The notes below the pieces were generated by a model, which saw only the letters and a program-made list of their open reading frames with translations, searched no databases and was not told the origin of the DNA. The position numbers and the translations under genes are program-made. Positions 1-64,000 of a DNA stretch of 64,000 bases are shown one piece after another; positions within the stretch are counted from its first letter, which is position 1; the number at the start of each line of letters is the position of its first letter. Location: the NCBI GenBank assembly GCA_028561875.1, contig JAQQTI010000004.1, positions 62,001 through 126,000 on the forward strand, written 5' to 3'. The DNA is from Methanomassiliicoccaceae archaeon COG_1. GTDB taxonomy: Archaea > Thermoplasmatota > Thermoplasmata > Methanomassiliicoccales > Methanomethylophilaceae.

Positions 1-980
1 TGCTCTCCGCGGAGGGCAGGGACAGGGAGCTACTTTTCGAGAACGCAAGGGACGTCAGGGACGGGAAGTTCGGCGACAAGGTGTTCGCCTACGGCTTCGT
101 CTACTTCTCAACGTACTGCCACAACAACTGCACGTTCTGCTACTTCCGCAGGACGAACGGCATCGACCGCTACCGGAAGACGCCGGAGGAGATCGTCGAC
201 CTCGCCCTCGACCTGAAGGAGGAGGGCATCGACCTCGTCGACCTGACCATGGGGGAGGACGATCGGATGTACGGTGACGGCTTCTCCGGGCTCGTCGATA
301 TCGTCTCCCGCGTCCACGGCCTGGGGGTCTCCGTGATGGTGTCGCCGGGGGCGGTGGGCGAGGAGGCCATGCCGCGCCTGAAGGAGGCCGGCGCGGACTT
401 CTTCGCCGTCTACCAGGAGACTTACAACAGGGAGCTGTACTCCCGTCTCCGCCCGGAGCAGGACTTCGACTTCCGGTGCAACCAGAGGGCGTGGGCGAGG
501 GCGGCCGGCATGCTCACCGAGGACGGCATGATGGTCGGGCTCGGCGAGACCGTGGCCGACCGCGCCGACGCCATCCTCGCGATGTGCGCCGGGCCCTGCG
601 AGCAGATCCGCTGCATGACGTTCGTCCCGCAGACGGGGACGCCGCTGCAGAACCTCGAGCCGACGGGCTCCGGCATGGAGCTGAAGGCGATCGCCGCCAT
701 GAGGCTCCTCCGCCCGGACAGGTTCATCCCCGCGACCCTCGACGTCGAGGGCGTCGGGGGCATGAAGGCCCGCCTCGACGCGGGCGCGAGCACCATAACC
801 TCGATCGTCGTGCCGAGGAGGCACCTCGCCGGCGTGGCGCAGCCCGAGAAGGACATCGAGAGCGGTGCAAGGGGGGTCGACCACGTGTTCGAGCTGGTCG
901 ACGGGATGGGCAAGAAGGTCGCCTCGCAGAGGGACTTCTCCGCCATGCTCCGCCGGATGAAGGATGCCCTTCCGCGTCGA
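1..980 (+). CDS. pylB: PylB, 3-methylornithine synthase (5' end outside window)
   Basis: Radical SAM mutase that converts L-lysine to 3-methylornithine, the first step of pyrrolysine biosynthesis. The frame is already open at base 3. The 4Fe-4S motif CxxxCxxC appears as CHNNCTFC, followed by VDLTMGED and a TLDVEGVGGMKARLDAGA stretch, both characteristic of PylB. Roughly 40 N-terminal residues are missing. Similarity to known PylB ends near MGKKVASQRDFSAMLRRMKD. No standard stop follows until 1091, and the extra 37 codons would run through a TATA-like TTAAATA and low-complexity sequence. Two consecutive CGA codons lie at 978-983, exactly where the protein should end, and none occurs earlier, so I end the gene at the first. 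It shows that the host can make pyrrolysine. Confidence 0.92.
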
Positions 981-992
981 CGATTAAATACC
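979..992 (+). promoter_or_regulatory. TATA-like element after pylB
   Basis: GATTAAATAC lies directly behind the CGA CGA pair that closes pylB, about 105 bases before the first SMR gene. It has the look of an archaeal TATA box. Its place inside the standard-code extension of pylB argues that the extension is not translated. Inference from sequence only. Confidence 0.45.
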
Positions 993-1097
993 CGCTCCCC
1001 CCATCCCCGATGCGGTGTGCCGGCGGGTCCGTATCCGGCGGAGCGGGGCCGCCCGGCCCTCCTCCCCCGCAGGAGTCGGACCGCGGGTTGAATAAGC

Positions 1098-1439
1098 ATG
1101 GACGGATTGATCTACGTCGTAGCAGGCGGGCTAGTCGAGCCCGTATGGGTGTGCGCGCTCGAAAGGTTCGGCGCTGCCGGGAGGCCCGCGAGCAGGGCGG
1201 CGTGGGCCGCGCTCGCGGCCGTGGGGATGTTCGGCAGCCTGATGCTCCTCTCCTTCGGGATGAACGAGGGCGTGGCCATCGGCGTGGGGTACGCCATATG
1301 GACCGCCGTCGGCTCGGTGTTCACGATAGCGCTCGGCAGGATGCTCTTCGCCGAGCGCCTGCATCGGAAGAAGGTGCTCGCGGTCACGATGATAATCGCC
1401 GGCATCGCCGGCCTGCACCTCGCAGGGGGGATCGGATGA
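1098..1439 (+). CDS. SMR-family small multidrug resistance/guanidinium exporter subunit
   Basis: 113 residues with four predicted transmembrane helices, the usual size and layout of EmrE/SugE-type transporters. The GxGYAIWTAVG segment in the third helix matches the SMR signature, and a membrane-embedded acidic residue is present near the N-terminus (GGLVEPVWV). These proteins work as dimers that exchange drug or guanidinium cations for protons. The TGA stop overlaps the ATG of a second SMR gene (ATGA), so the two probably form a heterodimer. Substrate unknown. Confidence 0.88.
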   Translation: MDGLIYVVAGGLVEPVWVCALERFGAAGRPASRAAWAALAAVGMFGSLMLLSFGMNEGVAIGVGYAIWTAVGSVFTIALGRMLFAERLHRKKVLAVTMIIAGIAGLHLAGGIG

Positions 1440-1789
1440 GGGCCAACCCCTGGCTGCTCATCGCGGTGGGCGGTCTCTTCGAGGCCGTTTGGGCCACCAC
1501 GATGAACGAGTCCGCCGGCTTCACCGATCCGTTCTGGACGGCCGTGACCTACTCCATCAACCTGCTCAGCGTCTGGTTCCTCTACCGGGGGCTGAAGACG
1601 GGCATGCCGATGGGCGGGGCCTACGCCGTGTGGGCGGGGTGCGGGACGGTGGTCTCGACGGCGTTCGGGTACCTCTTCTACGGCCAGGCGCTGGCGCCGC
1701 TGGAGTTCCTATTCCTGGCGGTGCTCGTCGCCGGCATACTGCTGCTGCAGTACGCCGAGGGCCCGGACGGCAGGGGCAATCGGCACCGA
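1436..1789 (+). CDS. SMR-family transporter, second subunit
   Basis: Starts inside the stop of the preceding SMR gene. The four-helix SMR pattern is clear: the conserved Glu in GGLFEAVWATTM, then GAYAVWAGCGTV, then a hydrophobic helix ending near LLLQYAEG. The family is 105-115 residues long, but the standard frame stays open to 2275, antisense through the neighbouring methyltransferase. The first CGA is at 1787 and gives 117 residues. It lies within a few bases of the CGA that would end the convergent gene. Paired SMR proteins usually assemble as heterodimers. Confidence 0.82.
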
Positions 1790-2835
1790 TCCTCCCAGAA
1801 GCTCCTGCCCGCCCTCCCGAGGGCGGCCACGTTCGCGTCCGGGGAAGAGATGGGGGTCTCGCACCCCGGCGCGAGTATGTACCCCCCGTCCGTCCCGGCG
1901 GCGGCGATGAGGCGGTACGCCTCGCGGGTGATCCCCTCGGGCGTGCCCATCATGATGTGCTTCACGGGGTCGATGTTCCCCATGATCGCGAGGTCCCTCC
2001 CCGCGGCCTCTCTCGCGTCGCCGATGTCGACGGCGTGGTCGAAGCTGAAGCAGTCGGCGCCGGTCGCCTTGATCTCGGGGAAAATCCCCGTGGTGTTGCC
2101 GCAGATGTGCAGGAACGCGGGGACGCCGCACTCGCCCTTCACCCTGGAGATCGAGTCCTCGATGGCGAAGGCGGAGTACTCCCCGAACATGTCGGGGGCG
2201 ATGAGGTCGGTGGACGAGGTGGGGTCGGCCACCCACATGAGGGTGGCCCCCGACCTCACCATCTGCACCTGCTGATCGGCGACGAAGCCGGCGCATTTGG
2301 AGACCAGCCCCTTCACGTCCTCCCCCTGCCCCATCATGATCGCCATGAGCATGTCCTCGACGCCCATGAGGTACCCGGCGGTGGTGATCGGGCCCCAGGA
2401 AAGCCCGCAGACGTGCAGGTCCTCCGGCAGGTACTCGGCGGTCTTCCGGAGAGCCTCCGTGAAGCACCTGGTGAAGAGGGGGCACTCCTCCGCGGCGGAC
2501 GGGTCGAAGAACGCGAGCTCAGACACATCCTCCGGCCCCCTCACGAGCCTCGACTTCACGCGCCCGTAGTCGTCGTCGGGGAAGCTCACGTCCATCCCCA
2601 TGTCGGCGAACGGGACCTGCGAGTCGAGGACCGGCTTCACGAAGTCGCTCCCGGTCTTCAGGGCGTAGTCGACGGCCAGCCTCGCGGACGCCCCGGGGCT
2701 GTAGCGCGCGTCCTTGACGAGGACGCCCGCGCTCCTCGCGGCGGTCACCAGTGCGAAGTTGTTGACCGGCGTCCTGCCGCCCCCCTCGAATGCCAACGCC
2801 GCCTCGACGGCGGCGCGGTGCCCCGCGTCTTCCAT
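1780..2835 (-). CDS. MtaA/MtbA-type methylcobamide:coenzyme M methyltransferase (UroD superfamily)
   Basis: 351 residues with the uroporphyrinogen decarboxylase fold. The zinc-ligand motif of the MtaA/MtbA group is present as HICGNT, followed by GNIDPVK and the C-terminal APGCETP cysteine. In methanogens these proteins move a methyl group from a corrinoid protein to coenzyme M. With pylB nearby, a role in methylamine or methylated-compound methanogenesis is likely, but the exact corrinoid partner cannot be told. No standard stop appears until TAG at 1678, 33 codons past the point where the family ends. A CGA at 1780-1782 fits the expected end (...SFWEDRC). It converges on the SMR pair with about 10 bases of overlap. 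Confidence 0.85.
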
Positions 2836-2860
2836 GCCCGGGGGTAGGGCGGGCGCTTAA

Positions 2861-3829
2861 TTAACGGTTGGCGCGGACGAGCTCGGCGACCCCCTCGGCG
2901 AACTCCCCCGGGGGCGTGTTCCCGCCGATGTCGGGGGTGGTGCGGCCGAGGCGGTACATCTCGCGCACCGCCCTCTTGATCGAGGAGTAGGCGTCCGCCA
3001 TGCCGAGGTGCAGCAGCATCATGGCGGCGGAGAGGATCGCGGAGGTGGGGTTCCCCTCCCTCCCCTCGGGGCCGAAGGAAGGCTCGGGCAGGAAGAGGCC
3101 GGGGCCGTTGCCGACGTAGCCGTTCGGCATCAGCCCGCACCCGCCGACCATCCCCGCGGCCTGTCCGCGGACGAAGGGGGACTCGACGGGCCCGGCGACG
3201 ACGACGTCGAGCGACGACGGGTCCACGGCGAGGCGGCTGGAGAACTCGGCCGCTTCGAGGACATCGGCCTCGAACTCCGAGGCGGCGAAGTGGCGGCGGA
3301 AGCTGTCCCCGATCATCCTCCTGGCGCCGGGGGCCGTCTCGCCCTCGAGGACCATGGCGACCCCCCTCCTGCGCTTGGCCTCGGCGATGGCGATCGCCCT
3401 CGCGAAGGTCTGCGCGGTGGCGGCCTCGCTGATGAAGACCTCCGAGGAGACGCCGTCGAGGCTGTCGATCTCCGTGACGCTGGTGGCGACGACGGGGGTC
3501 ATCGACACCACGACGAGGTCGGTGCTCTTGCTGCCGATGTAGCTGCAGAGGGGCCAGTACTCGCCGACGTGGGCGTAGAGGCGCAGGTGCCGACAGAGGC
3601 TGGCGGCCGCCCCCCGCCCGCCCGGGGCGTCGCGGACGGGCCCGCACAGGACCGCATCCGAAGCGAGGATGAGGTTGGCCGTTTCCGGGGTGACGGCCCG
3701 CCCGCCGCCCCCGTCCATGTCGCCCCATATGATGTCGACGCCGGGCGCGGCCGCCTCGACCGCGAGCGCCGCGGCCTCCGCCGTCTCCCGGCGGTCGCCG
3801 GGGAGGGCAAGGACCCTCTTGGCACTCAT
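2861..3829 (-). CDS. Isocitrate/isopropylmalate dehydrogenase-like protein, probably not catalytic
   Basis: 322 residues. The C-terminal half shows the family pattern: GGCGLMPNGYVG in place of GSLGMAPSANIG, then EGNPTSAILSAAMMLLHLG, matching the ANPTATILSAAMML helix. The N-terminal glycine loop, the active-site Arg cluster and the metal-binding Asp motif (GDILSDE, here ESPFVRGQ) are not recognisable. It therefore looks like a divergent paralogue that has lost hydride-transfer chemistry. It stops at TAA just upstream of the methyltransferase gene and is probably co-transcribed with it. Function unknown. It might bind a cofactor or substrate in a regulatory way. Confidence 0.7.
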   Translation of the reverse strand: MSAKRVLALPGDRRETAEAAALAVEAAAPGVDIIWGDMDGGGGRAVTPETANLILASDAVLCGPVRDAPGGRGAAASLCRHLRLYAHVGEYWPLCSYIGSKSTDLVVVSMTPVVATSVTEIDSLDGVSSEVFISEAATAQTFARAIAIAEAKRRRGVAMVLEGETAPGARRMIGDSFRRHFAASEFEADVLEAAEFSSRLAVDPSSLDVVVAGPVESPFVRGQAAGMVGGCGLMPNGYVGNGPGLFLPEPSFGPEGREGNPTSAILSAAMMLLHLGMADAYSSIKRAVREMYRLGRTTPDIGGNTPPGEFAEGVAELVRANR

Positions 3830-3836
3830 GCGCGGC

Positions 3837-4832
3837 TCACAGGATCCTGTCGGCCAGGCCGGCGTAGATGAGCGGGAGGGTGATGGTGGCGTCGCCCTCG
3901 ACGGTCATCTTCTTGGCGTCGGACTTCACCTTCCCCCAGGACACGGCCTCCCTTATCCTGGCGCCGGAAAGGGAGCCGTCGTACTCCTCGGCGGTGGTCA
4001 GGTAGATGCAGTAGTCGAGGCCGCCGCGGAACTGGTTCCACCAGATGACGTGGTGTTTGGAGATGCCGCCGCCGACGATGATGGCGCCGGCGTACCTCGC
4101 CCCGTTCGTCATCTCGGAGAGCATCTGCTCGTCGGCGAAGAGGTCTATCCTCAGCTTCCTGTGGGTCTGGTAGTACATCCACAGCTGGCACCCGAAGGAG
4201 CCGTCGGTGATCCCGGGCACGACGATGGGCACGTGGTTGGCGTGGGCGTTCCAGAGGAGGCTGCCCTCGTGCCCCCTGACCCTGCCGAGCCTCTCGCCGA
4301 CCCTGTCGATGATCTCGTGGGTGGCCATGGACTGGGTCTCGGCGAAGATCTCGTCGAACATGGGGAGGAGCTCGTCCTCGAGGACCGCCCCGTAGCACGC
4401 GTCCGGGACGAGGACGTTCCCGAGCCTGCTGACCTCGTTCTCCCTGAGGAAGGCATCGTCCATCATGAAGTCCCCCTTGTAGTAGTCGGCGTACAGGCGG
4501 GACAGGTCGTGGTCGAGGCAGCCGCAGGTGGTGATGATGAGGTCGACCATGCGGTTCCGGACCATGTCGACGATGACGCCGCGGGTGCCGGTGGCCATGA
4601 TGCAGGCGGGGAAGGAGAGGATCCTCAGGCAGCCCTTCCTGGTGATCATCCTCTCGGCGATGTCGGTGGCGTCGGCCAGCTTCTGGGCGGTGAAGCCGCC
4701 GGCCCTGCCCATGGCGCGGAGCATCCCGTCGACGGTCATGCCCCTGGTGATCCTGATGTCCCTGACGGGGACCTTCTCGAGCCTCCTCTGGGTCTCTGTT
4801 AGTTCGGATTCTTTCCTGGAATGCATTGGCAT
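3837..4832 (-). CDS. dys: Deoxyhypusine synthase
   Basis: 331 residues. Transfers the aminobutyl group of spermidine to a lysine of translation factor aIF5A. The catalytic lysine lies in the conserved SWGKVK, followed by EGDATITLPL. GGGISKHH and TTCGCLDHDL are also family motifs. The first ATG at 4832 lies about 25 bases behind a TATA-like TTATTTAAC on the same strand near 4860, so the message is probably leaderless or nearly so. A second ATG two codons later is possible. Ends in TGA. The IPMDH-like gene starts 8 bases downstream. Confidence 0.93.
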   Translation of the reverse strand: MPMHSRKESELTETQRRLEKVPVRDIRITRGMTVDGMLRAMGRAGGFTAQKLADATDIAERMITRKGCLRILSFPACIMATGTRGVIVDMVRNRMVDLIITTCGCLDHDLSRLYADYYKGDFMMDDAFLRENEVSRLGNVLVPDACYGAVLEDELLPMFDEIFAETQSMATHEIIDRVGERLGRVRGHEGSLLWNAHANHVPIVVPGITDGSFGCQLWMYYQTHRKLRIDLFADEQMLSEMTNGARYAGAIIVGGGISKHHVIWWNQFRGGLDYCIYLTTAEEYDGSLSGARIREAVSWGKVKSDAKKMTVEGDATITLPLIYAGLADRIL

Positions 4833-4957
4833 CAGCGGGCCCCGCCAGTCCCTTCTTTGTTAAATAACTTGCCGAGCCCGCGCATCGCGGGGGATGTGCC
4901 AGATTGCGCGCCACGCCCCGCATCGCCCTCCCGACCCAGCCCCCTCGCCTCTGCTCA

Positions 4958-4972
4958 ACCTTTTAATATAAG
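4958..4972 (+). promoter_or_regulatory. TATA box for the rpoE'-spt4 operon
   Basis: CCTTTTAATATAAG, an AT-rich box in a GC-rich setting, sits about 40 bases upstream of the rpoE' ATG at 5007. This spacing fits an archaeal TATA box with a short leader. Confidence 0.7.
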
Positions 4973-5006
4973 AGGGGATTACTGCGCCTTACCCTAGAGG
5001 ATTGCC

Positions 5007-5591
5007 ATGTACATGATTACCGAGGCCCAGAGGATCGTGCGCATCCCTCCGTCGAAGCTCGGCTCGGACATCGCCGAAGTCATCGGCGGCATATCGTCCG
5101 AGACCTTCGAGGGCATGCTGCAGGACGACAAGTCCGTGTCGGTCCTCGTCAGCGATGTGGTGCCCGTCGGCAGCGGACGCATAGTCCACGGCGACGGGGC
5201 GGTCTACCAGACGGTCAAGTTCAGGCAGCTGGTGTTCGTCCCGAAGGACAACGAGGTCGTCGAGGGCGTGGTCGTGGAGATTCGCAACTTCGGAGCCTTC
5301 GTCCGCTTCGGCCCCCTGGACGGCCTCATACACGTGAGCCAGGTCATGGACGACCACGTCGACATCGACGAGGTCAATCAGAGGCTGATTGGGAAGGAGA
5401 CCGGCAGGTTCCTGGCCATCGGCGACCACGTCCGCGCGAGGGTCGTCAGCCTCGACCTGAACGAGAAGTCCCCCCAGGACAGCAAGATCGGCCTCACCAT
5501 GCGCCAGACCGGGCTCGGGAAGCTCGAGTGGCTCGACGAGGAGGAGAGGAAGCGCTCGGAGAAGGCCTCCAAGAAAGGGGGCGAGGAGCGA
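5007..5591 (+). CDS. rpoE1: DNA-directed RNA polymerase subunit E' (Rpo7)
   Basis: 194 residues. Stalk subunit of archaeal RNA polymerase, equivalent to Rpb7. It has an N-terminal ribonucleoprotein-like domain, then an S1 RNA-binding domain (GVVVEIRNFGAFVRFG, LDGLIHVSQ). It pairs with Rpo4 and helps promoter opening and RNA exit. The last codon before a stop is GAG, followed by CGA at 5589-5591, which overlaps the ATG of spt4 as CGATG. In other archaea this junction is typically TGATG. The standard frame runs 8 codons further into spt4. Confidence 0.93.
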
Positions 5592-5791
5592 TGGCGGGCG
5601 CCAGGATCGTGCTGAGGGCGTGCACCAACTGCCACCTCATCACCGAGGACGACGCCTGCCCCCGCTGCGCCAGCGCCACCAGCAAGGACTGGGTCGGCAT
5701 GGTGTGCGTGGCGGACCACGAGAAGTCGGAGATCGCCAGGAAGATGGGGATCACCGCGAACGGCAACTACGCGCTCAAGGTGCGCAGCTGA
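5591..5791 (+). CDS. spt4: Transcription elongation factor Spt4 (RpoE'')
   Basis: 66-residue zinc protein with the two Cys pairs CTNC and CPRC near the N-terminus, the hallmark of archaeal Spt4. It binds Spt5 and stimulates processive elongation by RNA polymerase. The ATG at 5591 overlaps the end of rpoE'. The rpoE'-spt4 order is the usual one in archaea. Ends at TGA. Confidence 0.93.
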   Translation: MAGARIVLRACTNCHLITEDDACPRCASATSKDWVGMVCVADHEKSEIARKMGITANGNYALKVRS

Positions 5792-5799
5792 GGCGGAGG

Positions 5800-6309
5800 A
5801 TGCGCGCTGGCAGAGTCCTCCCCCCCGGAGCGAGGGGGAGGTTCAAGGAGCCGGTCGGGCGCGACATAGCCGCCGGGGAGCTGCCCGGGCTGAGCTCGAA
5901 GCATACCATAATAACCGTCGGCGACGTGGTCTCGCTGACGGCGAGGGAGAACGGCGTCACGCCGCTCCTGTCCGTCTACGACGGGCGGACGGAGAGGCGC
6001 GGGGACCCCCGGTTCGCCCGCCTCGTCGAGGGCGGGGGGGAGGAGCCGGTGCCCGTCGCGAACCCCGCGGGGACGATCTCCGCGGAGCTCGAGGACGCCG
6101 TGAGAAACGCTTTGGCCGGAAAGGCCCCGACGGTGATACGCGTCGACGGGGAGGAGGACCTGGCGCTGCTGCCGTGTGTCCTGTACGCCCCGGAGGGCGC
6201 GGTGGTCGTCTACGGCTGGCCCGGGAGAGGGATGAAGGCCGTCGACACGGACGGCCCCGCCAGACGCCATGTCGAAGAGCTCATGGGCATGATGGAGGAG
6301 CAGAAATGA
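5800..6309 (+). CDS. GTP-dependent dephospho-CoA kinase (DUF359 family)
   Basis: 169 residues. Begins at the ATG eight bases after spt4. The family core is visible as TVGDVVSLTARENG, LSVYDGRTERR, ANPAGTISAELEDAVRNAL and VDGEEDLALLP, the pattern of the archaeal enzyme that phosphorylates dephospho-CoA with GTP in the last step of CoA synthesis. Its TGA overlaps the eS24 ATG. The position between spt4 and eS24 is common in euryarchaea. Confidence 0.9.
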   Translation: MRAGRVLPPGARGRFKEPVGRDIAAGELPGLSSKHTIITVGDVVSLTARENGVTPLLSVYDGRTERRGDPRFARLVEGGGEEPVPVANPAGTISAELEDAVRNALAGKAPTVIRVDGEEDLALLPCVLYAPEGAVVVYGWPGRGMKAVDTDGPARRHVEELMGMMEEQK

Positions 6310-6632
6310 AGATGGAGATCGTTGAGAAGAAAACCAACCCCCTGCAGTGCAGGACGGAGGTCCGCTTCGTCGTGGACCACGCGAAGGAGCCCACCCCCGG
6401 CAGGAACGCCGTGGCGGAGGAGATCGCGAAGCAGCTGAACACCCGGAGGGACTGCGTGGTCGTCGACGGGATGGCCGGCAAATACGGGATCGGCAGGACC
6501 GCCGGCTACGCCAAGGTCTACGACAGCAAGAAGGCCGCCCTCGATTACGAGAACGACCACCTCCTCAAGAGGAACGGGATCGCCGCCGAGGCCCCCAAGG
6601 GTGAAGAGGGCGGGGCGCCCGCCGCGGAGTGA
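6306..6632 (+). CDS. rps24e: Ribosomal protein eS24
   Basis: 108 residues. MKMEIVEKKTNPLQCRTEV at the N-terminus, then a GxxxxxGYAKVYDS motif, identify eS24 of the small subunit. Overlaps both neighbours by a few bases (ATGA upstream, GTGA downstream), so it is translated as part of the rpoE' operon. The tail is acidic and alanine/glycine rich, as in other Thermoplasmata. Confidence 0.94.
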   Translation: MKMEIVEKKTNPLQCRTEVRFVVDHAKEPTPGRNAVAEEIAKQLNTRRDCVVVDGMAGKYGIGRTAGYAKVYDSKKAALDYENDHLLKRNGIAAEAPKGEEGGAPAAE

Positions 6633-6637
6633 CCGAC

Positions 6638-6832
6638 ATGGCCAAAGCAGCAGCCGCGCCCAAAAAGGCGATTCAGAAGAGGGACGCCTACAAGGCCGAG
6701 GGCGACAGGCTCACCAGGACCAAGCCGGTCTGCCCCAAGTGCGGGCCGGGCGTCTTCATGGCGGTCCACAAGGACCGCGTCTCGTGCGGACGGTGCGGCC
6801 ACACCGAGTACGACGACGAGAAGAAGGGGTGA
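6638..6832 (+). CDS. rps27ae: Ribosomal protein eS31 (S27ae)
   Basis: 64 residues with a C4 zinc ribbon (CPKC ... CGRC) and the conserved YDDEKKG end. ATG at 6638 is preferred. A GTG at 6629 inside the eS24 stop could add three residues. Ends at TGA and is followed by a GC-rich hairpin. Confidence 0.93.
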   Translation: MAKAAAAPKKAIQKRDAYKAEGDRLTRTKPVCPKCGPGVFMAVHKDRVSCGRCGHTEYDDEKKG

Positions 6833-6835
6833 GGG

Positions 6836-6860
6836 ACCCCCGGCGGGCTCCGCCGGGGCC
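6836..6860 (+). terminator. GC-rich hairpin after eS31
   Basis: CCCCGGCGGGCTCCGCCGGGG forms a strong stem with a short loop immediately after the operon's last stop. No long T tract follows, so it is a putative terminator or processing hairpin. Confidence 0.5.
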
Positions 6861-6910
6861 GCCCTCCGGCGCCTCCGCGGATTTCGCAATCAGTCTTAAC
6901 GCAACACCAT

Positions 6911-6986
6911 GGACCCGTAGTATAGCTTGGATAGCACGGAGGCCTCCGGAGCCCCAGACTCGGGTTCGAATCCGACGGGTCCGCCA
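6911..6986 (+). tRNA. tRNA-Arg (anticodon CCG), structurally unusual, CCA encoded
   Basis: The acceptor stem GGACCCG pairs perfectly with CGGGTCC, followed by G and an encoded CCA. The anticodon loop is CTCCGGA, giving CCG, which reads the Arg codon CGG only. Three irregularities can be seen. The D stem has an A12-C23 mispair. The anticodon stem has A28-C42. The T arm lacks one base on its 3' side, leaving a four-pair stem (TCGG/CCGA) and an eight-base loop containing GTTCGAAT. Both A-C pairs would become A-U by a C-to-U change. It marks the left edge of the AT-rich island. It could be a divergent working tRNA or one damaged by integration. Confidence 0.75.
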
Positions 6987-7572
6987 ATCACATTGGCCAG
7001 CATTGGATTTTTCGAAATCAATAACTTTTTGAGTTGACCTACAATTTATTTTGTAGTTATTAATGAATCATAATATTATTAATAAAATTATTATAGTTCG
7101 AGTTTACGGAAAATCTCTATTGACGACTTCTGGGTCGGGTCCAGAACGCTGAAAAGAATGTTGTTCTCTTGTTTTATCATCTACCAATAATATTGTAATA
7201 TTCAAATTATATTCAAATCGTGCAATTTTTATTGATTTTTCAATAAGAAATATTCAGATATGACTATTTTGACAGTGGGAGTTATGATAGTTTTTTCTTA
7301 GGTAGTTAGGGTGTTAGTTTCTCAAGATCACTTTCCAAAGGCATCTTGAAAACTGCACGGATCCCCGAAAGTGGCATCTCACAGGATGAGAGTATACGGG
7401 TTTTCTTGCACACGCCTGATACATTATTCGTCCGTGATGTTCTTGTTTTGTATACTTGTCCGCAACACTCTAGGATTTGAAGTATGGTTTTACAGTTAGT
7501 TCAGACAGACAAGGCTCTGTTTTTTGACGTGTCAATAATCATTATTAGAGCGAAGGGGAATTACTTTCTGTC
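6987..7572. other. AT-rich spacer at the left edge of the island
   Basis: 586 bases with a sharp drop in GC content directly after the tRNA. Contains many short A/T runs and no reading frame that resembles a protein. No copy of the tRNA 3' end is seen here. The promoter of the following gene presumably lies in the last 60 bases. Confidence 0.5.
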
Positions 7573-8931
7573 ATGAGGGAAGATCTCCACACCGAATTGA
7601 AACGCGAATGGAAGGACGAGTACCTTCGTAACGTTGCAGCTTTGGCAAACACCGAAGGCGGGACAGTCTATGTCGGGATCGATGACCGCGGTGACATCTA
7701 CGGGGTGGATAGGGTCGATTATCTTCTCAAAGCTCTGCCAGATAAGATTCAGAATATCCTGGGAATTGTCGCCGTTGTCGATAATCATGTCAAAGACGGT
7801 AAAGATTATCTGACAATCAACGTCAGCCCAAGTCCTGATACGGTTCTCTTGGATGGGAGGTTGTACGTAAAATCCGGGAGTACGGCCCGTGAGCTTCGCG
7901 GTGCGGAGATGAGGAATTTCCTCACCACGCGTGGGGATCTCGCTTGGGCAGATGAATCTGTGGATGTGGAACCTGAACAGCTGGACACCTATGCGTTCAG
8001 AGCATTCAAGAAGGCCGCTGTTTCAATGCGTAGGCTGACACAGGAGGAATCGGAACTTCCTATGGCGGATCTTCTGGGTAAATTGAATCTCATCAGGAAC
8101 GGCAAGCCTACCCGTGCAGCGATGATACTGTTCTCTCCCGATGCGGAGACCGTATCAGGTGCCGCAGGCATCAGGATATGCAAAGAAATCAATGGAGATA
8201 TAGAGTTCTTCGATGAAATCTATGGTCCGATGTTCCTCTCCGTCGATCGTGCTCTGGATCTCATTATGACCAAGTACACTGTAACCCCGATCACATACGA
8301 GGGTATCATCAGGGTCGAGAATTATCCTTACCCAAAGGATGCGATCCGTGAGGCGTTAATCAACGCAATCTCCAATGCGGATTACGGATGTACGTATCCG
8401 ATTAAGATCTCTGTACTTCCCGACAGGCTGATCATCCAGAATCCCGGAAGCCTTCCTTATGGTTATACGGTAGAGCAGATAATCAAGGGTCGCGTTTCAA
8501 AGCCCCGCAACCGCGGTATTGCGATGGTGTTCCGTACTGCAGGCATGTCCGAGGCCTTCGGACGCGGATTCGAGAAGATGAGTCTTCCTTACAGGGAACA
8601 GGGTGTTACCCTCCCAGAATACGAAGCTCTGCCACAGGACTTTCTGGCGATCTTCACCAATATAGTAGTGGCGAAAGGCATCGTGTCCAGGGACATGAAT
8701 GGGAAAGAGGTCACATCCAGCAGTAACATCGACATCACAGGAGAACTGACGGGGATAGAGCGTACTATTTTCGAACTGATTAGCAAAGGTGAATTCAGCA
8801 ACATCCGTGATGTTTCGACCAACCTTGGCACAACTCGGGCAGCAGTCGAAAAGGCATTGAAGACATTGACCTCAAAGCAACTGATCAAAAGAGAGGGCTC
8901 AACCAGATTCGGTTCATGGATTGTTGTATGA
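7573..8931 (+). CDS. AlbA_2 (Schlafen-like) domain protein with ATPase-like fold and winged helix
   Basis: 452 residues. The N-terminal AlbA_2/divergent AAA-4 domain is recognised by TELKREWKDEYLRNVAALANTEGG and the GxxDxG pattern VGIDDRGDIYGVD. The middle part carries the HATPase-like motif REALINAISNADY and ends with the typical GRGFEKM. The C-terminus is a winged helix (TTRAAVEKALKTLTSKQLI). Such proteins are common orphan regulators or defence-linked proteins in archaeal islands. The target is unknown. Codon use is AT-richer than the core, and no CGA codon occurs. Two decayed relatives of its C-terminus lie at 12419-12622 and 14563-14703. Confidence 0.8.
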   Translation: MREDLHTELKREWKDEYLRNVAALANTEGGTVYVGIDDRGDIYGVDRVDYLLKALPDKIQNILGIVAVVDNHVKDGKDYLTINVSPSPDTVLLDGRLYVKSGSTARELRGAEMRNFLTTRGDLAWADESVDVEPEQLDTYAFRAFKKAAVSMRRLTQEESELPMADLLGKLNLIRNGKPTRAAMILFSPDAETVSGAAGIRICKEINGDIEFFDEIYGPMFLSVDRALDLIMTKYTVTPITYEGIIRVENYPYPKDAIREALINAISNADYGCTYPIKISVLPDRLIIQNPGSLPYGYTVEQIIKGRVSKPRNRGIAMVFRTAGMSEAFGRGFEKMSLPYREQGVTLPEYEALPQDFLAIFTNIVVAKGIVSRDMNGKEVTSSSNIDITGELTGIERTIFELISKGEFSNIRDVSTNLGTTRAAVEKALKTLTSKQLIKREGSTRFGSWIVV

Positions 8932-8940
8932 TGCAACATC

Positions 8941-8990
8941 CATTGTCTGTCTCTGTCTGTCTCTGTCTGTCTCTGTCTGTCTCTGTCTGC
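8941..8990. repeat. Decamer tandem repeat (CTCTGTCTGT)
   Basis: Four near-perfect copies of CTCTGTCTGT plus one partial copy at the left start nine bases after the AlbA_2 gene. A tract of this kind is prone to copy-number slippage. It is not coding in any obvious frame. Confidence 0.9.
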
Positions 8991-9095
8991 ATCAATGCAC
9001 AATAGGTCATAGACTGTTTCTTTTAGACATCTTCCAAACCCAATTGACAATATTCTGTTTTCCAAATCGAACGCATTATATGTGAGAATGCGGGA

Positions 9096-9172
9096 GCGTA
9101 AGATATATGAAGACACGCGTTGGGAGGTGAATGGGCGGATGGCTTTTTCATTCCGCCGTATTATTGATGCAT
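9096..9172 (+). repeat. Dispersed element copy 1: TATA-like box plus hairpin
   Basis: An AAGATATAT box, AGACACGC, GGGAGGTG and then a stem GGCGGA/TCCGCC around a T-rich loop. The same order of blocks recurs at 12821-12896. It may be a small RNA unit or the end of a mobile element. No protein is apparent. Confidence 0.55.
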
Positions 9173-9233
9173 CTACTTCCTACCCTACTTCCTACCTGTA
9201 GCAGAACTTTCCCAGCTGACGACATTCAGTCTA

Positions 9234-10781
9234 TCATCGTTGCGTGATGGCAGTAGCCTCGGATGGGCTGTTCGACCTCTTTTTCCGCGGCTTCTTGTCC
9301 TTGCTTCCCTTGGGGCGTCCCGCCTTCTTCTTCGGTTCAAGCACCACTATAGGTCTATCTATCAATCCGAGTCTCGCCAGAAGATCCGAATCCTTCTCGG
9401 TGTACCTCTCGTTCTCCCATTCATCCCCATCCACCCTGGATTTCCTCTTGCATCTGAGCATATCCATGGTGTATCCGAACGGGACGGTCTCGAGTTCCTT
9501 CACCGCGCCGAAGGCGCGGAGAAGTCTCGACGTTAGTAGTGCCGATAGGAAGTTGACGAAATTGGTCGCAACCACGGAATAATCGGAATGCACACGGGTG
9601 TCGTCCAGGTCGAAATCGACCTTGTATGTGCGGAACATCAGTTCGATCAGCCATCTGTCGTCGTACATGGAGTACACCTTGGCGCAGTCCATGTCCCGAT
9701 CGGACTGGAAGACAACCGTGCCGAACTCCCTCTTCCGCAGTGCGAACTCTTCCGGAACGTAGCCTTCCTCGTGATGTTCGAGGTACAACCTCTCCTCATC
9801 GGCCGCGATCTCGGGGTCCCTGAACGAATACAACCAGCGTCCAGTCCCCGGTATCTCGGCCTTCTTGCACGAGACGGATGTGCCCTTCAGATGCGAATCG
9901 AAATCGTACATGCCGTATTCGGTTATGACGAGCTCATCCCTGTGCAGCGGGAGTATGTAATGCACGCCGTCCAGATCCTTCAACGCGGCTTCGATCGTAC
10001 CTATCCTGAATCCTTTGTCCGCTACGATCGTTCCGTGCTCTATCCCGAACGATCTGATGAAATCGGCGACGGCTCTGCCGTCGGTCATGTTGCCCGCATA
10101 CACCTTGGAGCATATGGGCTCATGCCTCTCGGAGCCATAGGCGTACATCATCAGATACTGCCTGGTCCCAGTCTTATACGTCTTCCTGGAAACCTGCGAG
10201 AGCGTGTTCACATCGCTCTCGCATTGCTGGAGCGACCCGTCGATGACCACTTCCTCGTCAATCGCTATGGTACCGACACGGGAACGCATGAAATCCCTGA
10301 TCCTGTTGCTTTCCCGCCCCACATCCTGCAGCTTCAGGCAGATGCTGTTCCTGCTCATCGGGACATCGGCATACATCTCCGACAAGAACGATTCCCGGTA
10401 CCTCCGTTGAATCTGGTAGTCCTTGACGTCAGGATAGCATGTGCGTATCACGCACATGCAGTACAGCCAGACGGCATCGTTGATCGAATAGAATGCGGTC
10501 AAATCCGACAGGACGTCCCTGAACACCATGTCGCACATGGCGACGTTTCCCCATTCCTTCGAATCTATCCGTCCCGGCGCTCCGACCGGCAGGGCGCCGT
10601 TCGAAGGGACGAACCCGCCGTTCACAAAATACCCCACGATGTCCCCGTCGACCACATGACGCTTCCCCTCATCGTCATACGTGTATCCACGCTTTTTCAC
10701 GGGATACATACCGTTCTTCCGGTAGACTACGACCGTGCCCGGAGGTCTCTCCATGTCGAGGATTTCGCGAGGTACTTTCAT
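9234..10781 (-). mobile_element. IS4/IS1634-like transposase
   Basis: 515-residue DDE transposase. The catalytic core shows the first Asp in TIAIDEEVVIDG (about residue 175), the second in IVADKGF (about 250), and the YREK signature of the IS4 group in YDDRWLIELMFRTYK (about 390). The C-terminus has an AT-hook-like GRPKGSKDKK and a basic tail. The gene is intact, starts at ATG and ends at TGA, so the element may still move. I could not identify clear terminal inverted repeats or a target duplication. An inverted repeat lies at 10817-10837, upstream of the gene. Confidence 0.88.
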
Positions 10782-10816
10782 GCTATAAAATGAATGTCGT
10801 TTATATTATTTAATAA

Positions 10817-10837
10817 CATTCATTTTAAAAATGAATG
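10817..10837. repeat. Inverted repeat upstream of the transposase
   Basis: CATTCATTTT and AAAATGAATG face each other around a single central base, about 36 bases upstream of the transposase start. It could be an operator or part of the element's end. The rest of 10838-11088 holds no recognisable gene. Confidence 0.5.
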
Positions 10838-11088
10838 GCGCCAAAAAGACTGCGAATAATCGATTAGACGAGCGAGAAACCGCAGAAAACCGTCGGAAAA
10901 TCAGGATTCCGATCCTGATTGCTTGAGAATCATTACGATATATCTCGGGAATCACACGGAATCTTGGAATACTGCCTGCAAACCGCGTCTATGATTCCAA
11001 TATTGAATGTCGTCTATTGGGAAATCAGTGATGAAACGTGCACGTCTATAGATTCAATATGGAAAAACGAAGTGAAGACGGATTGGGA

Positions 11089-12294
11089 TCAGTGGTCCTC
11101 TTTCTCCAGAAATTCTCTGAGAGAGCAACATATTATCCCGGTTTCGGTGACACCGCGGTAAACGCCTGGTTCCATCATGACCACGTATTTCGGGAAACTG
11201 TCTGAGATCTTGGCAAGATTCCCGAATTCCCTGTCGAAGGTATCCTTGCTGTCTATCAGTGAACACGCCTGGATGTATAGCCTTGATCCGTCCTTGATGG
11301 CCACGATGTCTATCTCCTTACCTTTATAGTCGCCGACGTAGACCTCGTATCCCCTGTACACGAGTTCGGTGAAGAGGATGTTCTCCATGTGTCCGGAGAT
11401 GTCCTCTGGCCTGTATCCCAGCAGAGAATGTTTCAATCCCAGGTCCGTGACGTAATACTTGTGTTTGTTCTCGAGGATCCTACGGCCTTTGAGGTCGAAT
11501 ACGTTGGCACGTATGATGAGGTTCGCAGCTTCGAGATATCCAATATATTCGTTCACCGTATCCACGGTGGTCTTCGAGCCCGTCGATTTGATAGTGGCAT
11601 GTATCTTGTTGGAAGATACGTAGTCACCAATCGTGGACAGTATGGTACGGTAGATGTCCCTCAGGAGCGCGTGATTGCGTATCTTGAACCTCTGTTCTAT
11701 GTCCTTCGAAAGGATCACTTCCGTGATATCCCTCACGGTCTGCATGCAGGATCTCTCAGGCATATCCGAGATCCACAGGATGGGGAATCCGCCGATGCGC
11801 ATGTATCTGTCCAGTACGTCCTTCTCCGGCAGGAAGCGTTCCGCAAAGACCCTGCATTCCTCATACGATAAGGGGAGCATGCGTATGCGGTTGTATCTGC
11901 CTCCGAGATGGGTTGAGTACTCGGACGAGAGCAGATTGGCGTTCGATCCCGTAAGATAGATGTCGAACGTCTTCCTGGCGATGAGGTCGCGTATCGCCAG
12001 TTCCCATTTCTCTATGTTCTGGATCTCATCCGCGATCAGAACATTGTCCGTTCCCTCACGGTATTTTGATTCGATGTAAGAGATGAGCTTCTTCCAATCG
12101 TTCAGACCGGAGAATTCATGGAGCTCCGTGTTTATGTATACGACGTTAGCATCGGTCAGGTGTTCACGGTATATCTCCAGCAGTGTCGATTTTCCGCAGC
12201 GACGTATGCCGGTTATCACTTTGGCATTACCGTTACCGACGAACGGTTCGATTTCAGTGAGATACCTGTCACGTGATACCAACGGGTCGTTCAT
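11089..12294 (-). CDS. Archaeal P-loop ATPase, AAA_14 plus DUF4143
   Basis: 401 residues. Walker A is GIRRCGKST (about residue 30) and Walker B is VLIADEIQN (about 90), followed by the sensor-like YLTGSNANLLSSE. The C-terminal half matches DUF4143, a restriction-endonuclease-like fold (EIDIVA, YIQA). These ATPases are abundant in archaeal and anaerobic bacterial genomes. Their role is poorly known, possibly linked to mobile DNA or toxin-like functions. Ends at TGA. An AT-rich promoter lies upstream at about 12300-12360. Confidence 0.85.
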   Translation of the reverse strand: MNDPLVSRDRYLTEIEPFVGNGNAKVITGIRRCGKSTLLEIYREHLTDANVVYINTELHEFSGLNDWKKLISYIESKYREGTDNVLIADEIQNIEKWELAIRDLIARKTFDIYLTGSNANLLSSEYSTHLGGRYNRIRMLPLSYEECRVFAERFLPEKDVLDRYMRIGGFPILWISDMPERSCMQTVRDITEVILSKDIEQRFKIRNHALLRDIYRTILSTIGDYVSSNKIHATIKSTGSKTTVDTVNEYIGYLEAANLIIRANVFDLKGRRILENKHKYYVTDLGLKHSLLGYRPEDISGHMENILFTELVYRGYEVYVGDYKGKEIDIVAIKDGSRLYIQACSLIDSKDTFDREFGNLAKISDSFPKYVVMMEPGVYRGVTETGIICCSLREFLEKEDH

Positions 12295-12418
12295 AGGATT
12301 TCATATCTTGCCAGATATTAAATCATTGCTATTTTATCATTTTATACAATGATATTTATTATGGTACATTTTATTTTATCATTTTATAACACTATAAAAT
12401 CATTGAATAAGACTGTCT

Positions 12419-12622
12419 ATGGTGGTAAGGGGCGCGGCAAATGGCCTGTCAAATGATTTGTCTTGATCCAAAGGATGAGTCAAAATCGGAACTAAGCCGT
12501 TATATGAAATCGGAGTATCTGACAGAACTATCTCCTGTCACATCTCATCTCTGTTGAAAAACGGATACATTACCCATGAGGGGGGTGATAAGACGGACTC
12601 CGGGATAGTTCTTTCAAATTGA
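12419..12622 (+). pseudogene. Decayed C-terminus of an AlbA_2/winged-helix protein, copy A
   Basis: The frame ending at TGA 12454 reads GGKGRGKWPVK, the last residues of a winged-helix protein like the one at 7573. A second frame ending at 12622 reads GVSDRTISCHISSLLKNGY, a typical winged-helix recognition segment. No start or upstream domain survives. It belongs to the left part of a 320-base repeat whose second copy is at 14668-15000. Confidence 0.6.
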
Positions 12623-12742
12623 TTTCATATCTTTACTGTGTCATTTACGTCCCCATTTACATCCTCGTTTACATCCCCGATTCTCCCTCATTCACTCCCT
12701 CATACATTGTTGACCAGGGCTTATAGAAAAACAACGTCCGTT
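12419..12742. repeat. Long dispersed repeat, copy A
   Basis: About 320 bases, highly similar to 14668-15000, from GGTGG(T/C)AAG through the shared TGTCAAATGATTTGTCTTGA block to TTGTTGACCAGGGCTTATAG. The difference is mainly a run of TTTAC(A/G)TCCCC-like units, which is irregular here and an ordered 11-base tandem array in copy B. Confidence 0.85.
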
Positions 12743-12820
12743 CTGCAGTTTATCTTATGAACAACGGCTTTGATTGCATCGTTTATCCACGAAAAGCTCG
12801 AATACCCCTAGAAATCGGGG

Positions 12821-12896
12821 GATGCAAGATATATATAGACACGCACGGGAGGTGTTTTGGCGGTGGAATTTTTCATTCCACCGCATTCTTAATGCG
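12821..12896 (+). repeat. Dispersed element copy 2: TATA-like box plus hairpin
   Basis: AAGATATATATAGACACGC, GGGAGGTG, then the stem GCGGTGGAA/TTCCACCGC around a T-rich loop. It parallels 9096-9172 block for block. On the minus strand the hairpin contains the TGA that ends the orphan HTH fragment, so it could also serve as that gene's terminator. Confidence 0.55.
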
Positions 12897-13032
12897 TTTG
12901 TAACGGTCGATGTTGGTCTCCGACTTGTCGATGGCCCAGGACAGTCCGTACTCCTCCGCTCTCCTTCTGAGGGTGGTGACGGGGATGCCGAATGCTCTTG
13001 AGATGGATTCGCCTGTCAGTCCCAACCGGGGA
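12873..13032 (-). pseudogene. Orphan helix-turn-helix C-terminal fragment
   Basis: An open minus-strand stretch reads GLTGESISRAFGIPVTTLRR and then a charged helix ending INRYKRIKNAVE-like before TGA. This looks like the DNA-binding end of a regulator or transposase. There is no start codon, and its 5' side overlaps the end of the DUF234 ATPase gene. Likely a remnant. Confidence 0.4.
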
Positions 13033-14389
13033 ACATATCATCCAGGGAAATCAGTTCCAGATCATTTCTGGATTCTGCGATCTCAATCAATTCCTCGGTG
13101 AAACCGCTTCCTGAGAACAGCTTGAATCTGACATTGTTGTATCCCTTCACGTATCTGGAGCGTTCCTCCAGTTCTTTCAGCGCAGAAATACCCGTCTTGC
13201 GGTTTCTGAACTTGCATTCGGCCAGTACGGCATATTTCTCCTTACCGTCGACCACTTCCGCTACGATGTCTATGTCTGACGTTTCTTCGCCTGTCCATCC
13301 CCACCATTTGCCAATCTTCATACAGAGGTATCTTCTCTTCATGTAATCCGTGCAAACGTCTTCGAATCTGTGTCCGAGGTACGTGGATATTTCCTCGTTC
13401 ATCGCTTTGTATGCGGCCTCTCTGTTAGGTGAGGATGCGATATCCAGATTGCGGTAAAGTATCATGTGCCAGAATCCTACCAATGGATCCTTTATCCTAT
13501 ACACCTTGGTCTTTTTGTCCGAGTTCGCCATGGGGGTGAGATGGCCTATTATCTCGAGGTTCTCCATCGCTCTCAGATATTTTCCGCAGATGGTCTTGGA
13601 CAGTCCTTCCTTGTCCGCAATCCTTTTGGCATCCGTGGTCCCCTGGGATATGTCCAGCAGAATGGCTTCGATAGTGGGCAGAGGACTCAGTTCGAGGGAA
13701 ATCATGTTCTGTGCTTCTTCGGCAAGCGGAGCGTTGGGGCCGAGAAAATGTCTGATGACCATATCCTCGAACGAACTGCCCTGTATGATCTCATGATATG
13801 CCGGGTATCCCCCGATAGTCATATACGTCCGCAGCGCATCGTAGCGGGTCATCTCAGGATGCATCTTCTCGCACTGCCAATAGTGCAGCTGTCTTACATG
13901 GACACGGTTAATGAATCTCCCGTAGAGCGGGCGATCCATGCGTTCCAGCTCTTTCTTGATGATGGAAACGGCAGAACTGCAGATGATGAGCATCGAGTTG
14001 CTGTTCTTCAGAGGATGATCGATGAAATGCTGGAGGACCGAGGGCGTGTGGGGTACTTGTTCGAATAGGTACGCCAATTCATCCATGAACAGAACGATGT
14101 CCTCCTTGACGATGATATCGGACAGGACATCAAGGGCCTGTTGGAATGTAGCAAGGCCGGCAGGTGCCGTTCCTCTGTAGCGGGAGATGGCGGAATCCAT
14201 CAATGCGGCATTCTTCTCTTCGGTGCTGTTGATGAAGGAGAAACGGATGTATCTCTTGTCCTGACAGAACCGATCCACCAGAGTGGTCTTCCCTACCCTT
14301 CTTCTTCCGTACACGGCGCAGGTCTTCGTGGATCTGCCGGACCATATGCTTTCGAGTACCTCCAGTTCTTCAGCCCTTCCTACGAACAT
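13016..14389 (-). CDS. Archaeal ATPase with DUF234 C-terminal domain
   Basis: 457 residues. The archaeal ATPase domain starts FVGRAEELEVLESIW, with Walker A GRRRVGKTT (about residue 30), Walker B IVLFMDELAYLF (about 100) and the CSSAVSIIKKEL segment. The C-terminal DUF234 half is a nuclease-like fold (SDIDIVAEV, AECKFRNRKTG), which resembles a PD-(D/E)XK core. Function unknown. Often found with mobile DNA. A codon-by-codon reading finds no CGA. Ends at TGA. Confidence 0.85.
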   Translation of the reverse strand: MFVGRAEELEVLESIWSGRSTKTCAVYGRRRVGKTTLVDRFCQDKRYIRFSFINSTEEKNAALMDSAISRYRGTAPAGLATFQQALDVLSDIIVKEDIVLFMDELAYLFEQVPHTPSVLQHFIDHPLKNSNSMLIICSSAVSIIKKELERMDRPLYGRFINRVHVRQLHYWQCEKMHPEMTRYDALRTYMTIGGYPAYHEIIQGSSFEDMVIRHFLGPNAPLAEEAQNMISLELSPLPTIEAILLDISQGTTDAKRIADKEGLSKTICGKYLRAMENLEIIGHLTPMANSDKKTKVYRIKDPLVGFWHMILYRNLDIASSPNREAAYKAMNEEISTYLGHRFEDVCTDYMKRRYLCMKIGKWWGWTGEETSDIDIVAEVVDGKEKYAVLAECKFRNRKTGISALKELEERSRYVKGYNNVRFKLFSGSGFTEELIEIAESRNDLELISLDDMFPGWD

Positions 14390-14562
14390 GATTGTCGATG
14401 GACTTCGGTGTATTTGAACGTTCCGATATAATAAACATTTTTATTTATTATTTTTTTTAGTAAACATTTTTGTTTATTGTATAGGTATAATTCCGCTCCG
14501 TTCATTCAGCAGGAGACAGGCTGTAAAATCCTAGTGATAAACGGCCCCTGATCAATGCACGT

Positions 14563-14703
14563 GCATTAATCTTAGCGGAAGGTCTAATGCATCGTCTTTT
14601 TCATTCGCTGGCTACGGTTAAAAGAACAATTCAATCACTCAAATCTAAGGACCTGTTAGTTCGTGTTGGTGGCAAGAGATATGGTGGCTGGATTGTCAAA
14701 TGA
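14563..14703 (+). pseudogene. Decayed C-terminus of an AlbA_2/winged-helix protein, copy B
   Basis: The frame ending at TGA 14701-14703 reads LATVKRTIQSLKSKDLLVRV then GGKRYGGWIVK, the winged-helix end of a protein of the AlbA_2 type (compare ...GSTRFGSWIVV of the gene at 7573). No upstream domains remain. The following repeat copy contains a second, frame-broken winged-helix piece (GVSDRTIFRHISSLLKNGY). Confidence 0.65.
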
Positions 14704-15000
14704 TTTGTCTTGATCCAAAGGATGAGCCAAAATCGGAACCAGGCCGTCATATGAGCTCGGAGTATCTGACAGGACTATCTTCCGTCACATCTCTTCTCTG
14801 TTGAAAAACGGATACACTACCCGTAAAGGGGTGATAAGACAGGCTCCTGGACAGTTCTTTCAAATTGATTTCATATCTTTACTGTGTCATTTACATCCCC
14901 GATTACTCCCCATTTACTCCCCATTTACTCCCCATTTACTCCCCATTTACTCCCCATTTACTCCCTCATACATTGTTGACCAGGGCTTATAGAAAAATAA
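14668..15000. repeat. Long dispersed repeat, copy B
   Basis: Second copy of the repeat at 12419-12742. It ends exactly where a transposase remnant begins. The two copies flank the DUF234 ATPase gene in the same orientation, so recombination between them could delete it. Confidence 0.85.
14903..14968. repeat. 11-base tandem repeat (TTACTCCCCAT)
   Basis: Six consecutive, nearly perfect copies of TTACTCCCCAT inside copy B of the long repeat. Copy A has only degenerate versions at the same place. This is a recent local expansion. Confidence 0.9.
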
Positions 15001-15001
15001 C

Positions 15002-15433
15002 CGTTCCGGGACGTTCGTGATGCTCACGGATGCCGGCACAACGTTCGAAGAGATGACGACATCATACGATGTAAGGGGCTGGGTGGAGAAGGCCTTCGAC
15101 GTGTACAAGAACGATCCGGACGGGGGACGTTCCCGTGCCGGGAATGTCGAGCGGGCGAGGGGAAGGCCGTTCCTGAAGTTCATAGCCCTGATGCTGAGGA
15201 TCCGCATACAGAACCTCCTCAGGGATCATGACGCGGACGCAAGGAAGGGCATGGTGAAGAAGGATGCCGTCTGTGGCATGACTGTCAATGAGGTCCTCCT
15301 CTCGCTCAACACCGTGTTCGCCGTAGGCAACACGGGCGATTGGAGACTCACGGCGGTGTCGAAGAACGTGAGGGACATCTTCAGGCTCTTCGGGCTCGAA
15401 GAGCCCAAGAGCGGCAGGGTCGCGCTGATCTGA
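15002..15433 (+). pseudogene. C-terminal remnant of an IS4-family transposase
   Basis: About 140 residues without the catalytic Asp-containing part. The YREK motif of IS4-type enzymes is intact in YDVRGWVEKAFDVYK, followed by RGRPFLKFIALMLRIRIQNL, a common C-terminal block. The frame opens directly at the end of repeat copy B, so the 5' two thirds were lost at that junction. It is not the same subfamily as the intact transposase at 9234. Confidence 0.8.
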
Positions 15434-15439
15434 TGTAAC

Positions 15440-16093
15440 CTATGCAATCCGCAGATTCAGGTCCCGAAGGAGCCTCGCAACACGCCGATCTCCGCACTCA
15501 GTGCGGATGAGCTTCAGTTGATATTGGATACGACGTACAATCTCCGCGGTTGGTCAGGACAGGCCTTCCGCGGAGCGTTGACTCCTGCCTTTGCCACTGC
15601 AGCTCGTCCGAAGGAGGTACTGGGGGCATTGGTGGATGACATTGACCTCAACAAGATGTCCTTCTACATCCGCCACCCCAAGGGTGAGGGAAATTGGGGA
15701 GAGCCCCAATGGGTCCCGGTCCTCCGTCTGGACATGGTGCACTATATCGAGGAGTTCCTTGAGGATAGGAAGGGGATGCTCATCGAACACGGAGTTCAAA
15801 GCGATTATCTCTTTGTCAACCCCGGAACGGGTCTCCCGTTCACGGAGAAGTCGATGAGGGGATTGAAGAAGAAGGTCGAGGACATGTGCGGCATTGGGTT
15901 CACGGTCAAGGGGATGAGACCGACATTCGCATCACTCACCGTCAACAATTGTCCCGAGAGACTCAATGCGGTTTCCGAACAGTTGAGACACGCCTCTCCC
16001 GAGACGACAAGGAGGTATTACGCGAGGATTGATCGTCAGAAGGCGATCAAAAAGAGCCTTGGAGACATCTGGAAAGAGACCAAGATCGACTGA
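15440..16093 (+). pseudogene. Tyrosine recombinase/integrase, catalytic domain only
   Basis: The XerC/D-like catalytic domain is present: first Arg in TAARPKEVLGAL, the Lys of the beta hairpin in YIRHPKGE, KGMRPTFASL at the HxxR box, and LRHASPETTRRYYARI with the nucleophilic Tyr. The histidine of the usual RH(T/S)FA motif is Pro (RPTFA), and the HxxR His is Lys. The N-terminal SAM-like core-binding domain is missing: the frame opens right behind the TGA of the transposase remnant, with no good start except TTG at 15518. Probably a dead integrase of the element that built the island next to the tRNA. Confidence 0.78.
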
Positions 16094-16101
16094 AACCACT
16101 T

Positions 16102-16130
16102 CCCAGATTTTCTGGGTTTTTCTTTTCTTT
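16102..16130 (+). terminator. Hairpin plus T-tract terminator after the integrase
   Basis: CCCAGA and TCTGGG form a stem, followed by TTTTTCTTTTCTTT. Well placed nine bases after the integrase stop. Confidence 0.75.
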
Positions 16131-16261
16131 ATCGTTCGATTCTGATGATTGTCATCGATTTAGATATGGTATCAATAGTACGTACGGTATGATATGTTGA
16201 TAGGCAACCGTACCTTGATTTTCATTGTCGGGGTAATGCTTTGTATTATGGTGTGTCCCGA

Positions 16262-16296
16262 TTAAATTTTTATATAATGTAACACATATGTGTTAC
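16262..16296 (+). promoter_or_regulatory. TATA box and palindromic operator of the RelBE pair
   Basis: TTTTTATATAATG is followed at once by the perfect 18-base palindrome GTAACACATATGTGTTAC, ending seven bases before the antitoxin ATG. This arrangement lets the RelB-RelE complex block transcription start. Binding is inferred from position and symmetry. Confidence 0.75.
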
Positions 16297-16303
16297 TGAT
16301 AAT

Positions 16304-16525
16304 ATGGCATTTTGTTCTATACGCATGTCAGACGAGGAGAAATTCATATTGGAGCAATATGCTGTGGCAGTTAACAAGACCATTAGTGAAGTGCTTCGGG
16401 AGTCGTTTTTCGATAGATTGGAGGAGGAATACGACATCAAATCCGCTGATGAAGCATACGCTTTGTTTCTCAAAAACCCTGAAACAAAATCCCTGGACGA
16501 TGTGATGAGGGACTATGGCCTATGA
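16304..16525 (+). CDS. relB: RelB/DUF6290-type antitoxin
   Basis: 73 residues. A ribbon-helix-helix N-terminus (MAFCSIRMSDEEKFILEQYA, NKTISEVLRES) binds DNA, and an acidic C-terminal tail (PETKSLDDVMRDYGL) is expected to wrap the toxin. The stop overlaps the toxin ATG by 11 bases. Probably leaderless, as the promoter lies only about 25 bases upstream. Confidence 0.85.
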   Translation: MAFCSIRMSDEEKFILEQYAVAVNKTISEVLRESFFDRLEEEYDIKSADEAYALFLKNPETKSLDDVMRDYGL

Positions 16526-16790
16526 AGTCGGATTGAGCAAAAATGCCGAAAAACAGTTGCATAAGCTCGATGAGCCCATTGCCAAGATGATACTAAAATG
16601 GCTCAAGAAGAACGTGGATGGATCGGACGATCCACGTTCCCATGGGAAGGCTCTTCAGGGTACGCTTTCTGAATATTGGCGTTATAGGGTAGCGGATTAT
16701 CGCATATTATGCGTCATCGATGATGATAGGCTAATAGTGCAGGCAATCGCAATAGACAATCGTAGGAATGCATACGAACGTAACCGCTGA
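16515..16790 (+). CDS. relE: RelE-type mRNA interferase toxin
   Basis: 91 residues with the compact RelE/ParE fold: YEVGLSKNAEKQLHKLD, LQGTLSEYWRYRVADYRILC and the final AIAIDNRRNAYER. The basic residues of the catalytic surface (R in WRYRV, K/R in the C-terminus) are present. RelE toxins cut mRNA in the ribosomal A site. Translationally coupled to the antitoxin. It sits next to the CRISPR array and probably stabilises the island. Confidence 0.88.
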   Translation: MAYEVGLSKNAEKQLHKLDEPIAKMILKWLKKNVDGSDDPRSHGKALQGTLSEYWRYRVADYRILCVIDDDRLIVQAIAIDNRRNAYERNR

Positions 16791-17007
16791 TTGATGCCTA
16801 CAACGATCTGCATATGGATTCAGGGTCAAACTTTAGTAGTATGCAGACCTGACGAGTTTGATGGGCCACTTACATAATACTGTATGGCGGTTTGCGATAA
16901 TCTCGGAGATGTTCGCTTTCACTTATTGATTTTTCAATAGAGCCATTAAACCCGTTATTGAAATCAAAATTCGATTGCTGGCTATTCTATCCTGACCTCG
17001 CCACTTT

Positions 17008-20000
17008 GCGATATCCCCGCCTATGCGGGGACCACAAAGAAATCGCGTGTCTATTACACTGTAGATTAGGATCATCCCCGCCTATGCGGGGACCACTCTA
17101 CACCATTCCAAACGATTGCATACCAGTTGGGATCATCCCCGCCTATGCGGGGACCACTTTGCCGATTTTGCGACAACGAAAAGAGGTGAAGGATCATCCC
17201 CGCCTATGCGGGGACCACGATGCAGTCCTCGTCCAAGGTCAGGAAGTTGGAGGATCATCCCCGCCTATGCGGGGACCACATACGCGCATTGCGGACCACA
17301 TATACTGATGTGGGATCATCCCCGCCTATGCGGGGACCACCGCCATAACCATTATCGGCAATCTTGTAGTGTAGGATCATCCCCGCCTATGCGGGGACCA
17401 CTTGTCAATCTCATACATGAGATTGAGAATGAGAGGATCATCCCCGCCTATGCGGGGACCACTTATCGGTGTTGTCAACGAGGGCGGAGGGAACGGGATC
17501 ATCCCCGCCTATGCGGGGACCACGGCGTCATCATCGGCGGCAACCACGTGCTGTCCGGATCATCCCCGCCTATGCGGGGACCACTCTATCCATTGACACG
17601 GAGAGGCTGTCGGCAGAGGATCATCCCCGCCTATGCGGGGACCACAGCTCGGGAGGCCTGCTCGCGTTGGTCTGCGTGGGATCATCCCCGCCTATGCGGG
17701 GACCACCATCGCGGGCGGACCGTGGGGGGCGCTTGCGGGGGATCATCCCCGCCTATGCGGGGACCACTGTGAGTTGGGTTACTCATACGTACCATATCAG
17801 GGATCATCCCCGCCTATGCGGGGACCACATTAAAACAAGTCCGAAAAGCAGCAGGAGACAGGGATCATCCCCGCCTATGCGGGGACCACTTCAATACTTG
17901 CTGTCGGAAGCTCGCCGCGGGAGGATCATCCCCGCCTATGCGGGGACCACGAGGCCCACCGGGTGGTGGAGGGGGACCTCTGGGGATCATCCCCGCCTAT
18001 GCGGGGACCACGACTCGGCGTGCTCCCCCCACCTGACCGAGATGGGATCATCCCCGCCTATGCGGGGACCACCCTGCTACGGTTACATTCTCGTTTTCTA
18101 TTTCGGGATCATCCCCGCCTATGCGGGGACCACATCGGCAACTCGACGGGCGGGTTCTTCTCGTCAGGATCATCCCCGCCTATGCGGGGACCACGCAATC
18201 GGAGGGCGCGAAAATTGCCAATATATAGGATCATCCCCGCCTATGCGGGGACCACAAAATCGGTCCGCACAAGGAAGAGATCTTCTTGGGATCATCCCCG
18301 CCTATGCGGGGACCACCCTGGCTGGTCATCGAAGACGAACTTGGCGAAAGGATCATCCCCGCCTATGCGGGGACCACATATTGTGCGTCAAAAAGTAATA
18401 GACAAGAAAAGGATCATCCCCGCCTATGCGGGGACCACGTTAGTGTTGAGAGTGATGTTGCATGATAGGTGGGATCATCCCCGCCTATGCGGGGACCACC
18501 CCACTATGCCGTTGCCGCACCATGTCAGGTAGGGATCATCCCCGCCTATGCGGGGACCACATTAGAACTCGTCACCGAAATTCTGGTAATATAGGATCAT
18601 CCCCGCCTATGCGGGGACCACCCAAACTTTTGGTTTTTTCAAAATCGGATTTAAGGATCATCCCCGCCTATGCGGGGACCACTGTCATAGAAACGGCGTA
18701 AAGCGCGAAAATAGAGGATCATCCCCGCCTATGCGGGGACCACTCTACTTTACACACCGAATTAAAGTCAGTCAGAGGATCATCCCCGCCTATGCGGGGA
18801 CCACAAATTGTAGTGCAAGCGGAAATCAACGCGATCGGGATCATCCCCGCCTATGCGGGGACCACCGAGATATGGACACACGCTGTTCAGGCGGCCTAGG
18901 ATCATCCCCGCCTATGCGGGGACCACAAAGAACTTCGGGATATATCGGACCTAAGCAACGGATCATCCCCGCCTATGCGGGGACCACAAGTCTGGGAGGG
19001 TTCCACGGACCACCATGAAAGGATCATCCCCGCCTATGCGGGGACCACCTCTTCTTTTGGGGAACCAGGTGCTAAAAGAACGGATCATCCCCGCCTATGC
19101 GGGGACCACTTGAGTCCAACTCGAATCTATGTTGGACGGGTAGGATCATCCCCGCCTATGCGGGGACCACAGACTACAGGGAAGCCCAGATTACGCAGAT
19201 TAAGGATCATCCCCGCCTATGCGGGGACCACTCGTATATACGAGCGTGGTATGTGGCTTGACCGGGATCATCCCCGCCTATGCGGGGACCACTGTACCTT
19301 ATGAGCGTAATATACCGCACTCTAAGGATCATCCCCGCCTATGCGGGGACCACGAGTAGAGTTGACTGGCATATGACCGCCGAGGAGGATCATCCCCGCC
19401 TATGCGGGGACCACCCCTTCTTCTGCTTCTCGACACTGCAAGTCGGGGGATCATCCCCGCCTATGCGGGGACCACGCCTCTCTGTAGATTTCAACCAAGG
19501 TCTAGACAGGATCATCCCCGCCTATGCGGGGACCACTCGTAAAGTATGTCGTCGGGGACGTATCTTATGGGATCATCCCCGCCTATGCGGGGACCACTGC
19601 CTATGCCCCTCCATCCGACGTCCCCTTCTTGGATCATCCCCGCCTATGCGGGGACCACCATCGCAGGGGACAGGGGGGTCGAGCTGATGAACGGATCATC
19701 CCCGCCTATGCGGGGACCACTCGTTCAAGTGCCTCATGAAGGTCTGCACGAAGGGATCATCCCCGCCTATGCGGGGACCACTGCGTCATCATCCGGCGGC
19801 CCCATTTCGAGATAGGATCATCCCCGCCTATGCGGGGACCACCAAAGAATGCTCTACATAGTAATCGGGATCGTAGGATCATCCCCGCCTATGCGGGGAC
19901 CACGCACTTGTAGAGGAATCACCATCGTTCGTTGTAGGATCATCCCCGCCTATGCGGGGACCACTTAATTAATGGACTCGATGAGATTAAGGGTATGGGA

Positions 20001-20940
20001 TCATCCCCGCCTATGCGGGGACCACAATCTTCATCGTTCGAGCAAGCTTTAGGGAGAAGGATCATCCCCGCCTATGCGGGGACCACTTTGCCTCTACAAT
20101 CCAGCCGTTGGATAATTGAGGATCATCCCCGCCTATGCGGGGACCACATCCATTTTAATTTCCCCCCATCTCTTTTAGAGGGATCATCCCCGCCTATGCG
20201 GGGACCACGTGAAGATTTAAAAAGTTATACGGGGAATGATAGGATCATCCCCGCCTATGCGGGGACCACGAGTAGAGTTGACTGGTATATGACCTCCGAG
20301 GAGGATCATCCCCGCCTATGCGGGGACCACTTCACGTGTCGCTACCTCGAGAATTTTATGGGAGGATCATCCCCGCCTATGCGGGGACCACTTGTAGCCG
20401 CTTCCTCCGACGTCGATTCTTGCAGGATCATCCCCGCCTATGCGGGGACCACTTGGATGTTCTTCTCGGAGTTTTTTTGAGAGAAGGATCATCCCCGCCT
20501 ATGCGGGGACCACAGGTCCAAAAGAGCTTGCGATTGCGGAAGGGTGGGATCATCCCCGCCTATGCGGGGACCACGGAGGCGCAGATGAGCACGCACAAGG
20601 ACGAGGGGGATCATCCCCGCCTATGCGGGGACCACGTCATTTCTGTGTTGTACCTCGGAAAGAGGGAAGGATCATCCCCGCCTATGCGGGGACCACGCTG
20701 ATGGTTTTCCTTCGCCTCGAGGGCGGGCGGGATCATCCCCGCCTATGCGGGGACCACCCCAACGCCAGCAGGAAAATCGCGGCCTTCCGGGGATCATCCC
20801 CGCCTATGCGGGGACCACCTCTTTTACATCCGATTGATATTGCATATAGAAGGATCATCCCCGCCTATGCGGGGACCACAAGCCCCTGGCCGACCTGATG
20901 CGGCAGAGCACGGGATCATCCCCGCCTATGCGGGGACCAC
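17008..20940 (-). CRISPR. Type I-E CRISPR array, about 65 repeats and 64 spacers
   Basis: 28-base repeat that reads on the plus strand GGATCATCCCCG at the left end and GCGGGGACCAC at the right, with the hairpin core CCCCGCCTATGCGGGG. The period is 61 bases with 33-base spacers. From (20940-17035)/61 I count 64 spacers, one of them a base longer. The reverse complement begins GTGGTCCCCGC and ends GATGATCC, the orientation of I-E repeats, so transcription is leftward. The first repeat (17008-17035) has four changes in positions 2-5, as expected of the leader-distal end. The newest spacers are therefore near 20940. Short spurious frames run through the whole array. Confidence 0.97.
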
Positions 20941-21150
20941 ACTAAATATCCAAAAGGTGCCATCATAACGAAACTAAATAAATTTTATGTTAATGAACGT
21001 CTAGAAAATTTATTTTAAACCTATGCTTTGAATGATAATGTAATACATTTAATTGATATTTACTTATAAATAAAAGACATTACTTCACCCATATCCTAAA
21101 CGTGATTTGCGAGCCCCATTTTCATCGCTGGCGTAGCATCAACAAGTCTG
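20941..21150 (-). promoter_or_regulatory. Probable CRISPR leader
   Basis: AT-rich, gene-free stretch beside the intact end of the array, with several TATA-like runs (TTTATTTAG, TAAATTTTCTAG on the minus strand). Position and base composition fit the leader, with transcription running left into the array and away from cas3. Confidence 0.6.
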
Positions 21151-21470
21151 TCTCCATTGTCTTTTTTGTCAATGGCAAGGGTTGAACGGGAATTGTACGA
21201 GCCGTACACGCTCTTATACAGGTCTAATTATGTTTGAACGGTCCATGTGGATCTTTTAAGGCACGATTCTGTGTCCGTTTTGTAATCGAACAGTCCAATC
21301 GTTGAATTGTGCCTTTTGATGGAATAGTATCGAGAAGGTTTTCCGGCATGTTGCTGTAGACGAGATATCTCATCGCCTTTTCGAGTTTCTTCTTCTCCTT
21401 TCCATGCGTGTCTTCTCAGCGACGCTGTAGTCGAGCTCGGGAAGCGGCCCAGAATCATGGGTACAACTTC
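21145..21470 (-). pseudogene. Frameshifted protein remnant between leader and cas3
   Basis: Minus-strand pieces look coding: ELDYSVAEKTRMER, then after a shift EKKKLEKAMRYLVYSNMP, ENLLDTIPSKGTIQRLD and ALKDPHGPFKHN. The last piece meets an in-frame TAG and then stays open for about 35 codons to CGA TGA. I do not recognise the family, possibly a transposase. 21470-21790 shows nothing further that I can name. Confidence 0.35.
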
Positions 21471-21802
21471 TTAGACTGAATACAACTTATAGAATATATA
21501 GAACATGCCGGGCATGAGCTCTGTCATGCCGAATCATGGCGACAGAAGGCCGTTGTCGTTGATCGTAGATGAGACGGAACTATTGAAGAATGCGGTGCCA
21601 GAAATCGGATAACGTTTATCGAGGCTGAAGCGCATATGAGTTTATACATTCTAAAACAATTCCGTGGTTATGTATGTGTGGGGCCTAAGCTCTTCATATT
21701 TGAATTTGATCAAACTATGGATTGGATATAGATCTCACTAACGATTATTTGTTATAGTCGACAGCAATAAATCCTTCGATCATTATCTTATACGCCGATA
21801 TC

Positions 21803-24559
21803 ATGAAAGGACAGGTAAGGCCGTTAGCTTATTCCGAACTGTCCGTGTCCACTCTTTCATTGTGGGCCAAGGTATCGAACACTGAGAGCTCGGCGGATTG
21901 GCTTCCCCTGATTATCCATCATTCGGACACTTCGCTCATCATAGAGCACCTTTGGAACACGTGGCTGTCCCCCAGTGACATATCTGTCATATAGAAGGGG
22001 ATAAGATCCAAATGTTCGGGCAAGGTCGGAGAGGCGCGGAAATTGGCAATATTCCTAGCCGCCGTGCATGACGTCGGAAAGGCGTCTCCGGTATTCCAAT
22101 ACGGGGAGATATTCCAGAACAAGTCGATAGAGAATTAGATAGAGGATAGGCTAGCTTCATGCGGGTTTCCGAGGCACATCACTGAGGGTAGCATCCATCA
22201 CTCGCTCGTTTCGGGAGCGGTCCTCGAAAAATATGGAATCGATAGGACCATATCTGTAATCGTAGGGGGCCATCACGGCAAACCTCCGGAGAATCGGCAT
22301 TCCACGTTGGACAGATGCAAGTTCGATAAGAACAAGACCGGGTGGGGGGATTCGGAGTGGATTTCGGCGAGGGCGGAGATTTTGGGATTCGCTCTGCATT
22401 TATCCGGTTTATCTTTAGACGAGCTTCGCGATATAACGCTTAGTGTCCCGGCGCAGGTGCTACTCACAGGCCTGCTGATTATGGCGGACTGGATTGCAAG
22501 CAATGAATCATATTTCCCTTATAAAGAGGAATTCATTGATTATGGGAACAAGCTCAGGAATAGAGTGGACGGCGCTTGGGAGTTGCTCGGAAGCCTGTCT
22601 AAATGGGAGCCAGACATTGGCTCTTCCGAATTAGTAATTAACAGGTTCAAGCTAGCACCGAGACCCTTCCAAAAGGACGTCGAGTCGATAGCTAGGGCTC
22701 ATCACCCTGAACTCATGATAATTGAGGCTCCTATGGGCGAGGGAAAGACAGAGGCGGCTCTGGTGGCAGCGGAGGTTTTAGCATCGGAACACGGAAAGAC
22801 TGGGTTAATGTTCGCTCTCCCGACCCAGGCCACGTCGGATGGAATGTTTCCTCGCATACGCGAGTGGGTGAAGAAGGCGGTGCACCCGGAAGAAGGGGAG
22901 GAATACTCTATATTGCTCGCGCATGGAAAATCCAGATTCAACAGAGAATACAAATCTATAAGAAGGGGGAATTGGAACGTCAATTCAGAGGATACTGTGA
23001 TCATAAAGGAATGGTTTACCGGCCGGAAAAAGGGCCTCCTTTCCGATTTCGTCATAGGGACGGTGGACCAGGTGCTTATGGTTGGATTGAAGCAGAAGCA
23101 TTTGGCGATGCGCCATCTGGGCCTTTCTAACAAGATTGTCGTCATAGACGAATGCCATGCGTATGATGTGTACATGGGCAGCTACCTGGAGACCGCACTT
23201 TCATGGCTAGGAGCTTACGAGGTTCCCGTGATTCTTCTCTCGGCCACTTTGCCACCTCGGAGGAAATTGGAGCTGGTCGAGGCATATCGCGGGACGAACC
23301 GCGTAAGCTATCGTGATGTTTTGCTTCCGGAATGGGCGGAGGATATCCGCTATCCGCTCATAACATATCTCGAAGAGGATACTATCCGTAATTCTGCGCC
23401 TAAGGCATCAGGAAGATCGATGGATGTCAAAATATCAGCAATCACTGATGGAAAGATCGTAGAGGTTGCTGAAGACGCGGCCGCCGATGGAGGATTCATA
23501 GCTATTATCGTGAACACGGTGAAAAGGGCCCAGCATATCGCATCTCTGTTAGCCGAACGTAGCGGATGGGGATGCGTTTGGCTCCTTCATTCGAGGCTTA
23601 TAGCACTCGACAGAGTCGAACGTGAATCGGATGTTATGAATATGTTGAACACTGGGAGCAGGACGGAGTTCGCTAATAGGTTATTCGTCGTCGGGACTCA
23701 GGTCATGGAGCAATCTCTTGACCTAGATTTCGATGCGATGATTACAGATTTGTGTCCCGTTGATCTTCTGTTGCAGCGCATGGGCCGTCTTCATAGGCAC
23801 TCTGAACGTCGGCGCTCGAAAGCCAATGAAAATCCCAAGTGTTTTGTTGTGGACGGCCCGGAGAAAGAGTTTCCGGAGGGATCCAAGGAAGTCTACGGAG
23901 AACTTCAGTTATTAAACACTAGGATGCTTCTGCGTGGAAGGAGTACCATCAGAATTCCGGGAGACATTCCTTGCATGGTTCATGAGGCATACGGTGGACA
24001 CATCAAAGTTCCCAAGGATATTGAAAACGAATATCGGAAGGCAGAGAAGGAGGCTGAAGTTGTGAGGAGCAGAAAGGAGATGAAAGCCGAAGCCTTTCAA
24101 ATAAGGACTCCGAAGAATGTGAGCGGACATTGTCTTACAGGTTGGTTAAATACAGATGTAGCTGACAACGAAATAAAAGCCGAGGCTTCAGTGCGTGATG
24201 CCAATGGGGCACTTGATGTGATTGTTATCAGAAGACTGAGGGATGGCTCGCTGCATATGCTTCCGTGGATTATGGGAGGGAGAGAAATCCCTCAGGATAA
24301 GATACCTTCTGACATAGCTTTTGTCATATCTGAATGCAAGGTGTCTCTGCCTGGAACTTTCGTCAATCCGGGTAGCATCGATGACTCAATTGGCCGTCTG
24401 GAGAAGTCGAATACTCAGATGCTGAATATAAGGAGGTGGTACGAGTCGGAATGGCTCAATGGGGAGCTTTTCCTAATTCTGGACGAGAACATGGAAAGCA
24501 GGCAACTCTCGAAAACGGTGAGATACGACCGCAATTTGGGACTGCAGGTGGTAAATTGA
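21803..24559 (+). CDS. cas3: Cas3, type I-E HD nuclease-helicase, with two in-frame TAG codons
   Basis: 918 sense positions if both TAG codons (21992-21994, codon 64, and 22136-22138, codon 112) are translated. The HD domain is then complete: DWLPLIIHHSDTS, FLAAVHDVGKASPVFQ (about codons 85-100), IHHSLVSG and GGHHGKPPE. The helicase follows without any frame break: Walker A APMGEGKTEAAL (about 308), DEAH-type VIDECHAYD, SATLP, and QRMGRLHRH. Cas3 nicks and degrades the DNA strand displaced by Cascade. The length fits I-E Cas3 (about 890-940). A standard-code caller would see a 63-residue ORF and a 750-residue ORF starting at TTG 22307 without most of the HD domain. In a pylB-carrying host, TAG may be read as pyrrolysine. 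The alternative is a young pseudogene. Confidence 0.88.
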
Positions 24560-26145
24560 AGGATAAAGAATTCAATCTTCTGGATGAGCCGTGGATAGTC
24601 GTCTTGAGCAGAAACGGAACGATTGAAACAATTGGGTTAAAGGAAGTTTTTCAGCGGGCAGACGAGTTCGAAGGACTCGCAGGAGATTCTCAATGCCAAG
24701 ACATAGCAGTGATGCGTTTCCTATTGGCTATTTTATATGCAACACATTTACGCGCTCCCTCATCTGTTTCGAAGACTTGCTCGGAAGAAGCGACCATAGA
24801 TAGATGGAAATCTATCTGGGAGAAGGGGAATTTCAAGGACGGCACGATATCTGACTATCTTGAAGGGCAGAGGGATCGCTTTTGGCTTTTTCATCCAGAT
24901 TTTCCGTTCTTCCAATCGATTGTCGATAAAGGTACCAAGTACGATGCGAACAAACTGATTGGAGATCTTTCGGAAAGTTCAAACAAGCCCCGTCTGTTCT
25001 CCAATTACGGGGGAGTATCGAAGAGAGTCATATCATATGGAGACGCAGCACGCTGGCTTCTGTATATCAATGGATTTGATGATACATCGGTAAAACCCAG
25101 TGTGAGGAAGGCGGGCCTTTCATCTACCGGGGTTGGATGGCTAGGTAAGTTGGGCCTCGTATACATCAAAGGAAGGAATCTGTTTGAAACCCTCACGTTG
25201 AACTTTGTTCTTACCGACCACAAGGGAGAGCCGTTTCCAGATGGAAAAGCTATATGGGAGAGGTCTCCGACATCGGAAGAGAGAGTGGAAATCGCACTTC
25301 CAAGAAGTCCCATTGAGCTTTTGACTATGCAATCTCGCCGGATTCTTTTGAACAGAAATGACGGTGGAGTAACTGGCTTCCTTTCATTGGGAGGGGATAT
25401 CGTACGGAAGGAGAACGCATTCACCGAACAGATGACCCTTTGGGAAAGGACCGATGATGGTAGTTTTGTACCAAAAAGACATGATCCATCAAAGTCTGCA
25501 TGGCGTGATTTCTCTGCGATAATTGCGGGAAGCGAGGAAAACAGACTTCCTGGCACCATATGTTGGTCCAAAACCCTTGAGAATGAGGGAATATTCCCAT
25601 ACGATGTGGCCAATTTTTGCATCGTAGGCGTTAAGTACGCCGAAAAAGGTTCCTGTGCCGAAGATACGATTTCGGATAGCATATCTCTGAACTCCAAGCT
25701 ATTGTCTGAGCTAGGGAATGGATGGAACGCGAGAATTTCCGAGCTGTTGACTTTGACAGAGAAAAGTGTTAGGGCCCTGGCCTCTTTCGCCAAGGACCTT
25801 TGCGAACTGAACGGTTATAATCGCAATAAAGACAAAAAAATTATGGACGAGGTCGAATCAAAGGTGTCGTTGCAGGCGTTTTTTAATCTTGACGACCCGT
25901 TCCGCCACTGGCTTTCATCCATAGATCCAGAGGGCTCTGATTCTGATAGCAAAAGCGCCGACTGGAAGAACACGGTTTATTTCGCGGTAGTCGAAAACCT
26001 GGGGCATGAAATGTTAGAAGACGCCGGAATCAAGGCATTCGTGGGCAGGGCCGATTCTAAAGTGGCTATGAAAAACAATGTGTTCTCCAAGTTCTCCAAG
26101 TTCCGTAACACCGTGATAAAGATATTGAAAGAAGGCAAGTCATGA
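24556..26145 (+). CDS. cas8e: Cas8e (Cse1), Cascade large subunit
   Basis: 529 residues from TTG 24556, which overlaps the cas3 TGA as TTGA. The N-terminus KEFNLLDEPWIVVL is the typical Cse1 start. Later come WLFHPDFPFFQ and RSPIELLTMQSRRILL, typical of the family. Cas8e recognises the PAM and recruits Cas3. The stop overlaps the cas11 ATG. No internal TAG or CGA seen. Confidence 0.92.
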   Translation: MKDKEFNLLDEPWIVVLSRNGTIETIGLKEVFQRADEFEGLAGDSQCQDIAVMRFLLAILYATHLRAPSSVSKTCSEEATIDRWKSIWEKGNFKDGTISDYLEGQRDRFWLFHPDFPFFQSIVDKGTKYDANKLIGDLSESSNKPRLFSNYGGVSKRVISYGDAARWLLYINGFDDTSVKPSVRKAGLSSTGVGWLGKLGLVYIKGRNLFETLTLNFVLTDHKGEPFPDGKAIWERSPTSEERVEIALPRSPIELLTMQSRRILLNRNDGGVTGFLSLGGDIVRKENAFTEQMTLWERTDDGSFVPKRHDPSKSAWRDFSAIIAGSEENRLPGTICWSKTLENEGIFPYDVANFCIVGVKYAEKGSCAEDTISDSISLNSKLLSELGNGWNARISELLTLTEKSVRALASFAKDLCELNGYNRNKDKKIMDEVESKVSLQAFFNLDDPFRHWLSSIDPEGSDSDSKSADWKNTVYFAVVENLGHEMLEDAGIKAFVGRADSKVAMKNNVFSKFSKFRNTVIKILKEGKS

Positions 26146-26729
26146 TCAAAAAAACAGAAATCTGCAATTTTGTGGGTCTGAAGATTCACGAACTTCAGAG
26201 CAGGTCGCCATGGTCGGTGGCCGCACTGGCAAGGCTTCGTAGAGGCGTCGGGAAGAACATCGAAGACGTGCCTGATTCGTGGGAGATCGTCCTCGGGAAC
26301 ATTCCTGATAATCTTCTACCCAGAGGGTCTGATCCAGGAAGGGAACTCAAAGCAACCTACGTCGCATTGTGCCTGTTTGCCATGCATCAGCAGGGCGAGG
26401 AAAAATCAGTCCATGATTCGGGCAAGTCCTTTGCTATGGCAGCTCGTGCGATTATCGATTCGAATAACGAGAATGCTGTCAAGAGGCGTTTCGACTCCGT
26501 GATTACATCTGAAGACCTGTCGGAGTTGAGTAATCATGCGCGGGGCCTGATTCAAATAATGAAGGCTAGTGGCAGGTTTATCTCATTTGATTATATGCGG
26601 TTCGCAGCCGATTTATATGACTATCAGTTCGACTCAGGAAAGAGCCGCGTCCGTATTAGGTGGGGGATGGACTTCTACAAGGCCACAGAGAAAAACAATT
26701 TGAGAAGCGAAGAAGAGAAATACGACTGA
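26142..26729 (+). CDS. cas11: Cas11e (Cse2), Cascade small subunit
   Basis: 195 residues, all helical in appearance, with SVAALARLRRGVGK near the N-terminus, the conserved basic patch of Cse2, and ALCLFAMHQQG. Two copies normally line the Cascade belly and stabilise the R-loop. Starts inside the cas8e stop (ATGA). Confidence 0.9.
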   Translation: MIKKTEICNFVGLKIHELQSRSPWSVAALARLRRGVGKNIEDVPDSWEIVLGNIPDNLLPRGSDPGRELKATYVALCLFAMHQQGEEKSVHDSGKSFAMAARAIIDSNNENAVKRRFDSVITSEDLSELSNHARGLIQIMKASGRFISFDYMRFAADLYDYQFDSGKSRVRIRWGMDFYKATEKNNLRSEEEKYD

Positions 26730-26745
26730 GAATGGAGAAATTGGT

Positions 26746-28539
<1,794 letters not shown>

Positions 28540-28543
<4 letters not shown>

Positions 28544-29187
28544 TACATCTTTCACGCGTGGAGATTAATCTGCGGCGTTTTGAGACCATGAAGGCCCTGT
28601 CCTCGCCTGAGATAATGCACGCAGCTGTCATGTCCTCTTTCCCCGCAATGTCGGAGGACAATCGTCCGCTGTGGAGAATCGATGGGGTCGGTGAATGCGT
28701 ATACATTATTGTGCAGAGTCGGACGAAACCAGATTTCACACATATTGTAGAGCAGTTCGGCTGGCCTGCATCCAATCAGAAGTGGGACAGTTTGGATTAT
28801 GGGCCATTTCTCTCGAGAATCGAAGAGGGGAAGGTATATAGGTTCCGTCTGAGGGCAAACCCGACCAAATCGGTTTGGAATGGCGTCAAGGGATCGAGGG
28901 GGAAGGTCTGCGATCATATCACGGCCGAGCAGCAGTTGCAATGGCTGAGGACCAAAGCCGGACGCTGCGGGTTCTCGATATCGGAAAGGGACACTACAGG
29001 TGCCAGTATAGTCAAGAGAGAGGTTCTCAGGTTTAAGAGCAAGGGAAACAGTGTTACGATATCCGTTGTAACCTTCGAAGGCTTTTTGAAGGTAACCGAT
29101 AGAGAGGCATTTCTAAAGAGTATAGAATGCGGGATTGGCCGTGCGAAGGCATACGGTTGCGGTATGCTGTCAGTATCTAAGTTGTGA
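28540..29187 (+). CDS. cas6e: Cas6e (Cse3), crRNA endonuclease
   Basis: 215 residues with HLSRVEINLRR at the start and the glycine-rich RNA-binding loop GIGRAKAYGCGMLSV at the end. Processes the leftward array transcript at the base of the repeat hairpin. ATG overlaps the cas5e TGA. The family's catalytic His near the N-terminus may be the one in PEIMHAAVMSSF. Confidence 0.92.
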
Positions 29188-29191
29188 TACG

Positions 29192-30130
29192 ATGAACGGT
29201 GCGGGGAAATCATCACTCCAAGAGCTTCCTAGAATCAGAGATAGACTTTCCTTTCTTTATGTGGAGCACTGTGTAATAAACCGCAGTGACAGTGCAATCT
29301 CGGTCACGGATGTGAAAGGGGTTACAAACATTCCTGTGGCAATAATTGGCGTTCTACTAATCGGGCCCGGTTCGAATGTGACGCATAGGGCGATGGAGCT
29401 CCTCGGGGATTCTGGGGCATGCGTCATGTGGGTTGGAGAGAAGGGGATCCGCTGCTATTCATGTGGAAGACCCCTCACCCATTCCTCTCGTCTTCTGGAG
29501 ATACAGGCACGTAAAGTCTCCAACATCCATTCTCGCCTGGCTGTCGCCAGGAGGATGTATGAGATGAGGTTCCCCGGGGAGGATTTCTCCAGAATGACTA
29601 TGCAGCAGCTCCGTGGGCGTGAAGGGTCCCGTGTGCGTTCCGCTTATAAGAAAGCCTCAAAGGAGACAGGCATATGGTGGAGCGGAAGGAATTACGATCC
29701 AAACGATTTTGATTCCGGTGATGTGGTGAATCAGGCGCTTTCGGCAGCGAACGTTTGTCTATATGGTATTGCTCACTCAGTCATCGTGGCCCTGGGTTGT
29801 TCTCCTGGTCTGGGTTTCATTCACACGGGACACGACAGATCGTTCGTTTACGATTTGGCGGACATCTACAAGGCAGACCTATCAATCCCTCTGGCTTTCA
29901 GGATTGCTAAGGAAGGTCACGAGAGTATCGGATCGGCGGTCCGCCGTGCGTTCCGCGATGAGGTCGCAAATAGTAGTCTTATGGTGAAGATGGCCCATGA
30001 CATTATAGAGTTACTAACCGAGGGAAAGTATGATGAGGCGGACCCTGCTTCTAACGACATCTTCTTATGGGACAACAAAGAGGGAAATGTTTCTGCGGGG
30101 GTGTCATATCGCGAAGGTGAGACTTTTTGA
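29192..30130 (+). CDS. cas1: Cas1e integrase
   Basis: 312 residues. The metal-binding residues are visible: Glu in GREGSRVRSAYKKA, His in GFIHTGHDRSF and Asp in VYDLADIYKADL. It joins new spacers to the leader end of the array with Cas2. Starts four bases after the cas6e stop and ends in TTGA, overlapping the cas2 TTG start. Confidence 0.95.
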   Translation: MNGAGKSSLQELPRIRDRLSFLYVEHCVINRSDSAISVTDVKGVTNIPVAIIGVLLIGPGSNVTHRAMELLGDSGACVMWVGEKGIRCYSCGRPLTHSSRLLEIQARKVSNIHSRLAVARRMYEMRFPGEDFSRMTMQQLRGREGSRVRSAYKKASKETGIWWSGRNYDPNDFDSGDVVNQALSAANVCLYGIAHSVIVALGCSPGLGFIHTGHDRSFVYDLADIYKADLSIPLAFRIAKEGHESIGSAVRRAFRDEVANSSLMVKMAHDIIELLTEGKYDEADPASNDIFLWDNKEGNVSAGVSYREGETF

Positions 30131-30921
30131 TAGTGGTGTCACTTTCATCCATTCCTTCGTCTCTGAGGGGGAGTCTGACAAGATGGCTCTTCGAGATAGA
30201 TACAGGAGTCTTTGTAGGGCGCATCTCTGCTCGTGTACGCGATGAGTTATGGAATCGCATAGAACGCGAGTGCGGAGACGGACAGGCGATAATGGTGTTC
30301 GGAGTTGATTCCGAACAAAGGTTCGATTTTCGTACTCACAACTGTAGTTGGGAATCCGTCGATTTGGATGGCATCAAAATAATGAGACGTCCTTTTCCAA
30401 ATAATACGGTGTTTTCGGAATCCAAAACAGGATTCAGTAAGGCTAGCAATTATCGGAAGGCCAGACAGTTCATCGGTGCGAAAACAAAAGACAGTGCCAC
30501 ATTTGCATTTGCGTCTGTGCTAGGGAATGAAAACAGTACCATAATAGTGAGCTATGAGATATACAACAATGAGGGTCTCGTGGTAACAGGTTTCGACAGT
30601 AGTCAATGCATAACGTTCACCGATAAAAAGGAATTTTTGATAAAAATGGTTACAAGGATTGAAGGACAGCGCGTTATCATGGAGAACTCGGATGCAATTA
30701 AGAGACTATTTTCGGAACTCGCGTCTAAAGGAGTTGACATGTCCAAATTGAGTCTTTCAAGCCTCAAATCCATGGCAAAGATGAAACTGCCTGAATTAAG
30801 AAAGCATGATGTCCACTCGCTCTGTGATTATTTCGGTATTGTTAATCAACACTCAAAATCCCTCTGTGAGATTATGTCGGAAGTTTATTTCAAGATGATA
30901 AAAATCGAAAAAAGATTTTGA
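30127..30921 (+). CDS. cas2: Cas2e fused to a degenerate DnaQ-like domain
   Basis: 264 residues. The first 95 are a normal Cas2e (SIPSSLRGSLTRWLFEIDTG, FVGRISARVRDELWNRI, DLDGIKIMRRP). A further 170 residues follow. Their spacing resembles the DEDDh exonuclease of known Cas2-DnaQ fusions: ATFAFASVLGNEN where FDxETTG would be, MENSDAIKRLF where HNxxFDxxFL would be, then LSSLKSMAKMKLPELRKHDV and YFGIVNQHSKSL. All three acidic motifs appear lost, so exonuclease activity is unlikely. The domain assignment is my inference from pattern. Start TTG overlaps the cas1 stop. Confidence 0.8.
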   Translation: MIVVSLSSIPSSLRGSLTRWLFEIDTGVFVGRISARVRDELWNRIERECGDGQAIMVFGVDSEQRFDFRTHNCSWESVDLDGIKIMRRPFPNNTVFSESKTGFSKASNYRKARQFIGAKTKDSATFAFASVLGNENSTIIVSYEIYNNEGLVVTGFDSSQCITFTDKKEFLIKMVTRIEGQRVIMENSDAIKRLFSELASKGVDMSKLSLSSLKSMAKMKLPELRKHDVHSLCDYFGIVNQHSKSLCEIMSEVYFKMIKIEKRF

Positions 30922-30989
30922 CTCCAACTCAATATTTTCGAGCATACGAATCCTAATGCGGAACTACGAGGTGAATGTCTATAATTACC

Positions 30990-31021
30990 CGCAGGTTTGC
31001 GTACCGGAGCAAAGCCTGCAA
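30990..31021 (+). terminator. Hairpin downstream of the cas operon
   Basis: GCAGGTTTGC and GCAAAGCCTGC form an imperfect stem about 70 bases after cas2, close to the point where base composition returns to that of the core. Putative terminator or island edge. Confidence 0.4.
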
Positions 31022-31082
31022 TCTGGCACTTGCGCCGCATATGCGAAATCGCTATAACGACGGGAGTCTATCGCCACCGTAC

Positions 31083-32261
31083 ATGTATCTATCTCGCGAA
31101 GAGCAGGCCATCCTCGACGGGGAGATGGGCGCCGGCGCGCAGAAAGCGATGGAGCTGGTCACCGCGCTCGGCAAGGTCTACGGGGCCGACGGCCTCGTGG
31201 ACATCACCTCCGCGCACCTCTCGGGCGCGTCCTACAAGACCATCGGGGAGGGCGGCCTCAGGTACCTCTCCGACATGGCGGAGGGGGGCGCGAAGGTCGC
31301 TGTCAGGGCCACCCTCAACCCCGTCGGCATGGACCGCGAACGGTGGAGGGAGATGCACATCCCCGAATCCTTCGCGGCGAAGCAGAACGAGATCGTCCGC
31401 CTCTACGGCAGGATGGGCGTCGATACCGCCTGCACGTGCACGCCGTACCTCGGCGCCAACGTCCCCGCCCTCGGCGACCACGTCGCGTGGGCGGAGTCTT
31501 CCGCGCTGTCCTTCGTGAACTCGTACATCGGGGCGCGCACCAACCGCGAGGGCGGGCCGGGCGCGCTCGCCGCCGCGATCCTGGGGAAGACAGCCAACTA
31601 CGGGCTGCACCTGGACGGGAACAGGCGGCCCACCTTCATCGTGGATGTCGAGGCGTCCGTGGAATCGGTGTTCGACCACTCCGTCCTCGGCGAGGCCGTG
31701 GGCATGGCGATGGGCGGCGGCGTGCCGTACTTCCGCGGGATATCCCCGGCGGTGGATGATGCCAAGGCCCTCGGCGCGGCGATGGCCGCGGCCGGCGCTG
31801 TCGCCCTCTGGCACGCGGAGGGGTGCACCCCCGAGGCGGGGAGCGCCGACGTCTCCGGCCTCGAGAGGATCGGCATCGGCAGGGAGGAGATGAGGGCGGC
31901 TTACGAGAGGCTCAATACCGCCGACGACGTGCAGCTCATCGCCCTCGGCTGCCCGCACCTGTCCCCGAAGGAGATACACGACATCGCCATGCTTCTAAAG
32001 GGCAAGGAGAGGAGGAACAGGGACGTGGAGATATGGTTCTGCACCTCGGCGAAGGCCCGCGCGGAGTGCGCCGACGACGTGAAGGTCCTGGAGAGGTTCG
32101 GCCCGGTGCTGGCCGACACCTGCATGGTGGTCGCGCCCATCGAGGGGGCGTTCCAGCGCACGGCCACGAACTCCGCGAAGGCGGGGAACTACCTGCCCAC
32201 GCTGTGCTCCCAGAGGGTCATGTTCGACGACGTCTCCGCGCTCCTGAGGGTGATAGAGTGA
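31083..32261 (+). CDS. Aconitase X-type phosphomevalonate dehydratase, large subunit
   Basis: 392 residues of the AcnX/DUF521 family: LVDITSAHLSGASYKTIG, ACTCTPYLGANVP with the cluster-binding cysteines, AESSALSFVNSYIGARTNREG and IALGCPHLS. With the DUF126 subunit it dehydrates 5-phosphomevalonate in the archaeal modified mevalonate pathway for lipid synthesis. ATG at 31083 is preferred because a TATA-like CGCTATAAC lies about 30 bases upstream. The open frame upstream lacks coding character. TGA overlaps the next ATG (TGATG). Confidence 0.9.
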   Translation: MYLSREEQAILDGEMGAGAQKAMELVTALGKVYGADGLVDITSAHLSGASYKTIGEGGLRYLSDMAEGGAKVAVRATLNPVGMDRERWREMHIPESFAAKQNEIVRLYGRMGVDTACTCTPYLGANVPALGDHVAWAESSALSFVNSYIGARTNREGGPGALAAAILGKTANYGLHLDGNRRPTFIVDVEASVESVFDHSVLGEAVGMAMGGGVPYFRGISPAVDDAKALGAAMAAAGAVALWHAEGCTPEAGSADVSGLERIGIGREEMRAAYERLNTADDVQLIALGCPHLSPKEIHDIAMLLKGKERRNRDVEIWFCTSAKARAECADDVKVLERFGPVLADTCMVVAPIEGAFQRTATNSAKAGNYLPTLCSQRVMFDDVSALLRVIE

Positions 32262-33034
32262 TGATGAAGGGGCGCGCCATATCCGGCGGGAGGGCCGAGG
32301 GGGTCGCGATAACCTATCCCGAGGCGTTCAGCTTCCTCGGGGGCGTCGACGGCAGGACCGGGGAGCTCATATCCAGGGACGGGAACATCGGCGGCAGGGT
32401 CTTCCTCTTCCCGAAGGGGAAGGGCTCGACCGTCGGGTCGTACGTGGTGTACGACCTCAGGGTGAGCGGGCACGCGCCCGCCGCCATCGTAAACCGGACG
32501 GCGGAGACCATCGTCACCACCGGCGCGGTGATCTCCTCGGTGCCGATGGTCGACGGTATCGACGTATCGATCGTCAGGGACGGCGACGTCCTCGCCGTGG
32601 ACGGCGACGCCGGCACGGTGGAGATCAAAGGCGTCGAGGAGCGCCACGTCGCGACGGCGATGGTCGCCGTCGACGGGAAGGTGCTCCTACTCCGCAGGCC
32701 GGAAGGCGCCCGCTCGTTCCCGGGCGGATGGTCCCTCGTGTCGGGGGGCGTCGAGGGGGACGAGACCCCCCTGGAGGCCGCCCGCCGCGAGGTGAGGGAG
32801 GAGACCGGCATAGCGGTCGGCATGCCCGACGGCAGCCTGCCGGAGTTCCGCATCCGCGAGGGGGGGACGGTGTGGGTAGTGCACCCGGTGCTGTTCCGCC
32901 TCGAGGAGGCAGAGGTCGCGCTCAACGGCGAGAACGCCGCCTACGAGTGGCTGCCCGCCGCCGAGGCCGCGGCCCGCGAGGGGCTGGTCGACGGCGTCGG
33001 TGACGTGATAGAGGGGTTCGCGAAGCTCCTGCGA
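32261..33034 (+). CDS. Phosphomevalonate dehydratase small subunit (DUF126) fused to a Nudix hydrolase
   Basis: 257 residues. Residues 1-125 are the swivelling DUF126 subunit (GRAISGGRAEGVAITYPEAF, GSTVGSYVVYDL, AETIVTTGAVISSVPMVDG). Residues 130-257 are a Nudix domain with the box GGVEGDETPLEAARREVREE followed by TGI. No stop codon of any type separates them, so this is a real fusion. The Nudix part may act on an isoprenoid or nucleotide diphosphate. The protein ends at CGA 33032 after GFAKLL. The standard frame would add three codons and end in TAG. Confidence 0.88.
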
Positions 33035-33102
33035 GGCCCCCGGTAGCGCCATCCTACCCGTGGATTCGAACGGTGAGCGCGGTCTCCCGCCCGGTTCCGC
33101 AT

Positions 33103-36060
33103 TCAGATCCTCGCCGACGTGACACCGATGGTGACGCTCCTGCCGGTGACGTCCCACTCCCTGACCTCGTCGCCGGCGGGGTTGTCGGAGGAGTAGCTGA
33201 TCTGCCTCGCGCGCACCTCGGCGCGGATGTGCCCCTCCCACGTCCTGAAGAGCTCTACGAGGCGGTCCTCGGCCATGACGTCGACGTTGATGTAGTCCTC
33301 GACGTCCAGTTTCATGTCCTTCCTCATCTGCTGTATCCTGCGGATGAGCTCCCTCGCGTAGCCCTCGGCCTCGATCTCCGGCGTGATCTCGAAGTCGATG
33401 AAGAGGTCTCCCTCGGCGAACGGCACGGGGTCGATGCCCTCCCCGCCGAGGTCGGCGTGGGCCGGGAGGTAGGACACGGCCTTGATGTTCCCCTGCTGCG
33501 CGAGGATGCCCTCGAACGCCCTGACGGCGTCGTTGGCGGCATCGCTCCTGCCGCGGACGTGGACCGCCTTGAGCGGCCACCTGAGCTTGCTCTTCATCCT
33601 CGCCCTCTCGGCGGCGACGACCTCGATGATGTTCTGGACGAGCGCCATGCTGTGCTCGGCGCCCTCGTCGGCGAGTGACATGTCCGGCGCCGGCCAGTCC
33701 TCCATGTGGACGGAGGGCTCGGCGCCCCCCATCGCCCTGTAGACCTCCTCGGCGATGTGCGGGCAGATCGGGGCGAGGCAGAGCGCCGCCCCGGTTATCG
33801 AGCGGTGCAGCATGAAGTAGGATGCCGTCTTGTCGGCGGACGCCCCCTCGTCCCAGCTCCGGTCCCTCACGAGGTGCAGGTACCACCGGGAGAGGTCCTC
33901 CACGATGTACTCGGCGAGCGCCCTCGCGGCCCTGTGCAGCTCGCGGGACTCCATGGATTCCGTGACGGCCCTCTTCATCCTCTCGGTGCGGGAGAGCATC
34001 CAGAGGTCCTCCCCGCGCAGGTGCGGGCGCACCTCCGCGAGGGTGTGCTCCCGCGGCTCGTATCCGTCCATGGACATGTACATCGCGGCGAAGTTGACCA
34101 CGTTCCAGAAGGTGTTGAGCATCTTCCACGCGTCCTTCGGCCCGGAGGCCTGGTAGGCGGTGTCGTCCCAGGGGGCGTTGGCGGACACCATGTAGTAACG
34201 CAGGGCGTCGGCCCCGTACTGGGATATGACCTCGAGCGGTTCCACGACGTTGCCGAGGGACTTGCTCATCTTCCTCCCCTTGGAGTCGAGCATCCACCCG
34301 TGCATCATGACCTCGTCGTAGGGGGCGCGCCCGAAGGACACGACGCCCGCGGCGAGCTGCGTGTAGAACCATCCGCGGGTCTGGTCGTGGGCCTCGACGA
34401 TGAACCTCCCTGGCCACCACCTCTCGAACTCCTCCTTCCGGCGGGGGTAGTTGAACGAGGCCCAGGCGGCGACGCCGGAGTCGAACCAGACGTCCATGAC
34501 GTCGGGGACCCTGCGCATCGCCCCGCCGCACCTGGGGCACCTGAACGTGACCTCGTCGATCCACGGGCGGTGGGTGTCCATGCCCTCGGTGTAGCCCTCG
34601 CCCTCCCTCAGCTCGGCGTACTGTCCGACGACCCTCCTCTCGCCGCACCCGCACTCCCAGATCGGGAGGGGGATGCCCCAGTACCTCTGCCTGGAGATGC
34701 ACCAGTCACGGGCGTTGTCGACCCAGTTCTTCTCCCTGGACTCGCCCGCCCAGTCCGGCACCCACTTGGCGCGGTCGACCTCGGCGGTCATCGCCTCCTT
34801 GACCCTGGGGACGTCGATGAACCACTGCCTCGTGTTGCGGTAGATGATGGGGTTCTTGCACCTCCAGCAGTGGCCGTAGCGGTGCTTGGTCCTCGACGCG
34901 GCGTAGAGGAGCCCCCCCTCCCTCAGGTGGGCGATGATGTCCTCGTTGCACGTGCGCACCTTCTTCCCGGCCATCATCGGGAAGTCCTGCGTGAACCTGC
35001 CCGCCTCGTCGACGGGGCAGAACGGGACGAGGCCGCACCTCTTCCCGGTCTCGAAGTCGTCGGGGCCGAAGCCGGGAGCGGTATGGACCAGCCCGGTGTT
35101 GTCCCTCTCGACGTAGGCGGCGCCGACGACGGTGAACGTGCTCCCGGTCCTCCGCAGCCCGCTCCCTATCTCGAACGGGGGCCTGTACCTCAGGCCGACG
35201 AGCTCCCTCCCCCTCATCTCCTCGAGGATCTCGAATTCCGAGTAGCCTCCCTCCCGCATCACGTGCTCGGCCTGCGACCTCATGACGACGACGGTCTCGG
35301 AGCCGGCGTCCCCGGACATCCTCGCCTTGACGTACGCCTCGTCGGGGTGCACGGCGACCGCCATGTTCGACGGGAGGGTCCACGGGGTCGTGGTCCATAT
35401 GAGCAGCGAGACGGACGGGTCGTCTGCCAGGGGGAACCTGACCATGACGGACGGGTCGGTCTCGTCGGAGTAGTCGATCTCCGCCTCGGCGAGGGCGGTC
35501 TCGCAGCGGGGGCACCACGTGACGACCCTGCTCGAGTCCTTGAGCAGCCCCCCCTCGTACGCCCGCCTCGCCGTCCACCAGGCCGACTCCATGTAGTCCG
35601 GGTCGAGCGTCTGGTAGGGGTGGTCCCAGTCCATCCACACGCCGAGCTGCTTGAACTGCTCGGTCATGCTGGCGTGGAGGCCGTAGGCGAACTCCTGGCA
35701 GGCCCTCACGAAAGTGTCGATGCCTATCTCTTCCTCGATCTGCTTCTTCGAGTGCACGCCGATCTTCTTCTCGACCTTGACCTCGATGGGGAGCCCGTGC
35801 ATGTCGAATCCGGGCTGGTCGCGGACGTTGTACCCCCTCATCCTCCAGTAGCGGATGAGGATGTCCTTCACCGTCTTGTTCATCGCCGTGCCGAGGTGGA
35901 TCGACCCGGTGGTGTACGGCGGCCCGTCCAGGAAGTAGAACCTCTCGCCCGCGGAGCGGCGCTCCTTGGCCTTCTCGTACGCGTGCTCCTCGGCCCATCT
36001 CCTCTGGACCTCCGCCTCCAGTTCCGCGGGGGCGTACCTCTGGGGGATCTGCTTTATCAT
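33103..36060 (-). CDS. ileS: Isoleucyl-tRNA synthetase
   Basis: 985 residues, the normal length. The HIGH motif is in PPYTTGSIHLGTAMNK (about residue 50) and KMSKS in GRKMSKSLGNVV (about 600). The CP1 editing domain lies between them. The C-terminal anticodon-binding region is complete. Charges tRNA-Ile. Codon-by-codon reading finds about 70 arginines and not one CGA. Ends at TGA. A TATA-like TATATAGG lies about 65 bases upstream on the minus strand. Confidence 0.96.
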   Translation of the reverse strand: MIKQIPQRYAPAELEAEVQRRWAEEHAYEKAKERRSAGERFYFLDGPPYTTGSIHLGTAMNKTVKDILIRYWRMRGYNVRDQPGFDMHGLPIEVKVEKKIGVHSKKQIEEEIGIDTFVRACQEFAYGLHASMTEQFKQLGVWMDWDHPYQTLDPDYMESAWWTARRAYEGGLLKDSSRVVTWCPRCETALAEAEIDYSDETDPSVMVRFPLADDPSVSLLIWTTTPWTLPSNMAVAVHPDEAYVKARMSGDAGSETVVVMRSQAEHVMREGGYSEFEILEEMRGRELVGLRYRPPFEIGSGLRRTGSTFTVVGAAYVERDNTGLVHTAPGFGPDDFETGKRCGLVPFCPVDEAGRFTQDFPMMAGKKVRTCNEDIIAHLREGGLLYAASRTKHRYGHCWRCKNPIIYRNTRQWFIDVPRVKEAMTAEVDRAKWVPDWAGESREKNWVDNARDWCISRQRYWGIPLPIWECGCGERRVVGQYAELREGEGYTEGMDTHRPWIDEVTFRCPRCGGAMRRVPDVMDVWFDSGVAAWASFNYPRRKEEFERWWPGRFIVEAHDQTRGWFYTQLAAGVVSFGRAPYDEVMMHGWMLDSKGRKMSKSLGNVVEPLEVISQYGADALRYYMVSANAPWDDTAYQASGPKDAWKMLNTFWNVVNFAAMYMSMDGYEPREHTLAEVRPHLRGEDLWMLSRTERMKRAVTESMESRELHRAARALAEYIVEDLSRWYLHLVRDRSWDEGASADKTASYFMLHRSITGAALCLAPICPHIAEEVYRAMGGAEPSVHMEDWPAPDMSLADEGAEHSMALVQNIIEVVAAERARMKSKLRWPLKAVHVRGRSDAANDAVRAFEGILAQQGNIKAVSYLPAHADLGGEGIDPVPFAEGDLFIDFEITPEIEAEGYARELIRRIQQMRKDMKLDVEDYINVDVMAEDRLVELFRTWEGHIRAEVRARQISYSSDNPAGDEVREWDVTGRSVTIGVTSARI

Positions 36061-36114
36061 CGCTCGTCCTTCTGGGCGGGTGTCATCTTGCCCTCCCTCG
36101 GCCGGAGGATTCCC

Positions 36115-36135
36115 TCCTCCCCTATATAGTTAGCC
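36115..36135 (-). promoter_or_regulatory. Promoter of ileS
   Basis: On the minus strand AACTATATAGGGG lies about 65 bases before the ileS start. The rest of 36136-36310 is intergenic with no gene visible. Confidence 0.6.
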
Positions 36136-36310
36136 AGAGTCTGGGTCCGCATGGCGTCTAACCCTTGCGGGAGGGCGGCGCGCCGTTTCGCGACCCCCCG
36201 CACATCGAAAACGGGCGGCCCCTGTATGCAAAATCCCCCCATCGGCCGGGACACCGTTCGAACAGGGCCCCCCGAAGGGCATGGGAAGGTCACGTCTGGC
36301 ACAGCATAAT

Positions 36311-37339
36311 TCAGAACCATGAATCCAGCGACTTCTGCCGCCTCCTCGTCTCCTGCTCCATCCTGGCCTTCTCGATCCTGTCTAGCGCCCCGGACACCCT
36401 CTCAGGGTTGAAGTCGTACGATGCGAGCATCTCCACCGCCCTGTCCTTCTCCACCGGCCTGTAGTCCGTGGAGTAGGAGTCGTTGCCTTCGTAACGCAGG
36501 AATATGTCCCTGATCTCGGGGTACTCGGGGATCTCCTGCCCGATCCTCGGCAGTATCCTCTCGAGGGAGCCGCCGTCCCTGACGAGCTTGAGGGCCTTCT
36601 TCGGCCCGATGCCCTTGATCCCGGGGTTGAAGTCGGTGCCCATGAGTATGCACATGTCGACGAGCTGCTCCCGCGTGATGCCGAGGCCGGCGAGGAACGC
36701 CCCGGAGTCGATCACCTCGGTCCTGATCTCGCGGTAGACCTCCTTGCCCGGCATCTTCCTCCTCCCCGTTAGGGCGAGGTTGCGGAGCAGGACCGGCGTC
36801 CCGAAGAGGAGCGAGTCGAAGTCCTGCGAGGCCGCCGCGTACACCGCTCCCTCCCGGCACATGTACGCCGCCTCCTGCTCGCCGTCGGAGGGGGCCTCGA
36901 CGACGGGGAAACCCATGTATCCGATGAGCTCCTTGGCGGAGCTCTTCACCTCCTTGGTCATGCGCGAGGTCTGCTGCGCCTTGCGGCGGGCGGTCTCCAT
37001 GTCGCCCTCGGCAATGGCCTCCCTCCACTCCTCGGTCGCCCTGTCCCTCCGCTCGGAGCGCTCCTTGAGCGTGGCGGCCTTGAGGGGGTGGGGCCTGCCG
37101 TCGAAGACGAAGACCGGCTCGATGCCCGCCTCGACGAGGTTCGCGGTGCGGTAGAGCAGGCCGGAGAGGTGAGAGGTCGTCCGGCCCTTGGAGTCGCACA
37201 GGGGATGCCCGTCGGGCTGCCGGATGGCCGACATGAACTGGTAGGCGATGTTGTAGGTGTCTATGGCGACCTTCTTCCCGCGGAGGTCCTCGAGCTCGAC
37301 GCTGCGGGGCTCGGCGAGGCCGGAGAGGTTCACCCCCAT
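36311..37339 (-). CDS. fen: Flap endonuclease 1
   Basis: 342 residues. Start MGVNLSGLAEPRSVELEDLR, N-terminal XPG block KKVAIDTYNIAYQF, FVFDGRPHPLK, internal XPG block with EAPSDGEQEAAYM, SQDFDSLLFGTPVLLRNL, and the helix-hairpin-helix GIGPKKALKL. The C-terminus QKSLDSWF is a PCNA-binding box. Cleaves 5' flaps in lagging-strand maturation. The ATG lies within the last codons of rpe, so the pair is coupled. A longer open frame upstream is antisense-like noise. Confidence 0.95.
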   Translation of the reverse strand: MGVNLSGLAEPRSVELEDLRGKKVAIDTYNIAYQFMSAIRQPDGHPLCDSKGRTTSHLSGLLYRTANLVEAGIEPVFVFDGRPHPLKAATLKERSERRDRATEEWREAIAEGDMETARRKAQQTSRMTKEVKSSAKELIGYMGFPVVEAPSDGEQEAAYMCREGAVYAAASQDFDSLLFGTPVLLRNLALTGRRKMPGKEVYREIRTEVIDSGAFLAGLGITREQLVDMCILMGTDFNPGIKGIGPKKALKLVRDGGSLERILPRIGQEIPEYPEIRDIFLRYEGNDSYSTDYRPVEKDRAVEMLASYDFNPERVSGALDRIEKARMEQETRRRQKSLDSWF

Positions 37340-37995
37340 CGGTCGCACTTCCCGATCGCGTGCCACTCCCCAATCTCGGCGGCCATGTCGGCGCTTCCGA
37401 AGAGGGAGCTGCCGGCGACGAGCACGTCCGCCCCCGCGCCTACGCAGTCCGCCGCGCGGGCGCGGTCGATGCCGCCGTCGACGGAGACCTCGTACCCCGC
37501 GCCGCGCCCGCGGCGGCCGGCGGCGGACTCTATCTTGGGAAGGGTGCCGGGGATGAACTTCTGCCCGCCGAAGCCCGCCTTGACGGACATTACGAGGACG
37601 AGGTCCGCCCTGTCGAGGTACGGCTCTATCTCGGCCATCGGGGTCGCCGGGTCGAGGGCGATCCCCGCCCTCACCCCGCGCTCCCTGATCCTCTCCATCG
37701 CGGCGGGGATGTCCCCCCCCGCCTCCGCATGCACGGTCAGCAGGTCCGCCCCCGCGTCCGCGAAGTCGTCGATGTAGCGCACCGGGTCGGTGATCATGAG
37801 GTGCACGTCGAACGGGAGGTCCGAGAGCTTCCTCACCGATTTCACGATGGGTGCCCCGAAGGTGAGGTTGGGGACGAAGACCCCGTCCATCACGTCGAAG
37901 TGGATCCAATCCGCCCCGCAGGCGTCCACCCTGCGGACCTCCTCGCCGAGGCGGGAGAAGTCGCAGGAGAGCATCGAAGGCGCTACTTTTACCAC
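37330..37995 (-). CDS. rpe: Ribulose-phosphate 3-epimerase
   Basis: 221 residues. KVAPSMLSCDFSRLGEEV, WIHFDVMDGVFVPNLTFG, DVHLMITDPVRYI, VMSVKAGFGGQKF and EVSVDGGID carry the metal-binding His/Asp residues and phosphate loops of the family. Interconverts ribulose- and xylulose-5-phosphate. Starts at GTG. A TATA-like ATTATATCTAC lies about 25 bases upstream on the minus strand. Confidence 0.93.
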   Translation of the reverse strand: MVKVAPSMLSCDFSRLGEEVRRVDACGADWIHFDVMDGVFVPNLTFGAPIVKSVRKLSDLPFDVHLMITDPVRYIDDFADAGADLLTVHAEAGGDIPAAMERIRERGVRAGIALDPATPMAEIEPYLDRADLVLVMSVKAGFGGQKFIPGTLPKIESAAGRRGRGAGYEVSVDGGIDRARAADCVGAGADVLVAGSSLFGSADMAAEIGEWHAIGKCDRWG

Positions 37996-38174
37996 GGCCG
38001 CCGATGGGCATTTCTGTAGATATAATTTGACAAGTTCCCGGGATCGCGGCGGACCGGACCGTGGCCGATCCGTTTTCCTGGTTCAGCGGGACCCAGTAGG
38101 AGGGAAAACCCTGATACGGGCGCCCGGAGCCTTCGACGGCAAAGGTAGTTATCGTATGAGGCGTTGGAAGTAAC

Positions 38175-38390
38175 ATGTCGTCTACGGCGGGCCACGGGTC
38201 CAAAGCGGAAACCTGCGACGTCGACGGGTGCTCGAACGAGTCCGTCAGGTCGCTCAGCAAGAAGCAGGTCGCCAAGTCCGAGCTGAAGCTCAAGGCGGGG
38301 GAGCACCGCAGCGTGCACCTCTGCAAGGAGCATTACAAGGATTACAAGAAGCAGACCAAGGACTCCAGGGAGATCGAGCAGATCTACCGA
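38175..38390 (+). CDS. Small zinc-finger-like protein upstream of RNase Z
   Basis: 71 residues, with C-x4-C (CDVDGC) and C-x2-H (CKEH) pairs about 35 residues apart, the spacing of a small treble-clef or zinc-finger protein. Charged lysine-rich helix at the end. No named family recognised. The frame reaches CGA at 38388-38390, six bases before the RNase Z ATG. Under the standard code it would run 54 codons further, antisense-like and serine/arginine rich, through the RNase Z gene. ATG at 38175 follows AAGTAAC with no strong RBS. Confidence 0.7.
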
Positions 38391-38395
38391 GGCAG

Positions 38396-39298
38396 ATGCT
38401 CGACGTTCTCTTCCTCGGGACCGGGGCGAGCCTCCCTTCCCGGGACAGGGCGCTCCCCGGCGTGGCGGTGCGCAACGGCCCCGACATCGTCCTCTTCGAC
38501 TGCGGGGAGGGCACGCAGAGGCAGATCATGGTCTCGCCGTTCTCCTTCATGAAGCTGAGGGCGGTATTCGTCACGCACATGCACGGGGACCACTTCTACG
38601 GCCTCCCCGGGCTGCTCCAGACCATGGGGATGATGAACCGGAGGGAACCGCTCACGGTATGCGGGCCGGAGGGCTTCTCCGCGGCGCTCGGAACGGCGCT
38701 GGGGCTGTGCGAGGGGGAGATCCCCTACGAGCTGGACGTGCGCGACGTATCCCCGGGGGACGTCGTGCGCGCCGGGCGGATGGGGGTGTCGGTGTTCGCT
38801 ACCGACCACGGCATCAGATCCCAGGGGTACGTCCTCCGCGAGCCGGACTCCACGGGCCGCGTGGATCCGAATAAGGCGAGGGCGCTGGGCCTCCCGAGCG
38901 AAGACGTCCGGAGGGTCGTCGGCGGGGAGGCCGTCGGCGGCGTCTCCTACGCGGACATCGCCGCCCCCGACCGGAGGGGAGCGTCCCTCGCGTACACCGG
39001 GGACACGCGGCCCTGCGTCACCCTGGACGAGGCGGTCGCCGGGGCGGACGCGATCGTGCACGAGTCCACCTACTCGGCCGACGACGCGGACCTCGCCGGG
39101 AGGTACCTGCACAGCACCTGCGCCGACGCGGCCGCCGCTGCCGCGAGGGCGGGCGCGAAGGCGCTGTTCCTCGTGCACGTGAGCAACCGCTACAAGGATC
39201 GGAGGAGGCTGCTCGAGCAGGCGCGCGCGGTGTTCCCGGAGACGTATGTGCCGGAAGACCTGGCACTGTACCATGTGACGCGGAATGGGGTCAGATGA
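38396..39298 (+). CDS. rnz: RNase Z, tRNA 3' endonuclease
   Basis: 300 residues of the metallo-beta-lactamase fold. LFLGTGASLPSRDR at the N-terminus, the zinc motif THMHGDHFYGLPGLL, AYTGDTRPC, HESTYSADDADL and LVHVSNRYKD are all typical. Removes 3' trailers from tRNA precursors lacking CCA. Begins ATG 38396 behind GAGG. Arginine codons were read in full with no CGA. Converges on the HTH-CBS gene with a few bases of overlap. Confidence 0.94.
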   Translation: MLDVLFLGTGASLPSRDRALPGVAVRNGPDIVLFDCGEGTQRQIMVSPFSFMKLRAVFVTHMHGDHFYGLPGLLQTMGMMNRREPLTVCGPEGFSAALGTALGLCEGEIPYELDVRDVSPGDVVRAGRMGVSVFATDHGIRSQGYVLREPDSTGRVDPNKARALGLPSEDVRRVVGGEAVGGVSYADIAAPDRRGASLAYTGDTRPCVTLDEAVAGADAIVHESTYSADDADLAGRYLHSTCADAAAAAARAGAKALFLVHVSNRYKDRRRLLEQARAVFPETYVPEDLALYHVTRNGVR

Positions 39299-39866
39299 GC
39301 TTGAGGATGTCGGCCTTCGTGATCATGCCGACCAGCTTGCCCTTCCTCGCCACGAGGACGGCGGGGCTGTCGCTCATTATCGCCGTCACCGACGACATCG
39401 GCGTGTTCTCCGCCACGAGGGGGAAGGACTCGTCCATTATGCACGAGACGGAAGCGTCCTTGAGGTCGTCCATGGTCTTACCGCCGCGGATCATGTCGAA
39501 TATCCCCCTCTCGGAGATGCTCCCCACCGGCGTGTCCCCCGTCAGGACCGGCAGCTGAGAATAGCCAGCGGTCCTCATCAGCTCCGAGGCCACCCTCACC
39601 TTGTCCGTGCTCTGGACGGTGACGATGTCCTTGGAGGCGACGTCGGCGGCGGTGACGTCCCTCCTCCCGCCCTTGGCCATGTCGTCGAGGGTCTCAAACA
39701 GTTTCACGACGGTGTCGTAACTCGCCGATATGCGCCCCCTCTCGATTTTCGCGATCGTGCTCTGGCTGATGCCGGATTTCCTGGAAAGCTCGGTCTGGGT
39801 GACGTCCATGGCCTTGCGCATCCTGCGTATGTCCGAAGCGGGCGGGAATTTCATGCCAGCAACCAT
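39291..39866 (-). CDS. XRE-family regulator with two CBS domains
   Basis: 191 residues. Helix-turn-helix at residues 10-60 (MDVTQTELSRKSGISQSTIA), then paired CBS domains (SQLPVLTGDTPVGSISERGI; AVLVARKGKLVGMITKADIL). CBS pairs bind adenosine nucleotides, AMP, ATP or SAM. The neighbour across the divergent promoter is SAM synthetase, so control of metK by an adenosyl ligand is a reasonable guess. Ends at TGA. Confidence 0.87.
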   Translation of the reverse strand: MVAGMKFPPASDIRRMRKAMDVTQTELSRKSGISQSTIAKIERGRISASYDTVVKLFETLDDMAKGGRRDVTAADVASKDIVTVQSTDKVRVASELMRTAGYSQLPVLTGDTPVGSISERGIFDMIRGGKTMDDLKDASVSCIMDESFPLVAENTPMSSVTAIMSDSPAVLVARKGKLVGMITKADILKLI

Positions 39867-39966
39867 GGGTATATTCTTATTAGAATATTTCCGTCAGAGC
39901 CATTTATTAACCCCTATAGACTGACGCACCCCAGGAGCCCTGAACGGGCGTACGGAGTGTTATTCC

Positions 39967-41208
39967 ATGGCTTCGAAGAAGAAGAACATCTACGTCAACG
40001 GGATCGACCAGGTCCCCGTGCCGATGAGGCAGATCGAGATCGTCGAGAGGAAGGGGGTCGGCCACCCCGACTCCGTGGCCGACAACATCGCCGAGACCGT
40101 CTCCCAGGCCCTCTGCAGGATGTACAAGGGCGAGGTCGGCCACGTCCTCCACCACAACACCGACCAGACCGAGGTCGTCGCCGGCCGCGCCCGCTCGCAG
40201 TTCGGCGGCGGCTGCATCATCAAGCCGGTCTACGTCCTCATGGACGGCCGCGCCACCACCGTCATCGACAAGAAGGGCCGGGAGACACTCCTCCCGGTCG
40301 AGTCCACCGCCCTCAGGGGCGTCAGGGAAATGCTGAGGAGGGAGTACCCGCTCCTCGACCTGGATTCCGACATCATCCTCGACACCAAGCTCGGCATGGG
40401 GTCCGACGACCTCACCGGCGTCTACAAGGCGTCGAACTACCTGTCCAACGACACCTCCTTCGGCGTCGGGTACGCCCCGTTCTCCATCACCGACTCCCTC
40501 ACCTACGAGACCGAGAGGTTCATCAACGGGAGGGCCTACAAGAAGAGGCTCCCCGAGGCCGGCCAGGATGTCAAGGTCATGTGCTCCCGCGTGGGCGACA
40601 GGATAACCATGACCATCGCCTGCGCCATGGTCGACAGGTTCATCGACGACCGGGACCACTACCGGTCCGCCGTGGACCAGCTCGCCGCCGACGTCAACGA
40701 GAACGCCCTCGACGTGATAAGCAGGGCGGGCTCCGGCGTCAGCCTCAAGGTCGAGGTCAACACCGGCGACGACTACAAAAGGGGCGTCCTCTACGCGACC
40801 GTCACCGGCCTCTCGCAGGAGAACGGCGACGACGGGTCCGTCGGCCGCGGCAACCGTTGCAACGGCCTGATCACCCCGTACCGTCCCATGTCCATGGAGG
40901 CCACCTCGGGCAAGAACCCCATCACCCACGTCGGGAAGATATACAACGTGCTCTCCTCGATCATCGCGAAGGACGTGGCCAGGAAGGTGAAGGCCGAGGC
41001 GGAGATCCACGTCAGGCTCCTCTCGCAGATAGGGCACACCATCTCCGACCCCCTAAACGCCGCCATCGACATAATCGCGCCGGGGGCCGACGAGAACCCC
41101 AAGCTCCCCAAATGGCGGCAGGAGGCCTATTCCGTCGCCGCGGACTGGCTTGACAACATTGATAAAGTCTCCGAGGATATCATCAATGGCAAGATAAGGA
41201 CGTTCCGA
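39967..41208 (+). CDS. mat: Archaeal S-adenosylmethionine synthetase
   Basis: 413 residues, the normal archaeal length. VERKGVGHPDSVADNIAE, HHNTDQTEVVAGRARSQFGG, TKLGMGSDDLTGVYKA and GRGNRCNGLITPYRPMSMEA are archaeal MAT motifs. The protein ends NGKIRTF, followed by CGA at 41206-41208 and at once a perfect GC hairpin. Under the standard code the frame continues 216 codons across the whole next gene. No CGA among the roughly 25 arginine codons before it. Confidence 0.94.
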
Positions 41209-41228
41209 GGGCGCCCGCGCGGGCGCCC
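41209..41228 (+). terminator. Hairpin right after the CGA end of SAM synthetase
   Basis: GGGCGCCCGC directly followed by GCGGGCGCCC, a 20-base perfect palindrome starting on the base after CGA. Its position marks the end of the coding region independently of the codon argument. Confidence 0.75.
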
Positions 41229-41260
41229 GAGGGGGCCCGCGCCATCCCTGGGTGGACGAA

Positions 41261-41851
41261 ATGAAGATCATGGATATTCCCGCGTTCGGGCCGATGTTCC
41301 GGTTCACGGACGCCAACGTGTACTACTCCCTCTACCTGCTGTCCGACGGCAGGCGCATGGGGAGGAAGAGGCTCGCCGAGCTATCCGGCGTGGGGGAGGG
41401 GAGCATGAGGCGCATCCTCGAGAAGTTCCGCGAATGGGATTTCGTGACCATCAGGCAGACCGGCATAACCATCACCAAGGCCGGCCTGAACTTCCTCGAC
41501 CAGGTGCCGCTGAGGCTCGTCAACGTCGACCTGAGCAGCTCGGGATCCGTCGTCGGCGAGTACGCCCAGGGGATCATCGTCTACGGGGTCTCCAGCAAGA
41601 TCGGCAACGGCATGGAGCAGCGCGACGCCGGCATCAAGGCCGGGGCGGACGGCGCCACCACCATCGTGATCCGCGGCGGCAAGCTCATGATCCCGCCGGA
41701 CTGGGACATGGACGAGCGCACCCCGGAGCTCGCCTTCACCATCCGCAAGCAGACCGGCATCACCGAGGACGACGTCATCATCGTCGGCGGTGGCAGGGAC
41801 AAGATAACCGCCGTCGAGGCCGCCCTCAACGCCGCCTTCGAACTCATATGA
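41261..41851 (+). CDS. DUF4443 winged-helix protein
   Basis: About 196 residues. N-terminal winged helix (RKRLAELSGVGEGSMRRILE, FREWDFVTIRQTGITITKAG), then the DUF4443 ligand-like domain (AGIKAGADGATTIVIRGGK, IIVGGGRDKITAVEAALNAA). An archaeal family of unknown role, probably a regulator. ATG 41261 or GTG 41252. Ends at TGA, and the next gene starts two bases later. Confidence 0.82.
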   Translation: MKIMDIPAFGPMFRFTDANVYYSLYLLSDGRRMGRKRLAELSGVGEGSMRRILEKFREWDFVTIRQTGITITKAGLNFLDQVPLRLVNVDLSSSGSVVGEYAQGIIVYGVSSKIGNGMEQRDAGIKAGADGATTIVIRGGKLMIPPDWDMDERTPELAFTIRKQTGITEDDVIIVGGGRDKITAVEAALNAAFELI

Positions 41852-41852
41852 G

Positions 41853-42806
41853 ATGAAGCACCAGCTCAGCTGGTCCGTCTTCGAGGGGTTCGACGAGATC
41901 CCCGGCCGCGGCTCCCTCGGGAGGAGGCTGGGCGCCCTCGGCGTCGACGGCCTGGAGCTTTTCACCCTCTTCCAGCCCGTGGAGGGCCGTTACAGGGTCC
42001 CGCAGGTGACGTCCGTCCATCTGCCATACGCCGTCGACTGGGTCTCTGCGTGGGAGGGCAGGAGCTACGAGGGCGAGCCCGACGACGTGCGCTACTTCTC
42101 GTTCGGGCGCGACCGGGAGGAGATGGTCTCGAACCTCTGCTCGGCGATCCGCCACGCCGCCGACGTCTCCCCCGCCTACGGCGTGCTCCACGCGGGCAAC
42201 GCCGATATGCGCCGGGTAATGGAGCGCGTGCACGAGGGGAACGACGCCAGGGTGCTCGGGTACTTCGCGGAGATGATGAACCGCGTGGCGTCCGAGCTCG
42301 GGGGCGAGCCCCCGTTCAGGATAGCGTTCGAGAACCTCTGGTGGGACGGCCTGAAGCTGAGGGAGCCCTCCGAGTGGAGGCTACTCGAGGGGAAGCTGGA
42401 GTTCGGCAACTGGGGTTTCGCCCTCGACACCGGGCACCTGATGAACACGTGCGACCGCGCCGTCGACGAGGAGTCCGCGATCGACGGGGTGCTCCGCATC
42501 GTCGACCGCTATCCGCAGGACATGAAGGACAGGATCGGCACGGTGCACCTCGTGCTCAGCACAACGGCGGAGGCGAGACGTTCGTTCGACTGCGTCCCCC
42601 GCGGGGAGGGGGAGCCGTTCTCGGATTTCCTGAGGAGGGTCGGCGAACGCGCCGCGAGCATAGACCAGCACCGCCCGTTCTCCAGCCCGAAGGCGGCGGA
42701 GATCGTCGACGCCGTGCGCCCGGACTTCGTGACGCACGAGCTCTACGGGCGTCTTTCAGGGGATCGCTTCGGCGACCTGCGGCAGCAGCGCGCCCTCTTC
42801 CCGCGA
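41853..42806 (+). CDS. Sugar-phosphate isomerase-like TIM-barrel protein
   Basis: 317 residues of the xylose-isomerase-like (AP endonuclease 2) superfamily: SVHLPYAVDW, YGVLHAGNADM, RIAFENLWWDGL and WGFALDTGHLMNT place the metal ligands Glu, His and Asp along the barrel. The substrate cannot be told. The fold ends near FVTHELYGRLSGDRFGDLRQ, and CGA follows at 42804. The standard frame would continue 183 codons through the next gene's TATA box and coding region. Confidence 0.8.
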
Positions 42807-42858
42807 AGCCGCTTCCCGGGCTCCCGGCCGCATCGCGGCGAGGGAGTCGGCGGCGGGG

Positions 42859-42872
42859 GGATATTATATCCC
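42859..42872 (+). promoter_or_regulatory. TATA box of the GT87-like gene
   Basis: GGATATTATATCCC, a clear archaeal TATA element about 70 bases before ATG 42940. It would lie inside the preceding gene if CGA 42804 were read as Arg. Confidence 0.7.
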
Positions 42873-42939
42873 GTGGCGATTCCGGACCGTGATTGGTTTG
42901 CGGGGAGGAAGGAGGCTGCGCCCGCCCGACATCCCGGGG

Positions 42940-44229
42940 ATGAGCGAGCGCGGGCGCGACTACGTCCTGTGCGTCGGCATGTTTGCCGCGGCGCTAGCCG
43001 TGATGTACGCGGTGGTACGCGTAGCCGGCATACCTTCGAGCGTGTACGAGGGGTACTTCCCGTACGCCGACGCGATGATGCACCACGTCGTCCCCTACAC
43101 CGAGGACGTGCACGTCTACGGCGGCATGCACGAATGGGAGTATCCCCCGCTAGCCTACCCGTTCCTCCTGGTCCCGCGGCTCTTCGCGGCCACCGCCGGC
43201 GGGTACGAGGCCGCGTTCATGGTCATGGTCGGTGCGTTCTTCGCCGCCGGGCTGTGGTGCATGGAGATCTTCGCCGGTGCCATGGGGAGGGGCAGGCTCA
43301 GGTGGATGCTCGTCTACACCGCGCTCATGCTCCTCATGGTGGAGTTCGTCGGTGACAGGTATGACATCATCCCCGTGGTCCTGACGATGCTCTCCGCCGC
43401 GCTCCTGGTGCGCGGGAGGACGGGAATGGCCTTCGCGGCGCTCGCGGCCGCGGCGCTCACGAAGCTTTACCCCGCGGTGCTGCTCCCTATCCTTCTGATA
43501 TGGCTGCTGTCGAAGGGCGAGAGGGGGCGGGCGCTGACGGGGGCGGCCGTTTTCGTCGCAGCGACCCTCGCCATGCTCGCCCCGTTTTACGCCCTCGGCG
43601 CCGACCCGCTCGAGTTCCTCAGCTACCACACCGACCGCCCGCTCGAGGTCGAGTCTCTCGCGTCGTCCGTCATCGCCGCGCTCTCGTTGCTCGGGCTGAC
43701 CGAGATCGACGTGGAGTTCTCGTACGGGTCGGACAACCTGGTGGGCCCCCTGCCCGACGCGGTCGGGCCCTTCGTCCTTCCGACCATGGTCGCTCTTACG
43801 GCGTTCTCGTACGTGGTGTTCGCGCACGTGCTCTGCCGCAGGAGGCCGGAGGGGTTCGACCACGCCGACCTCGCTTCCGGGTGCCTGCTCGCGGTCCTCA
43901 TCTTCGTGGCGTTCGGGACGGTGTTCTCCGGCCAGTACATGATGTGGCCGGTGCCGTTCCTGCTGCTGTTCCTCATGGCGAACGAGGGGACGGAGGCGGG
44001 GGGCCGTATGCAGTGGCTCTTCCTCGCCGCGGTCATCCTCACCGACGTGTGTTTCGGCGTGAACTTCGGCATGAGGGGCGAGGGCGAGGACCTGTCGGCG
44101 GCGGGGATACTCGTGATACTCGCCCGCAACGTCCTGATGTTGGCCATGGCTTGGCTCGCCCTCGGGCGCATACGGAGGGGGGCGCCCGGCGTCGGGCCCG
44201 AAGAGCCAGCCGAAGAACCAAACGCTTAA
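42940..44229 (+). CDS. GT87/DUF2029-like polyprenol-linked glycosyltransferase, membrane protein
   Basis: About 429 residues with some ten transmembrane helices. The EWEYPPLAYPFLL motif after the first luminal loop and the DxR-like DRYD segment are features of GT-C enzymes such as mannosyltransferases that use polyprenyl-phosphate sugars. Probably acts on cell-surface glycans or glycolipids. ATG 42940 is chosen over GTG 42889 because of its distance from the TATA box. Ends at TAA, one of three in the core. Confidence 0.8.
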   Translation: MSERGRDYVLCVGMFAAALAVMYAVVRVAGIPSSVYEGYFPYADAMMHHVVPYTEDVHVYGGMHEWEYPPLAYPFLLVPRLFAATAGGYEAAFMVMVGAFFAAGLWCMEIFAGAMGRGRLRWMLVYTALMLLMVEFVGDRYDIIPVVLTMLSAALLVRGRTGMAFAALAAAALTKLYPAVLLPILLIWLLSKGERGRALTGAAVFVAATLAMLAPFYALGADPLEFLSYHTDRPLEVESLASSVIAALSLLGLTEIDVEFSYGSDNLVGPLPDAVGPFVLPTMVALTAFSYVVFAHVLCRRRPEGFDHADLASGCLLAVLIFVAFGTVFSGQYMMWPVPFLLLFLMANEGTEAGGRMQWLFLAAVILTDVCFGVNFGMRGEGEDLSAAGILVILARNVLMLAMAWLALGRIRRGAPGVGPEEPAEEPNA

Positions 44230-44253
44230 AACAGAGCATAGGATGAGCCCGCT

Positions 44254-44895
44254 ATGGACAAGAGGCTCTGGTACGTTCCCGCCCTCGCCGTGGATGCGGC
44301 GATGCTCCTGCTGGGCCTCTACGAGGACGACACCGTCGTGCAGACTTACTCAGCGATCGCCCTGGTGCTGACGGCGCTCCTCCTCCACTCGTGCAGGGAG
44401 GGGGTCATAGACCCGAGGGTCCCGCTCTTCGCGGCGTTCATGCTCGCCGCGACCTCGTTCGCGCTGCTGTACGCCCTCAACTTCGATGGGGCGATCTACG
44501 ACACGGCTACGTACGACCCCGTCACGCAGGAGGGGGAGTTCAGCACCGGCAAGAAGGTCTACGCGCACGTCGAGGGCATCGTAATCTGGCTCATATCCTA
44601 TCCGCTCGCCTACCTCGCCACCGTTTGCATCGCGGTGCTGTTCGGTTCCAGGCTCAACGGGTACCTCGCGGGCGGGTTCCTCGTGTTCAACAGCGAGGCG
44701 TTCACCTCCCTGATGCTCATCGCCCTATCGGTAACTAACAAGGACCAGCTCGGGGAGACGTTCTTCTTCGTGGACGAGCTCGCCTACATGTTCACCGGGC
44801 TGGTGCTCTCGTTGATCGCCGGGGTGGCCATCGTCCGCTCCTTCAGGGGACGGGGCTTCATGGTATCGCGGGAGCATCTGGAGGTGGGCGATTGA
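44254..44895 (+). CDS. Integral membrane protein of unknown function
   Basis: 213 residues with about six transmembrane helices and a single longer polar loop ([20 protein letters not shown]). No family recognised. Its TGA overlaps the start of another membrane protein, so the two likely form a complex. Confidence 0.75.
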
Positions 44896-45575
44896 AATTC
44901 GGGGACGAGGGAGACCGCAAGGCCGCCGTCGCCTTCTGGGCCGTCGAGGTTGCGATTTTCGCGGCCATGTTCGCCGCCGTCGCCGGGGGCGTCGCACCCG
45001 GTTTGGAGTGGCACCCCGCCTGGTACCTCGAGGCCACCTGCGTGATGTGCGCCCTGCTGCTCAGCGTCATCCCGGCCCTGAGGCTGGCGGGGGCGGTGAA
45101 GATGCCGTGGTGGCTCAACATCCTCCTCGCGGCCGACGTTTACGTCTACTCCGTATCCCTGCTGCTCGGTTACTACATGAACCCCGACACCATGGGCTGG
45201 TGGGGCTTCTTCGGGCATGTGCTGTCATCGATGAGCGTGGGCGCCGTGGTGTTCCTGGCCCTGTGCCTGATCGAGAAGCACTCCCCGCCCCATGTCACCT
45301 TAGGCAGCAACGCGGCGATCCACTGCTACACCCTCATGATCTCCCTCGCCTTCGGCGGGGTATGGGAGGTCATGGAGGGGTACGTGGACGTCATCGCCGG
45401 GGACAGCATCATGGTCTACGGGAACTTCGACACCCTCGACGACCTGAGGGCGGACCTGCTAGGCAGCGCCATCATGGTGTTCATAGCCGGCCTGATGATG
45501 AGGGGGAGGACGGCCGCCGACATCGCCGGTACGACCTACATGCGCAATCCCCTGAAGGGGCGCGGGGAGCAACGA
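44892..45575 (+). CDS. Membrane protein, DUF2238/YjdF-like
   Basis: 227 residues with about six helices. [18 protein letters not shown] and [19 protein letters not shown] resemble the WExxE/DTxxDLxxDxxG motif of DUF2238 proteins. Function unknown. Ends at CGA 45573 after NPLKGRGEQ. Reading on would pass through the TATA box of eL40 and add 36 unlikely residues. Confidence 0.75.
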
Positions 45576-45586
45576 GGCTCTGGCCA

Positions 45587-45600
45587 ACCCTTTTATATCC
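45587..45600 (+). promoter_or_regulatory. TATA box of eL40
   Basis: CCCTTTTATATCC, about 35 bases before the eL40 ATG. A textbook archaeal promoter placed 12 bases after the CGA that ends the membrane protein. Confidence 0.75.
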
Positions 45601-45631
45601 CCTGCATATTGGCACTTCAGAGGAACCAAAG

Positions 45632-45781
45632 ATGGCACGTTTCAAAGAGGCCGAGCACAGGCTCCTGGACAAGTCCGTCTGCATGAACTGCTATGCGACG
45701 AACCCTCCGAAGGCCACCAAGTGCCGCAAGTGCGGCTACAACAACCTCAGGCCCAAGGCTAAAGAGAGCAGGAAGCAGTAA
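45632..45781 (+). CDS. rpl40e: Ribosomal protein eL40
   Basis: 49 residues with the C4 zinc motif CMNC ... CRKCGY and the basic end AKESRKQ. Large-subunit protein. Ends at TAA, then a GC hairpin. Confidence 0.93.
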
Positions 45782-45809
45782 TCCGACCTTCCGGCCGCTC
45801 ATGCCACGG

Positions 45810-45834
45810 CCTGCCCGCCCCTCCGGGCGGGCCT
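45810..45834 (+). terminator. Hairpin after eL40
   Basis: GCCCGCCC and GGGCGGGC around a CTCC loop. The remaining 200 bases up to 46028 hold no gene that I can support. Confidence 0.55.
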
Positions 45835-46027
45835 TCCCCCCGATCGTCGGTCGCCACGTCCGCCGAAGCCGGGGCGGGCAGCGCCGGAACCCGTTGACGG
45901 CACGGATTCCAGTCCGCCGTCCCACGCGGAATCGGACACGCTGGCACTCGTCGTTCTTTCTGCGAGCGTCGCCCCCGGTGTCCCGACCGGCGGCAGGTCC
46001 GCACCAGGGGGCCGGCCCCCGCCCGCC

Positions 46028-46040
46028 CAATTATATACTC
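46028..46040 (+). promoter_or_regulatory. TATA box of the receiver-DUF835 gene
   Basis: CAATTATATACTC, about 27 bases upstream of the predicted transcription start and 38 bases before GTG 46067. Confidence 0.7.
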
Positions 46041-46066
46041 GCGCTCGATTGCGAGTGGCATACCGG

Positions 46067-46981
46067 GTGAACCACTTGAAAGCGCTGATCATCGAGGACA
46101 GGGAGGCCATGCGCTCCATGTTCTGCGAGATCCTCGAGAAGAGGAAAGTCGAGTACACGGTGGAGGCGACCGTAGACGACGGGCTCAGGCACGTCCGCGA
46201 TCCGTCCTACAAGATCGCCATCGTCGACTCCGCCGCCGACGGCGGCGACGGGATGAGGTTCGTGAGCGAGGTCGTGCGCCTCGCTAGGCAGGACGAGTCC
46301 CGCTCCGGCCGGCGCTACAGGGTCGAGGAGGGCCCGGGCATAATCTTCGTGCACAGCATGTTCGAGAAGGCGCCCGAGGACTGCGTTTCCGTGAGGGCGG
46401 ACCTGGTCATGCCCTTCGACGAGGCGCAGCTCGTGGCCGCCCTCGAGAAGGCGATGCCCAAGGGCGAGAGGCTCCCCGACCCTGCGATGGAGTGGAACCA
46501 CTCCGTATCCGATCCGGAGTCCGACCTCAACAACCGGGACATCGTCTTCGGCGAGTCCTACGTGTTCTTCCAGCAGGGCCCGAACACCATCCGGCAGGTG
46601 ATGGGGTCCTTCGCGCGCGCCGGGTACCCCATGCTGCTGATCACGGCGGGGAGGGCCAAGGTGGCGAGGGAGAGGTTCGGCCTCGACCGCGGTGCGGAGG
46701 TGTTCACCCTCTCGGGGAACAGCTACCCGCTCGGTACGATGGTCGACCGCGTGCGCGCGTTCGTCGAAGGGCACGAGCAACCGGTGATCGCGATAGACGA
46801 CCTAGACAACGTCATCGAGCACAACGGCACCGAGCGCGCCCTGCGCGCGGTGCAGGAGGTGCTCTCGATGAAGAGGGTGGCGAGGCTAACGCTGCTGGTC
46901 TCGGTGGACGGCGACCTCCTCCCGGAGAACGTGAGGGGTCTGCTCTCGAGCATGATGGTCCGGTACAGCAAGGAGGATTGA
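46067..46981 (+). CDS. Receiver-like domain plus DUF835 protein
   Basis: 304 residues. Residues 1-125 look like a response-regulator receiver (LKALIIEDREAMRSMF, KIAIVDSAADGGDGM with the candidate phospho-Asp, DLVMPFDEAQLVAAL). Residues 150-300 match DUF835 (YVFFQQGPNTIRQVMGSFAR, PMLLITAGRAKV, PVIAIDDLDNVIEHNG), a family common in Thermoplasmata and often joined to signalling domains. GTG 46067 fits the promoter. TTG 46076 is possible. TGA just before enolase. Confidence 0.78.
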   Translation: MNHLKALIIEDREAMRSMFCEILEKRKVEYTVEATVDDGLRHVRDPSYKIAIVDSAADGGDGMRFVSEVVRLARQDESRSGRRYRVEEGPGIIFVHSMFEKAPEDCVSVRADLVMPFDEAQLVAALEKAMPKGERLPDPAMEWNHSVSDPESDLNNRDIVFGESYVFFQQGPNTIRQVMGSFARAGYPMLLITAGRAKVARERFGLDRGAEVFTLSGNSYPLGTMVDRVRAFVEGHEQPVIAIDDLDNVIEHNGTERALRAVQEVLSMKRVARLTLLVSVDGDLLPENVRGLLSSMMVRYSKED

Positions 46982-46985
46982 TTCA

Positions 46986-48272
46986 TTGGCGAAGATCGAG
47001 AAGGTATGGGCGAGGGAGGTCCTCGATTCCAGAGGCAACCCCACCGTGGAGGCCGTGGTCACCGTAAACGGGCACGACGTCTCCGCAATCGCGCCGTCCG
47101 GCGCGTCGACCGGCATGTGGGAGGCGAACGAGCTCCGCGACGGCGGCCCCCGCTACGATGGGAGGGGAGTCGAGAAGGCGGTGCGGAACGTCCGCACTTC
47201 GATCGCGAAGGCGATAACCGGCATGGACCCCACGGACCAGAGGGGCGTGGACGAGGCCATGATGAGGGCGGACGGCACCGAGAACAAGAGCGTCCTCGGC
47301 GGCAACGCCACCACGGCGGTCTCCTTCGCCGTGGCCAAGGCCGGGGCGTACGTTCAGGGCAAGGAGCTCTACCAGTACATCGGCGGCGACCATATGACCC
47401 TCCCGGTGCCGATGTTCAACATCATCAACGGCGGCAAGCACGCCGGGGGCAACCTGGAGATACAGGAGTGCATGATCATACCCGCCGGCGCGGAGTCCTT
47501 CTCCGAGTGCCTGAGGATGGCGGCCGAGACCTACATGTCCCTCAAGGCGATCCTGAAGAGCAAGTACGGCGTGGGCGCGATCAACGTCGGCGACGAGGGC
47601 GGGTTCGCCCCGCCGGTAAACACCGTCTCCGAGGCCCTTTCGACGATCGTCTCCTCCATCACCGACGCGGGCTACGTGCCCGGAGAGGACGTCTACCTCG
47701 GCATCGACTGCGCGTCGTCCGAGTTCTACGACGGGAAGACGGGGAAGTACCGCGTCGACGGCATGAAGCTCGACGCCGGCGAACTCGTCGACCACTACAA
47801 GGACATCATCGGCCAGTTCCCCCTCGTGAGCATCGAGGACCCCTTCGAGGAGAACGACTTCGCGACCACCGCGGATCTAACGAGGCAGGTCGGGAGGGAG
47901 GTGCAGATAGTCGGCGACGACCTGTTCGTCACCAACCCCAAGAGGCTGAGGGCGGGCATCGAGGCCGAGGCCGCCAACGCCCTCCTCCTCAAGGTCAACC
48001 AGGTCGGCACGGTCACTGAGGCGCAGGACGCCCGCGACCTGTGCGCGGAGAACGGCTACAGCGTCGTCGTCTCCCACCGCTCCGGGGAGTCCGAGGACAC
48101 CACGATCGCCGACCTCTCCGTCGGGTGGGGCACCGGTCAGATAAAGACCGGGGCGCCCTGCCGGGGCGAGAGGACCGCGAAGTACAACCGCCTGCTGAGG
48201 ATCGAGGATCGCCTCGGCCCGGACGCGGTCTTCTACGGGAGGAAGGCTCTGAAAGCTCCTTCGGCGCCCCGA
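46986..48272 (+). CDS. eno: Enolase
   Basis: 428 residues. ARSVLDSRGNPTVEA-like start (AREVLDSRGNPTVEAVV), GASTGMWEANELRD, VPMFNIINGGKHAGG, VSIEDPFEEND, the catalytic Lys in LLLKVNQVGTVTEA and SHRSGESEDTTIADL. Interconverts 2-phosphoglycerate and phosphoenolpyruvate. CGA at 48270 comes after FYGRKALKAPSAP, and TGA follows two codons later, so both readings give nearly the same protein. Confidence 0.95.
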
Positions 48273-48479
48273 TCGTGAACGCGCCGCGGCCTCCCGCTGG
48301 TCATATTTAAAAGTTTTCATCAATCCGAGTGCATCGGAGGGCCGCTCCCCCCCTCAGCCGCCGTATAGCGTCCGGATGGTTACAGAACCCTTATATTTCA
48401 TAGACCGGATAGGCGGGCACTCTGCGGGAGCATCACGGATGGGACCTTGGGATACTCGCGCCTGATTCGAACAGCAAAG

Positions 48480-48803
48480 GTGCAACGCCTCTTGACAGAA
48501 ATCCCCCCTCCCGATCCGTACACTCCGCTCGACGCCGTTTTTAACACACGCTTCACCCAACCTGGCCCGGACGCATTCAAGAAGATCTACTGCGATTGCG
48601 GGAGGATCGTCGACGTCGATCTCGGGGGGTACCTCGTGAAGGCAAGCCTGCACAAGAGGATTGAATGCGCCCACTGCCGGAATGTCCGCATAGCCGCCGA
48701 GATCGACTCCCTCGACGAGAACCACGGGCCCGCCGACGAGTGGTCCGCCCTCGACGATTCATTTCCCGGGGCGGCATGCCGGGGCGGCCCCGGCCCCTTC
48801 CGA
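48480..48803 (+). CDS. Small zinc-ribbon protein of unknown function
   Basis: About 107 residues with CDC ... CAHC (C-x-C and C-x2-C), 30 residues apart, suggesting one zinc site. The sequence around it (KKIYCDCGRIVDVDLGGYLV) does not match a family I know. A TATA-like CCTTATATTTC near 48390 lies upstream. GTG 48480 is the first start after an in-frame CGA at 48465. The end is CGA 48801 after a GC hairpin. Moderate support only. Confidence 0.5.
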
Positions 48804-48949
48804 GAATTGGACGGTTTGCTACTTAATCTAGAATCCGTAATACTAAGACGATTCCTTTATAACCTGTTCCGATTCCGACTTATACCCGGTCGCGGGGGAG
48901 CCCCCTCGGGTGGAGCAGTGCGATAGCGAGAGCGCGGGGATCGGAGGGC

Positions 48950-50059
48950 TCGGTCCCACCCCATTACGCCCCGGTAGAGCCTGTGCACCTCGTCGAGGAT
49001 TTCGCCGCACCCGAGTCTCCCGGCGCTCGCGGCGACCGCCGCGACGGACGCCCCCCCGCAGCCCACGCCCTCCTTGATGTAGCCCCACTCGTAGGCCTGC
49101 AGGCCCTCGTACGGGCTCAAGGAGTAGTCCATGTTTATGTAGACGATGGGGATCCTGTCGGAGATGTGCTCCATGAGCCTCTCCATGGAGGAGTTCGGGT
49201 CGGAGATCAGCCACCGGGTGGTGCCCTGCACGATGTTCCCCTGGATGGAGGGGTCGAGCTTCACCGCCGCGGCCATGACGGCCGCCATCTGCGTTCCCCC
49301 CCCGACGATGACCGGCACCCGTTTCGCGGCGCCGATGATCATGCCCACGTCCACGGGCATCATCGGGTCGCCGACGATCTCGATCGCCTTGAGCGGGTCG
49401 TCCGCGAGGCCGCCGATGTCGTAGCCCGCCCTGCCGATGCCCTCGACGGCGGTGTCGTACTTGAGCTGCTTCGGGTTCTTCGGCGAGGACGAGCTCACGA
49501 GGTTCTCCCTCACCGTGCCCATCGCGAGGAGCACCGCCAGCGCGGTCGTGGTTCCGCCGGCGCAGGACTCGGAGACGACGATGTAGTCGTGCGTCCTCGC
49601 GAGCTGCTCGCCGAGTATCCTCCCGTATTCGAAGCTCCGCCCGACGTTGCTAACCGATCTCCCGCTGGTGATCTTCTCGCCGTACGTCCCGCCGACCTCG
49701 ATGCAGGGGATGTTCGGGACGACCTTGCACCCGCCGTTGACTATGAGCATCGGCATGCCGGAGAGCTCGAGGGAGGCCTTTGTCAGCGTCGCGGGGGTGG
49801 GGATCCCCCCGGGGTTGATGGGCAGCCCCCTCATGCACACCACCTTGCCGAGGACGAGGAACTCCGCGTCGGCGGCGGGGGTGAATAGGGTGAGCTCGGG
49901 CGTATCGCCCGCCTCGGATATCCCGGGTATGGTCGACGTCAGGGTGTTGGCGACGGTGCAGGTGAACACGCCCCTCCTCCCCCAGATGCGGGAGAGGACG
50001 TCCTCCGCAATCCCGCGGTCTCCGCGCACGCCCAGGGAGGGAGGGAGTTCGAACGTCAT
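48950..50059 (-). CDS. CobT-like nicotinate-nucleotide phosphoribosyltransferase family protein
   Basis: 369 residues of the archaeal family related to nicotinate-nucleotide-dimethylbenzimidazole phosphoribosyltransferase. GISEAGDTPELTLFTPAADA, GIPTPATLTKASLEL, VVSESCAGGTTTALAVLLAM and GTTRWLISDPNSSMERL are its conserved blocks. Likely role in activating or attaching the lower ligand of the corrinoids needed for methyl transfer. CGA 48950 follows GVMGWD. The standard frame would add 31 arginine-rich codons and end at TAA 48857. ATG overlaps the apgM stop. Confidence 0.85.
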
Positions 50060-51057
50060 CTCCCGGCCCCCAATACCTTGGGCACCACCTCGGGCAGTGC
50101 GAAGTGCTTCCCGTCGCCTATCGGGACGTTGGTCCGGAAGGGTACGGTGGTCAGGATGTGCTCCCCGGTCACGCACGAGGTGCCGTGGTCGGCGAAGAAC
50201 ACCATCCGGGGGTTGTCGTCGAAGTACTCCCTCATGAGGGCGTCGGTCTCCTCGAGGACGGCGATCTTCCTTCTGCAGTCCTTCTGGTGGCTGTACTCAT
50301 CCACCTCGTCGATGTGCAGGAAGACGTTGCCCTCCCTCAGAGCGCGCCTCGCGACGGGGAACCTGTCGGAAATCTCGGGGACGTTGTAGACCCTATGACC
50401 CAGCGTGGCGGCGACGCCCAGGGCGGTGGGGCTGTCGGATACGGCCGTCATCCTCCCGATCCCCGGGAACGGCGGGTCGACCTCCGCCTTGAAGCCGCAG
50501 GCCCACGGGTACAGCGTCAGGCCGTCCATCTCTTCGGCCACCCGCGCGACGAGCTGCCCGAGCTCCCCCTCGATGGGGACGTACGCCCCGTCGGCGGGAG
50601 GCGACGGGGTGTCCGGGATGCCGCAGTCCCAGTACATCGTTATGACCGCCCTCCCGTGGACGAAGAACTCGATCTGCGGGGAGCGGCCGTCGAGGAGGTG
50701 CATGTTGCCCCTCACGGCGGCGGCGAGGTCGTCGGCGAGGTCGTCGACGCCGTACGCCCAGTGGACGGTCCCTCCCCGTATGTACGCCGGGCTCATGCGG
50801 AAGGCCATGCGCCCGGGGCGCATGTCCATTCCCAGCCCCTGCGCCTCCAATGCGGCGCGGGGGGTGCGGGGGGGATGCCCGGTCCAGAACTCGTTGAGGA
50901 ACAGCTGGGTGTACCCCCTGCCGTCGGTGGTGTTCAGATGGGGGGCCCTGCCGCGGATGAACGGCATATCCGCCACTTCGTAGGGTTTCCTGCCCCCCAG
51001 GGCGGGGTTCGGGTCGTCCTCGAGCCCGTCGAGCAGCACGAACAGGGTGTTGGCCAT
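50056..51057 (-). CDS. apgM: 2,3-bisphosphoglycerate-independent phosphoglycerate mutase-like (ApgM family)
   Basis: 333 residues of the alkaline-phosphatase superfamily. NTLFVLLDGLEDDPNPALGG at the start, FLHIDEVDEYSHQKD and VFFADHGTSCVTGEHI near the end are the metal-ligand segments of the archaeal enzyme. Interconverts 3- and 2-phosphoglycerate and fits with enolase nearby. In the standard code it is the C-terminal part of a 1117-residue ORF with hypF. CGA 51172 and a TATA-like GTTTATCTATTC separate the two genes. Ends at TGA, overlapping the cobT-like start. Confidence 0.85.
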   Translation of the reverse strand: MANTLFVLLDGLEDDPNPALGGRKPYEVADMPFIRGRAPHLNTTDGRGYTQLFLNEFWTGHPPRTPRAALEAQGLGMDMRPGRMAFRMSPAYIRGGTVHWAYGVDDLADDLAAAVRGNMHLLDGRSPQIEFFVHGRAVITMYWDCGIPDTPSPPADGAYVPIEGELGQLVARVAEEMDGLTLYPWACGFKAEVDPPFPGIGRMTAVSDSPTALGVAATLGHRVYNVPEISDRFPVARRALREGNVFLHIDEVDEYSHQKDCRRKIAVLEETDALMREYFDDNPRMVFFADHGTSCVTGEHILTTVPFRTNVPIGDGKHFALPEVVPKVLGAGR

Positions 51058-51171
51058 GGGATCGCTTCGCGTACGGCGGCCCGGGGTATGCCCGTCGCCT
51101 ATGGATGGATGTATCGTACGCCGAATAGATAAACCGTGCAGGCAGTGGAGGCATGCTCCAACGCCAGGGGC

Positions 51172-53340
51172 TCGCAGGCGGCGGAGGGCGATCGCCGCCT
51201 GGCCGGTGGAGATGCCGCCGTCGCCGTTCGGGACGCGGCCGTGCACGACGAGCTCCATGCCCCTCTCCTCGGCGAGCTCCTTCGCCATCCTGGCTATGGG
51301 AACGTCGTAGGAGACCCCGCCGGTGATGCCGATGCGCCCCTCCCCCTCCGCCTCGGCCGCCTCCGCCGCGGCCGAGACCATCTCGGAGAGGATGCCGCGC
51401 ACTGCGGAGTACGCGGCGTCCGCCTTGTTCTCCTCGGCGTCGATGAGCGGGAAGAGGCGCGCCGTCTCGATGACGCCGTTCGACGTCCCTGTCCCGAACC
51501 CGTCGATCAGCCGCCCCCTTGCGAGCAGGGGCTCGAGCTTCATCGCGGGCTCGCCGTCGTACGTCCTCCTTTCGCAGACTCCGGCGGAGTACGCTATGGC
51601 GTCGAGCACCCTCCCGAAGGACGACGCCCCCACGCTCTTCGGCATGAGCCTGCGGAGGACCTCCGCCTCGCCCTCCCCGAACGAGGAGTTCTCCTCCCCG
51701 TTCATCTCGTCGATGGCGAAGCGCAGGCGGCGCAGGTCGTGGAGCGCCCGCTCCGAGCCGAGCAGCGGGATGTACTGGAGGTGCGCGCATCTCCTATACG
51801 AGTCGAACCCGCAGGAGAGGACCTCCCCGCCCCATGCCATGCCGTCGTCGCCGTGCCCGGTGCCGTCCACCGCGATCGCGGCGATGTGCTCCACGTCCCC
51901 GCGGTCCACCATGAGCGAGGCGGCGTGCGCCCAATGGTGCTGCACGTCGATCAGCTCCGCGCCGCACTCCTCGGCGAGGCGCCTCGCGAATCTCCTGTTG
52001 GCGTAACCGGGGTGCAGGTCCTCGGCGACGATCTGCGGGGCGCATCCCGTCAGCTCCATCTGCAGCCTCACCGCCTCCTCGAGGTACTCGGGGACGCCTA
52101 GGCCCCCGCCGTCGCCGATGTGTTGCGTCGGGCAGATCCTCCCGCCGGCGGCGACCGCCCCGGCGAGGCTCTCCTGCGCGCCGACGGCGGCCGCGGAACC
52201 CTTCCACGGGACATCGTAGAAAGAGGGGACGCTCCCCCTCGACTTGCGTATGTAGAATGTGTCGGCGCCGAACATCCGGAGGACGCTGTCGTCGGCGCGG
52301 TTGACGATCTCCTGGTCGTGCAGGAGGTACATGTCGGCGCCGAGCCCCATTACGTCCCCGTCACCGATGATCATCGGCTCGCCGGGGGCGTTCGCCGAGG
52401 TCATGACGAGGGCGTCCTCCTTGAGGGCGTCGAAGAGCAGGTGCTGCACCCCGGCGTACGGGAGGAAGACCCCTATGTTGCCGAGGCCGGGGGAGACGAG
52501 CTCCGTGACGCCGCCCCTTCTCTTCTCGGCGAGGACTATCGGGCGGTGCGGCGACTGGAGCACCTCGACCTCCTCGTCCGTCGGCCTGCAGTACCGCCTC
52601 GCGGCTTCGACATCCCTCGCCATGATCGCGAAGGGCTTCTGCTCGCGGCGGTACCACTTGCGCATGCGCGCGGTCTCGGAGAGGATGCAGCATATGTGCA
52701 TGCCGCCCCAGCTCTTGGCGACGCCTATCCCCCCCTCCCCCAGCATCTCCGCGAACCTCCTGACGGGCTCGCCGGGAACCTCGCCCCCGGAGCGGTCCAG
52801 CAGGCGATAGCGCGGCCCGCATTCCGGACAGCAAACGGTCTGGTGGTGGAACCTCCTGTCGCCCGGATCGGCGTACTCCCTGCCGCATGCGGGGCACATC
52901 GGGAAAGCGTCCATCGCCGTCCTCCGCCTGTCGTACGGGAGGGAGCGCAGGAGGGTGAACCGCGGCCCGCAGCCCGTGCAGGTGGTGAACGGGTACCCCA
53001 TCCTCCTGCCGGAGCGCATGTCCGCAAGGCACTCCGGGCAGACCGCGGTGTCCGCGGGGATGGGCGCGCCGAGGCTCGCATCGTCCTTGGATTCGGTTAT
53101 GGAGAAGCCCTCGGCCGAGGGGTCGAGATCGCGCTCCCTCCTCTCTATGCTCTCGATCCTCGCGAGCGGCGGGAGGTTGCGGAGCAGCTCGGCGAGGAGC
53201 TCCTCCCCCCTGTCCGCGTCGATCGTCACGCAAGAGCCGTCGTTGCGGACGGTGCCGCGGGCGCCGACGGCCTCCGCGGCGCGGTAGACGGCGGGACGGA
53301 AGCCCACCCCCTGCACCGTGCCCCTGATGATGAATCTCAT
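51172..53340 (-). CDS. hypF: Carbamoyltransferase HypF
   Basis: 722 residues, close to the usual 750. Acylphosphatase domain (FIIRGTVQGVGFRPAVYRAA), two zinc-finger blocks (CPECLADM, CTGCGPRF, CPACGREY, CPECGPRY), YrdC domain (GMHICCILSE, PHRPIVLAEK) and the Kae1-like carbamoyltransferase domain (VAVDGTGHGDDGMAWGGEVL). Makes the cyanide ligands of [NiFe] hydrogenases. Frame read in full with no internal CGA. It ends at CGA 51172 after GQAAIALRRL, where other HypF proteins stop. Start MRFIIRG at 53340. Confidence 0.94.
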
Positions 53341-53451
53341 GTCTTCCCTCCGCCGACGCGATGGCCCCCATCCCCTCCGGCGCCGCCGAGCGGGATGCCG
53401 GGCCCGCACTCCCCGCGCACGTAGCCGTCGAAAGCGGCGCGAGCCCCCGCG

Positions 53452-54243
53452 TCAGACATCTCCCGCCGCCGTCGCGCCGCAGCCCTCCGCGGACTCGGCG
53501 CACCGGCAGTCCTTCGCGCCTATCGCCGGCAGTCCCGCCTCGAGGAGCCGGAGGACCCTGTCGAGGCATTCCGCCATGGTTCTCATGACCGCTTCTATGG
53601 TTACGTCCTCGCCCTTCCAGCAGTCGTAGTCGGTGACGGTGGCGAGGGAGCAGTAGCACATGCCGAGCTCTCTGGCGAGCTGGCACTCGGGGACCATGGT
53701 CATGCCCACGATGTCCCCGAACCGACGGAACATGGCGCTCTCCGCGCGGGTGGAGAAGCGGGGGCCCTCGATGCAGACGTACGTCCCGCCCAGGTGGTAC
53801 GGCATCCCGAGGCCCTCCGCGGTCTCCGCGAAGACCCTGCTGAGGTAGGGGCAGCAGGGGTCGGGCATGGATATGTGCACCGTCCTGTCCGTGAAGTAGG
53901 TGTACTCCCTGCACTTGGTGAAGTCGATGAACTGGTCGGCGATCACGAGGTCCCCCGGCCTGAACCCCTCCTGCAGCGAGCCGACCGCGCAGGCGGATAT
54001 CACGCACTCGCAGCCCAGCTTCCTCAGCGCGTACATGTTGGCCCTGTACGGCACGGATGAGGGCGGGTGCTGGTGGGATTTCCCGTGCCGGAAGAGGAAG
54101 GCGACCTCGACGCCACTGATCCTCCCGACCGTAATCGGGTCGGACGGCTTCCCGTAAGGGGTGTCCGGGAACTCCTCGCTGATGAGCTCGAAGCCTTCCG
54201 GGTTGTAGATCCCGGAGCCACCCACTATCGCTATCTTGGGCAT
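53452..54243 (-). CDS. mtnP: S-methyl-5'-thioadenosine/thioinosine phosphorylase
   Basis: 263 residues. KIAIVGGSGIYNPEGFEL, FLFRHGKSHQHPPSSVPYRA, GSLQEGFRPGDLVIADQFID and TYVCIEGPRFSTRAES are family motifs. Recycles the by-product of polyamine synthesis, with which deoxyhypusine synthase and SAM synthetase in this window are linked. ATG at 54243. Upstream open frame is noise. Cys-rich tail before TGA. Confidence 0.92.
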   Translation of the reverse strand: MPKIAIVGGSGIYNPEGFELISEEFPDTPYGKPSDPITVGRISGVEVAFLFRHGKSHQHPPSSVPYRANMYALRKLGCECVISACAVGSLQEGFRPGDLVIADQFIDFTKCREYTYFTDRTVHISMPDPCCPYLSRVFAETAEGLGMPYHLGGTYVCIEGPRFSTRAESAMFRRFGDIVGMTMVPECQLARELGMCYCSLATVTDYDCWKGEDVTIEAVMRTMAECLDRVLRLLEAGLPAIGAKDCRCAESAEGCGATAAGDV

Positions 54244-54522
54244 GCAGCGCGCATCTGCGAACGCCGTAATTATTGTTGCTCCCCGCCCTTCCTGACGGGT
54301 CGGCGTTCGCTCAGCCGGAGGCGGCCCTGCGATTGCCGATCCTCCGACCCCAGCCGTTTTACCGGCGGGGACGTTTCCGGATGTGTCGCACTCGCCGGGG
54401 TTTACGCGAGGGTCCTGATCGCCGGTAGATGTGCCAGGCATCCGAGGTATGCGCATGCCCCCCGTGCCGCGGTCCCGCGCGCCATTCGGCAGGTTTATTA
54501 CGGGCATCGCAGTAGGAGCGGC

Positions 54523-54687
54523 ATGGCCGAGCCTGCGAGGAAGGGGCAGATGTCCCAGGAGGAGCTCATGGAGATGCTGCTCCGCGACTACGAGGAGTAC
54601 CCGGACGACGAAGGGAGGGAGCTCTACATGGATGCCCTCCTCGCCGAGGTGCGCAGGCAGATGGAGGGGACGGGGAAGGAGCGCCGA
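54523..54687 (+). CDS. Small acidic protein of unknown function
   Basis: 54 residues, MAEPARKGQMSQEELMEMLL then DYEEYPDDEGRELYMDALLA, mostly helical and acidic. A TATA-like GGTTTATTACG lies about 30 bases upstream. The frame ends at CGA 54685. Otherwise it runs antisense through the PHP gene for 270 codons. No family recognised. Confidence 0.5.
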
Positions 54688-54728
54688 TCCGGCAGATTCC
54701 CCAAGCGTGAAGGCCTCCCGCCCGCGCC

Positions 54729-55376
54729 TCAGAGCCCTGCGGTGTACTTGTACGGATTCACGCGGAGCGCGGCCTCCGCCTCGAGCTCGGTGAGCCCCGC
54801 TCCCCGCGCCACCAGCCTGGCCCGCGCCTCGCTCATGAGGTCCTCCGGCGCGTGCGCGTCGGAATCGACCACCATGTCCGCTTTGGCCTCGCGGGCCACG
54901 GAGCACACGTGCCCGTTGGCTATGTTGTGGCCCATCCTGCCGGAGATCTCGATAAGGACCCCGTTCTCCTTGGCGGCCTCCGCCTCGCTCACCGAGAGCA
55001 TCCCGGGATGGGCGAGGACGTCGATGTCCGGGTTCTCAACGCTCGCGCGGTTCGTACCCGCCTCCACCGGTTCGACGGGCGTCTCGCCATGGACCACGAT
55101 CCATGCCGCACCGCATCTCCTGGCGGTCTTGGCCACCTCGGCGATCCTCGCCGGGCGCACGTGCGTTATCTCTACGCCCGGCAGCACTCTTATCTCATCA
55201 TCGCCCAAACCCGCGGCCCTCACCAGGTGCTCCGCCACCCACTCTACGTTCGTGGCGTCGACGTGGTCGGTGATGGCGATGAGGTCGTGGCCGAGGACCT
55301 TCGCCCTCCTGATGAGCTCGGCGGGGACGAGCTCCCCGTCGCTGTATACCGTATGCATGTGCAGGTCGGCCCTCAC
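54729..55376 (-). CDS. PHP-domain phosphoesterase
   Basis: 215 residues. [13 protein letters not shown] (first two metal histidines), [27 protein letters not shown] and DSDAHAPED cover the PHP metal site. Starts at GTG inside the hisIE stop, so co-transcribed with the his genes. It could be a histidinol-phosphatase (HisK type), which the context supports, or another PHP hydrolase. Confidence 0.85.
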
Positions 55377-55972
55377 TGTCTCCTCTCCGAAAGAACCTCG
55401 TACATCCTGTCGAGCGGTATGCCCTCCTTCACCACGGCGACGAGGGCGTGATAAACGAGGTCCGCCAGTTCCGAGGCCTCCCCGTCCTTGTCGTGGTCCT
55501 TGACCGCGAGGGCGAACTCGGCCGCCTCCTCGACAATCTTCTTGCACATCTTCGTCTCGTCGGCGAAGAGCTTACAGGTGTAGCTCCCCCCCTCGGGGTC
55601 GGCCCTCCGCTCCTCGATCACCCTGAGCAGGTCGGGAATGACCTGCGCCGTGCCCTCGGCGCTCCCCCAGACCTGCTTGAAGAAGCAGGAGGGCGCGCCG
55701 GTGTGGCAGGCCGCGCCGGTCTGCTCCACCTTCACGAGCAGGGCATCGGAGTCGCAGTCCGCCTGCATGGACTTGATCTTCTGCACGTGGCCGGACTCCT
55801 CCCCCTTCCTCCACAGCCTCTGCCGGCTGCGGGACCAGAAGCAGGTGCGCCCCGTGCGGAGCATCTCCTCCACCGCCTCCTCGTTGGAGTAGGCGAGCAT
55901 GAGCACCTCGTTGGTGCGGAAGTCCTGCACTACGACGGGCAGGAGGCCCTCGGCGTCGAATTTCAGATCCAA
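55373..55972 (-). CDS. hisIE: HisI-HisE bifunctional phosphoribosyl-AMP cyclohydrolase/ATP pyrophosphatase
   Basis: 199 residues. [17 protein letters not shown] and the zinc motif [20 protein letters not shown] make up HisI, and [19 protein letters not shown] makes up HisE. Catalyses the second and third steps of histidine synthesis. Start TTG 55972 directly follows CGA 55973-55975 of hisF (CGATTG). The standard frame joins both genes into 451 residues. Confidence 0.87.
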
Positions 55973-56725
55973 TCGCCTCACCTCGATGCCCCTCTCCCGC
56001 AGGTACTCGTGCACCTGCGCCGGGGTGCACTGCCCGTAGTGGAAGATGCTCGCCGCGAGGGCCGCGGCGCAGTCGGTCCGCTCGAACACCTCGTAGATGT
56101 GCTCCATGCTCCCGCACCCGCCGGAGGCGATGACGGGGACGCTCACCTCGTCGACCACGGCTTTGGTGAGCTCTATGTCGTACCCGTCCGCGGTACCGTC
56201 GGCGCCGATGCTGGTGAGGAGGATCTCCCCGGCGCCCATGTCCTCGGCCTCGGCGGCCCATTCGAGGGCGTCGAGGCCGGCCGGCCTCGTCCCGCCGGCG
56301 ACGAACACCTCGTACCTGCCCCCGACCTTCTTCGCGTCGATGGCGACGACCACGCACTGCCTGCCGAAGCGCTCCGCGCTCTCGGAGATGATGTCCGGGT
56401 CGGCGACGGCGGCGGAGTTGATGGAGACCTTGTCGGCGCCGGCGAGGAGGGCGGAGTGCACGTCCTCGGCGGAGCGGACGCCGCCCCCCACGGTTAGGGG
56501 GACGAACACCCTCTCCGCGGTCTCCCTCACAAGGCCGAGGGTCGTCCCCCTCGATTCCTGCGTGGCGGCAATGTCGAGGAAGGCGATCTCGTCCGCGCCC
56601 TCCCTGGAATACCTCTCGGCCAGGTCGGGAGGGTGGCCGACGTCCTTCAGGTCAGCGAACCCCGTTCCCTTGACGACTTTGCCGTCCTTGACGTCCAGGC
56701 AGGGTATGACCCTTTTCGCGAGCAT
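55973..56725 (-). CDS. hisF: Imidazole glycerol phosphate synthase cyclase subunit HisF
   Basis: 250 residues, the exact family length if CGA 55973 is the end. [60 protein letters not shown] and [10 protein letters not shown] follow the TIM-barrel order with the two catalytic Asp residues. ATG 56725, or GTG 56728. The start overlaps the hisB stop region. Confidence 0.9.
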
Positions 56726-56729
56726 CACC

Positions 56730-57281
56730 TCAGCCCTCCCTCACGGCGCCCTTTGTGCTCAGGACGCCGTCGGCCGGCCGGGTGGCCTGGCCGAGGCACC
56801 TGCCGAGGGCCTTGAAGGTGGACTCGATGATGTGGTGCTCGTCGAACCCCCTCATCACGACGGCGTGCAGGTTCATCCCGGCGGACATGGCGAAGCTGCG
56901 AAGGAAGTGCCCGTAGAGCGGGTCGGGGCAGTCGGCGTCGCAGTAGGGGCGGCCGACCAGGTCCACCGACACCAGTACTAGCGCGTCGTCCATGGGGATT
57001 ACGCAGGAGGAGGCCCTACGGACCGCGGGATTCTCGCCGAGGGCCTTCCTCAGGGTCTCGCCGAGGGCTATGGCCACGTCCTCCACCACGTGGTGTTCGT
57101 CGTCCCCCTCGAACTTCAACGCGAGATCGAAGCCGGAGTACCTGGCCAGGGTCTCGCACATGTGCCGCAGGAACCGGTCCGGGCCGTCGGTTTCGAACCC
57201 CCCGGAGCCATCGATGTTCAGACAGACGGATATACGGGTCTCGCGCGTCTCGCGCTCGAGCTTGGCTTTCCTCGCAGTCAT
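56730..57281 (-). CDS. hisB: Imidazoleglycerol-phosphate dehydratase
   Basis: 183 residues. [35 protein letters not shown] and [16 protein letters not shown] carry the paired metal-binding HHxxE motifs. First gene of the visible hisB-hisF-hisIE-PHP operon. TGA just before hisF. Confidence 0.94.
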
Positions 57282-57894
57282 GGTATGACCGCACGTATGC
57301 CGGGGCGATATTTTAACAAGCGGACAGAACCGCACCCGCCGCCGACGTGCGCCGCGGGCGCGCTAGGGGCTTCCGACCCCTCTCGGGGAGGGCTCGCCGC
57401 GGGCTTTCCGGAGACCGGATTTTTATTCGTCGATTGACGTATATAATGCCCGACGATTCGCACTACCGTCCTAATCCTACACTGCCTTCTTTCCTTTATA
57501 CATATCTATCACTATACTAGTCTTGGGACGCACGAGGCGGGGCCCGTCGTGCCCGATCCCGGGGCCTTCCCGGGCAGTCCGTGAATCGTCGAATAACCCA
57601 GAATCCGATGCAAATTCCGCGTTTTCCGGCCTTTTCCTGTATTACGCGCGGTATATCGAGCGGACGAATGCATTATATACTTCTTAGGAAGTACGAGAGT
57701 CCGTGCATTAGGCCGCTCGCAGCGGCAAGTGTGCAATGGCAGGGACGAGAGGACCGCGGACGGATGGGACCGGAGAGGGGCCGGCAACGGCTTCGCACAC
57801 GCTCCGACGACCGCGGGAAGGTCCTCCCGTCCGCGGGAGGACCGCTCCTGCCTGAAAAACAAACGTTCCGAAAGGAACGGGAGTTGGTTCCAAG
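57282..57894. other. Long intergenic region with several TATA-like elements
   Basis: 613 bases between hisB and the surface-protein gene. Contains GACGTATATAATGCC near 57440 and GCATTATATACTTC near 57670, the latter a good promoter for the downstream gene with a leader of about 190 bases. No protein-like frame and no tRNA seen. A stable RNA driven by the first TATA element is possible but unsupported. Confidence 0.5.
57669..57683 (+). promoter_or_regulatory. TATA box of the surface-protein gene
   Basis: TGCATTATATACTTC, strongest promoter-like element upstream of 57895. The leader of nearly 200 bases is unusually long for this genome. Confidence 0.6.
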
Positions 57895-60800
57895 ATGGAA
57901 ATAACGAACAAATGCAACAGGACGTCGCTTTTCGCGGCCGCCGTGGTTGCCGTCCTCGCCCTCGCGGCGTTCACCGGGGTCGTAATGTACTCCGACAACG
58001 CCCAGGCCGCCGACGGAGAAATAACCTACGCCGCCCACCTGAAAGGCGACATCACAATCGGTGCGCAGTATGCCGACGCCAACATATTCATGTATGTGGA
58101 CGGCGGCACCACCAGCGTCACCGTCCCGGCCGGCCTCCAATATTCTGGAACGCTCAGCTTCGGGTACTACGACGAACTCACTGGAATCGGGCTCGCGTTC
58201 GGTTCCGTCACCCTCGACAAGGTCACCGAGGCCACCGTCAAATACGACGGCACCTCCATGTCCATTGTCGACAACTCCGTCACGGGAAACAAGATCACCG
58301 CCACCCTGCTCAAGGGCAAGATCACCATGACGGACAGCACCGCCACCTACAAGGCCGGCGATGCCACCATCGAGGCCGCCGGCGTCTCCGGGATGACGGT
58401 CGGCATAGAGGGCGGCAAGGCCTACGTAGCAGGCGCCCCCGTCACCGGCAGCGTGAAGATCGCCGCCGGCACCGTAAAGGCTTACGACGGGTTCAGATTC
58501 AACGGCGAAAACTTCTCCGTCGCCAACGGGGCGACGCTGAGGGTCGGCGCGACCCCTTCGCCCTCTGACTACACGCCCGTGATCTCGTACAGCAACGCTT
58601 CCACGGTCACGGCGACCATCGACGGCGCGGCGGCGACCATCGACGCCGCGAAGAAGACCATCACCCCCTCTGCGGCGCTCGCGCCCAAGCTCGAGGGGTA
58701 CGATGTAGAAATCACCGCGGACGTCAACACCGTCGTGAAGGGAAAACTCGTCATAAACTACGACGGCGAGATGATCCTCGACATCGCGAACCCCATGCTC
58801 ACCCTCAACGCGAGCGGCACCGCGGTCAGGACCGCGGCGACGGCCGGAGTCGCGGTCCACTACGCAGCGGACCTCGGCACCGCAATGTCCAAGAACACCA
58901 CAGTAACTCCCGCATACATTGAGGGGGACCCCGGAACGAGCGGTGCCGTCATCAGCGACGGCAAGGTCACGTTCAACGTCTACGAGCCCCTTGGGATACC
59001 CGCGACCCCCACGGTGTTCACCGTGTTCGCGGGTGAGGTCGTCGAAGGGAAATACGCCACCAGCGTCACCGTGACCCCCGCGGCCGGAGACACCACTCTC
59101 TCCAAGGACGGGAAGTTCACCACCACCGCGATTCCGACCTTCACCCTCCAGCCCAACCCGAAGGTGACTCCCGGGACGCCCGTAGCGTCCTCCATCGACT
59201 TCTCCGCGGGGACGATAAGCGTGGAGGGGACGATCGACGCCACCCGCGACTCGTACATGGACGCCTCCAACACCGAGAGGTTCCTGTACAACACCGTAAC
59301 CAACACGGGCGGAGTGATAACCGTGGACGGGAAGGGGACCGCCGACGGCAAGGTGATCATCGATCAGATTGCCGGTGTGCCCGATCCGATCATCGAGCGC
59401 ATCAACGGGACCCTGTACTCCAAGCCCAACAAGACCCCGGCCGACTACTACACCTTCACCTACACCATCTTTGCCGACGCCCTCGCCAACGCGAAGGAGG
59501 TCACCGTCTACGGGAAGAACACCGTCGAGGCCGACCTCACCGTCGAGGGGAAGGGAGCAACCGACAGCGACCCCACAAAGGTGACGTTCATCAACGGCTC
59601 CAAGCTCAACATCGGCTCCGAGGACGGATCGGCAATCGTGTCCGTCCCCGACGCCACCGACATATCCACGCTGAGAACCTCCTCGGCCGTGGTAGAGGTC
59701 GTCAACGGCAAGTTCATCCTCAACGGAAACGACGCCGCTCCCGTGGACCCCTACGCCGCCGACAAGGTCATCGCCGCCGTGTACGTCTACGACAGCAAGG
59801 GCACCGGCGACTCCAAAGACGATACCGGGACCTACACCGACCTGGCTACGGCCCTCAACGAGGCCAAATCCCCCGATGTGATCCAGCTCAGGACCGGATG
59901 CATGCTCGCCAAAGACGCGGAAATCAAGGAGGGTGTGACCCTCGACACCACCGCCGGCAACTTCCCCGTCGTAGTCGGTGTCACCACCGGCGACCCGGGG
60001 AACCCCTACTCGGACGTCAAGCTGACGGTCAGCGGCAAGGTCGAGGGCGGCGGCATCATCGCCGTCCCCGAAGGGTCCACCGTCGTCCTCAACTCCGACG
60101 TCGGGACCGTCACCAACACCTATGCGGCCGTAGGCGGAACAATCCAGGTCGCCGAGGGCAAGAACGTAAACGCCGGGGCGCTCACCATGATCTGGGGCAC
60201 CTTCGACGTGGACGGGACCGTGACATACAAGGTCGCCCCGGGAGCGTACTCGAACAGCATCACCGTTCCGATGGCGGCTCCGATAACCTTCACGGCCCCC
60301 GCCAAGGCTAAGATAGTCGTCGACGTGGCCGGGGCCATCGACACGACCGTCGCCTCCACTATGGACTACGACAACGTCGAGCTCACCGTATCCGGGGAGA
60401 TAGACAGCGCGGACGATACCGGTCTCCTGACCGTTGACGACGCCAATGCGGTCGTCACCGTCACCGGCAAGGCGCACTTCGCCGCGCTCACCGCCAAGAC
60501 CCTTGAGGTCGTCTCCAAGGCTCCCGCGGGGACCGCCGCAGCGATCACCGCGGACGCCCCCGCGGTCGAAATCGACGGCGCCCTCACGGTCGACAAAGCC
60601 ACCGTCTCGGGGACGCTGAACGCAGGCTCGGCCGCCATCAGAACCCTCACACTCACGGGAGGAACGTTCAAGGTCGGCGACGACAGCGCCGTGGATTCCG
60701 CGTACGTCACCGGCGCCGCGACCGTCGCCGCCGCAGATGGCAAGAAGATCACCGTCTCGAACGAGATGATCGTCGGCCAGCCCGCCAAGATCGAGATGAA

Positions 60801-61536
60801 GGAGGTCACCAACGACGCAAAGGTCAGCGGTGTCGAGCTCGGCGTCAACGCCATTGCCAACGTGTACGGGAACGCCGCCGGCGTGACCATAGGTCCTGCC
60901 GGAGTCAAGGCCACCCAGATCTACATGGTGGACATGGCGGACAACAGCACTACCTACGCCTACGTGAAGGAGTTTGTGAACGGGGTGAAGGACTCCCCGA
61001 CGCTGGCCACCGCGCCCGTCGTCGAAGGATACACCTTCTTCGGATGGTTCACCGCCGCCTCCCAGTTCTCGGGCCAGCCCGCGACGAAGGGGATCGGAGA
61101 CTACCCGCAGCTCTTCGGCCTCTTCCAGGTCAAGACGTTCAAGGTCACGTTCGAGATCAATGATGCGAACGGCAACCATCTCAAGAACGCGTTCTTCTCC
61201 GTCAACGGCGGGAAGATCAACTCCGGCGACGTCGTCACCTACAAGTACGGGGAGGTCCTCAAGACCATAATCCTCGTTTCCAACACCGGTTTCGACCTCA
61301 AGGGGGCCCCCTCCATCTCCATAATCACGGCGAGTGGAAGCTCGGGCATACCCTCCGGCGGGTTCGTCGTCAAATCCGATGCCACCGTGAAGGCCACCTT
61401 CAGCGAGGGCAGCGGCGTCGTCGAGAGCAAGGATGACGACAACGGTCTGACCCTGACCGAAATCCTCCTGATCGTCCTGATCATCATCGCCGCAATCGTC
61501 ATGATTGCCGTGGTGTCCAGGCTCGCCAGGAGCTGA
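57895..61536 (+). CDS. Large secreted, membrane-anchored surface protein
   Basis: 1213 residues. Signal peptide at 1-40 (TSLFAAAVVAVLALAAFTGV, then NAQAADGE), about 1100 residues of Thr/Ala/Val-rich beta-type sequence with adhesin or S-layer-like character, one InlB/Listeria-Bacteroides-type repeat near 1035 (YTFFGWFTAAS), and a C-terminal transmembrane helix (LLIVLIIIAAIVMIAVV) with a short basic tail. Extracellular, anchored by its C-terminus. Not alignable to a named family by eye. It ends at TGA, followed by a hairpin. No CGA seen among its few arginines. Confidence 0.8.
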   Translation: MEITNKCNRTSLFAAAVVAVLALAAFTGVVMYSDNAQAADGEITYAAHLKGDITIGAQYADANIFMYVDGGTTSVTVPAGLQYSGTLSFGYYDELTGIGLAFGSVTLDKVTEATVKYDGTSMSIVDNSVTGNKITATLLKGKITMTDSTATYKAGDATIEAAGVSGMTVGIEGGKAYVAGAPVTGSVKIAAGTVKAYDGFRFNGENFSVANGATLRVGATPSPSDYTPVISYSNASTVTATIDGAAATIDAAKKTITPSAALAPKLEGYDVEITADVNTVVKGKLVINYDGEMILDIANPMLTLNASGTAVRTAATAGVAVHYAADLGTAMSKNTTVTPAYIEGDPGTSGAVISDGKVTFNVYEPLGIPATPTVFTVFAGEVVEGKYATSVTVTPAAGDTTLSKDGKFTTTAIPTFTLQPNPKVTPGTPVASSIDFSAGTISVEGTIDATRDSYMDASNTERFLYNTVTNTGGVITVDGKGTADGKVIIDQIAGVPDPIIERINGTLYSKPNKTPADYYTFTYTIFADALANAKEVTVYGKNTVEADLTVEGKGATDSDPTKVTFINGSKLNIGSEDGSAIVSVPDATDISTLRTSSAVVEVVNGKFILNGNDAAPVDPYAADKVIAAVYVYDSKGTGDSKDDTGTYTDLATALNEAKSPDVIQLRTGCMLAKDAEIKEGVTLDTTAGNFPVVVGVTTGDPGNPYSDVKLTVSGKVEGGGIIAVPEGSTVVLNSDVGTVTNTYAAVGGTIQVAEGKNVNAGALTMIWGTFDVDGTVTYKVAPGAYSNSITVPMAAPITFTAPAKAKIVVDVAGAIDTTVASTMDYDNVELTVSGEIDSADDTGLLTVDDANAVVTVTGKAHFAALTAKTLEVVSKAPAGTAAAITADAPAVEIDGALTVDKATVSGTLNAGSAAIRTLTLTGGTFKVGDDSAVDSAYVTGAATVAAADGKKITVSNEMIVGQPAKIEMKEVTNDAKVSGVELGVNAIANVYGNAAGVTIGPAGVKATQIYMVDMADNSTTYAYVKEFVNGVKDSPTLATAPVVEGYTFFGWFTAASQFSGQPATKGIGDYPQLFGLFQVKTFKVTFEINDANGNHLKNAFFSVNGGKINSGDVVTYKYGEVLKTIILVSNTGFDLKGAPSISIITASGSSGIPSGGFVVKSDATVKATFSEGSGVVESKDDDNGLTLTEILLIVLIIIAAIVMIAVVSRLARS

Positions 61537-61571
61537 GGCAGAGGCAACTGAAACATCCTACCAAACCCCTT

Positions 61572-61598
61572 ACCGCGGGGGCCGAAGCCCCCGCGGGC
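61572..61598 (+). terminator. Hairpin after the surface-protein gene
   Basis: CCGCGGGGGC and GCCCCCGCGG around a CGAA loop, about 35 bases downstream of the stop. The stretch from here to 61861 is otherwise empty. Confidence 0.65.
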
Positions 61599-61861
61599 CC
61601 CCTTCTACCATTCACCGCTTCCCTGTCGCATCGCGGACGGGTGATTCCTGGGATAACCGTACCGTATTTTCGCCGGGTACTGATGACACCTCCGTATGCT
61701 CCGCGGCCCTCGTATCGCGGCATTGTTCCAGCGGGCGGCCCGTCTGCTATCGCGCACGGCGAGAACACCACCCATGGATGACCGAGCTATGCGCCCTCGT
61801 CCGTGATCATCGCCGGCGAATGTACCGTCGCAACGGGCCGTAATAATTCGTTCGCCCGGAG

Positions 61862-63718
61862 TCGGCCCGCCTCCACCGCCGCCTTCACGCCCTCGGCCAG
61901 CCGGTCCGCGTCCAGGTCCTCCAGACGGAAGTACCTAGCGCCCAGATTCTCCGCCAGCCTCTCGGCGTTGTCGAAGTGCGGGAATCCCGAGGAGGCGTCC
62001 ACGACAATCCACCTCACGCACGGGATCTTCAGGCCCTCGGACATCCTCTGCGCCTCCTCGTTGGCGTCCGCCCCCTGGCGCAGGGGCACGTTGGCGCGCC
62101 CGTCCGTGACCAGGACTACGAAGCACCTCTCACCGACGTGGCACCGTACGTACGCGGTCATGTACTCCTGCACCCTCGACAGGGCCTCCCCGAGCGGGGT
62201 CCTTCCCCCCGTGGGCAGCTCCTCGAGCATCCGGTAGCTGTACTCCACGGACCTCGTCGGCGGGAGGATCATGTCCGCCGAGTCCCGGCGGAAGGCCATC
62301 AGGCCGATGCGGTCCCTCTTGACGTAGCTGTCGCGGAGCATGGAGAGGATTGCGCCCTTGACGGTCGCCATCCTTCTCCTCACGCCAAGGGAGCCCGAGG
62401 CGTCGACGAGGAACAGCAGCGTGATGCCGCTCCTCCTCTCGCGCACCTTCTCCCTGATGTCACCATCCTCGATGACGACGGCGACGCCCTCCCTCGACCT
62501 CTCCGGCTGATGGGGTGCGGCGGCGCGGATGGTGGCGTCGAAGGCTACGTCCGCCGCCTTACCTCCGGGGATCCTCGCCCGGGCGTACCTGCCGGTGCCG
62601 TCGGCGCTCTGCGCCAAGGTGCGGCGACCCTTGCGGGACTTGGTGATGACGGGGACCCTCCCGTCCCCGCCCAGGTAGTCTATGACGGGGAACTGCCTCC
62701 CGATCTCGAACATCATCTCCTCGAGGTCCCGAACCTCGGGGGACTGCGTAAGGGGCTCCTGCCCCCCGCTACGGTCTTCGGGCCGTTCGGGGGGCTCCCG
62801 CCCATCGCTCCCTCCGGGCGGATTCCGGCCCCCGTCACCCCGCTCCTCGTGAGGCTCCGGAGGTGGGGCCTGGTCGTAGCTCCTCCGGTGCGGGAGACAG
62901 AGCACCGCCGCCTCCTCGACGTCCTTCTTCGTCACCTCATCCCTGCCGTTCAGCGCCGCCAGCGCCGATGCGCAGTTGACCATGGCTATGTCCCCGCGGA
63001 GGCCGTCAGTCCCGAGCCTGACGCACAGCTCCGAGACCACGTCGACGAGTTCGTCGGAGATCGTGACGAGGGGGAGGACCTTCACCGCCCTCTCGATTCT
63101 GGACCCCTCCGCCTCCTCCTCGTCCGCGAACATCCGGCGGAACCCGTCCGGATCCTCCGCGAAATCCGTGTTCCGCCGGAGGACCTCCCTCCGGTCGGCA
63201 TCCGCGGAAGGGTAGGCGCAGAGGTCGAAGCGGTCGAGGATGTGGGGGGAGAGGTCGTCCTCCTCGGGGTTCATTGTGGCTACGAGCGTAACGTCGAGGT
63301 CGTACCGCGCGGACACCGCCCCCCTCTCCACCCGCACCGAGCCGGTTAGGACGGCGTCGAGCACGCCGGCTAGCACGGCCCGGTCCATGAGGTTCGCGTC
63401 GTCGATGTAGAGGATGCCCCCGTCCGCCCGGGCGAGGAGCCCGGGGGCGAACACGGGCCTCCCGGACCTCATCGTCGCCTCAACGTCCATGCCGCCGAAG
63501 ATCTGCTCCTCGGAGGCGTTCAGCGGGCAGTTGACCATCCTCCTGCCGGACATGCCCGCGGCTGCGCGGGCCAGCGTCGACTTCGCCGAACCCTTGCCGC
63601 CCCGGATCATCACCGTCTTTAACCTCGGGGAGACCAGCGCGCACTCCAGCGCGCGCTTGGCATCCTCCATGCCGACTACGGCGGTGAACGGGAGCGACGT
63701 CGGAGGTTCCCCAGGCAT
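61862..63718 (-). CDS. Magnesium/cobalt chelatase-like protein, AAA plus VWA (ChlI-ChlD type)
   Basis: 618 residues. AAA+ part: Walker A RGGKGSAKSTLA (about 40), Walker B GGILYIDDANLMD (about 105) and VATMNPEEDD. An acidic and proline-rich linker (about 290-330) follows, then a VWA domain with the MIDAS motif DASGSLG (about 455) and VLVTDGRANVP. Such proteins drive metal insertion into tetrapyrroles together with a large CobN/ChlH subunit, here probably for cobamide or a related cofactor. In-frame CGA 61862 ends it after AEGVKAAVEAG. The standard frame continues 24 codons, through an AATTATTACG promoter-like run, to TAG 61787. Otherwise no CGA in 618 codons. Confidence 0.87.
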
Positions 63719-64000
63719 GCTTCGAGCTCCTCCCTGTCGAGGGCCCTCTCCTCGAAGGGCCTCCTCTTCAGCCGATGGGATAGCACGAGCTCCGCCGTCC
63801 GGCGGATGTCGCCCTTATCGACCTTCGAGCGCCCCTCGAGGGCGGCGTTCGCCTTGGCGGCCTTGAGCAGCGTTATGTCCGCCCTGTGCCCGTCCACGCC
63901 GAAATGCGCCATCACCGAGACCACCATGTCGACGGCGTCGTCGCCGGCCTCCACCGAGGGGTGCAGGGCGATTGCGCCCTCCAGCCTCTCTGCCAAGGCG
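63700..64000 (-). CDS. ChlI-type AAA ATPase subunit, C-terminal part (5' end outside window)
   Basis: About 99 residues of the lid region of a magnesium-chelatase ATPase (GVDGHRADITLLKAAKANAA, LEGRSKVDKGDIRRTAELVL, SHRLKRRPFEE). Partner of the next gene, whose ATG overlaps it by about 20 bases. The family ends around EELEACLGNL, and CGA follows at 63700-63702. The standard stop would be TAG at 63676. Confidence 0.8.

Follow-up and report, generated by a model that had tools for sequence, protein, structure and literature searches.

Genetic code changes reported outside organelles have, to our knowledge, been either stop codons turned to sense or swaps of one amino acid for another, and sense-to-stop reassignment has so far been described only in mitochondria; we know of no cellular example. 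The stop codons read by aRF1 and eRF1 begin with U. In the Methanomassiliicoccales, the order to which the archaeon discussed here, a gut-type methanogen, belongs, TAG is used for pyrrolysine, i.e., a stop codon has become a sense codon, and the change considered below for CGA runs in the opposite direction.

The nearest kind of change is a mitochondrial one such as that of UCA in the Sphaeropleales (PMC6821328). That report describes a sense codon that left coding sequence and became a stop, with correlated changes in the release factor, and this is the likeness to the present case (PMC6821328). There, the setting is an organelle with few genes and a bacterial-type factor, mtRF1a, whereas here it is a cellular genome with an archaeal aRF1, about a third of the compared genes are affected, and the codon starts with C (PMC6821328). 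The Codetta screen found bacteria of low GC in which CGA and CGG have been given to a different amino acid, and its report lists no archaeal sense codon with a changed amino acid (PMC8629427). Those cases resemble ours in that an arginine CGN codon at low use is reassigned alongside tRNA changes, and they differ in that CGA would here turn into a stop codon and in that the archaea concerned have a GC content of about 60 per cent (PMC8629427). New stop codons are undetectable by the Codetta method (PMC8629427), which would explain why a CGA stop had been missed.

Materials and Methods

The window is the whole stretch of 64,000 nucleotides that was analysed, spanning 62001-126000 on contig 4 of an archaeal assembly (hereafter G000) that measures 1.51 Mb and is 86 per cent complete; coordinates without a locus name are positions in the window. 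The G000 sample for genome-wide counts amounted to 455 kb, i.e., the window and 391 kb more from the same genome. All results are based on DNA, mostly from metagenome assemblies, with gene ends drawn from portions of a small number of genomes, and gene models were obtained from a codon score and tblastn without gene-by-gene curation.

For the homologue-end test, 529 standard-code protein queries from the congeners G012 and G041 were compared to the G000 sample, and stop counts per genome were taken from non-overlapping best hits within a three-codon window at the homologue end. The context test used a codon-usage score blind to both stops and CGA, and its result for each codon is the number of places with coding signal on both sides over the number with coding signal before. 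The tRNA-Arg(UCG) signature is a relaxed sequence pattern; a strict pattern missed several genomes. The 80 named aRF1 loci were the set in which the genome SIG8 was picked out.

Results

The rpoE' gene (5007-5591, plus strand), encoding RNA polymerase subunit E', ends in CGA. Its 3' end in the window reads GGC GAG GAG CGA TGG CGG GCG CCA GGA TCG TGC TGA, in which the CGA (5589-5591) overlaps the ATG (5591-5593) of spt4 as CGATG, and the rpoE' frame reaches its first standard stop after that at 5613-5615. The spt4 gene itself (5591-5791, plus strand; NF041664, match 5591-5788) ends in TGA. The CG-ATG overlap, with the A in common, has the same geometry as TGATG. A sequence-only reading of this DNA had proposed that CGA fills the stop position of a coupled gene pair here, and the arrangement GAG CGA TGG/ATG is as it described. 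The segment before the CGA, 5007-5588, matches the RpoE' profile (NF006333, with 1-186 of its 188 positions aligned to residues 1-186 out of 194).

That reading had also asked whether relatives have TGA in the same column. We compared 29 relatives, of which three were unreadable by the junction motif (two of these three read TGATGG), and among the 26 readable junctions 23 are TGATG, with TAATG, TAATA, and TGACA making up the rest. A conserved WRAPGSC-like tail of RpoE' in relatives had been named as the observation that would speak against a stop at CGA, and this tail is absent from all 26 readable junctions. The CGATG overlap was dropped as stand-alone evidence: AGA, GGA, and GAA close to gene ends precede TG about as often as CGA does, and so the shape alone proves nothing; the decisive evidence comes from the homologue-end test.

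Several other genes of the window end in CGA. The pylB gene (81-980, plus strand) matches TIGR03910 through the last of its 347 profile positions and is followed by a second CGA (981-983); the tandem CGA CGA that had been noticed at its end is thus borne out at 978-983, with the next standard stop 37 codons on. The hisF gene (55973-56728, minus strand) matches TIGR00735 over positions 1-254 of 254 up to 55976, i.e., to one codon before its CGA (55975-55973). Directly after this CGA, hisIE (55373-55972, minus strand; NF002747) starts with TTG, and it ends in TGA. Under the standard code, hisF and hisIE would be a single 451-codon ORF, but the HisF profile is complete at the CGA, and the CGATTG link noticed for this pair from sequence alone is real. 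The rpe gene (37339-37995, minus strand) ends in CGA in a CGATG overlap with an XPG/FEN-like gene (36311-37339). CGA likewise ends the genes for methionine adenosyltransferase (39967-41208, plus strand; NF003364 through position 400 of 400, at residue 413 of 413), where the next standard stop lies 216 codons past the CGA; enolase (46986-48272, plus strand; TIGR01060 to 422 of 425); and a CobT-like phosphoribosyltransferase (48950-50059, minus strand; TIGR00303). In hypF (51172-53409, minus strand; TIGR00143 to 740 of 741), the next standard stop is 372 codons past the CGA, across the neighbouring gene.

A cobaltochelatase-like gene (61862-63718, minus strand; TIGR02442 to 641 of 641) also ends in CGA. 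The region 61862-63996 holds two overlapping minus-strand frames, each with a chelatase profile match, and the shorter one (63700-63996), truncated by the window edge, is CGA-terminated as well. A further gene with a CGA end (32258-33034, plus strand) combines DUF126 and a Nudix domain in one frame; DUF126 is the small subunit partner of aconitase X, which is encoded immediately upstream. The IS1634-like transposase gene (9237-10781, minus strand; profile match below the family cut-off) ends in CGA TGA. This transposase lies in a region (7000-31000) of about 50 per cent GC, compared to about 65 per cent in the remaining window, that follows a tRNA-Arg(CCG) gene (6911-6986). The region also contains a type I-E-like cas set (Cas3, Cse1, Cse2, CT1975-like, Cas1, and Cas2) together with AAA ATPases. 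The larger genes of this region are likewise nearly without CGA.

Across the G000 sample, 30 of the 87 genes compared with homologues end in CGA, 43 in TGA, and five in TAA, with none of these codons found for nine. CGA ends number 0 of 96 in the congener G012 and one of 89 in G041, and the difference from G000 has a Fisher p of 6e-16. Among 99 genes aligned near the homologue end, an in-frame CGA precedes the standard stop in 41, and the standard stop in these genes is scattered up to 269 codons on; the CGA coincides with the homologue's stop column in 15 of the 41 and is no more than five codons away from it in 38. When only the exact stop column was used, with no window, 78 G000 genes gave 32 TGA, 15 CGA, and four TAA, with every other codon at four or fewer. 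The homologue codon for the 15 CGA genes is TGA in 14 and TAA in one, and the direct exchange between TGA and CGA that had been suggested from the junctions is thereby seen genome-wide.

Inside genes, CGA was counted at eight of 30,692 aligned codons in the sample without the aRF1 gene. None of the eight is convincing, as five fall in one antisense query, two upstream of a likely start, and one at an alignment edge; with the queries G012_75 and G012_221, the internal CGA counts are due to frames that lie antisense. Two marks of a sense-to-stop change are found in G000, namely CGA at the stop position of homologues and its near absence inside coding sequence, with the aRF1 gene, which has one in-frame CGA, as the exception. 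TAG ends none of the 87 compared genes and makes up three of 31,791 aligned internal codons, so that conserved genes of G000 make hardly any use of it in either role; the genome encodes tRNA-Pyl(CTA) and has pylB inside the window.

In the context test, coding signal on both sides was found for 18 of 402 CGA, 17 of 374 TGA, 10 of 102 TAA, and 103 of 420 TAG, and the lowest of the remaining sense codons was TTA at 51 of 166. After retraining of the model, the counts were 14 of 354 for CGA and 19 of 353 for TGA, and coding signal breaks off at CGA as it does at TGA. We would like to note that this ratio alone does not discriminate, because relatives in which CGA is merely rare also score low (G041 7/99; G016 2/43). 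What sets G000 apart is the tally of places where coding sequence gives way to noncoding sequence, which, counted as CGA to TGA, stands at 340 to 334 in G000 versus 92 to 390 in G041.

The aRF1 of G000 is related to named loci of Methanomassiliicoccales, e.g., those of Candidatus Methanomethylophilus sp. 1R26, UBA78, and UBA593. A second genome with many CGA ends is SIG8 (Thermoplasmata archaeon, locus L226), in which six of seven genes around and including aRF1 end in CGA. In 316 kb of SIG8, ends are CGA in 31 of 85 genes, TGA in 45, TAA in one, and none of these in eight, and CGA occupies three of 29,530 aligned internal codons. The 31/85 contrasts with 2/74 in G016 and G036 together (p = 3e-8), and in the exact column only the values are 10/66 versus 1/57 (p = 0.01). 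Elsewhere, CGA ends were found at 4/23 in RGIG6908, all at offset 0, 3/40 in Tb.RUG.29, 2/43 in G036, 1/22 in G003, 0/31 in G016, and 0/3 in G043; CGA is rare in the whole family. G000 and SIG8 fall in separate well-supported clades of the aRF1 tree, so heavy use of CGA ends would have arisen at least twice, or would be ancestral and subsequently lost.

Within the genus of G000, cmk and cbf5 are a single ORF when read in the standard code, and a CGA marks the end of the cmk profile. The cmk end is CGA in seven of the eight distinct genus genomes read and TGA in RUG10898 (G048). The frame at the cmk-cbf5 junction is open in 11 of the 12 genus genomes with a match, including G000, whose codon was not read.

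The residue of human eRF1 that guards against first-position C is Arg68, and simulations of eRF1 disfavour CGA by about 6 kcal/mol, with the first-position C penalty down to 1-2 kcal/mol for Arg68Ala (PMC5681627). The aligned residue in aRF1 is Met here and Arg in 4af1, the solved archaeal factor with the best match. Met occurs there in the outgroups L214-L225 as well, in which CGA is an ordinary sense codon at 2 to 15 per 1000 codons. Met as a sufficient cause is ruled out by these outgroups, and since the residue is shared with them it would be permissive only; its bearing on the reading of CGA by aRF1 is suggestive. In SIG8 (L226), the aRF1 has NIKSKTTMNHV where relatives have NIKSKTTMKNV, adjoining the codon-reading loop.

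The tRNA-Arg(UCG) signature was detected in most genomes tested, G000 included, and the relaxed-pattern search did not find it in SIG8, Tb.RUG.29, G036, G026, G043, and G050. The G000 gene (L043:12160-12235, contig 1) scores 30.8 bits, the lowest score listed; of the other ten loci, eight score 48.8-56.5 bits, one 36.5, and L245 is below threshold. Loss of this tRNA as the cause of the change in G000 is unsupported, the gene being present.

The one in-frame CGA of the G000 aRF1 gene is the arginine codon at site 15, which is CGA in all 14 genus genomes, G000 included. The sister clade comprises 20 rows, of which 19 have the CGA at site 68, and SIG8 is the sole row without it. This site-68 codon is the only internal CGA in RGIG6908 (9,534 aligned codons) and in Tb.RUG.29 (15,214). 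The aRF1 CGA is at site 1 in G010 and G021 and at sites 15 and 17 in G011 and G022, and lineages with commoner CGA (e.g., G006, G014, and L182) do not follow the pattern. Five aRF1 loci (L342, L346, L347, L348, and L349, in G036, G050, G043, G026, and G102) keep the site-68 CGA in genomes without the tRNA-Arg(UCG) signature.

Bacterial RF2 is autoregulated by an in-frame stop in prfB, and the aRF1 gene resembles prfB in keeping a termination signal early inside the release factor's own gene, conserved in relatives (PMC12421855). The codon is CGA in aRF1 and UGA in prfB (PMC12421855). Unlike prfB, the aRF1 frame continues unshifted past its CGA, so that read-through by an arginine tRNA is required, and the regulation is a putative one (PMC12421855). 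No programmed frameshift past the CGA was found in the rows aligned, and because of this the aRF1 gene is not a member of the prfB class, although it may work like it. We consider it fairly likely that the CGA is kept early in the gene for autoregulation.

Discussion

These comparisons are best explained by CGA serving as an additional stop codon in two or more lineages of the Methanomethylophilaceae. For G000, we consider it nearly certain from the gene-end data that translation ends at CGA, highly probable that CGA is a termination codon added beside TGA and TAA, and likely that it is recognised directly by aRF1. Ribosomes at CGA would end translation and presumably reinitiate at the overlapping start, as at TGATG. 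The history that we propose starts with CGA being expelled from coding sequence family-wide, with tRNA-Arg(UCG) weakened or lost in places. An aRF1 with Met at the Arg68 position would then tolerate first-position C enough for release at CGA, and TGA-to-CGA changes at gene ends would have become acceptable in G000 and SIG8 and spread. A loosened aRF1 competing with a weak arginine tRNA is the mechanism we favour, with CGA captured more fully as a stop in these two genomes, and the output of aRF1 would be set by the same competition between release and arginine insertion at the early in-frame CGA. SIG8, with neither the tRNA signature nor the aRF1 CGA, fits such a competition, whereas the aRF1 CGA of the five genomes lacking the signature does not follow from it. 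What counts against an added stop is that G000 encodes tRNA-Arg(UCG) and needs CGA as sense in its aRF1 gene, and that its close relatives G012 and G041 hardly use CGA at gene ends. Those five genomes, the Met of the outgroups, and the nine of 87 G000 ends with no stop-like codon weigh on the same side. The tRNA of G000 may survive mainly to read that single CGA.

The low score of this tRNA, the missing signature in SIG8, and the avoidance of the codon across the family would also suit a CGA that is unassigned, at which the ribosome stalls for want of an efficient tRNA and a rescue pathway releases the peptide. We regard this as improbable: the tRNA gene is present in G000, so the codon is not without one there, stalling at about a third of gene ends would be costly, and a conserved CGA in the aRF1 gene makes most sense if aRF1 senses CGA. 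Greater doubt still attaches to C-to-U RNA editing, which occurs in plant organelles and by which UGA would be made from CGA in the mRNA and the code left unchanged. Such editing would sit well with the TGA of homologues in 14 of the 15 exact-column cases, but we know of no such mRNA editing in archaea, editing restricted to the ends of a third of genes would require a signal at every site, and both the scarcity of CGA inside genes and the kept aRF1 CGA would go unexplained.

The reading to which we give the least credence is that CGA is ordinary arginine and that G000 genes have C-terminal extensions or suffer from assembly errors. CGA is rare family-wide, and its absence inside genes is thus no evidence by itself. 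The ordinary-arginine reading is nevertheless refuted statistically: CGA is concentrated exactly where homologues end, in G000 and SIG8, which belong to separate clades, but not in the congeners; the profiles of the window genes end at CGA; extensions of up to 372 codons would cross neighbouring genes; and the cmk CGA is common to seven genomes.

Returning to CGA as an added stop, we lean, with some reserve, towards a family-wide view in which CGA has a dual meaning in all Methanomethylophilaceae. Under it, aRF1 can terminate at CGA, the CGA in the aRF1 gene, which moved between clades, would meter aRF1 synthesis, and at least two lineages would have promoted CGA to a general stop. Searches of the open-access literature brought up no account of archaea that use CGA as a stop; reports elsewhere would be missed. 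Re-annotation is called for, given that gene calls under the standard code lengthen or fuse about one in three of the compared proteins. If CGA has indeed become a general stop, the code would be the first of any cell in which a sense codon has turned into a stop, and CGA the first stop codon of a cell to start with a base other than U; it would break both the pattern of code changes outside organelles and the U-first rule for stops read by aRF1 and eRF1. It would provide a test of the first-base discrimination predicted for eRF1, and the family would offer a graded natural series, with the share of CGA ends running from 0 to about 36 per cent, in which to watch a codon change its meaning.

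What the first reader, a model, noticed from the sequence alone, without database searches (positions are those of the whole stretch)
21803..22320. Two in-frame TAG codons inside an otherwise intact Cas3 HD domain
TAG at 21992 and 22136 interrupt cas3, yet the frame, all HD motifs (HHSD, VHDVGK, IHHS, GGHHG) and the helicase are preserved, with no TAA, TGA or frameshift. The host carries pylB. The simplest reading is that TAG is translated, presumably as pyrrolysine, giving a CRISPR nuclease that depends on the Pyl system. Pyl-dependent proteins have classically been methylamine methyltransferases. Genome-wide TAG reading has been proposed for some Pyl archaea.
Basis: partly seen in the sequence, partly recalled or inferred. 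Interest (0 to 1): 0.93.

Follow-up and report, generated by a model that had tools for sequence, protein, structure and literature searches.

The report
Pyrrolysine codons inside a CRISPR nuclease
In a gut-type methane-producing archaeon, the CRISPR nuclease gene cas3 (and its partner cas5) contains 'stop' codons that the cell most likely reads as the rare amino acid pyrrolysine, so its virus defence probably depends on the pyrrolysine machinery; a similar case was predicted in a relative in 2014.

Summary
In detail: cas3 (21803-24559, 918 codons) has exactly two in-frame stops, TAG at 21992 and 22136, with HD, helicase and C-terminal domains intact. The genome carries a complete Pyl cassette: pylT(CUA), pylS, pylC, pylD and pylB. 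The single-copy pyrE also has a TAG, at a column where 12 congeners have Glu or Lys. Across 16 aligned Cas3 proteins of the order, five carry internal TAGs (8 in all), every one in a PylS-positive genome. None has an internal TAA or TGA, and the TAGs sit in unusually variable columns (P about 0.003), the mark of a sense codon rather than decay. Best reading: TAG is translated as pyrrolysine, giving full-length Cas3 and Cas5. TAG is NOT clearly depleted as a terminator here (about 8-10% of gene ends, against 10-14% in Pyl-negative relatives), so it is dual-use, not wholly reassigned. Pyl in Cas1 of 'Ca. Methanomethylophilus alvus' was predicted in 2014 (PMC4153887), so this is a new member of a known kind. 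Incorporation itself is not shown: no proteomics.

The parts
21803..24559 (+). cas3 (type I-E, HD nuclease-helicase), 918 aa when TAG is read as a residue; ends TGA
   Evidence: Pfam Cas3_HD 21-238, DEAD, Cas3-like_C_2, Cas3_C; NCBIfam cas3_core 209.6 bits and cas3_HD 69.6 bits over cut-off; solved relatives 4q2c, 4qqw, 6c66
21992..21994 (+). in-frame TAG, Cas3 codon 64 (variable column: E/V/S/C/A/K in relatives)
22136..22138 (+). in-frame TAG, Cas3 codon 112; the Cas3 of G107 (another genus of the family) has a TAG in the same alignment column
24556..26145 (+). cse1/casA, no internal stop, ends TGA
   Evidence: TIGR02547
26142..26729 (+). cse2/casB, no internal stop, ends TGA
   Evidence: TIGR02548
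26746..27822 (+). cas7e/casC, no internal stop, ends TGA
   Evidence: TIGR01869
27824..28543 (+). cas5e/casD, 239 aa when TAG is read as a residue; ends TGA
   Evidence: TIGR01868 161 bits, one stretch 3-205 across the TAG
28163..28165 (+). in-frame TAG in cas5e; five close relatives have Glu or Asp in this column
28540..29187 (+). cas6e position in the operon, no internal stop, ends TGA (identity from position; not scanned)
29183..30130 (+). cas1e, no internal stop
   Evidence: TIGR03638
30127..30921 (+). cas2e with C-terminal extension, no internal stop
   Evidence: TIGR01873
17008..20940 (+). CRISPR array: 65 repeats of 28 bp, 64 perfect, 64 different spacers (63 of 33 bp, one of 34)
1..1091 (+). 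pylB (runs off the left edge; the rest of the Pyl cassette, pylT-pylS-pylC-pylD, lies on contig C1)
   Evidence: TIGR03910 395 bits

Best explanation
The two TAG codons of cas3 and the one of cas5e are sense codons here: tRNA-Pyl (anticodon CUA), charged by PylS with pyrrolysine made by PylB, PylC and PylD, reads them, and full-length Cas3 (918 aa) and Cas5e (239 aa) are made for an otherwise intact type I-E system. They most likely arose as single-base changes (for example Glu/Lys/Gln codons to TAG) at positions that tolerate a large side chain, and persist by near-neutral drift because the cell always has some Pyl-tRNA. Shown: TAG-only interruption, intact frame and domains, complete Pyl cassette, recurrence in other Pyl-positive Cas3 genes, preference for variable columns, TAG in the only pyrE. 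Inferred: that the residue is pyrrolysine, that read-through is efficient enough, that the nuclease works. TAG also still ends genes, so translation competes with aRF1 and Cas3 yield should scale roughly with the square of read-through efficiency.
For: Complete cassette: pylS E 3.7e-78, tRNA-Pyl CUA next to it, pylB 395 bits, pylC 332 and pylD 173 bits over cut-off. Two mtmB genes read through TAG (PF05369, profile 1-450) as internal positive control. pyrE: one match over cut-off in the genome, with 1 TAG; 13 congeners have a pyrE without stops, and 12 aligned have E (10) or K (2) at that codon in an otherwise 67-76% identical protein. Cas3: internal TAG in 5 of 16 aligned, all in PylS-positive genomes, no internal TAA/TGA; columns less conserved than TAG-reachable residues, P 0.0034. 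Domains cross TAG in HsdR, an SNF2-type helicase and PyrE. The array is in good order.
Against: TAG is not clearly depleted as terminator: 51 of 508 calls, about 40 of 497 without internal ones, against 9.6-13.6% in three Pyl-negative relatives; Pfam domains finish before the TAG in many genes. aRF1 looks canonical (GGQ, ASNIKS and YxCxxxF). No special RNA structure downstream of the TAGs (z -0.31, -0.97, 0.04). Three TAG of three in the operon alone has P about 0.1. No expression data.
Confidence: 0.8

Rival explanations
1. cas3 (and cas5e) are recently inactivated: the TAGs are nonsense mutations in a decaying interference module, spared further damage by lack of time.
For: TAG still ends many genes here, so the codon can stop translation. 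Three TAG of three by chance has P about 0.1. A congener, G010, has a truly broken cas3, cut by an IS-type transposase insertion, so loss happens in this genus.
Against: No TAA, TGA or frameshift in eight cas genes. Same TAG-only pattern in four other Cas3 genes, all Pyl-positive. TAGs avoid conserved columns, P 0.003. TAG in single-copy pyrE shows the codon is passed in this cell. 64 perfect repeats.
Confidence: 0.12
2. TAG is read through, but by a near-cognate or another suppressor tRNA, inserting Gln, Tyr, Lys or a mixture rather than pyrrolysine.
For: The residue is not observed; near-cognate decoding of UAG is known in general (own knowledge).
Against: A dedicated tRNA-Pyl CUA, PylS and the biosynthetic genes are present, and mtmB genes use TAG in the same genome. 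Internal-TAG Cas3 occurs only in PylS-positive genomes, 5 of about 21 against 0 of about 10 (small numbers).
Confidence: 0.05
3. Translation stops at the TAGs and an internal start yields a helicase-only Cas3' without the HD nuclease.
For: The open frame after codon 112 is 806 codons long, and separate Cas3' and Cas3'' exist in other subtypes (own knowledge).
Against: HD motifs on both sides of and between the TAGs are kept; no separate HD gene is seen in the operon; in G107 a TAG lies inside the helicase itself.
Confidence: 0.02
4. Sequencing or assembly error.
For: The window comes from a genome assembly of unknown depth, 86% complete.
Against: Three substitutions all to TAG and none to TAA/TGA or indels; same kind in other genomes.
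Confidence: 0.01

Closest known systems
Predicted Pyl-containing Cas1 of 'Ca. Methanomethylophilus alvus' (PreFran-type locus), and 15 other non-methyltransferase Pyl proteins (Borrel et al. 2014, PMC4153887)
   Same: Same order; CRISPR gene with in-frame TAG in a Pyl-decoding methanogen; homologues without TAG elsewhere; incorporation unproven
   Different: Here the effector nuclease Cas3 has two TAGs and Cas5e one, in a type I-E system; and TAG terminates about 8-10% of genes, against 1.6% reported for M. alvus
Methylamine methyltransferases MtmB, MtbB, MttB
   Same: In-frame TAG read by the same tRNA-Pyl; two mtmB genes of this genome match the full Pfam profile across the TAG
   Different: There the Pyl is a conserved active-site residue (own knowledge); in Cas3, Cas5e and PyrE the TAG sits at variable columns with no catalytic role expected
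Type I-E Cas3 of solved structure (4q2c; 4qqw/6c66)
   Same: HD-helicase architecture, aligned across both TAG codons
   Different: Two TAG codons in the HD domain
Archaeal 'Pyl code' with all TAG codons as Pyl (Kivenson and co-workers; from memory, not in the held library)
   Same: TAG read as sense in many ordinary genes of Pyl-decoding archaea
   Different: This genome keeps TAG as a frequent terminator, so it does not fit a full reassignment

Membership tests
Type I-E CRISPR-Cas system | cas3, cse1, cse2, cas7e, cas5e, cas6e, cas1e, cas2e operon beside a 28-bp repeat array | tested here: met
   NCBIfam matches over cut-off for cas3 core and HD, cse1, cse2, cas7e, cas1e, cas2e and cas5e; cas6e by position only; 65 repeats, 33-bp spacers
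HD-type Cas3 nuclease-helicase | HD domain motifs, DEAD helicase and C-terminal domain in one frame | tested here: met
   Cas3_HD 1-207 of 207, DEAD, Cas3-like_C_2, Cas3_C, only if TAG is read as a residue
Pyl-decoding organism | pylT, pylS, pylB, pylC, pylD all present | tested here: met
Pyl-encoded protein | in-frame TAG with conserved sequence on both sides and no other stop | tested here: met
Pyl-encoded protein | pyrrolysine found at the TAG position in the protein | not testable with these tools
   needs mass spectrometry
Full TAG reassignment ('Pyl code') | TAG strongly depleted as a gene terminator | tested here: not met
   51 of 508 gene ends TAG (about 40 of 497 after removing internal ones), Pyl-negative relatives 9.6, 13.6 and 11.8%; Pfam-complete genes ending in TAG. 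Sampled 684 kb; the simple gene caller admits some shadow ORFs
Pseudogene | mixed stops, frameshifts, stops indifferent to column conservation | tested here: not met
   TAG only; variable columns, P 0.003
PYLIS-type recoding element | stable RNA structure just downstream of TAG | tested here: not met
   z-scores -0.31, -0.97, 0.04; not required for Pyl insertion according to PMC9499178

The most novel reading that the evidence does not exclude
CRISPR interference in this archaeon is gated by pyrrolysine supply: because Cas3 needs two and Cas5e one TAG read-through in competition with aRF1, full-length effector is made mainly when the Pyl cassette is active (methylamine growth), tying antiviral defence to the growth substrate; other defence genes with internal TAG (HsdR, a PLD/SNF2-type anti-phage-like gene) would follow the same switch.
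Probability: 0.1. Interest if true: 0.8.

Novelty: new member of a known kind. Interest (0 to 1): 0.5.

Why it matters
It extends pyrrolysine from methyltransferases to the destroying nuclease and a Cascade subunit of a type I CRISPR system, and shows the same pattern in several Cas3 lineages of the order. It also gives a clean natural test case: a genome in which TAG both ends genes and sits inside a single-copy housekeeping gene (pyrE), so the competition between aRF1 and tRNA-Pyl can be measured. Standard gene callers will report such cas3, cas5 and pyrE genes as broken, so CRISPR and completeness surveys of these methanogens may be biased.

Tried and rejected
PylS N-terminal model (TIGR03912) found nothing: this order is known to have a PylS without that domain, so the C-terminal model was used. 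A first codon-usage gene caller was swamped by shadow ORFs at 61% G+C; k-mer and seeded versions were better but still admit some shadows, so terminator counts are given as approximate and checked with Pfam. A TAA/TGA control for in-frame disruptions gave candidates which, by eye, nearly all look like neighbouring genes in the same frame with their own start; this was not tested one by one. RNA structure after the TAGs: nothing. dN/dS on cas3 was not attempted because the closest relatives are only about 45% identical; on pyrE, dN was below dS on both sides of the TAG, with dS near saturation.

Full report
What is there. The window lies in an archaeal genome (G000, 1.51 Mb in 6 contigs; window = C4:62001-126000). 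A type I-E cas operon (21803-30921, +) follows a CRISPR array of 65 repeats, 64 of them perfect, with 64 different spacers. cas3 runs from ATG 21803 to TGA 24559 and holds exactly two stops, TAG 21992 (codon 64) and TAG 22136 (codon 112). Read through, it is a complete Cas3: the Pfam HD domain matches as one stretch over its whole profile across both TAGs, and helicase and C-terminal domains follow; it aligns with solved Cas3 proteins through both sites. No TAA, TGA or frameshift occurs in the eight cas genes, and all eight end in TGA.

Is the decoding machinery there? Yes. pylS (TIGR02367, E 3.7e-78), tRNA-Pyl with anticodon CUA just upstream of it, pylC and pylD downstream lie on contig C1; pylB lies at the left edge of the window. 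Two mtmB genes next to pylT match the full MtmB profile across a TAG. One aRF1 over cut-off, with canonical motifs, is present.

Is TAG translated in this cell? The best witness is outside the CRISPR locus. The genome has one orotate phosphoribosyltransferase gene over the family cut-off, and it has a TAG at codon 81. The 13 other genomes of the genus each have one pyrE without stops. In 12 aligned, the column is Glu (10) or Lys (2), and the protein is 67-76% identical to ours, conserved on both sides of the TAG. A de novo pyrimidine gene without a second copy is unlikely to be dead. TAG also lies inside matched domains of HsdR, an SNF2-type helicase with weak similarity to a PLD-type anti-phage protein, and PyrE, and inside Sel1-repeat, PPK2-type and AAA_14/DUF4143 genes.

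Is it decay? In 16 aligned Cas3 proteins of the order, internal TAGs occur in five (G000 two, G107 two, G012 two, G115 one, G133 one), all in genomes with PylS; no internal TAA or TGA was found. In Pyl-negative G048 a TAG stands where the conserved protein ends, as a terminator, and in Pyl-negative G020 one stands before the start. The eight TAGs sit in columns with mean top-residue frequency 0.27, against 0.46-0.48 for columns holding TAG-reachable residues in the same proteins (P 0.0034; grouped residues P 0.0045). Nonsense mutations would be blind to column conservation; missense changes are not. One column (codon 112 here) carries TAG in both G000 and G107 at 41% overall identity; alignment gaps beside it leave open whether this is shared descent or coincidence. 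A truly lost cas3 looks different: in congener G010 a transposase gene interrupts it.

Is TAG reassigned genome-wide? Not clearly. In 684 kb of this genome TAG ends 51 of 508 called genes, about 40 of 497 once internal TAGs are set aside. Three Pyl-negative relatives give 11 of 114, 14 of 103 and 11 of 93. Many TAG-ended genes have a Pfam domain that finishes before the TAG, among them fumarase C-terminus, AIR synthase-related, MgsA, MMPL, CobB/CobQ, E1-E2 ATPase, diphthamide synthesis, AcnX/NUDIX, and pylS itself. The caller admits some shadow ORFs, so the numbers are approximate, but the value is far from the 1.6% reported for 'Ca. M. alvus' (PMC4153887). TAG is therefore ambiguous here, set by competition between aRF1 and Pyl-tRNA; PMC9499178 describes that model.

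How it most likely works. Ribosomes translating the cas operon mostly or partly insert pyrrolysine at the three TAGs and make full-length Cas3 and Cas5e; termination at the TAGs yields useless 63- and 111-residue Cas3 pieces and a 113-residue Cas5e piece. Cas3 is probably needed in small amounts, so modest read-through may do. The positions are variable, so Pyl probably has no special role and the TAGs persist by drift. A side effect, perhaps used by the cell, perhaps not, is that interference depends on Pyl supply. All of this paragraph is inference.

Novelty. Pyl in a Cas protein was predicted in 2014 (Cas1 of 'Ca. M. alvus'), and genome-wide Pyl use in archaea has been proposed since (own knowledge; not in the held library). 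New here are the effector nuclease with two TAGs, Cas5e, the recurrence across Cas3 lineages with the column-bias test, the TAG in single-copy pyrE, and the lack of clear terminator depletion. This is a new member of a known kind, with good indirect evidence and no direct proof.

Noticed in passing
   Followed up: yes
L107:11756-12292 (G000:C3:151777-152262 region): Single-copy pyrE with a TAG at codon 81, a column that is Glu or Lys in 12 congeners: strong evidence that TAG is passed in this cell.
   Followed up: yes
L029:9458-10354: pylS itself ends in TAG, with a longer C-terminus than in congeners, whose pylS ends in TGA; two pylS of another family in the order also end in TAG. Possible self-limiting read-through of pylS; untested.
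   Followed up: partly
L004 / L015 (G010:C1:526111-533467): In a congener, cas3 is interrupted by a transposase gene within the HD region: a real case of cas3 loss.
   Followed up: partly
L101:14297-17335 (-), L103:15475-18027 (+): Other defence-type genes of this genome, a type I restriction HsdR and an SNF2/PLD-type anti-phage-like gene, also carry one in-frame TAG inside a matched domain.
   Followed up: partly
L098:2050-3580 and 8863-10393: Two apparently identical gene segments about 6.8 kb apart (same scores and positions): a recent duplication or repeated element.
   Followed up: no
window 32258-33046: AcnX swivel domain fused in frame to a NUDIX domain, ended by TAG with a TGA nine codons on.
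   Followed up: no
G000 as a whole: Completeness is only 86% although the genome is in 6 contigs; TAG-interrupted marker genes may lower the estimate.
   Followed up: no

Follow-up and report, generated by a model that had tools for sequence, protein, structure and literature searches.

A probable sense-to-stop reassignment of CGA in gut-dwelling archaea that retain one CGA in their release-factor gene

In the genome of Methanomassiliicoccaceae archaeon COG_1 (family Methanomethylophilaceae), CGA is missing from conserved coding sequence and, at the aligned ends of genes, occupies positions at which TGA stands in relatives. Almost everywhere else this codon means arginine; the archaea concerned are gut-dwelling and methane-making. 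From comparison of sequences, we consider it very probable that CGA functions here as a stop, alongside TGA, TAA, and TAG, and does not specify arginine in ordinary genes, with termination by the release factor aRF1, autoregulation of aRF1, and a GC-driven spread of CGA stops. Comparison genomes are referred to below by G numbers (G001, G004, etc.).

The analyzed stretch of COG_1 DNA (the window) is 64 kb long. Under the standard code (table 11), an ORF at 50056..53409 of its minus strand translates into 1117 amino acids, and the frame is real. A sequence-only reading had proposed that this apparent HypF-ApgM fusion is in fact two genes, with HypF ending at the CGA at 51172, and both proposals are borne out. 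The frame contains two CGA codons, at residues 746 (51174-51172) and 781 (51069-51067), both within the linker. HypF is complete upstream of the first: in searches with NCBIfam/Pfam profiles, TIGR00143 covers residues 5–718 of a 722-aa protein, so that hypF (51172..53340, minus strand, 722 codons) is read as ending in CGA 51172..51174. Downstream lies a metalloenzyme-superfamily protein of 333 aa (PF01676; 50056..51057, minus strand) that ends in TGA. Its standing as a separate gene was upheld, but not its earlier designation as the phosphoglycerate mutase ApgM: since its score against TIGR00306 (apgM) is 79, far under the cut-off of 320, we call it ApgM-like. Two congeneric genomes, G001 and G004, carry hypF and apgM as unfused neighbors; in both, the last aligned residue of HypF is followed by TGA, where COG_1 has CGA. 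The TATA-like string reported from the linker is present at 51123..51134 (minus strand), a putative element upstream of the ApgM-like gene, read from the sequence. The coordinates 50056-53340, previously given for the 1117 residues, enclose both genes, but the 1117-codon frame itself runs to 53409; most likely, HypF starts at the ATG at 53340, not at 53409. Since CGA appears to act as a stop in this genome, the fusion would be an artifact of the standard code.

Three further chimeras that had been predicted under the standard code also come apart at CGA codons. The metK gene (39967..41208, plus strand; PF01941, residues 6–409) ends at CGA 41206-41208, and relatives have TGA at the same codon; its table 11 extension to 629 residues has no family match in the profile search and overlaps, in another frame, a DUF4443 gene (41252..41851, plus strand; PF14544, E 5.6e-34). 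The 500-residue TIM-barrel frame contains CGA 42804-42806, which ends the TIM-barrel gene (41853..42806, plus strand) one codon past the end of its alignment to the G001 homolog, at most one residue from the C-terminus of the latter, and no family was recognized by profile search in the remainder (42807-43355). In the 451-residue HisF-HisIE frame, CGA 55975-55973 separates hisF (55973..56728, minus strand; TIGR00735, residues 2–251) from hisIE (PRK02759), located directly after it (55373..55972, minus strand). Two more genes, at 5007..5591 (plus strand) and 48950..50059 (minus strand), end at CGA where the G001 homolog has TGA at the aligned codon.

In all, 68 of 192 sampled COG_1 genes (ORFs called with CGA as a stop and having a homolog in another genome) end in CGA. 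The next standard stop is at least 20 codons away for 45 of these 68 genes and at least 100 codons away for 17. The codon exactly following the last residue of the homolog is CGA in 11/55 cases (12/56 before the removal of matches with internal stops); among the 23 non-standard codons at this position the binomial probability is 7e-12, a value that ignores relatedness. Such exact ends were also observed in the other genomes of the genus (4/163) and in a sister group (10/126), and in one genome of the latter, G018, CGA occupies 11 of 23 ends, approximately half of its sampled genes. None were found among 27 exact ends in G022, G031, G032, and G033, which also lack CGA in conserved coding sequence, or among 162 in genomes still using CGA as arginine. 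Most of the compared genomes are metagenome assemblies, and an assembly or sequencing artifact might be suspected; we give this explanation almost no credence, as the same pattern recurs in many separate assemblies, including the single-contig G001, G002, and G004. The cytidylate kinase gene of G001 and G005 had been a candidate for programmed read-through; this was rejected, because what follows in the second frame is the next gene, which encodes a TruB/Cbf5-type enzyme.

Within conserved coding sequence, none of the 2622 aligned arginine codons of COG_1 is CGA. The 13 other genomes of the genus have two CGAs among 5043 arginine codons, each next to a gap or in a poorly aligned region; the 20 genomes of the sister group have one in 4469, namely the aRF1 codon discussed below; and G022, G031, G032, and G033 have none in 1072. 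For the 36 other genomes (users), the count is 205/6987. CGA is the rarest codon in COG_1, and CAA and CAG persist. On both strands of the sampled COG_1 genome, CGA triplets are 1.76 times more frequent than uniform expectation and make up about 2.75% of the DNA. Because the triplet is abundant out of frame yet missing from conserved coding sequence, its absence is not a matter of chance.

Under the standard code, CGA would be merely a rare arginine codon, the fusions would be genuine read-through proteins, and long frames would be usual in GC-rich DNA. The sampled GC content of 0.62 and the rarity of CGA across the whole family fit this explanation, as does the presence in COG_1 of a tRNA-Arg(UCG) with conserved helices, owing to which CGA is in principle readable as arginine. 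It is nonetheless very unlikely, given the absence of CGA from arginine positions against its frequency at exact ends, far above its share of the DNA, the overlap of the unmatched metK extension with another gene, and the separate hypF and apgM genes of relatives. Editing of the C of CGA stops to U in mRNA, yielding UGA, would require no change in aRF1, but the editing machinery would have to know the frame, as CGA is abundant outside it; C-to-U editing of mRNA is, to our knowledge, not known from archaea, and we consider this explanation extremely unlikely.

For the above counts, ORFs were delimited by CGA in addition to the standard stops, because the internal CGAs of table 11 frames had proved spurious. 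Stop-to-stop ORFs under table 11 gave 13 and 27 apparently internal CGAs in COG_1 and 31 in G001, all rejected save the one in aRF1: in the alignments they lie upstream of gene starts or in incorrect frames whose conservation is due to an overlapping gene. The sole true internal CGA in the table 11 frames of COG_1 (171 genes) and G001 (153 genes), the two genomes that this check spans, is codon 25 of aRF1; the CGA-bounded design itself is blind to genes with a CGA conserved throughout. Matches with internal stops, one of which gave four COG_1 CGAs, were dropped from the final counts, and the samples per genome are often small.

The CGA-free state extends to all of the genus, to a sister group, and to a few other lineages, and in several CGA-free lineages CGA additionally serves as an occasional stop. 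The set of 38 genomes (14 from the genus, 20 from the sister group, and G022, G031, G032, and G033) was drawn after the counts and the tree had been seen. Four genomes with zero CGA in their sampled arginine codons, G036 (138 codons), G041 (191), G042 (271), and G051 (56), were placed with the users because of their tree position or of several CGAs in aRF1; the latter number two to four in G036, G041, and G042 and one in G051, which is absent from the tree. The tree suggests several gains or reversals of the CGA-free state.

The release-factor gene is the exception to this absence. Exactly one CGA is present in aRF1 of 36/38 CGA-free genomes (37/42 if the four genomes above are added), at a codon that differs by lineage: codon 25 in all 14 genomes of the genus, codon 78 in 18/20 genomes of the sister group as well as in G032 and G033, codon 11 in G022, and codon 123 in G031. 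In the genus, codon 25 is among only 6 of 121 fourfold sites of aRF1 that never vary; in the 18 sister genomes, only 6 of 115 fourfold sites are invariant, and these include codon 78 and the third base of codon 77. The frame runs on in phase through CGA, with no programmed frameshift at this codon. Of the two genomes lacking the aRF1 CGA, G021 is represented by a fragment from residue 114 on, and G018 is a true exception: its codon 78 is CGC, and its aRF1 itself ends in CGA. The motifs NIKS, GTE, and YRCDSxF, which we take to be the known recognition motifs of aRF1, are shared by the CGA-free genomes and the users, and hence no molecular cause is seen in aRF1. Only columns 111 and 284, neither of them in these motifs, separate the two groups, a difference that probably reflects ancestry.

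The tRNA-Arg(UCG) was found in 14/14 genomes of the genus and in 15 of the 19 sister genomes searched (G046 was left out), the exceptions being G018, G021, G029, and G038; the sole tRNA of the window is a different one, tRNA-Arg(CCG) (6911..6986, plus strand), with a T arm one base short. General loss of tRNA-Arg(UCG) was therefore rejected as the cause, the tRNA being kept in most of the CGA-free genomes searched. The four genomes in which it was not found, together with the unchanged aRF1 motifs, are in line with CGA being an unread (hungry) codon, at which ribosomes stall and are freed by rescue factors with no release by aRF1. This is very unlikely, as it leaves unaccounted for both the single CGA of aRF1 and the retention of the tRNA in most genomes. 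Under the preferred reading, CGA as a stop, we take the retained tRNA as a sign that capture of the codon is incomplete, aRF1 having the one remaining sense site.

The lone aRF1 CGA and the mostly retained tRNA suggest autoregulation resembling that of RF2, acting through the CGA of the factor's own mRNA. We infer that aRF1 and tRNA-Arg(UCG) compete for CGA, with aRF1 terminating translation there. When aRF1 is plentiful, its own translation would end at the in-frame CGA; when it is scarce, the tRNA would read this codon as arginine and full-length aRF1 would be made. Termination at CGA would render the codon unusable inside other genes, and GC pressure may then have converted many TGA stops to CGA.

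In the autoregulation of bacterial RF2 (prfB), an early in-frame stop codon is used, and loss of the RF2 motif accompanies heavy use of RF2-specific stops, according to PMC12421855; loss of prfB autoregulation is the topic of PMC13245932. As in RF2, the release-factor gene has an early codon thought to be read by the factor itself, one that is conserved and scarce elsewhere, and G018, with its lost aRF1 codon and common CGA stops, may show the counterpart of motif loss. Unlike RF2, the factor is the archaeal aRF1 and the CGA is in phase without a frameshift, so that full-length aRF1 would need sense reading by tRNA-Arg(UCG).

Sense-to-stop changes are described for UCA/UCG in sphaeroplealean mitochondria (PMC6821328) and for UUA/UCA in peDinoflagellate plastids and UUR in pedinophyte mitochondria (PMC12574857). 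In the literature searched, all reports of such reassignment concern mitochondria or a single plastid lineage, and none a cellular genome. In the organelle cases, the cognate tRNA is lost and the release factor is altered in the region that reads the codon. As in the organelles, the sense codon vanishes within genes and appears at their ends, with usage varying by lineage. In contrast to them, the genome is cellular and archaeal, the codon is CGA, the release factor is of the aRF1/eRF1 family with no visible change in its recognition motifs, and the cognate tRNA is mostly kept, its loss not being generally seen among the CGA-free genomes searched. Codetta found CGA and CGG reassigned from sense to sense (Trp, Gln) in low-GC bacteria, and no stop reassignment appears among the 12 of 29 matches listed for that paper (PMC8629427). 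There too a rare arginine codon gains a new meaning, whereas here the sampled GC content is high and the new meaning is stop.

We think it reasonably likely that this is the first sense-to-stop reassignment in cellular genomes, present at several stages in one archaeal family and involving self-regulation of aRF1, purging of the codon, and GC-driven spread, with the tRNA surviving largely for one aRF1 codon and gone where that codon was lost (G018). Standard-code gene callers would overextend or fuse roughly one-third of COG_1 genes. The related genomes would form a staged series, in which CGA goes from a rare arginine codon to one retained by a single gene and then to a frequent stop, and the lone CGA of aRF1 would offer a directly testable explanation for the onset and restraint of such a change.

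The 1117-codon frame that the standard code reads as a HypF-ApgM fusion contains CGA twice, both times within the linker. As the sequence-only reading had proposed, it resolves into two genes, with a full HypF before the first CGA and an ApgM-like enzyme after the second. In two relatives, G001 and G004, hypF and apgM are adjacent, unfused genes with TGA at the exact site of our CGA; they are likewise unfused in G054, a genome in which CGA is still used as an arginine codon (such genomes are hereafter called users). The metK frame, suspected in the same reading of being another chimera, shows the same one-codon replacement: the codon is CGA in the genome under study and TGA in all other copies with an aligned C-terminus.

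For the arginine-codon count, query proteins from a sample of approximately 474 kb of the genome were delimited by CGA or a standard stop. None of the 2622 aligned arginine codons is CGA, although CGA triplets in the DNA occur at 1.76 times the uniform expectation. The 192 sampled genes end with TGA (105), CGA (68), TAA (16), or TAG (3). From the CGA of these 68 genes, the distance to the next standard stop is 20 codons or more in 45 and 100 or more in 17. At 55 exact ends, i.e., codons immediately following the last aligned residue of a homologue, we observed a standard stop in 32 cases and CGA in 11, the remaining 12 being spread over eleven other codons. A frame of more than 1200 codons at window positions 57856–61536 is of unusual composition, with just 12 arginine codons and no CGA.

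The CGA-free state is not confined to this genome but is shared with relatives. CGA accounts for 2 of 5043 arginine codons in the 13 other genomes of the genus, both at doubtful alignment edges, for 1 of 4469 in the 20 genomes of the sister group, this one being a codon of the release factor aRF1, and for none of 1072 in G022, G031, G032, and G033. The corresponding number in the 36 other genomes, classed as users, is 205 of 6987, and CGA occurs in 32 of them. Several CGA-free genomes also have CGA as an occasional stop, as judged by exact ends (4/163 in the rest of the genus, 10/126 in the sister group); no exact end with CGA was found among 27 in G022, G031, G032, and G033 or among 162 in users. 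When stops up to 15 codons from the aligned end were counted, G018 (record SIG8) had CGA at 11 and TGA at 8 of 23 ends, G028 had CGA at 4 of 10, and users at 3 of 316. The cytidylate kinase gene ends with CGA in both G001 and G005, and is followed in frame by a TruB/Cbf5-type pseudouridine synthase. In G005 (loci L292–L294), unlike other sampled genomes of the genus, CGG is the main arginine codon (299/546).

The genome under study has a single gene matching eRF1 domain 2. Exactly one CGA is present in aRF1 in all 14 genomes of the genus, at codon 25, immediately 5' of the GTE motif, and in 18 of 20 sister genomes, at codon 78; single CGAs occupy codon 11 in G022, 123 in G031, and 78 in G032 and G033. 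CGA constitutes 14 of 299 arginine codons in aRF1 of the genus vs., by a looser count, 5 of 7589 elsewhere, none of these five holding on inspection. Users are also enriched (59/765 in aRF1 vs. 192/6574 elsewhere). In a pattern search across the family, 31 of 102 genomes had CGA at codon 25, among them the entire genus (14/14), and 30 of 102 had it at codon 78. The latter include 24 of 31 from genus g9, probably identical with the sister group to judge from this signature. Codon 77 invariably ends with T in the 18 sister genomes, though its residue alternates between Ala and Ser, and the base following the CGA is always C, while just 6 of 115 fourfold sites are invariant; this points to selection acting on the nucleotides flanking the CGA. 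G018 has CGC at codon 78, and its aRF1 gene itself ends with CGA. Elsewhere in aRF1, CGT is invariant at codon 186 across the genus (14 genomes) and the 18 sister genomes, as is GGA at codon 180 in the sister group. The aRF1 gene of G068 (L278) has one in-frame TAG, perhaps pyrrolysine or an error, and G071 carries, besides its normal aRF1 gene, a divergent aRF1-like one (C12:84929–85837; 36% identity).

The tRNA-Arg(UCG), whose helices show covariation, is present in all 14 genus genomes including the one studied, and in G022, G031, G032, and G033; of the 19 sister genomes searched, 15 have it. The searches did not find it in G018, the genome with CGC at aRF1 codon 78, nor in G021, G029, and G038; these four assemblies may be incomplete. 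Since CGA is otherwise absent, this tRNA is likely retained for reading the aRF1 codon. It may also read CGG, which makes up about 10% of arginine codons in the genome despite the T arm of tRNA-Arg(CCG) (window 6911–6986) being one base short. Among the tRNA-Arg(UCG) copies (L176–L188, L325–L330, L361, L365, L366), the discriminator base is U in most from the genus, and the last anticodon-stem pair (31–39) is A-A or C-A in many from the sister group; either feature could weaken CGA reading.

The genome (1.51 Mb, six contigs, listed completeness 86%) falls among Methanomethylophilaceae relatives by MetK. Its closest genome in the compared set is G001 (87% identity), and the closest named records (76–78%) are methanogen and archaeal assemblies obtained from the rumen, the horse, and elsewhere. 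MetK was unmatched in 5 of the 14 genus genomes (G005, G006, G008, G010, G011), for one of which the listed completeness is 99%. In a MetK and aRF1 tree of 62 genomes, G022 adjoins the genus, the sister group forms a separate clade, and G031 as well as G032/G033 fall elsewhere. These different positions suggest that the CGA-free state with a single aRF1 CGA had either several origins or a partial reversal; whichever history holds, the site of this CGA differs between lineages.

One report describes sense-to-stop reassignment in peDinoflagellate plastids as the first example not from mitochondria (PMC12574857). Neither a CGA stop nor an archaeal sense-to-stop case was found in the literature searched, which excludes most preprints and subscription journals. 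No change that would explain C in the first position was seen in the known aRF1 motifs. A general loss of first-base reading is unlikely, because CAA and CAG remain in use as codons. For CGA that is absent within genes, placed at their ends, and kept once in aRF1 together with its tRNA, the simplest account is that aRF1 terminates at CGA unless outcompeted by tRNA-Arg(UCG). We infer both the reading of CGA by aRF1 and a feedback through the aRF1 level: the aRF1 gene would serve as a gauge, its own CGA being arginine when aRF1 is scarce and a stop when it is plentiful. In other genes CGA would not be tolerated save at the ends, where replacement of TGA by CGA would be nearly neutral, with GC pressure in its favour.
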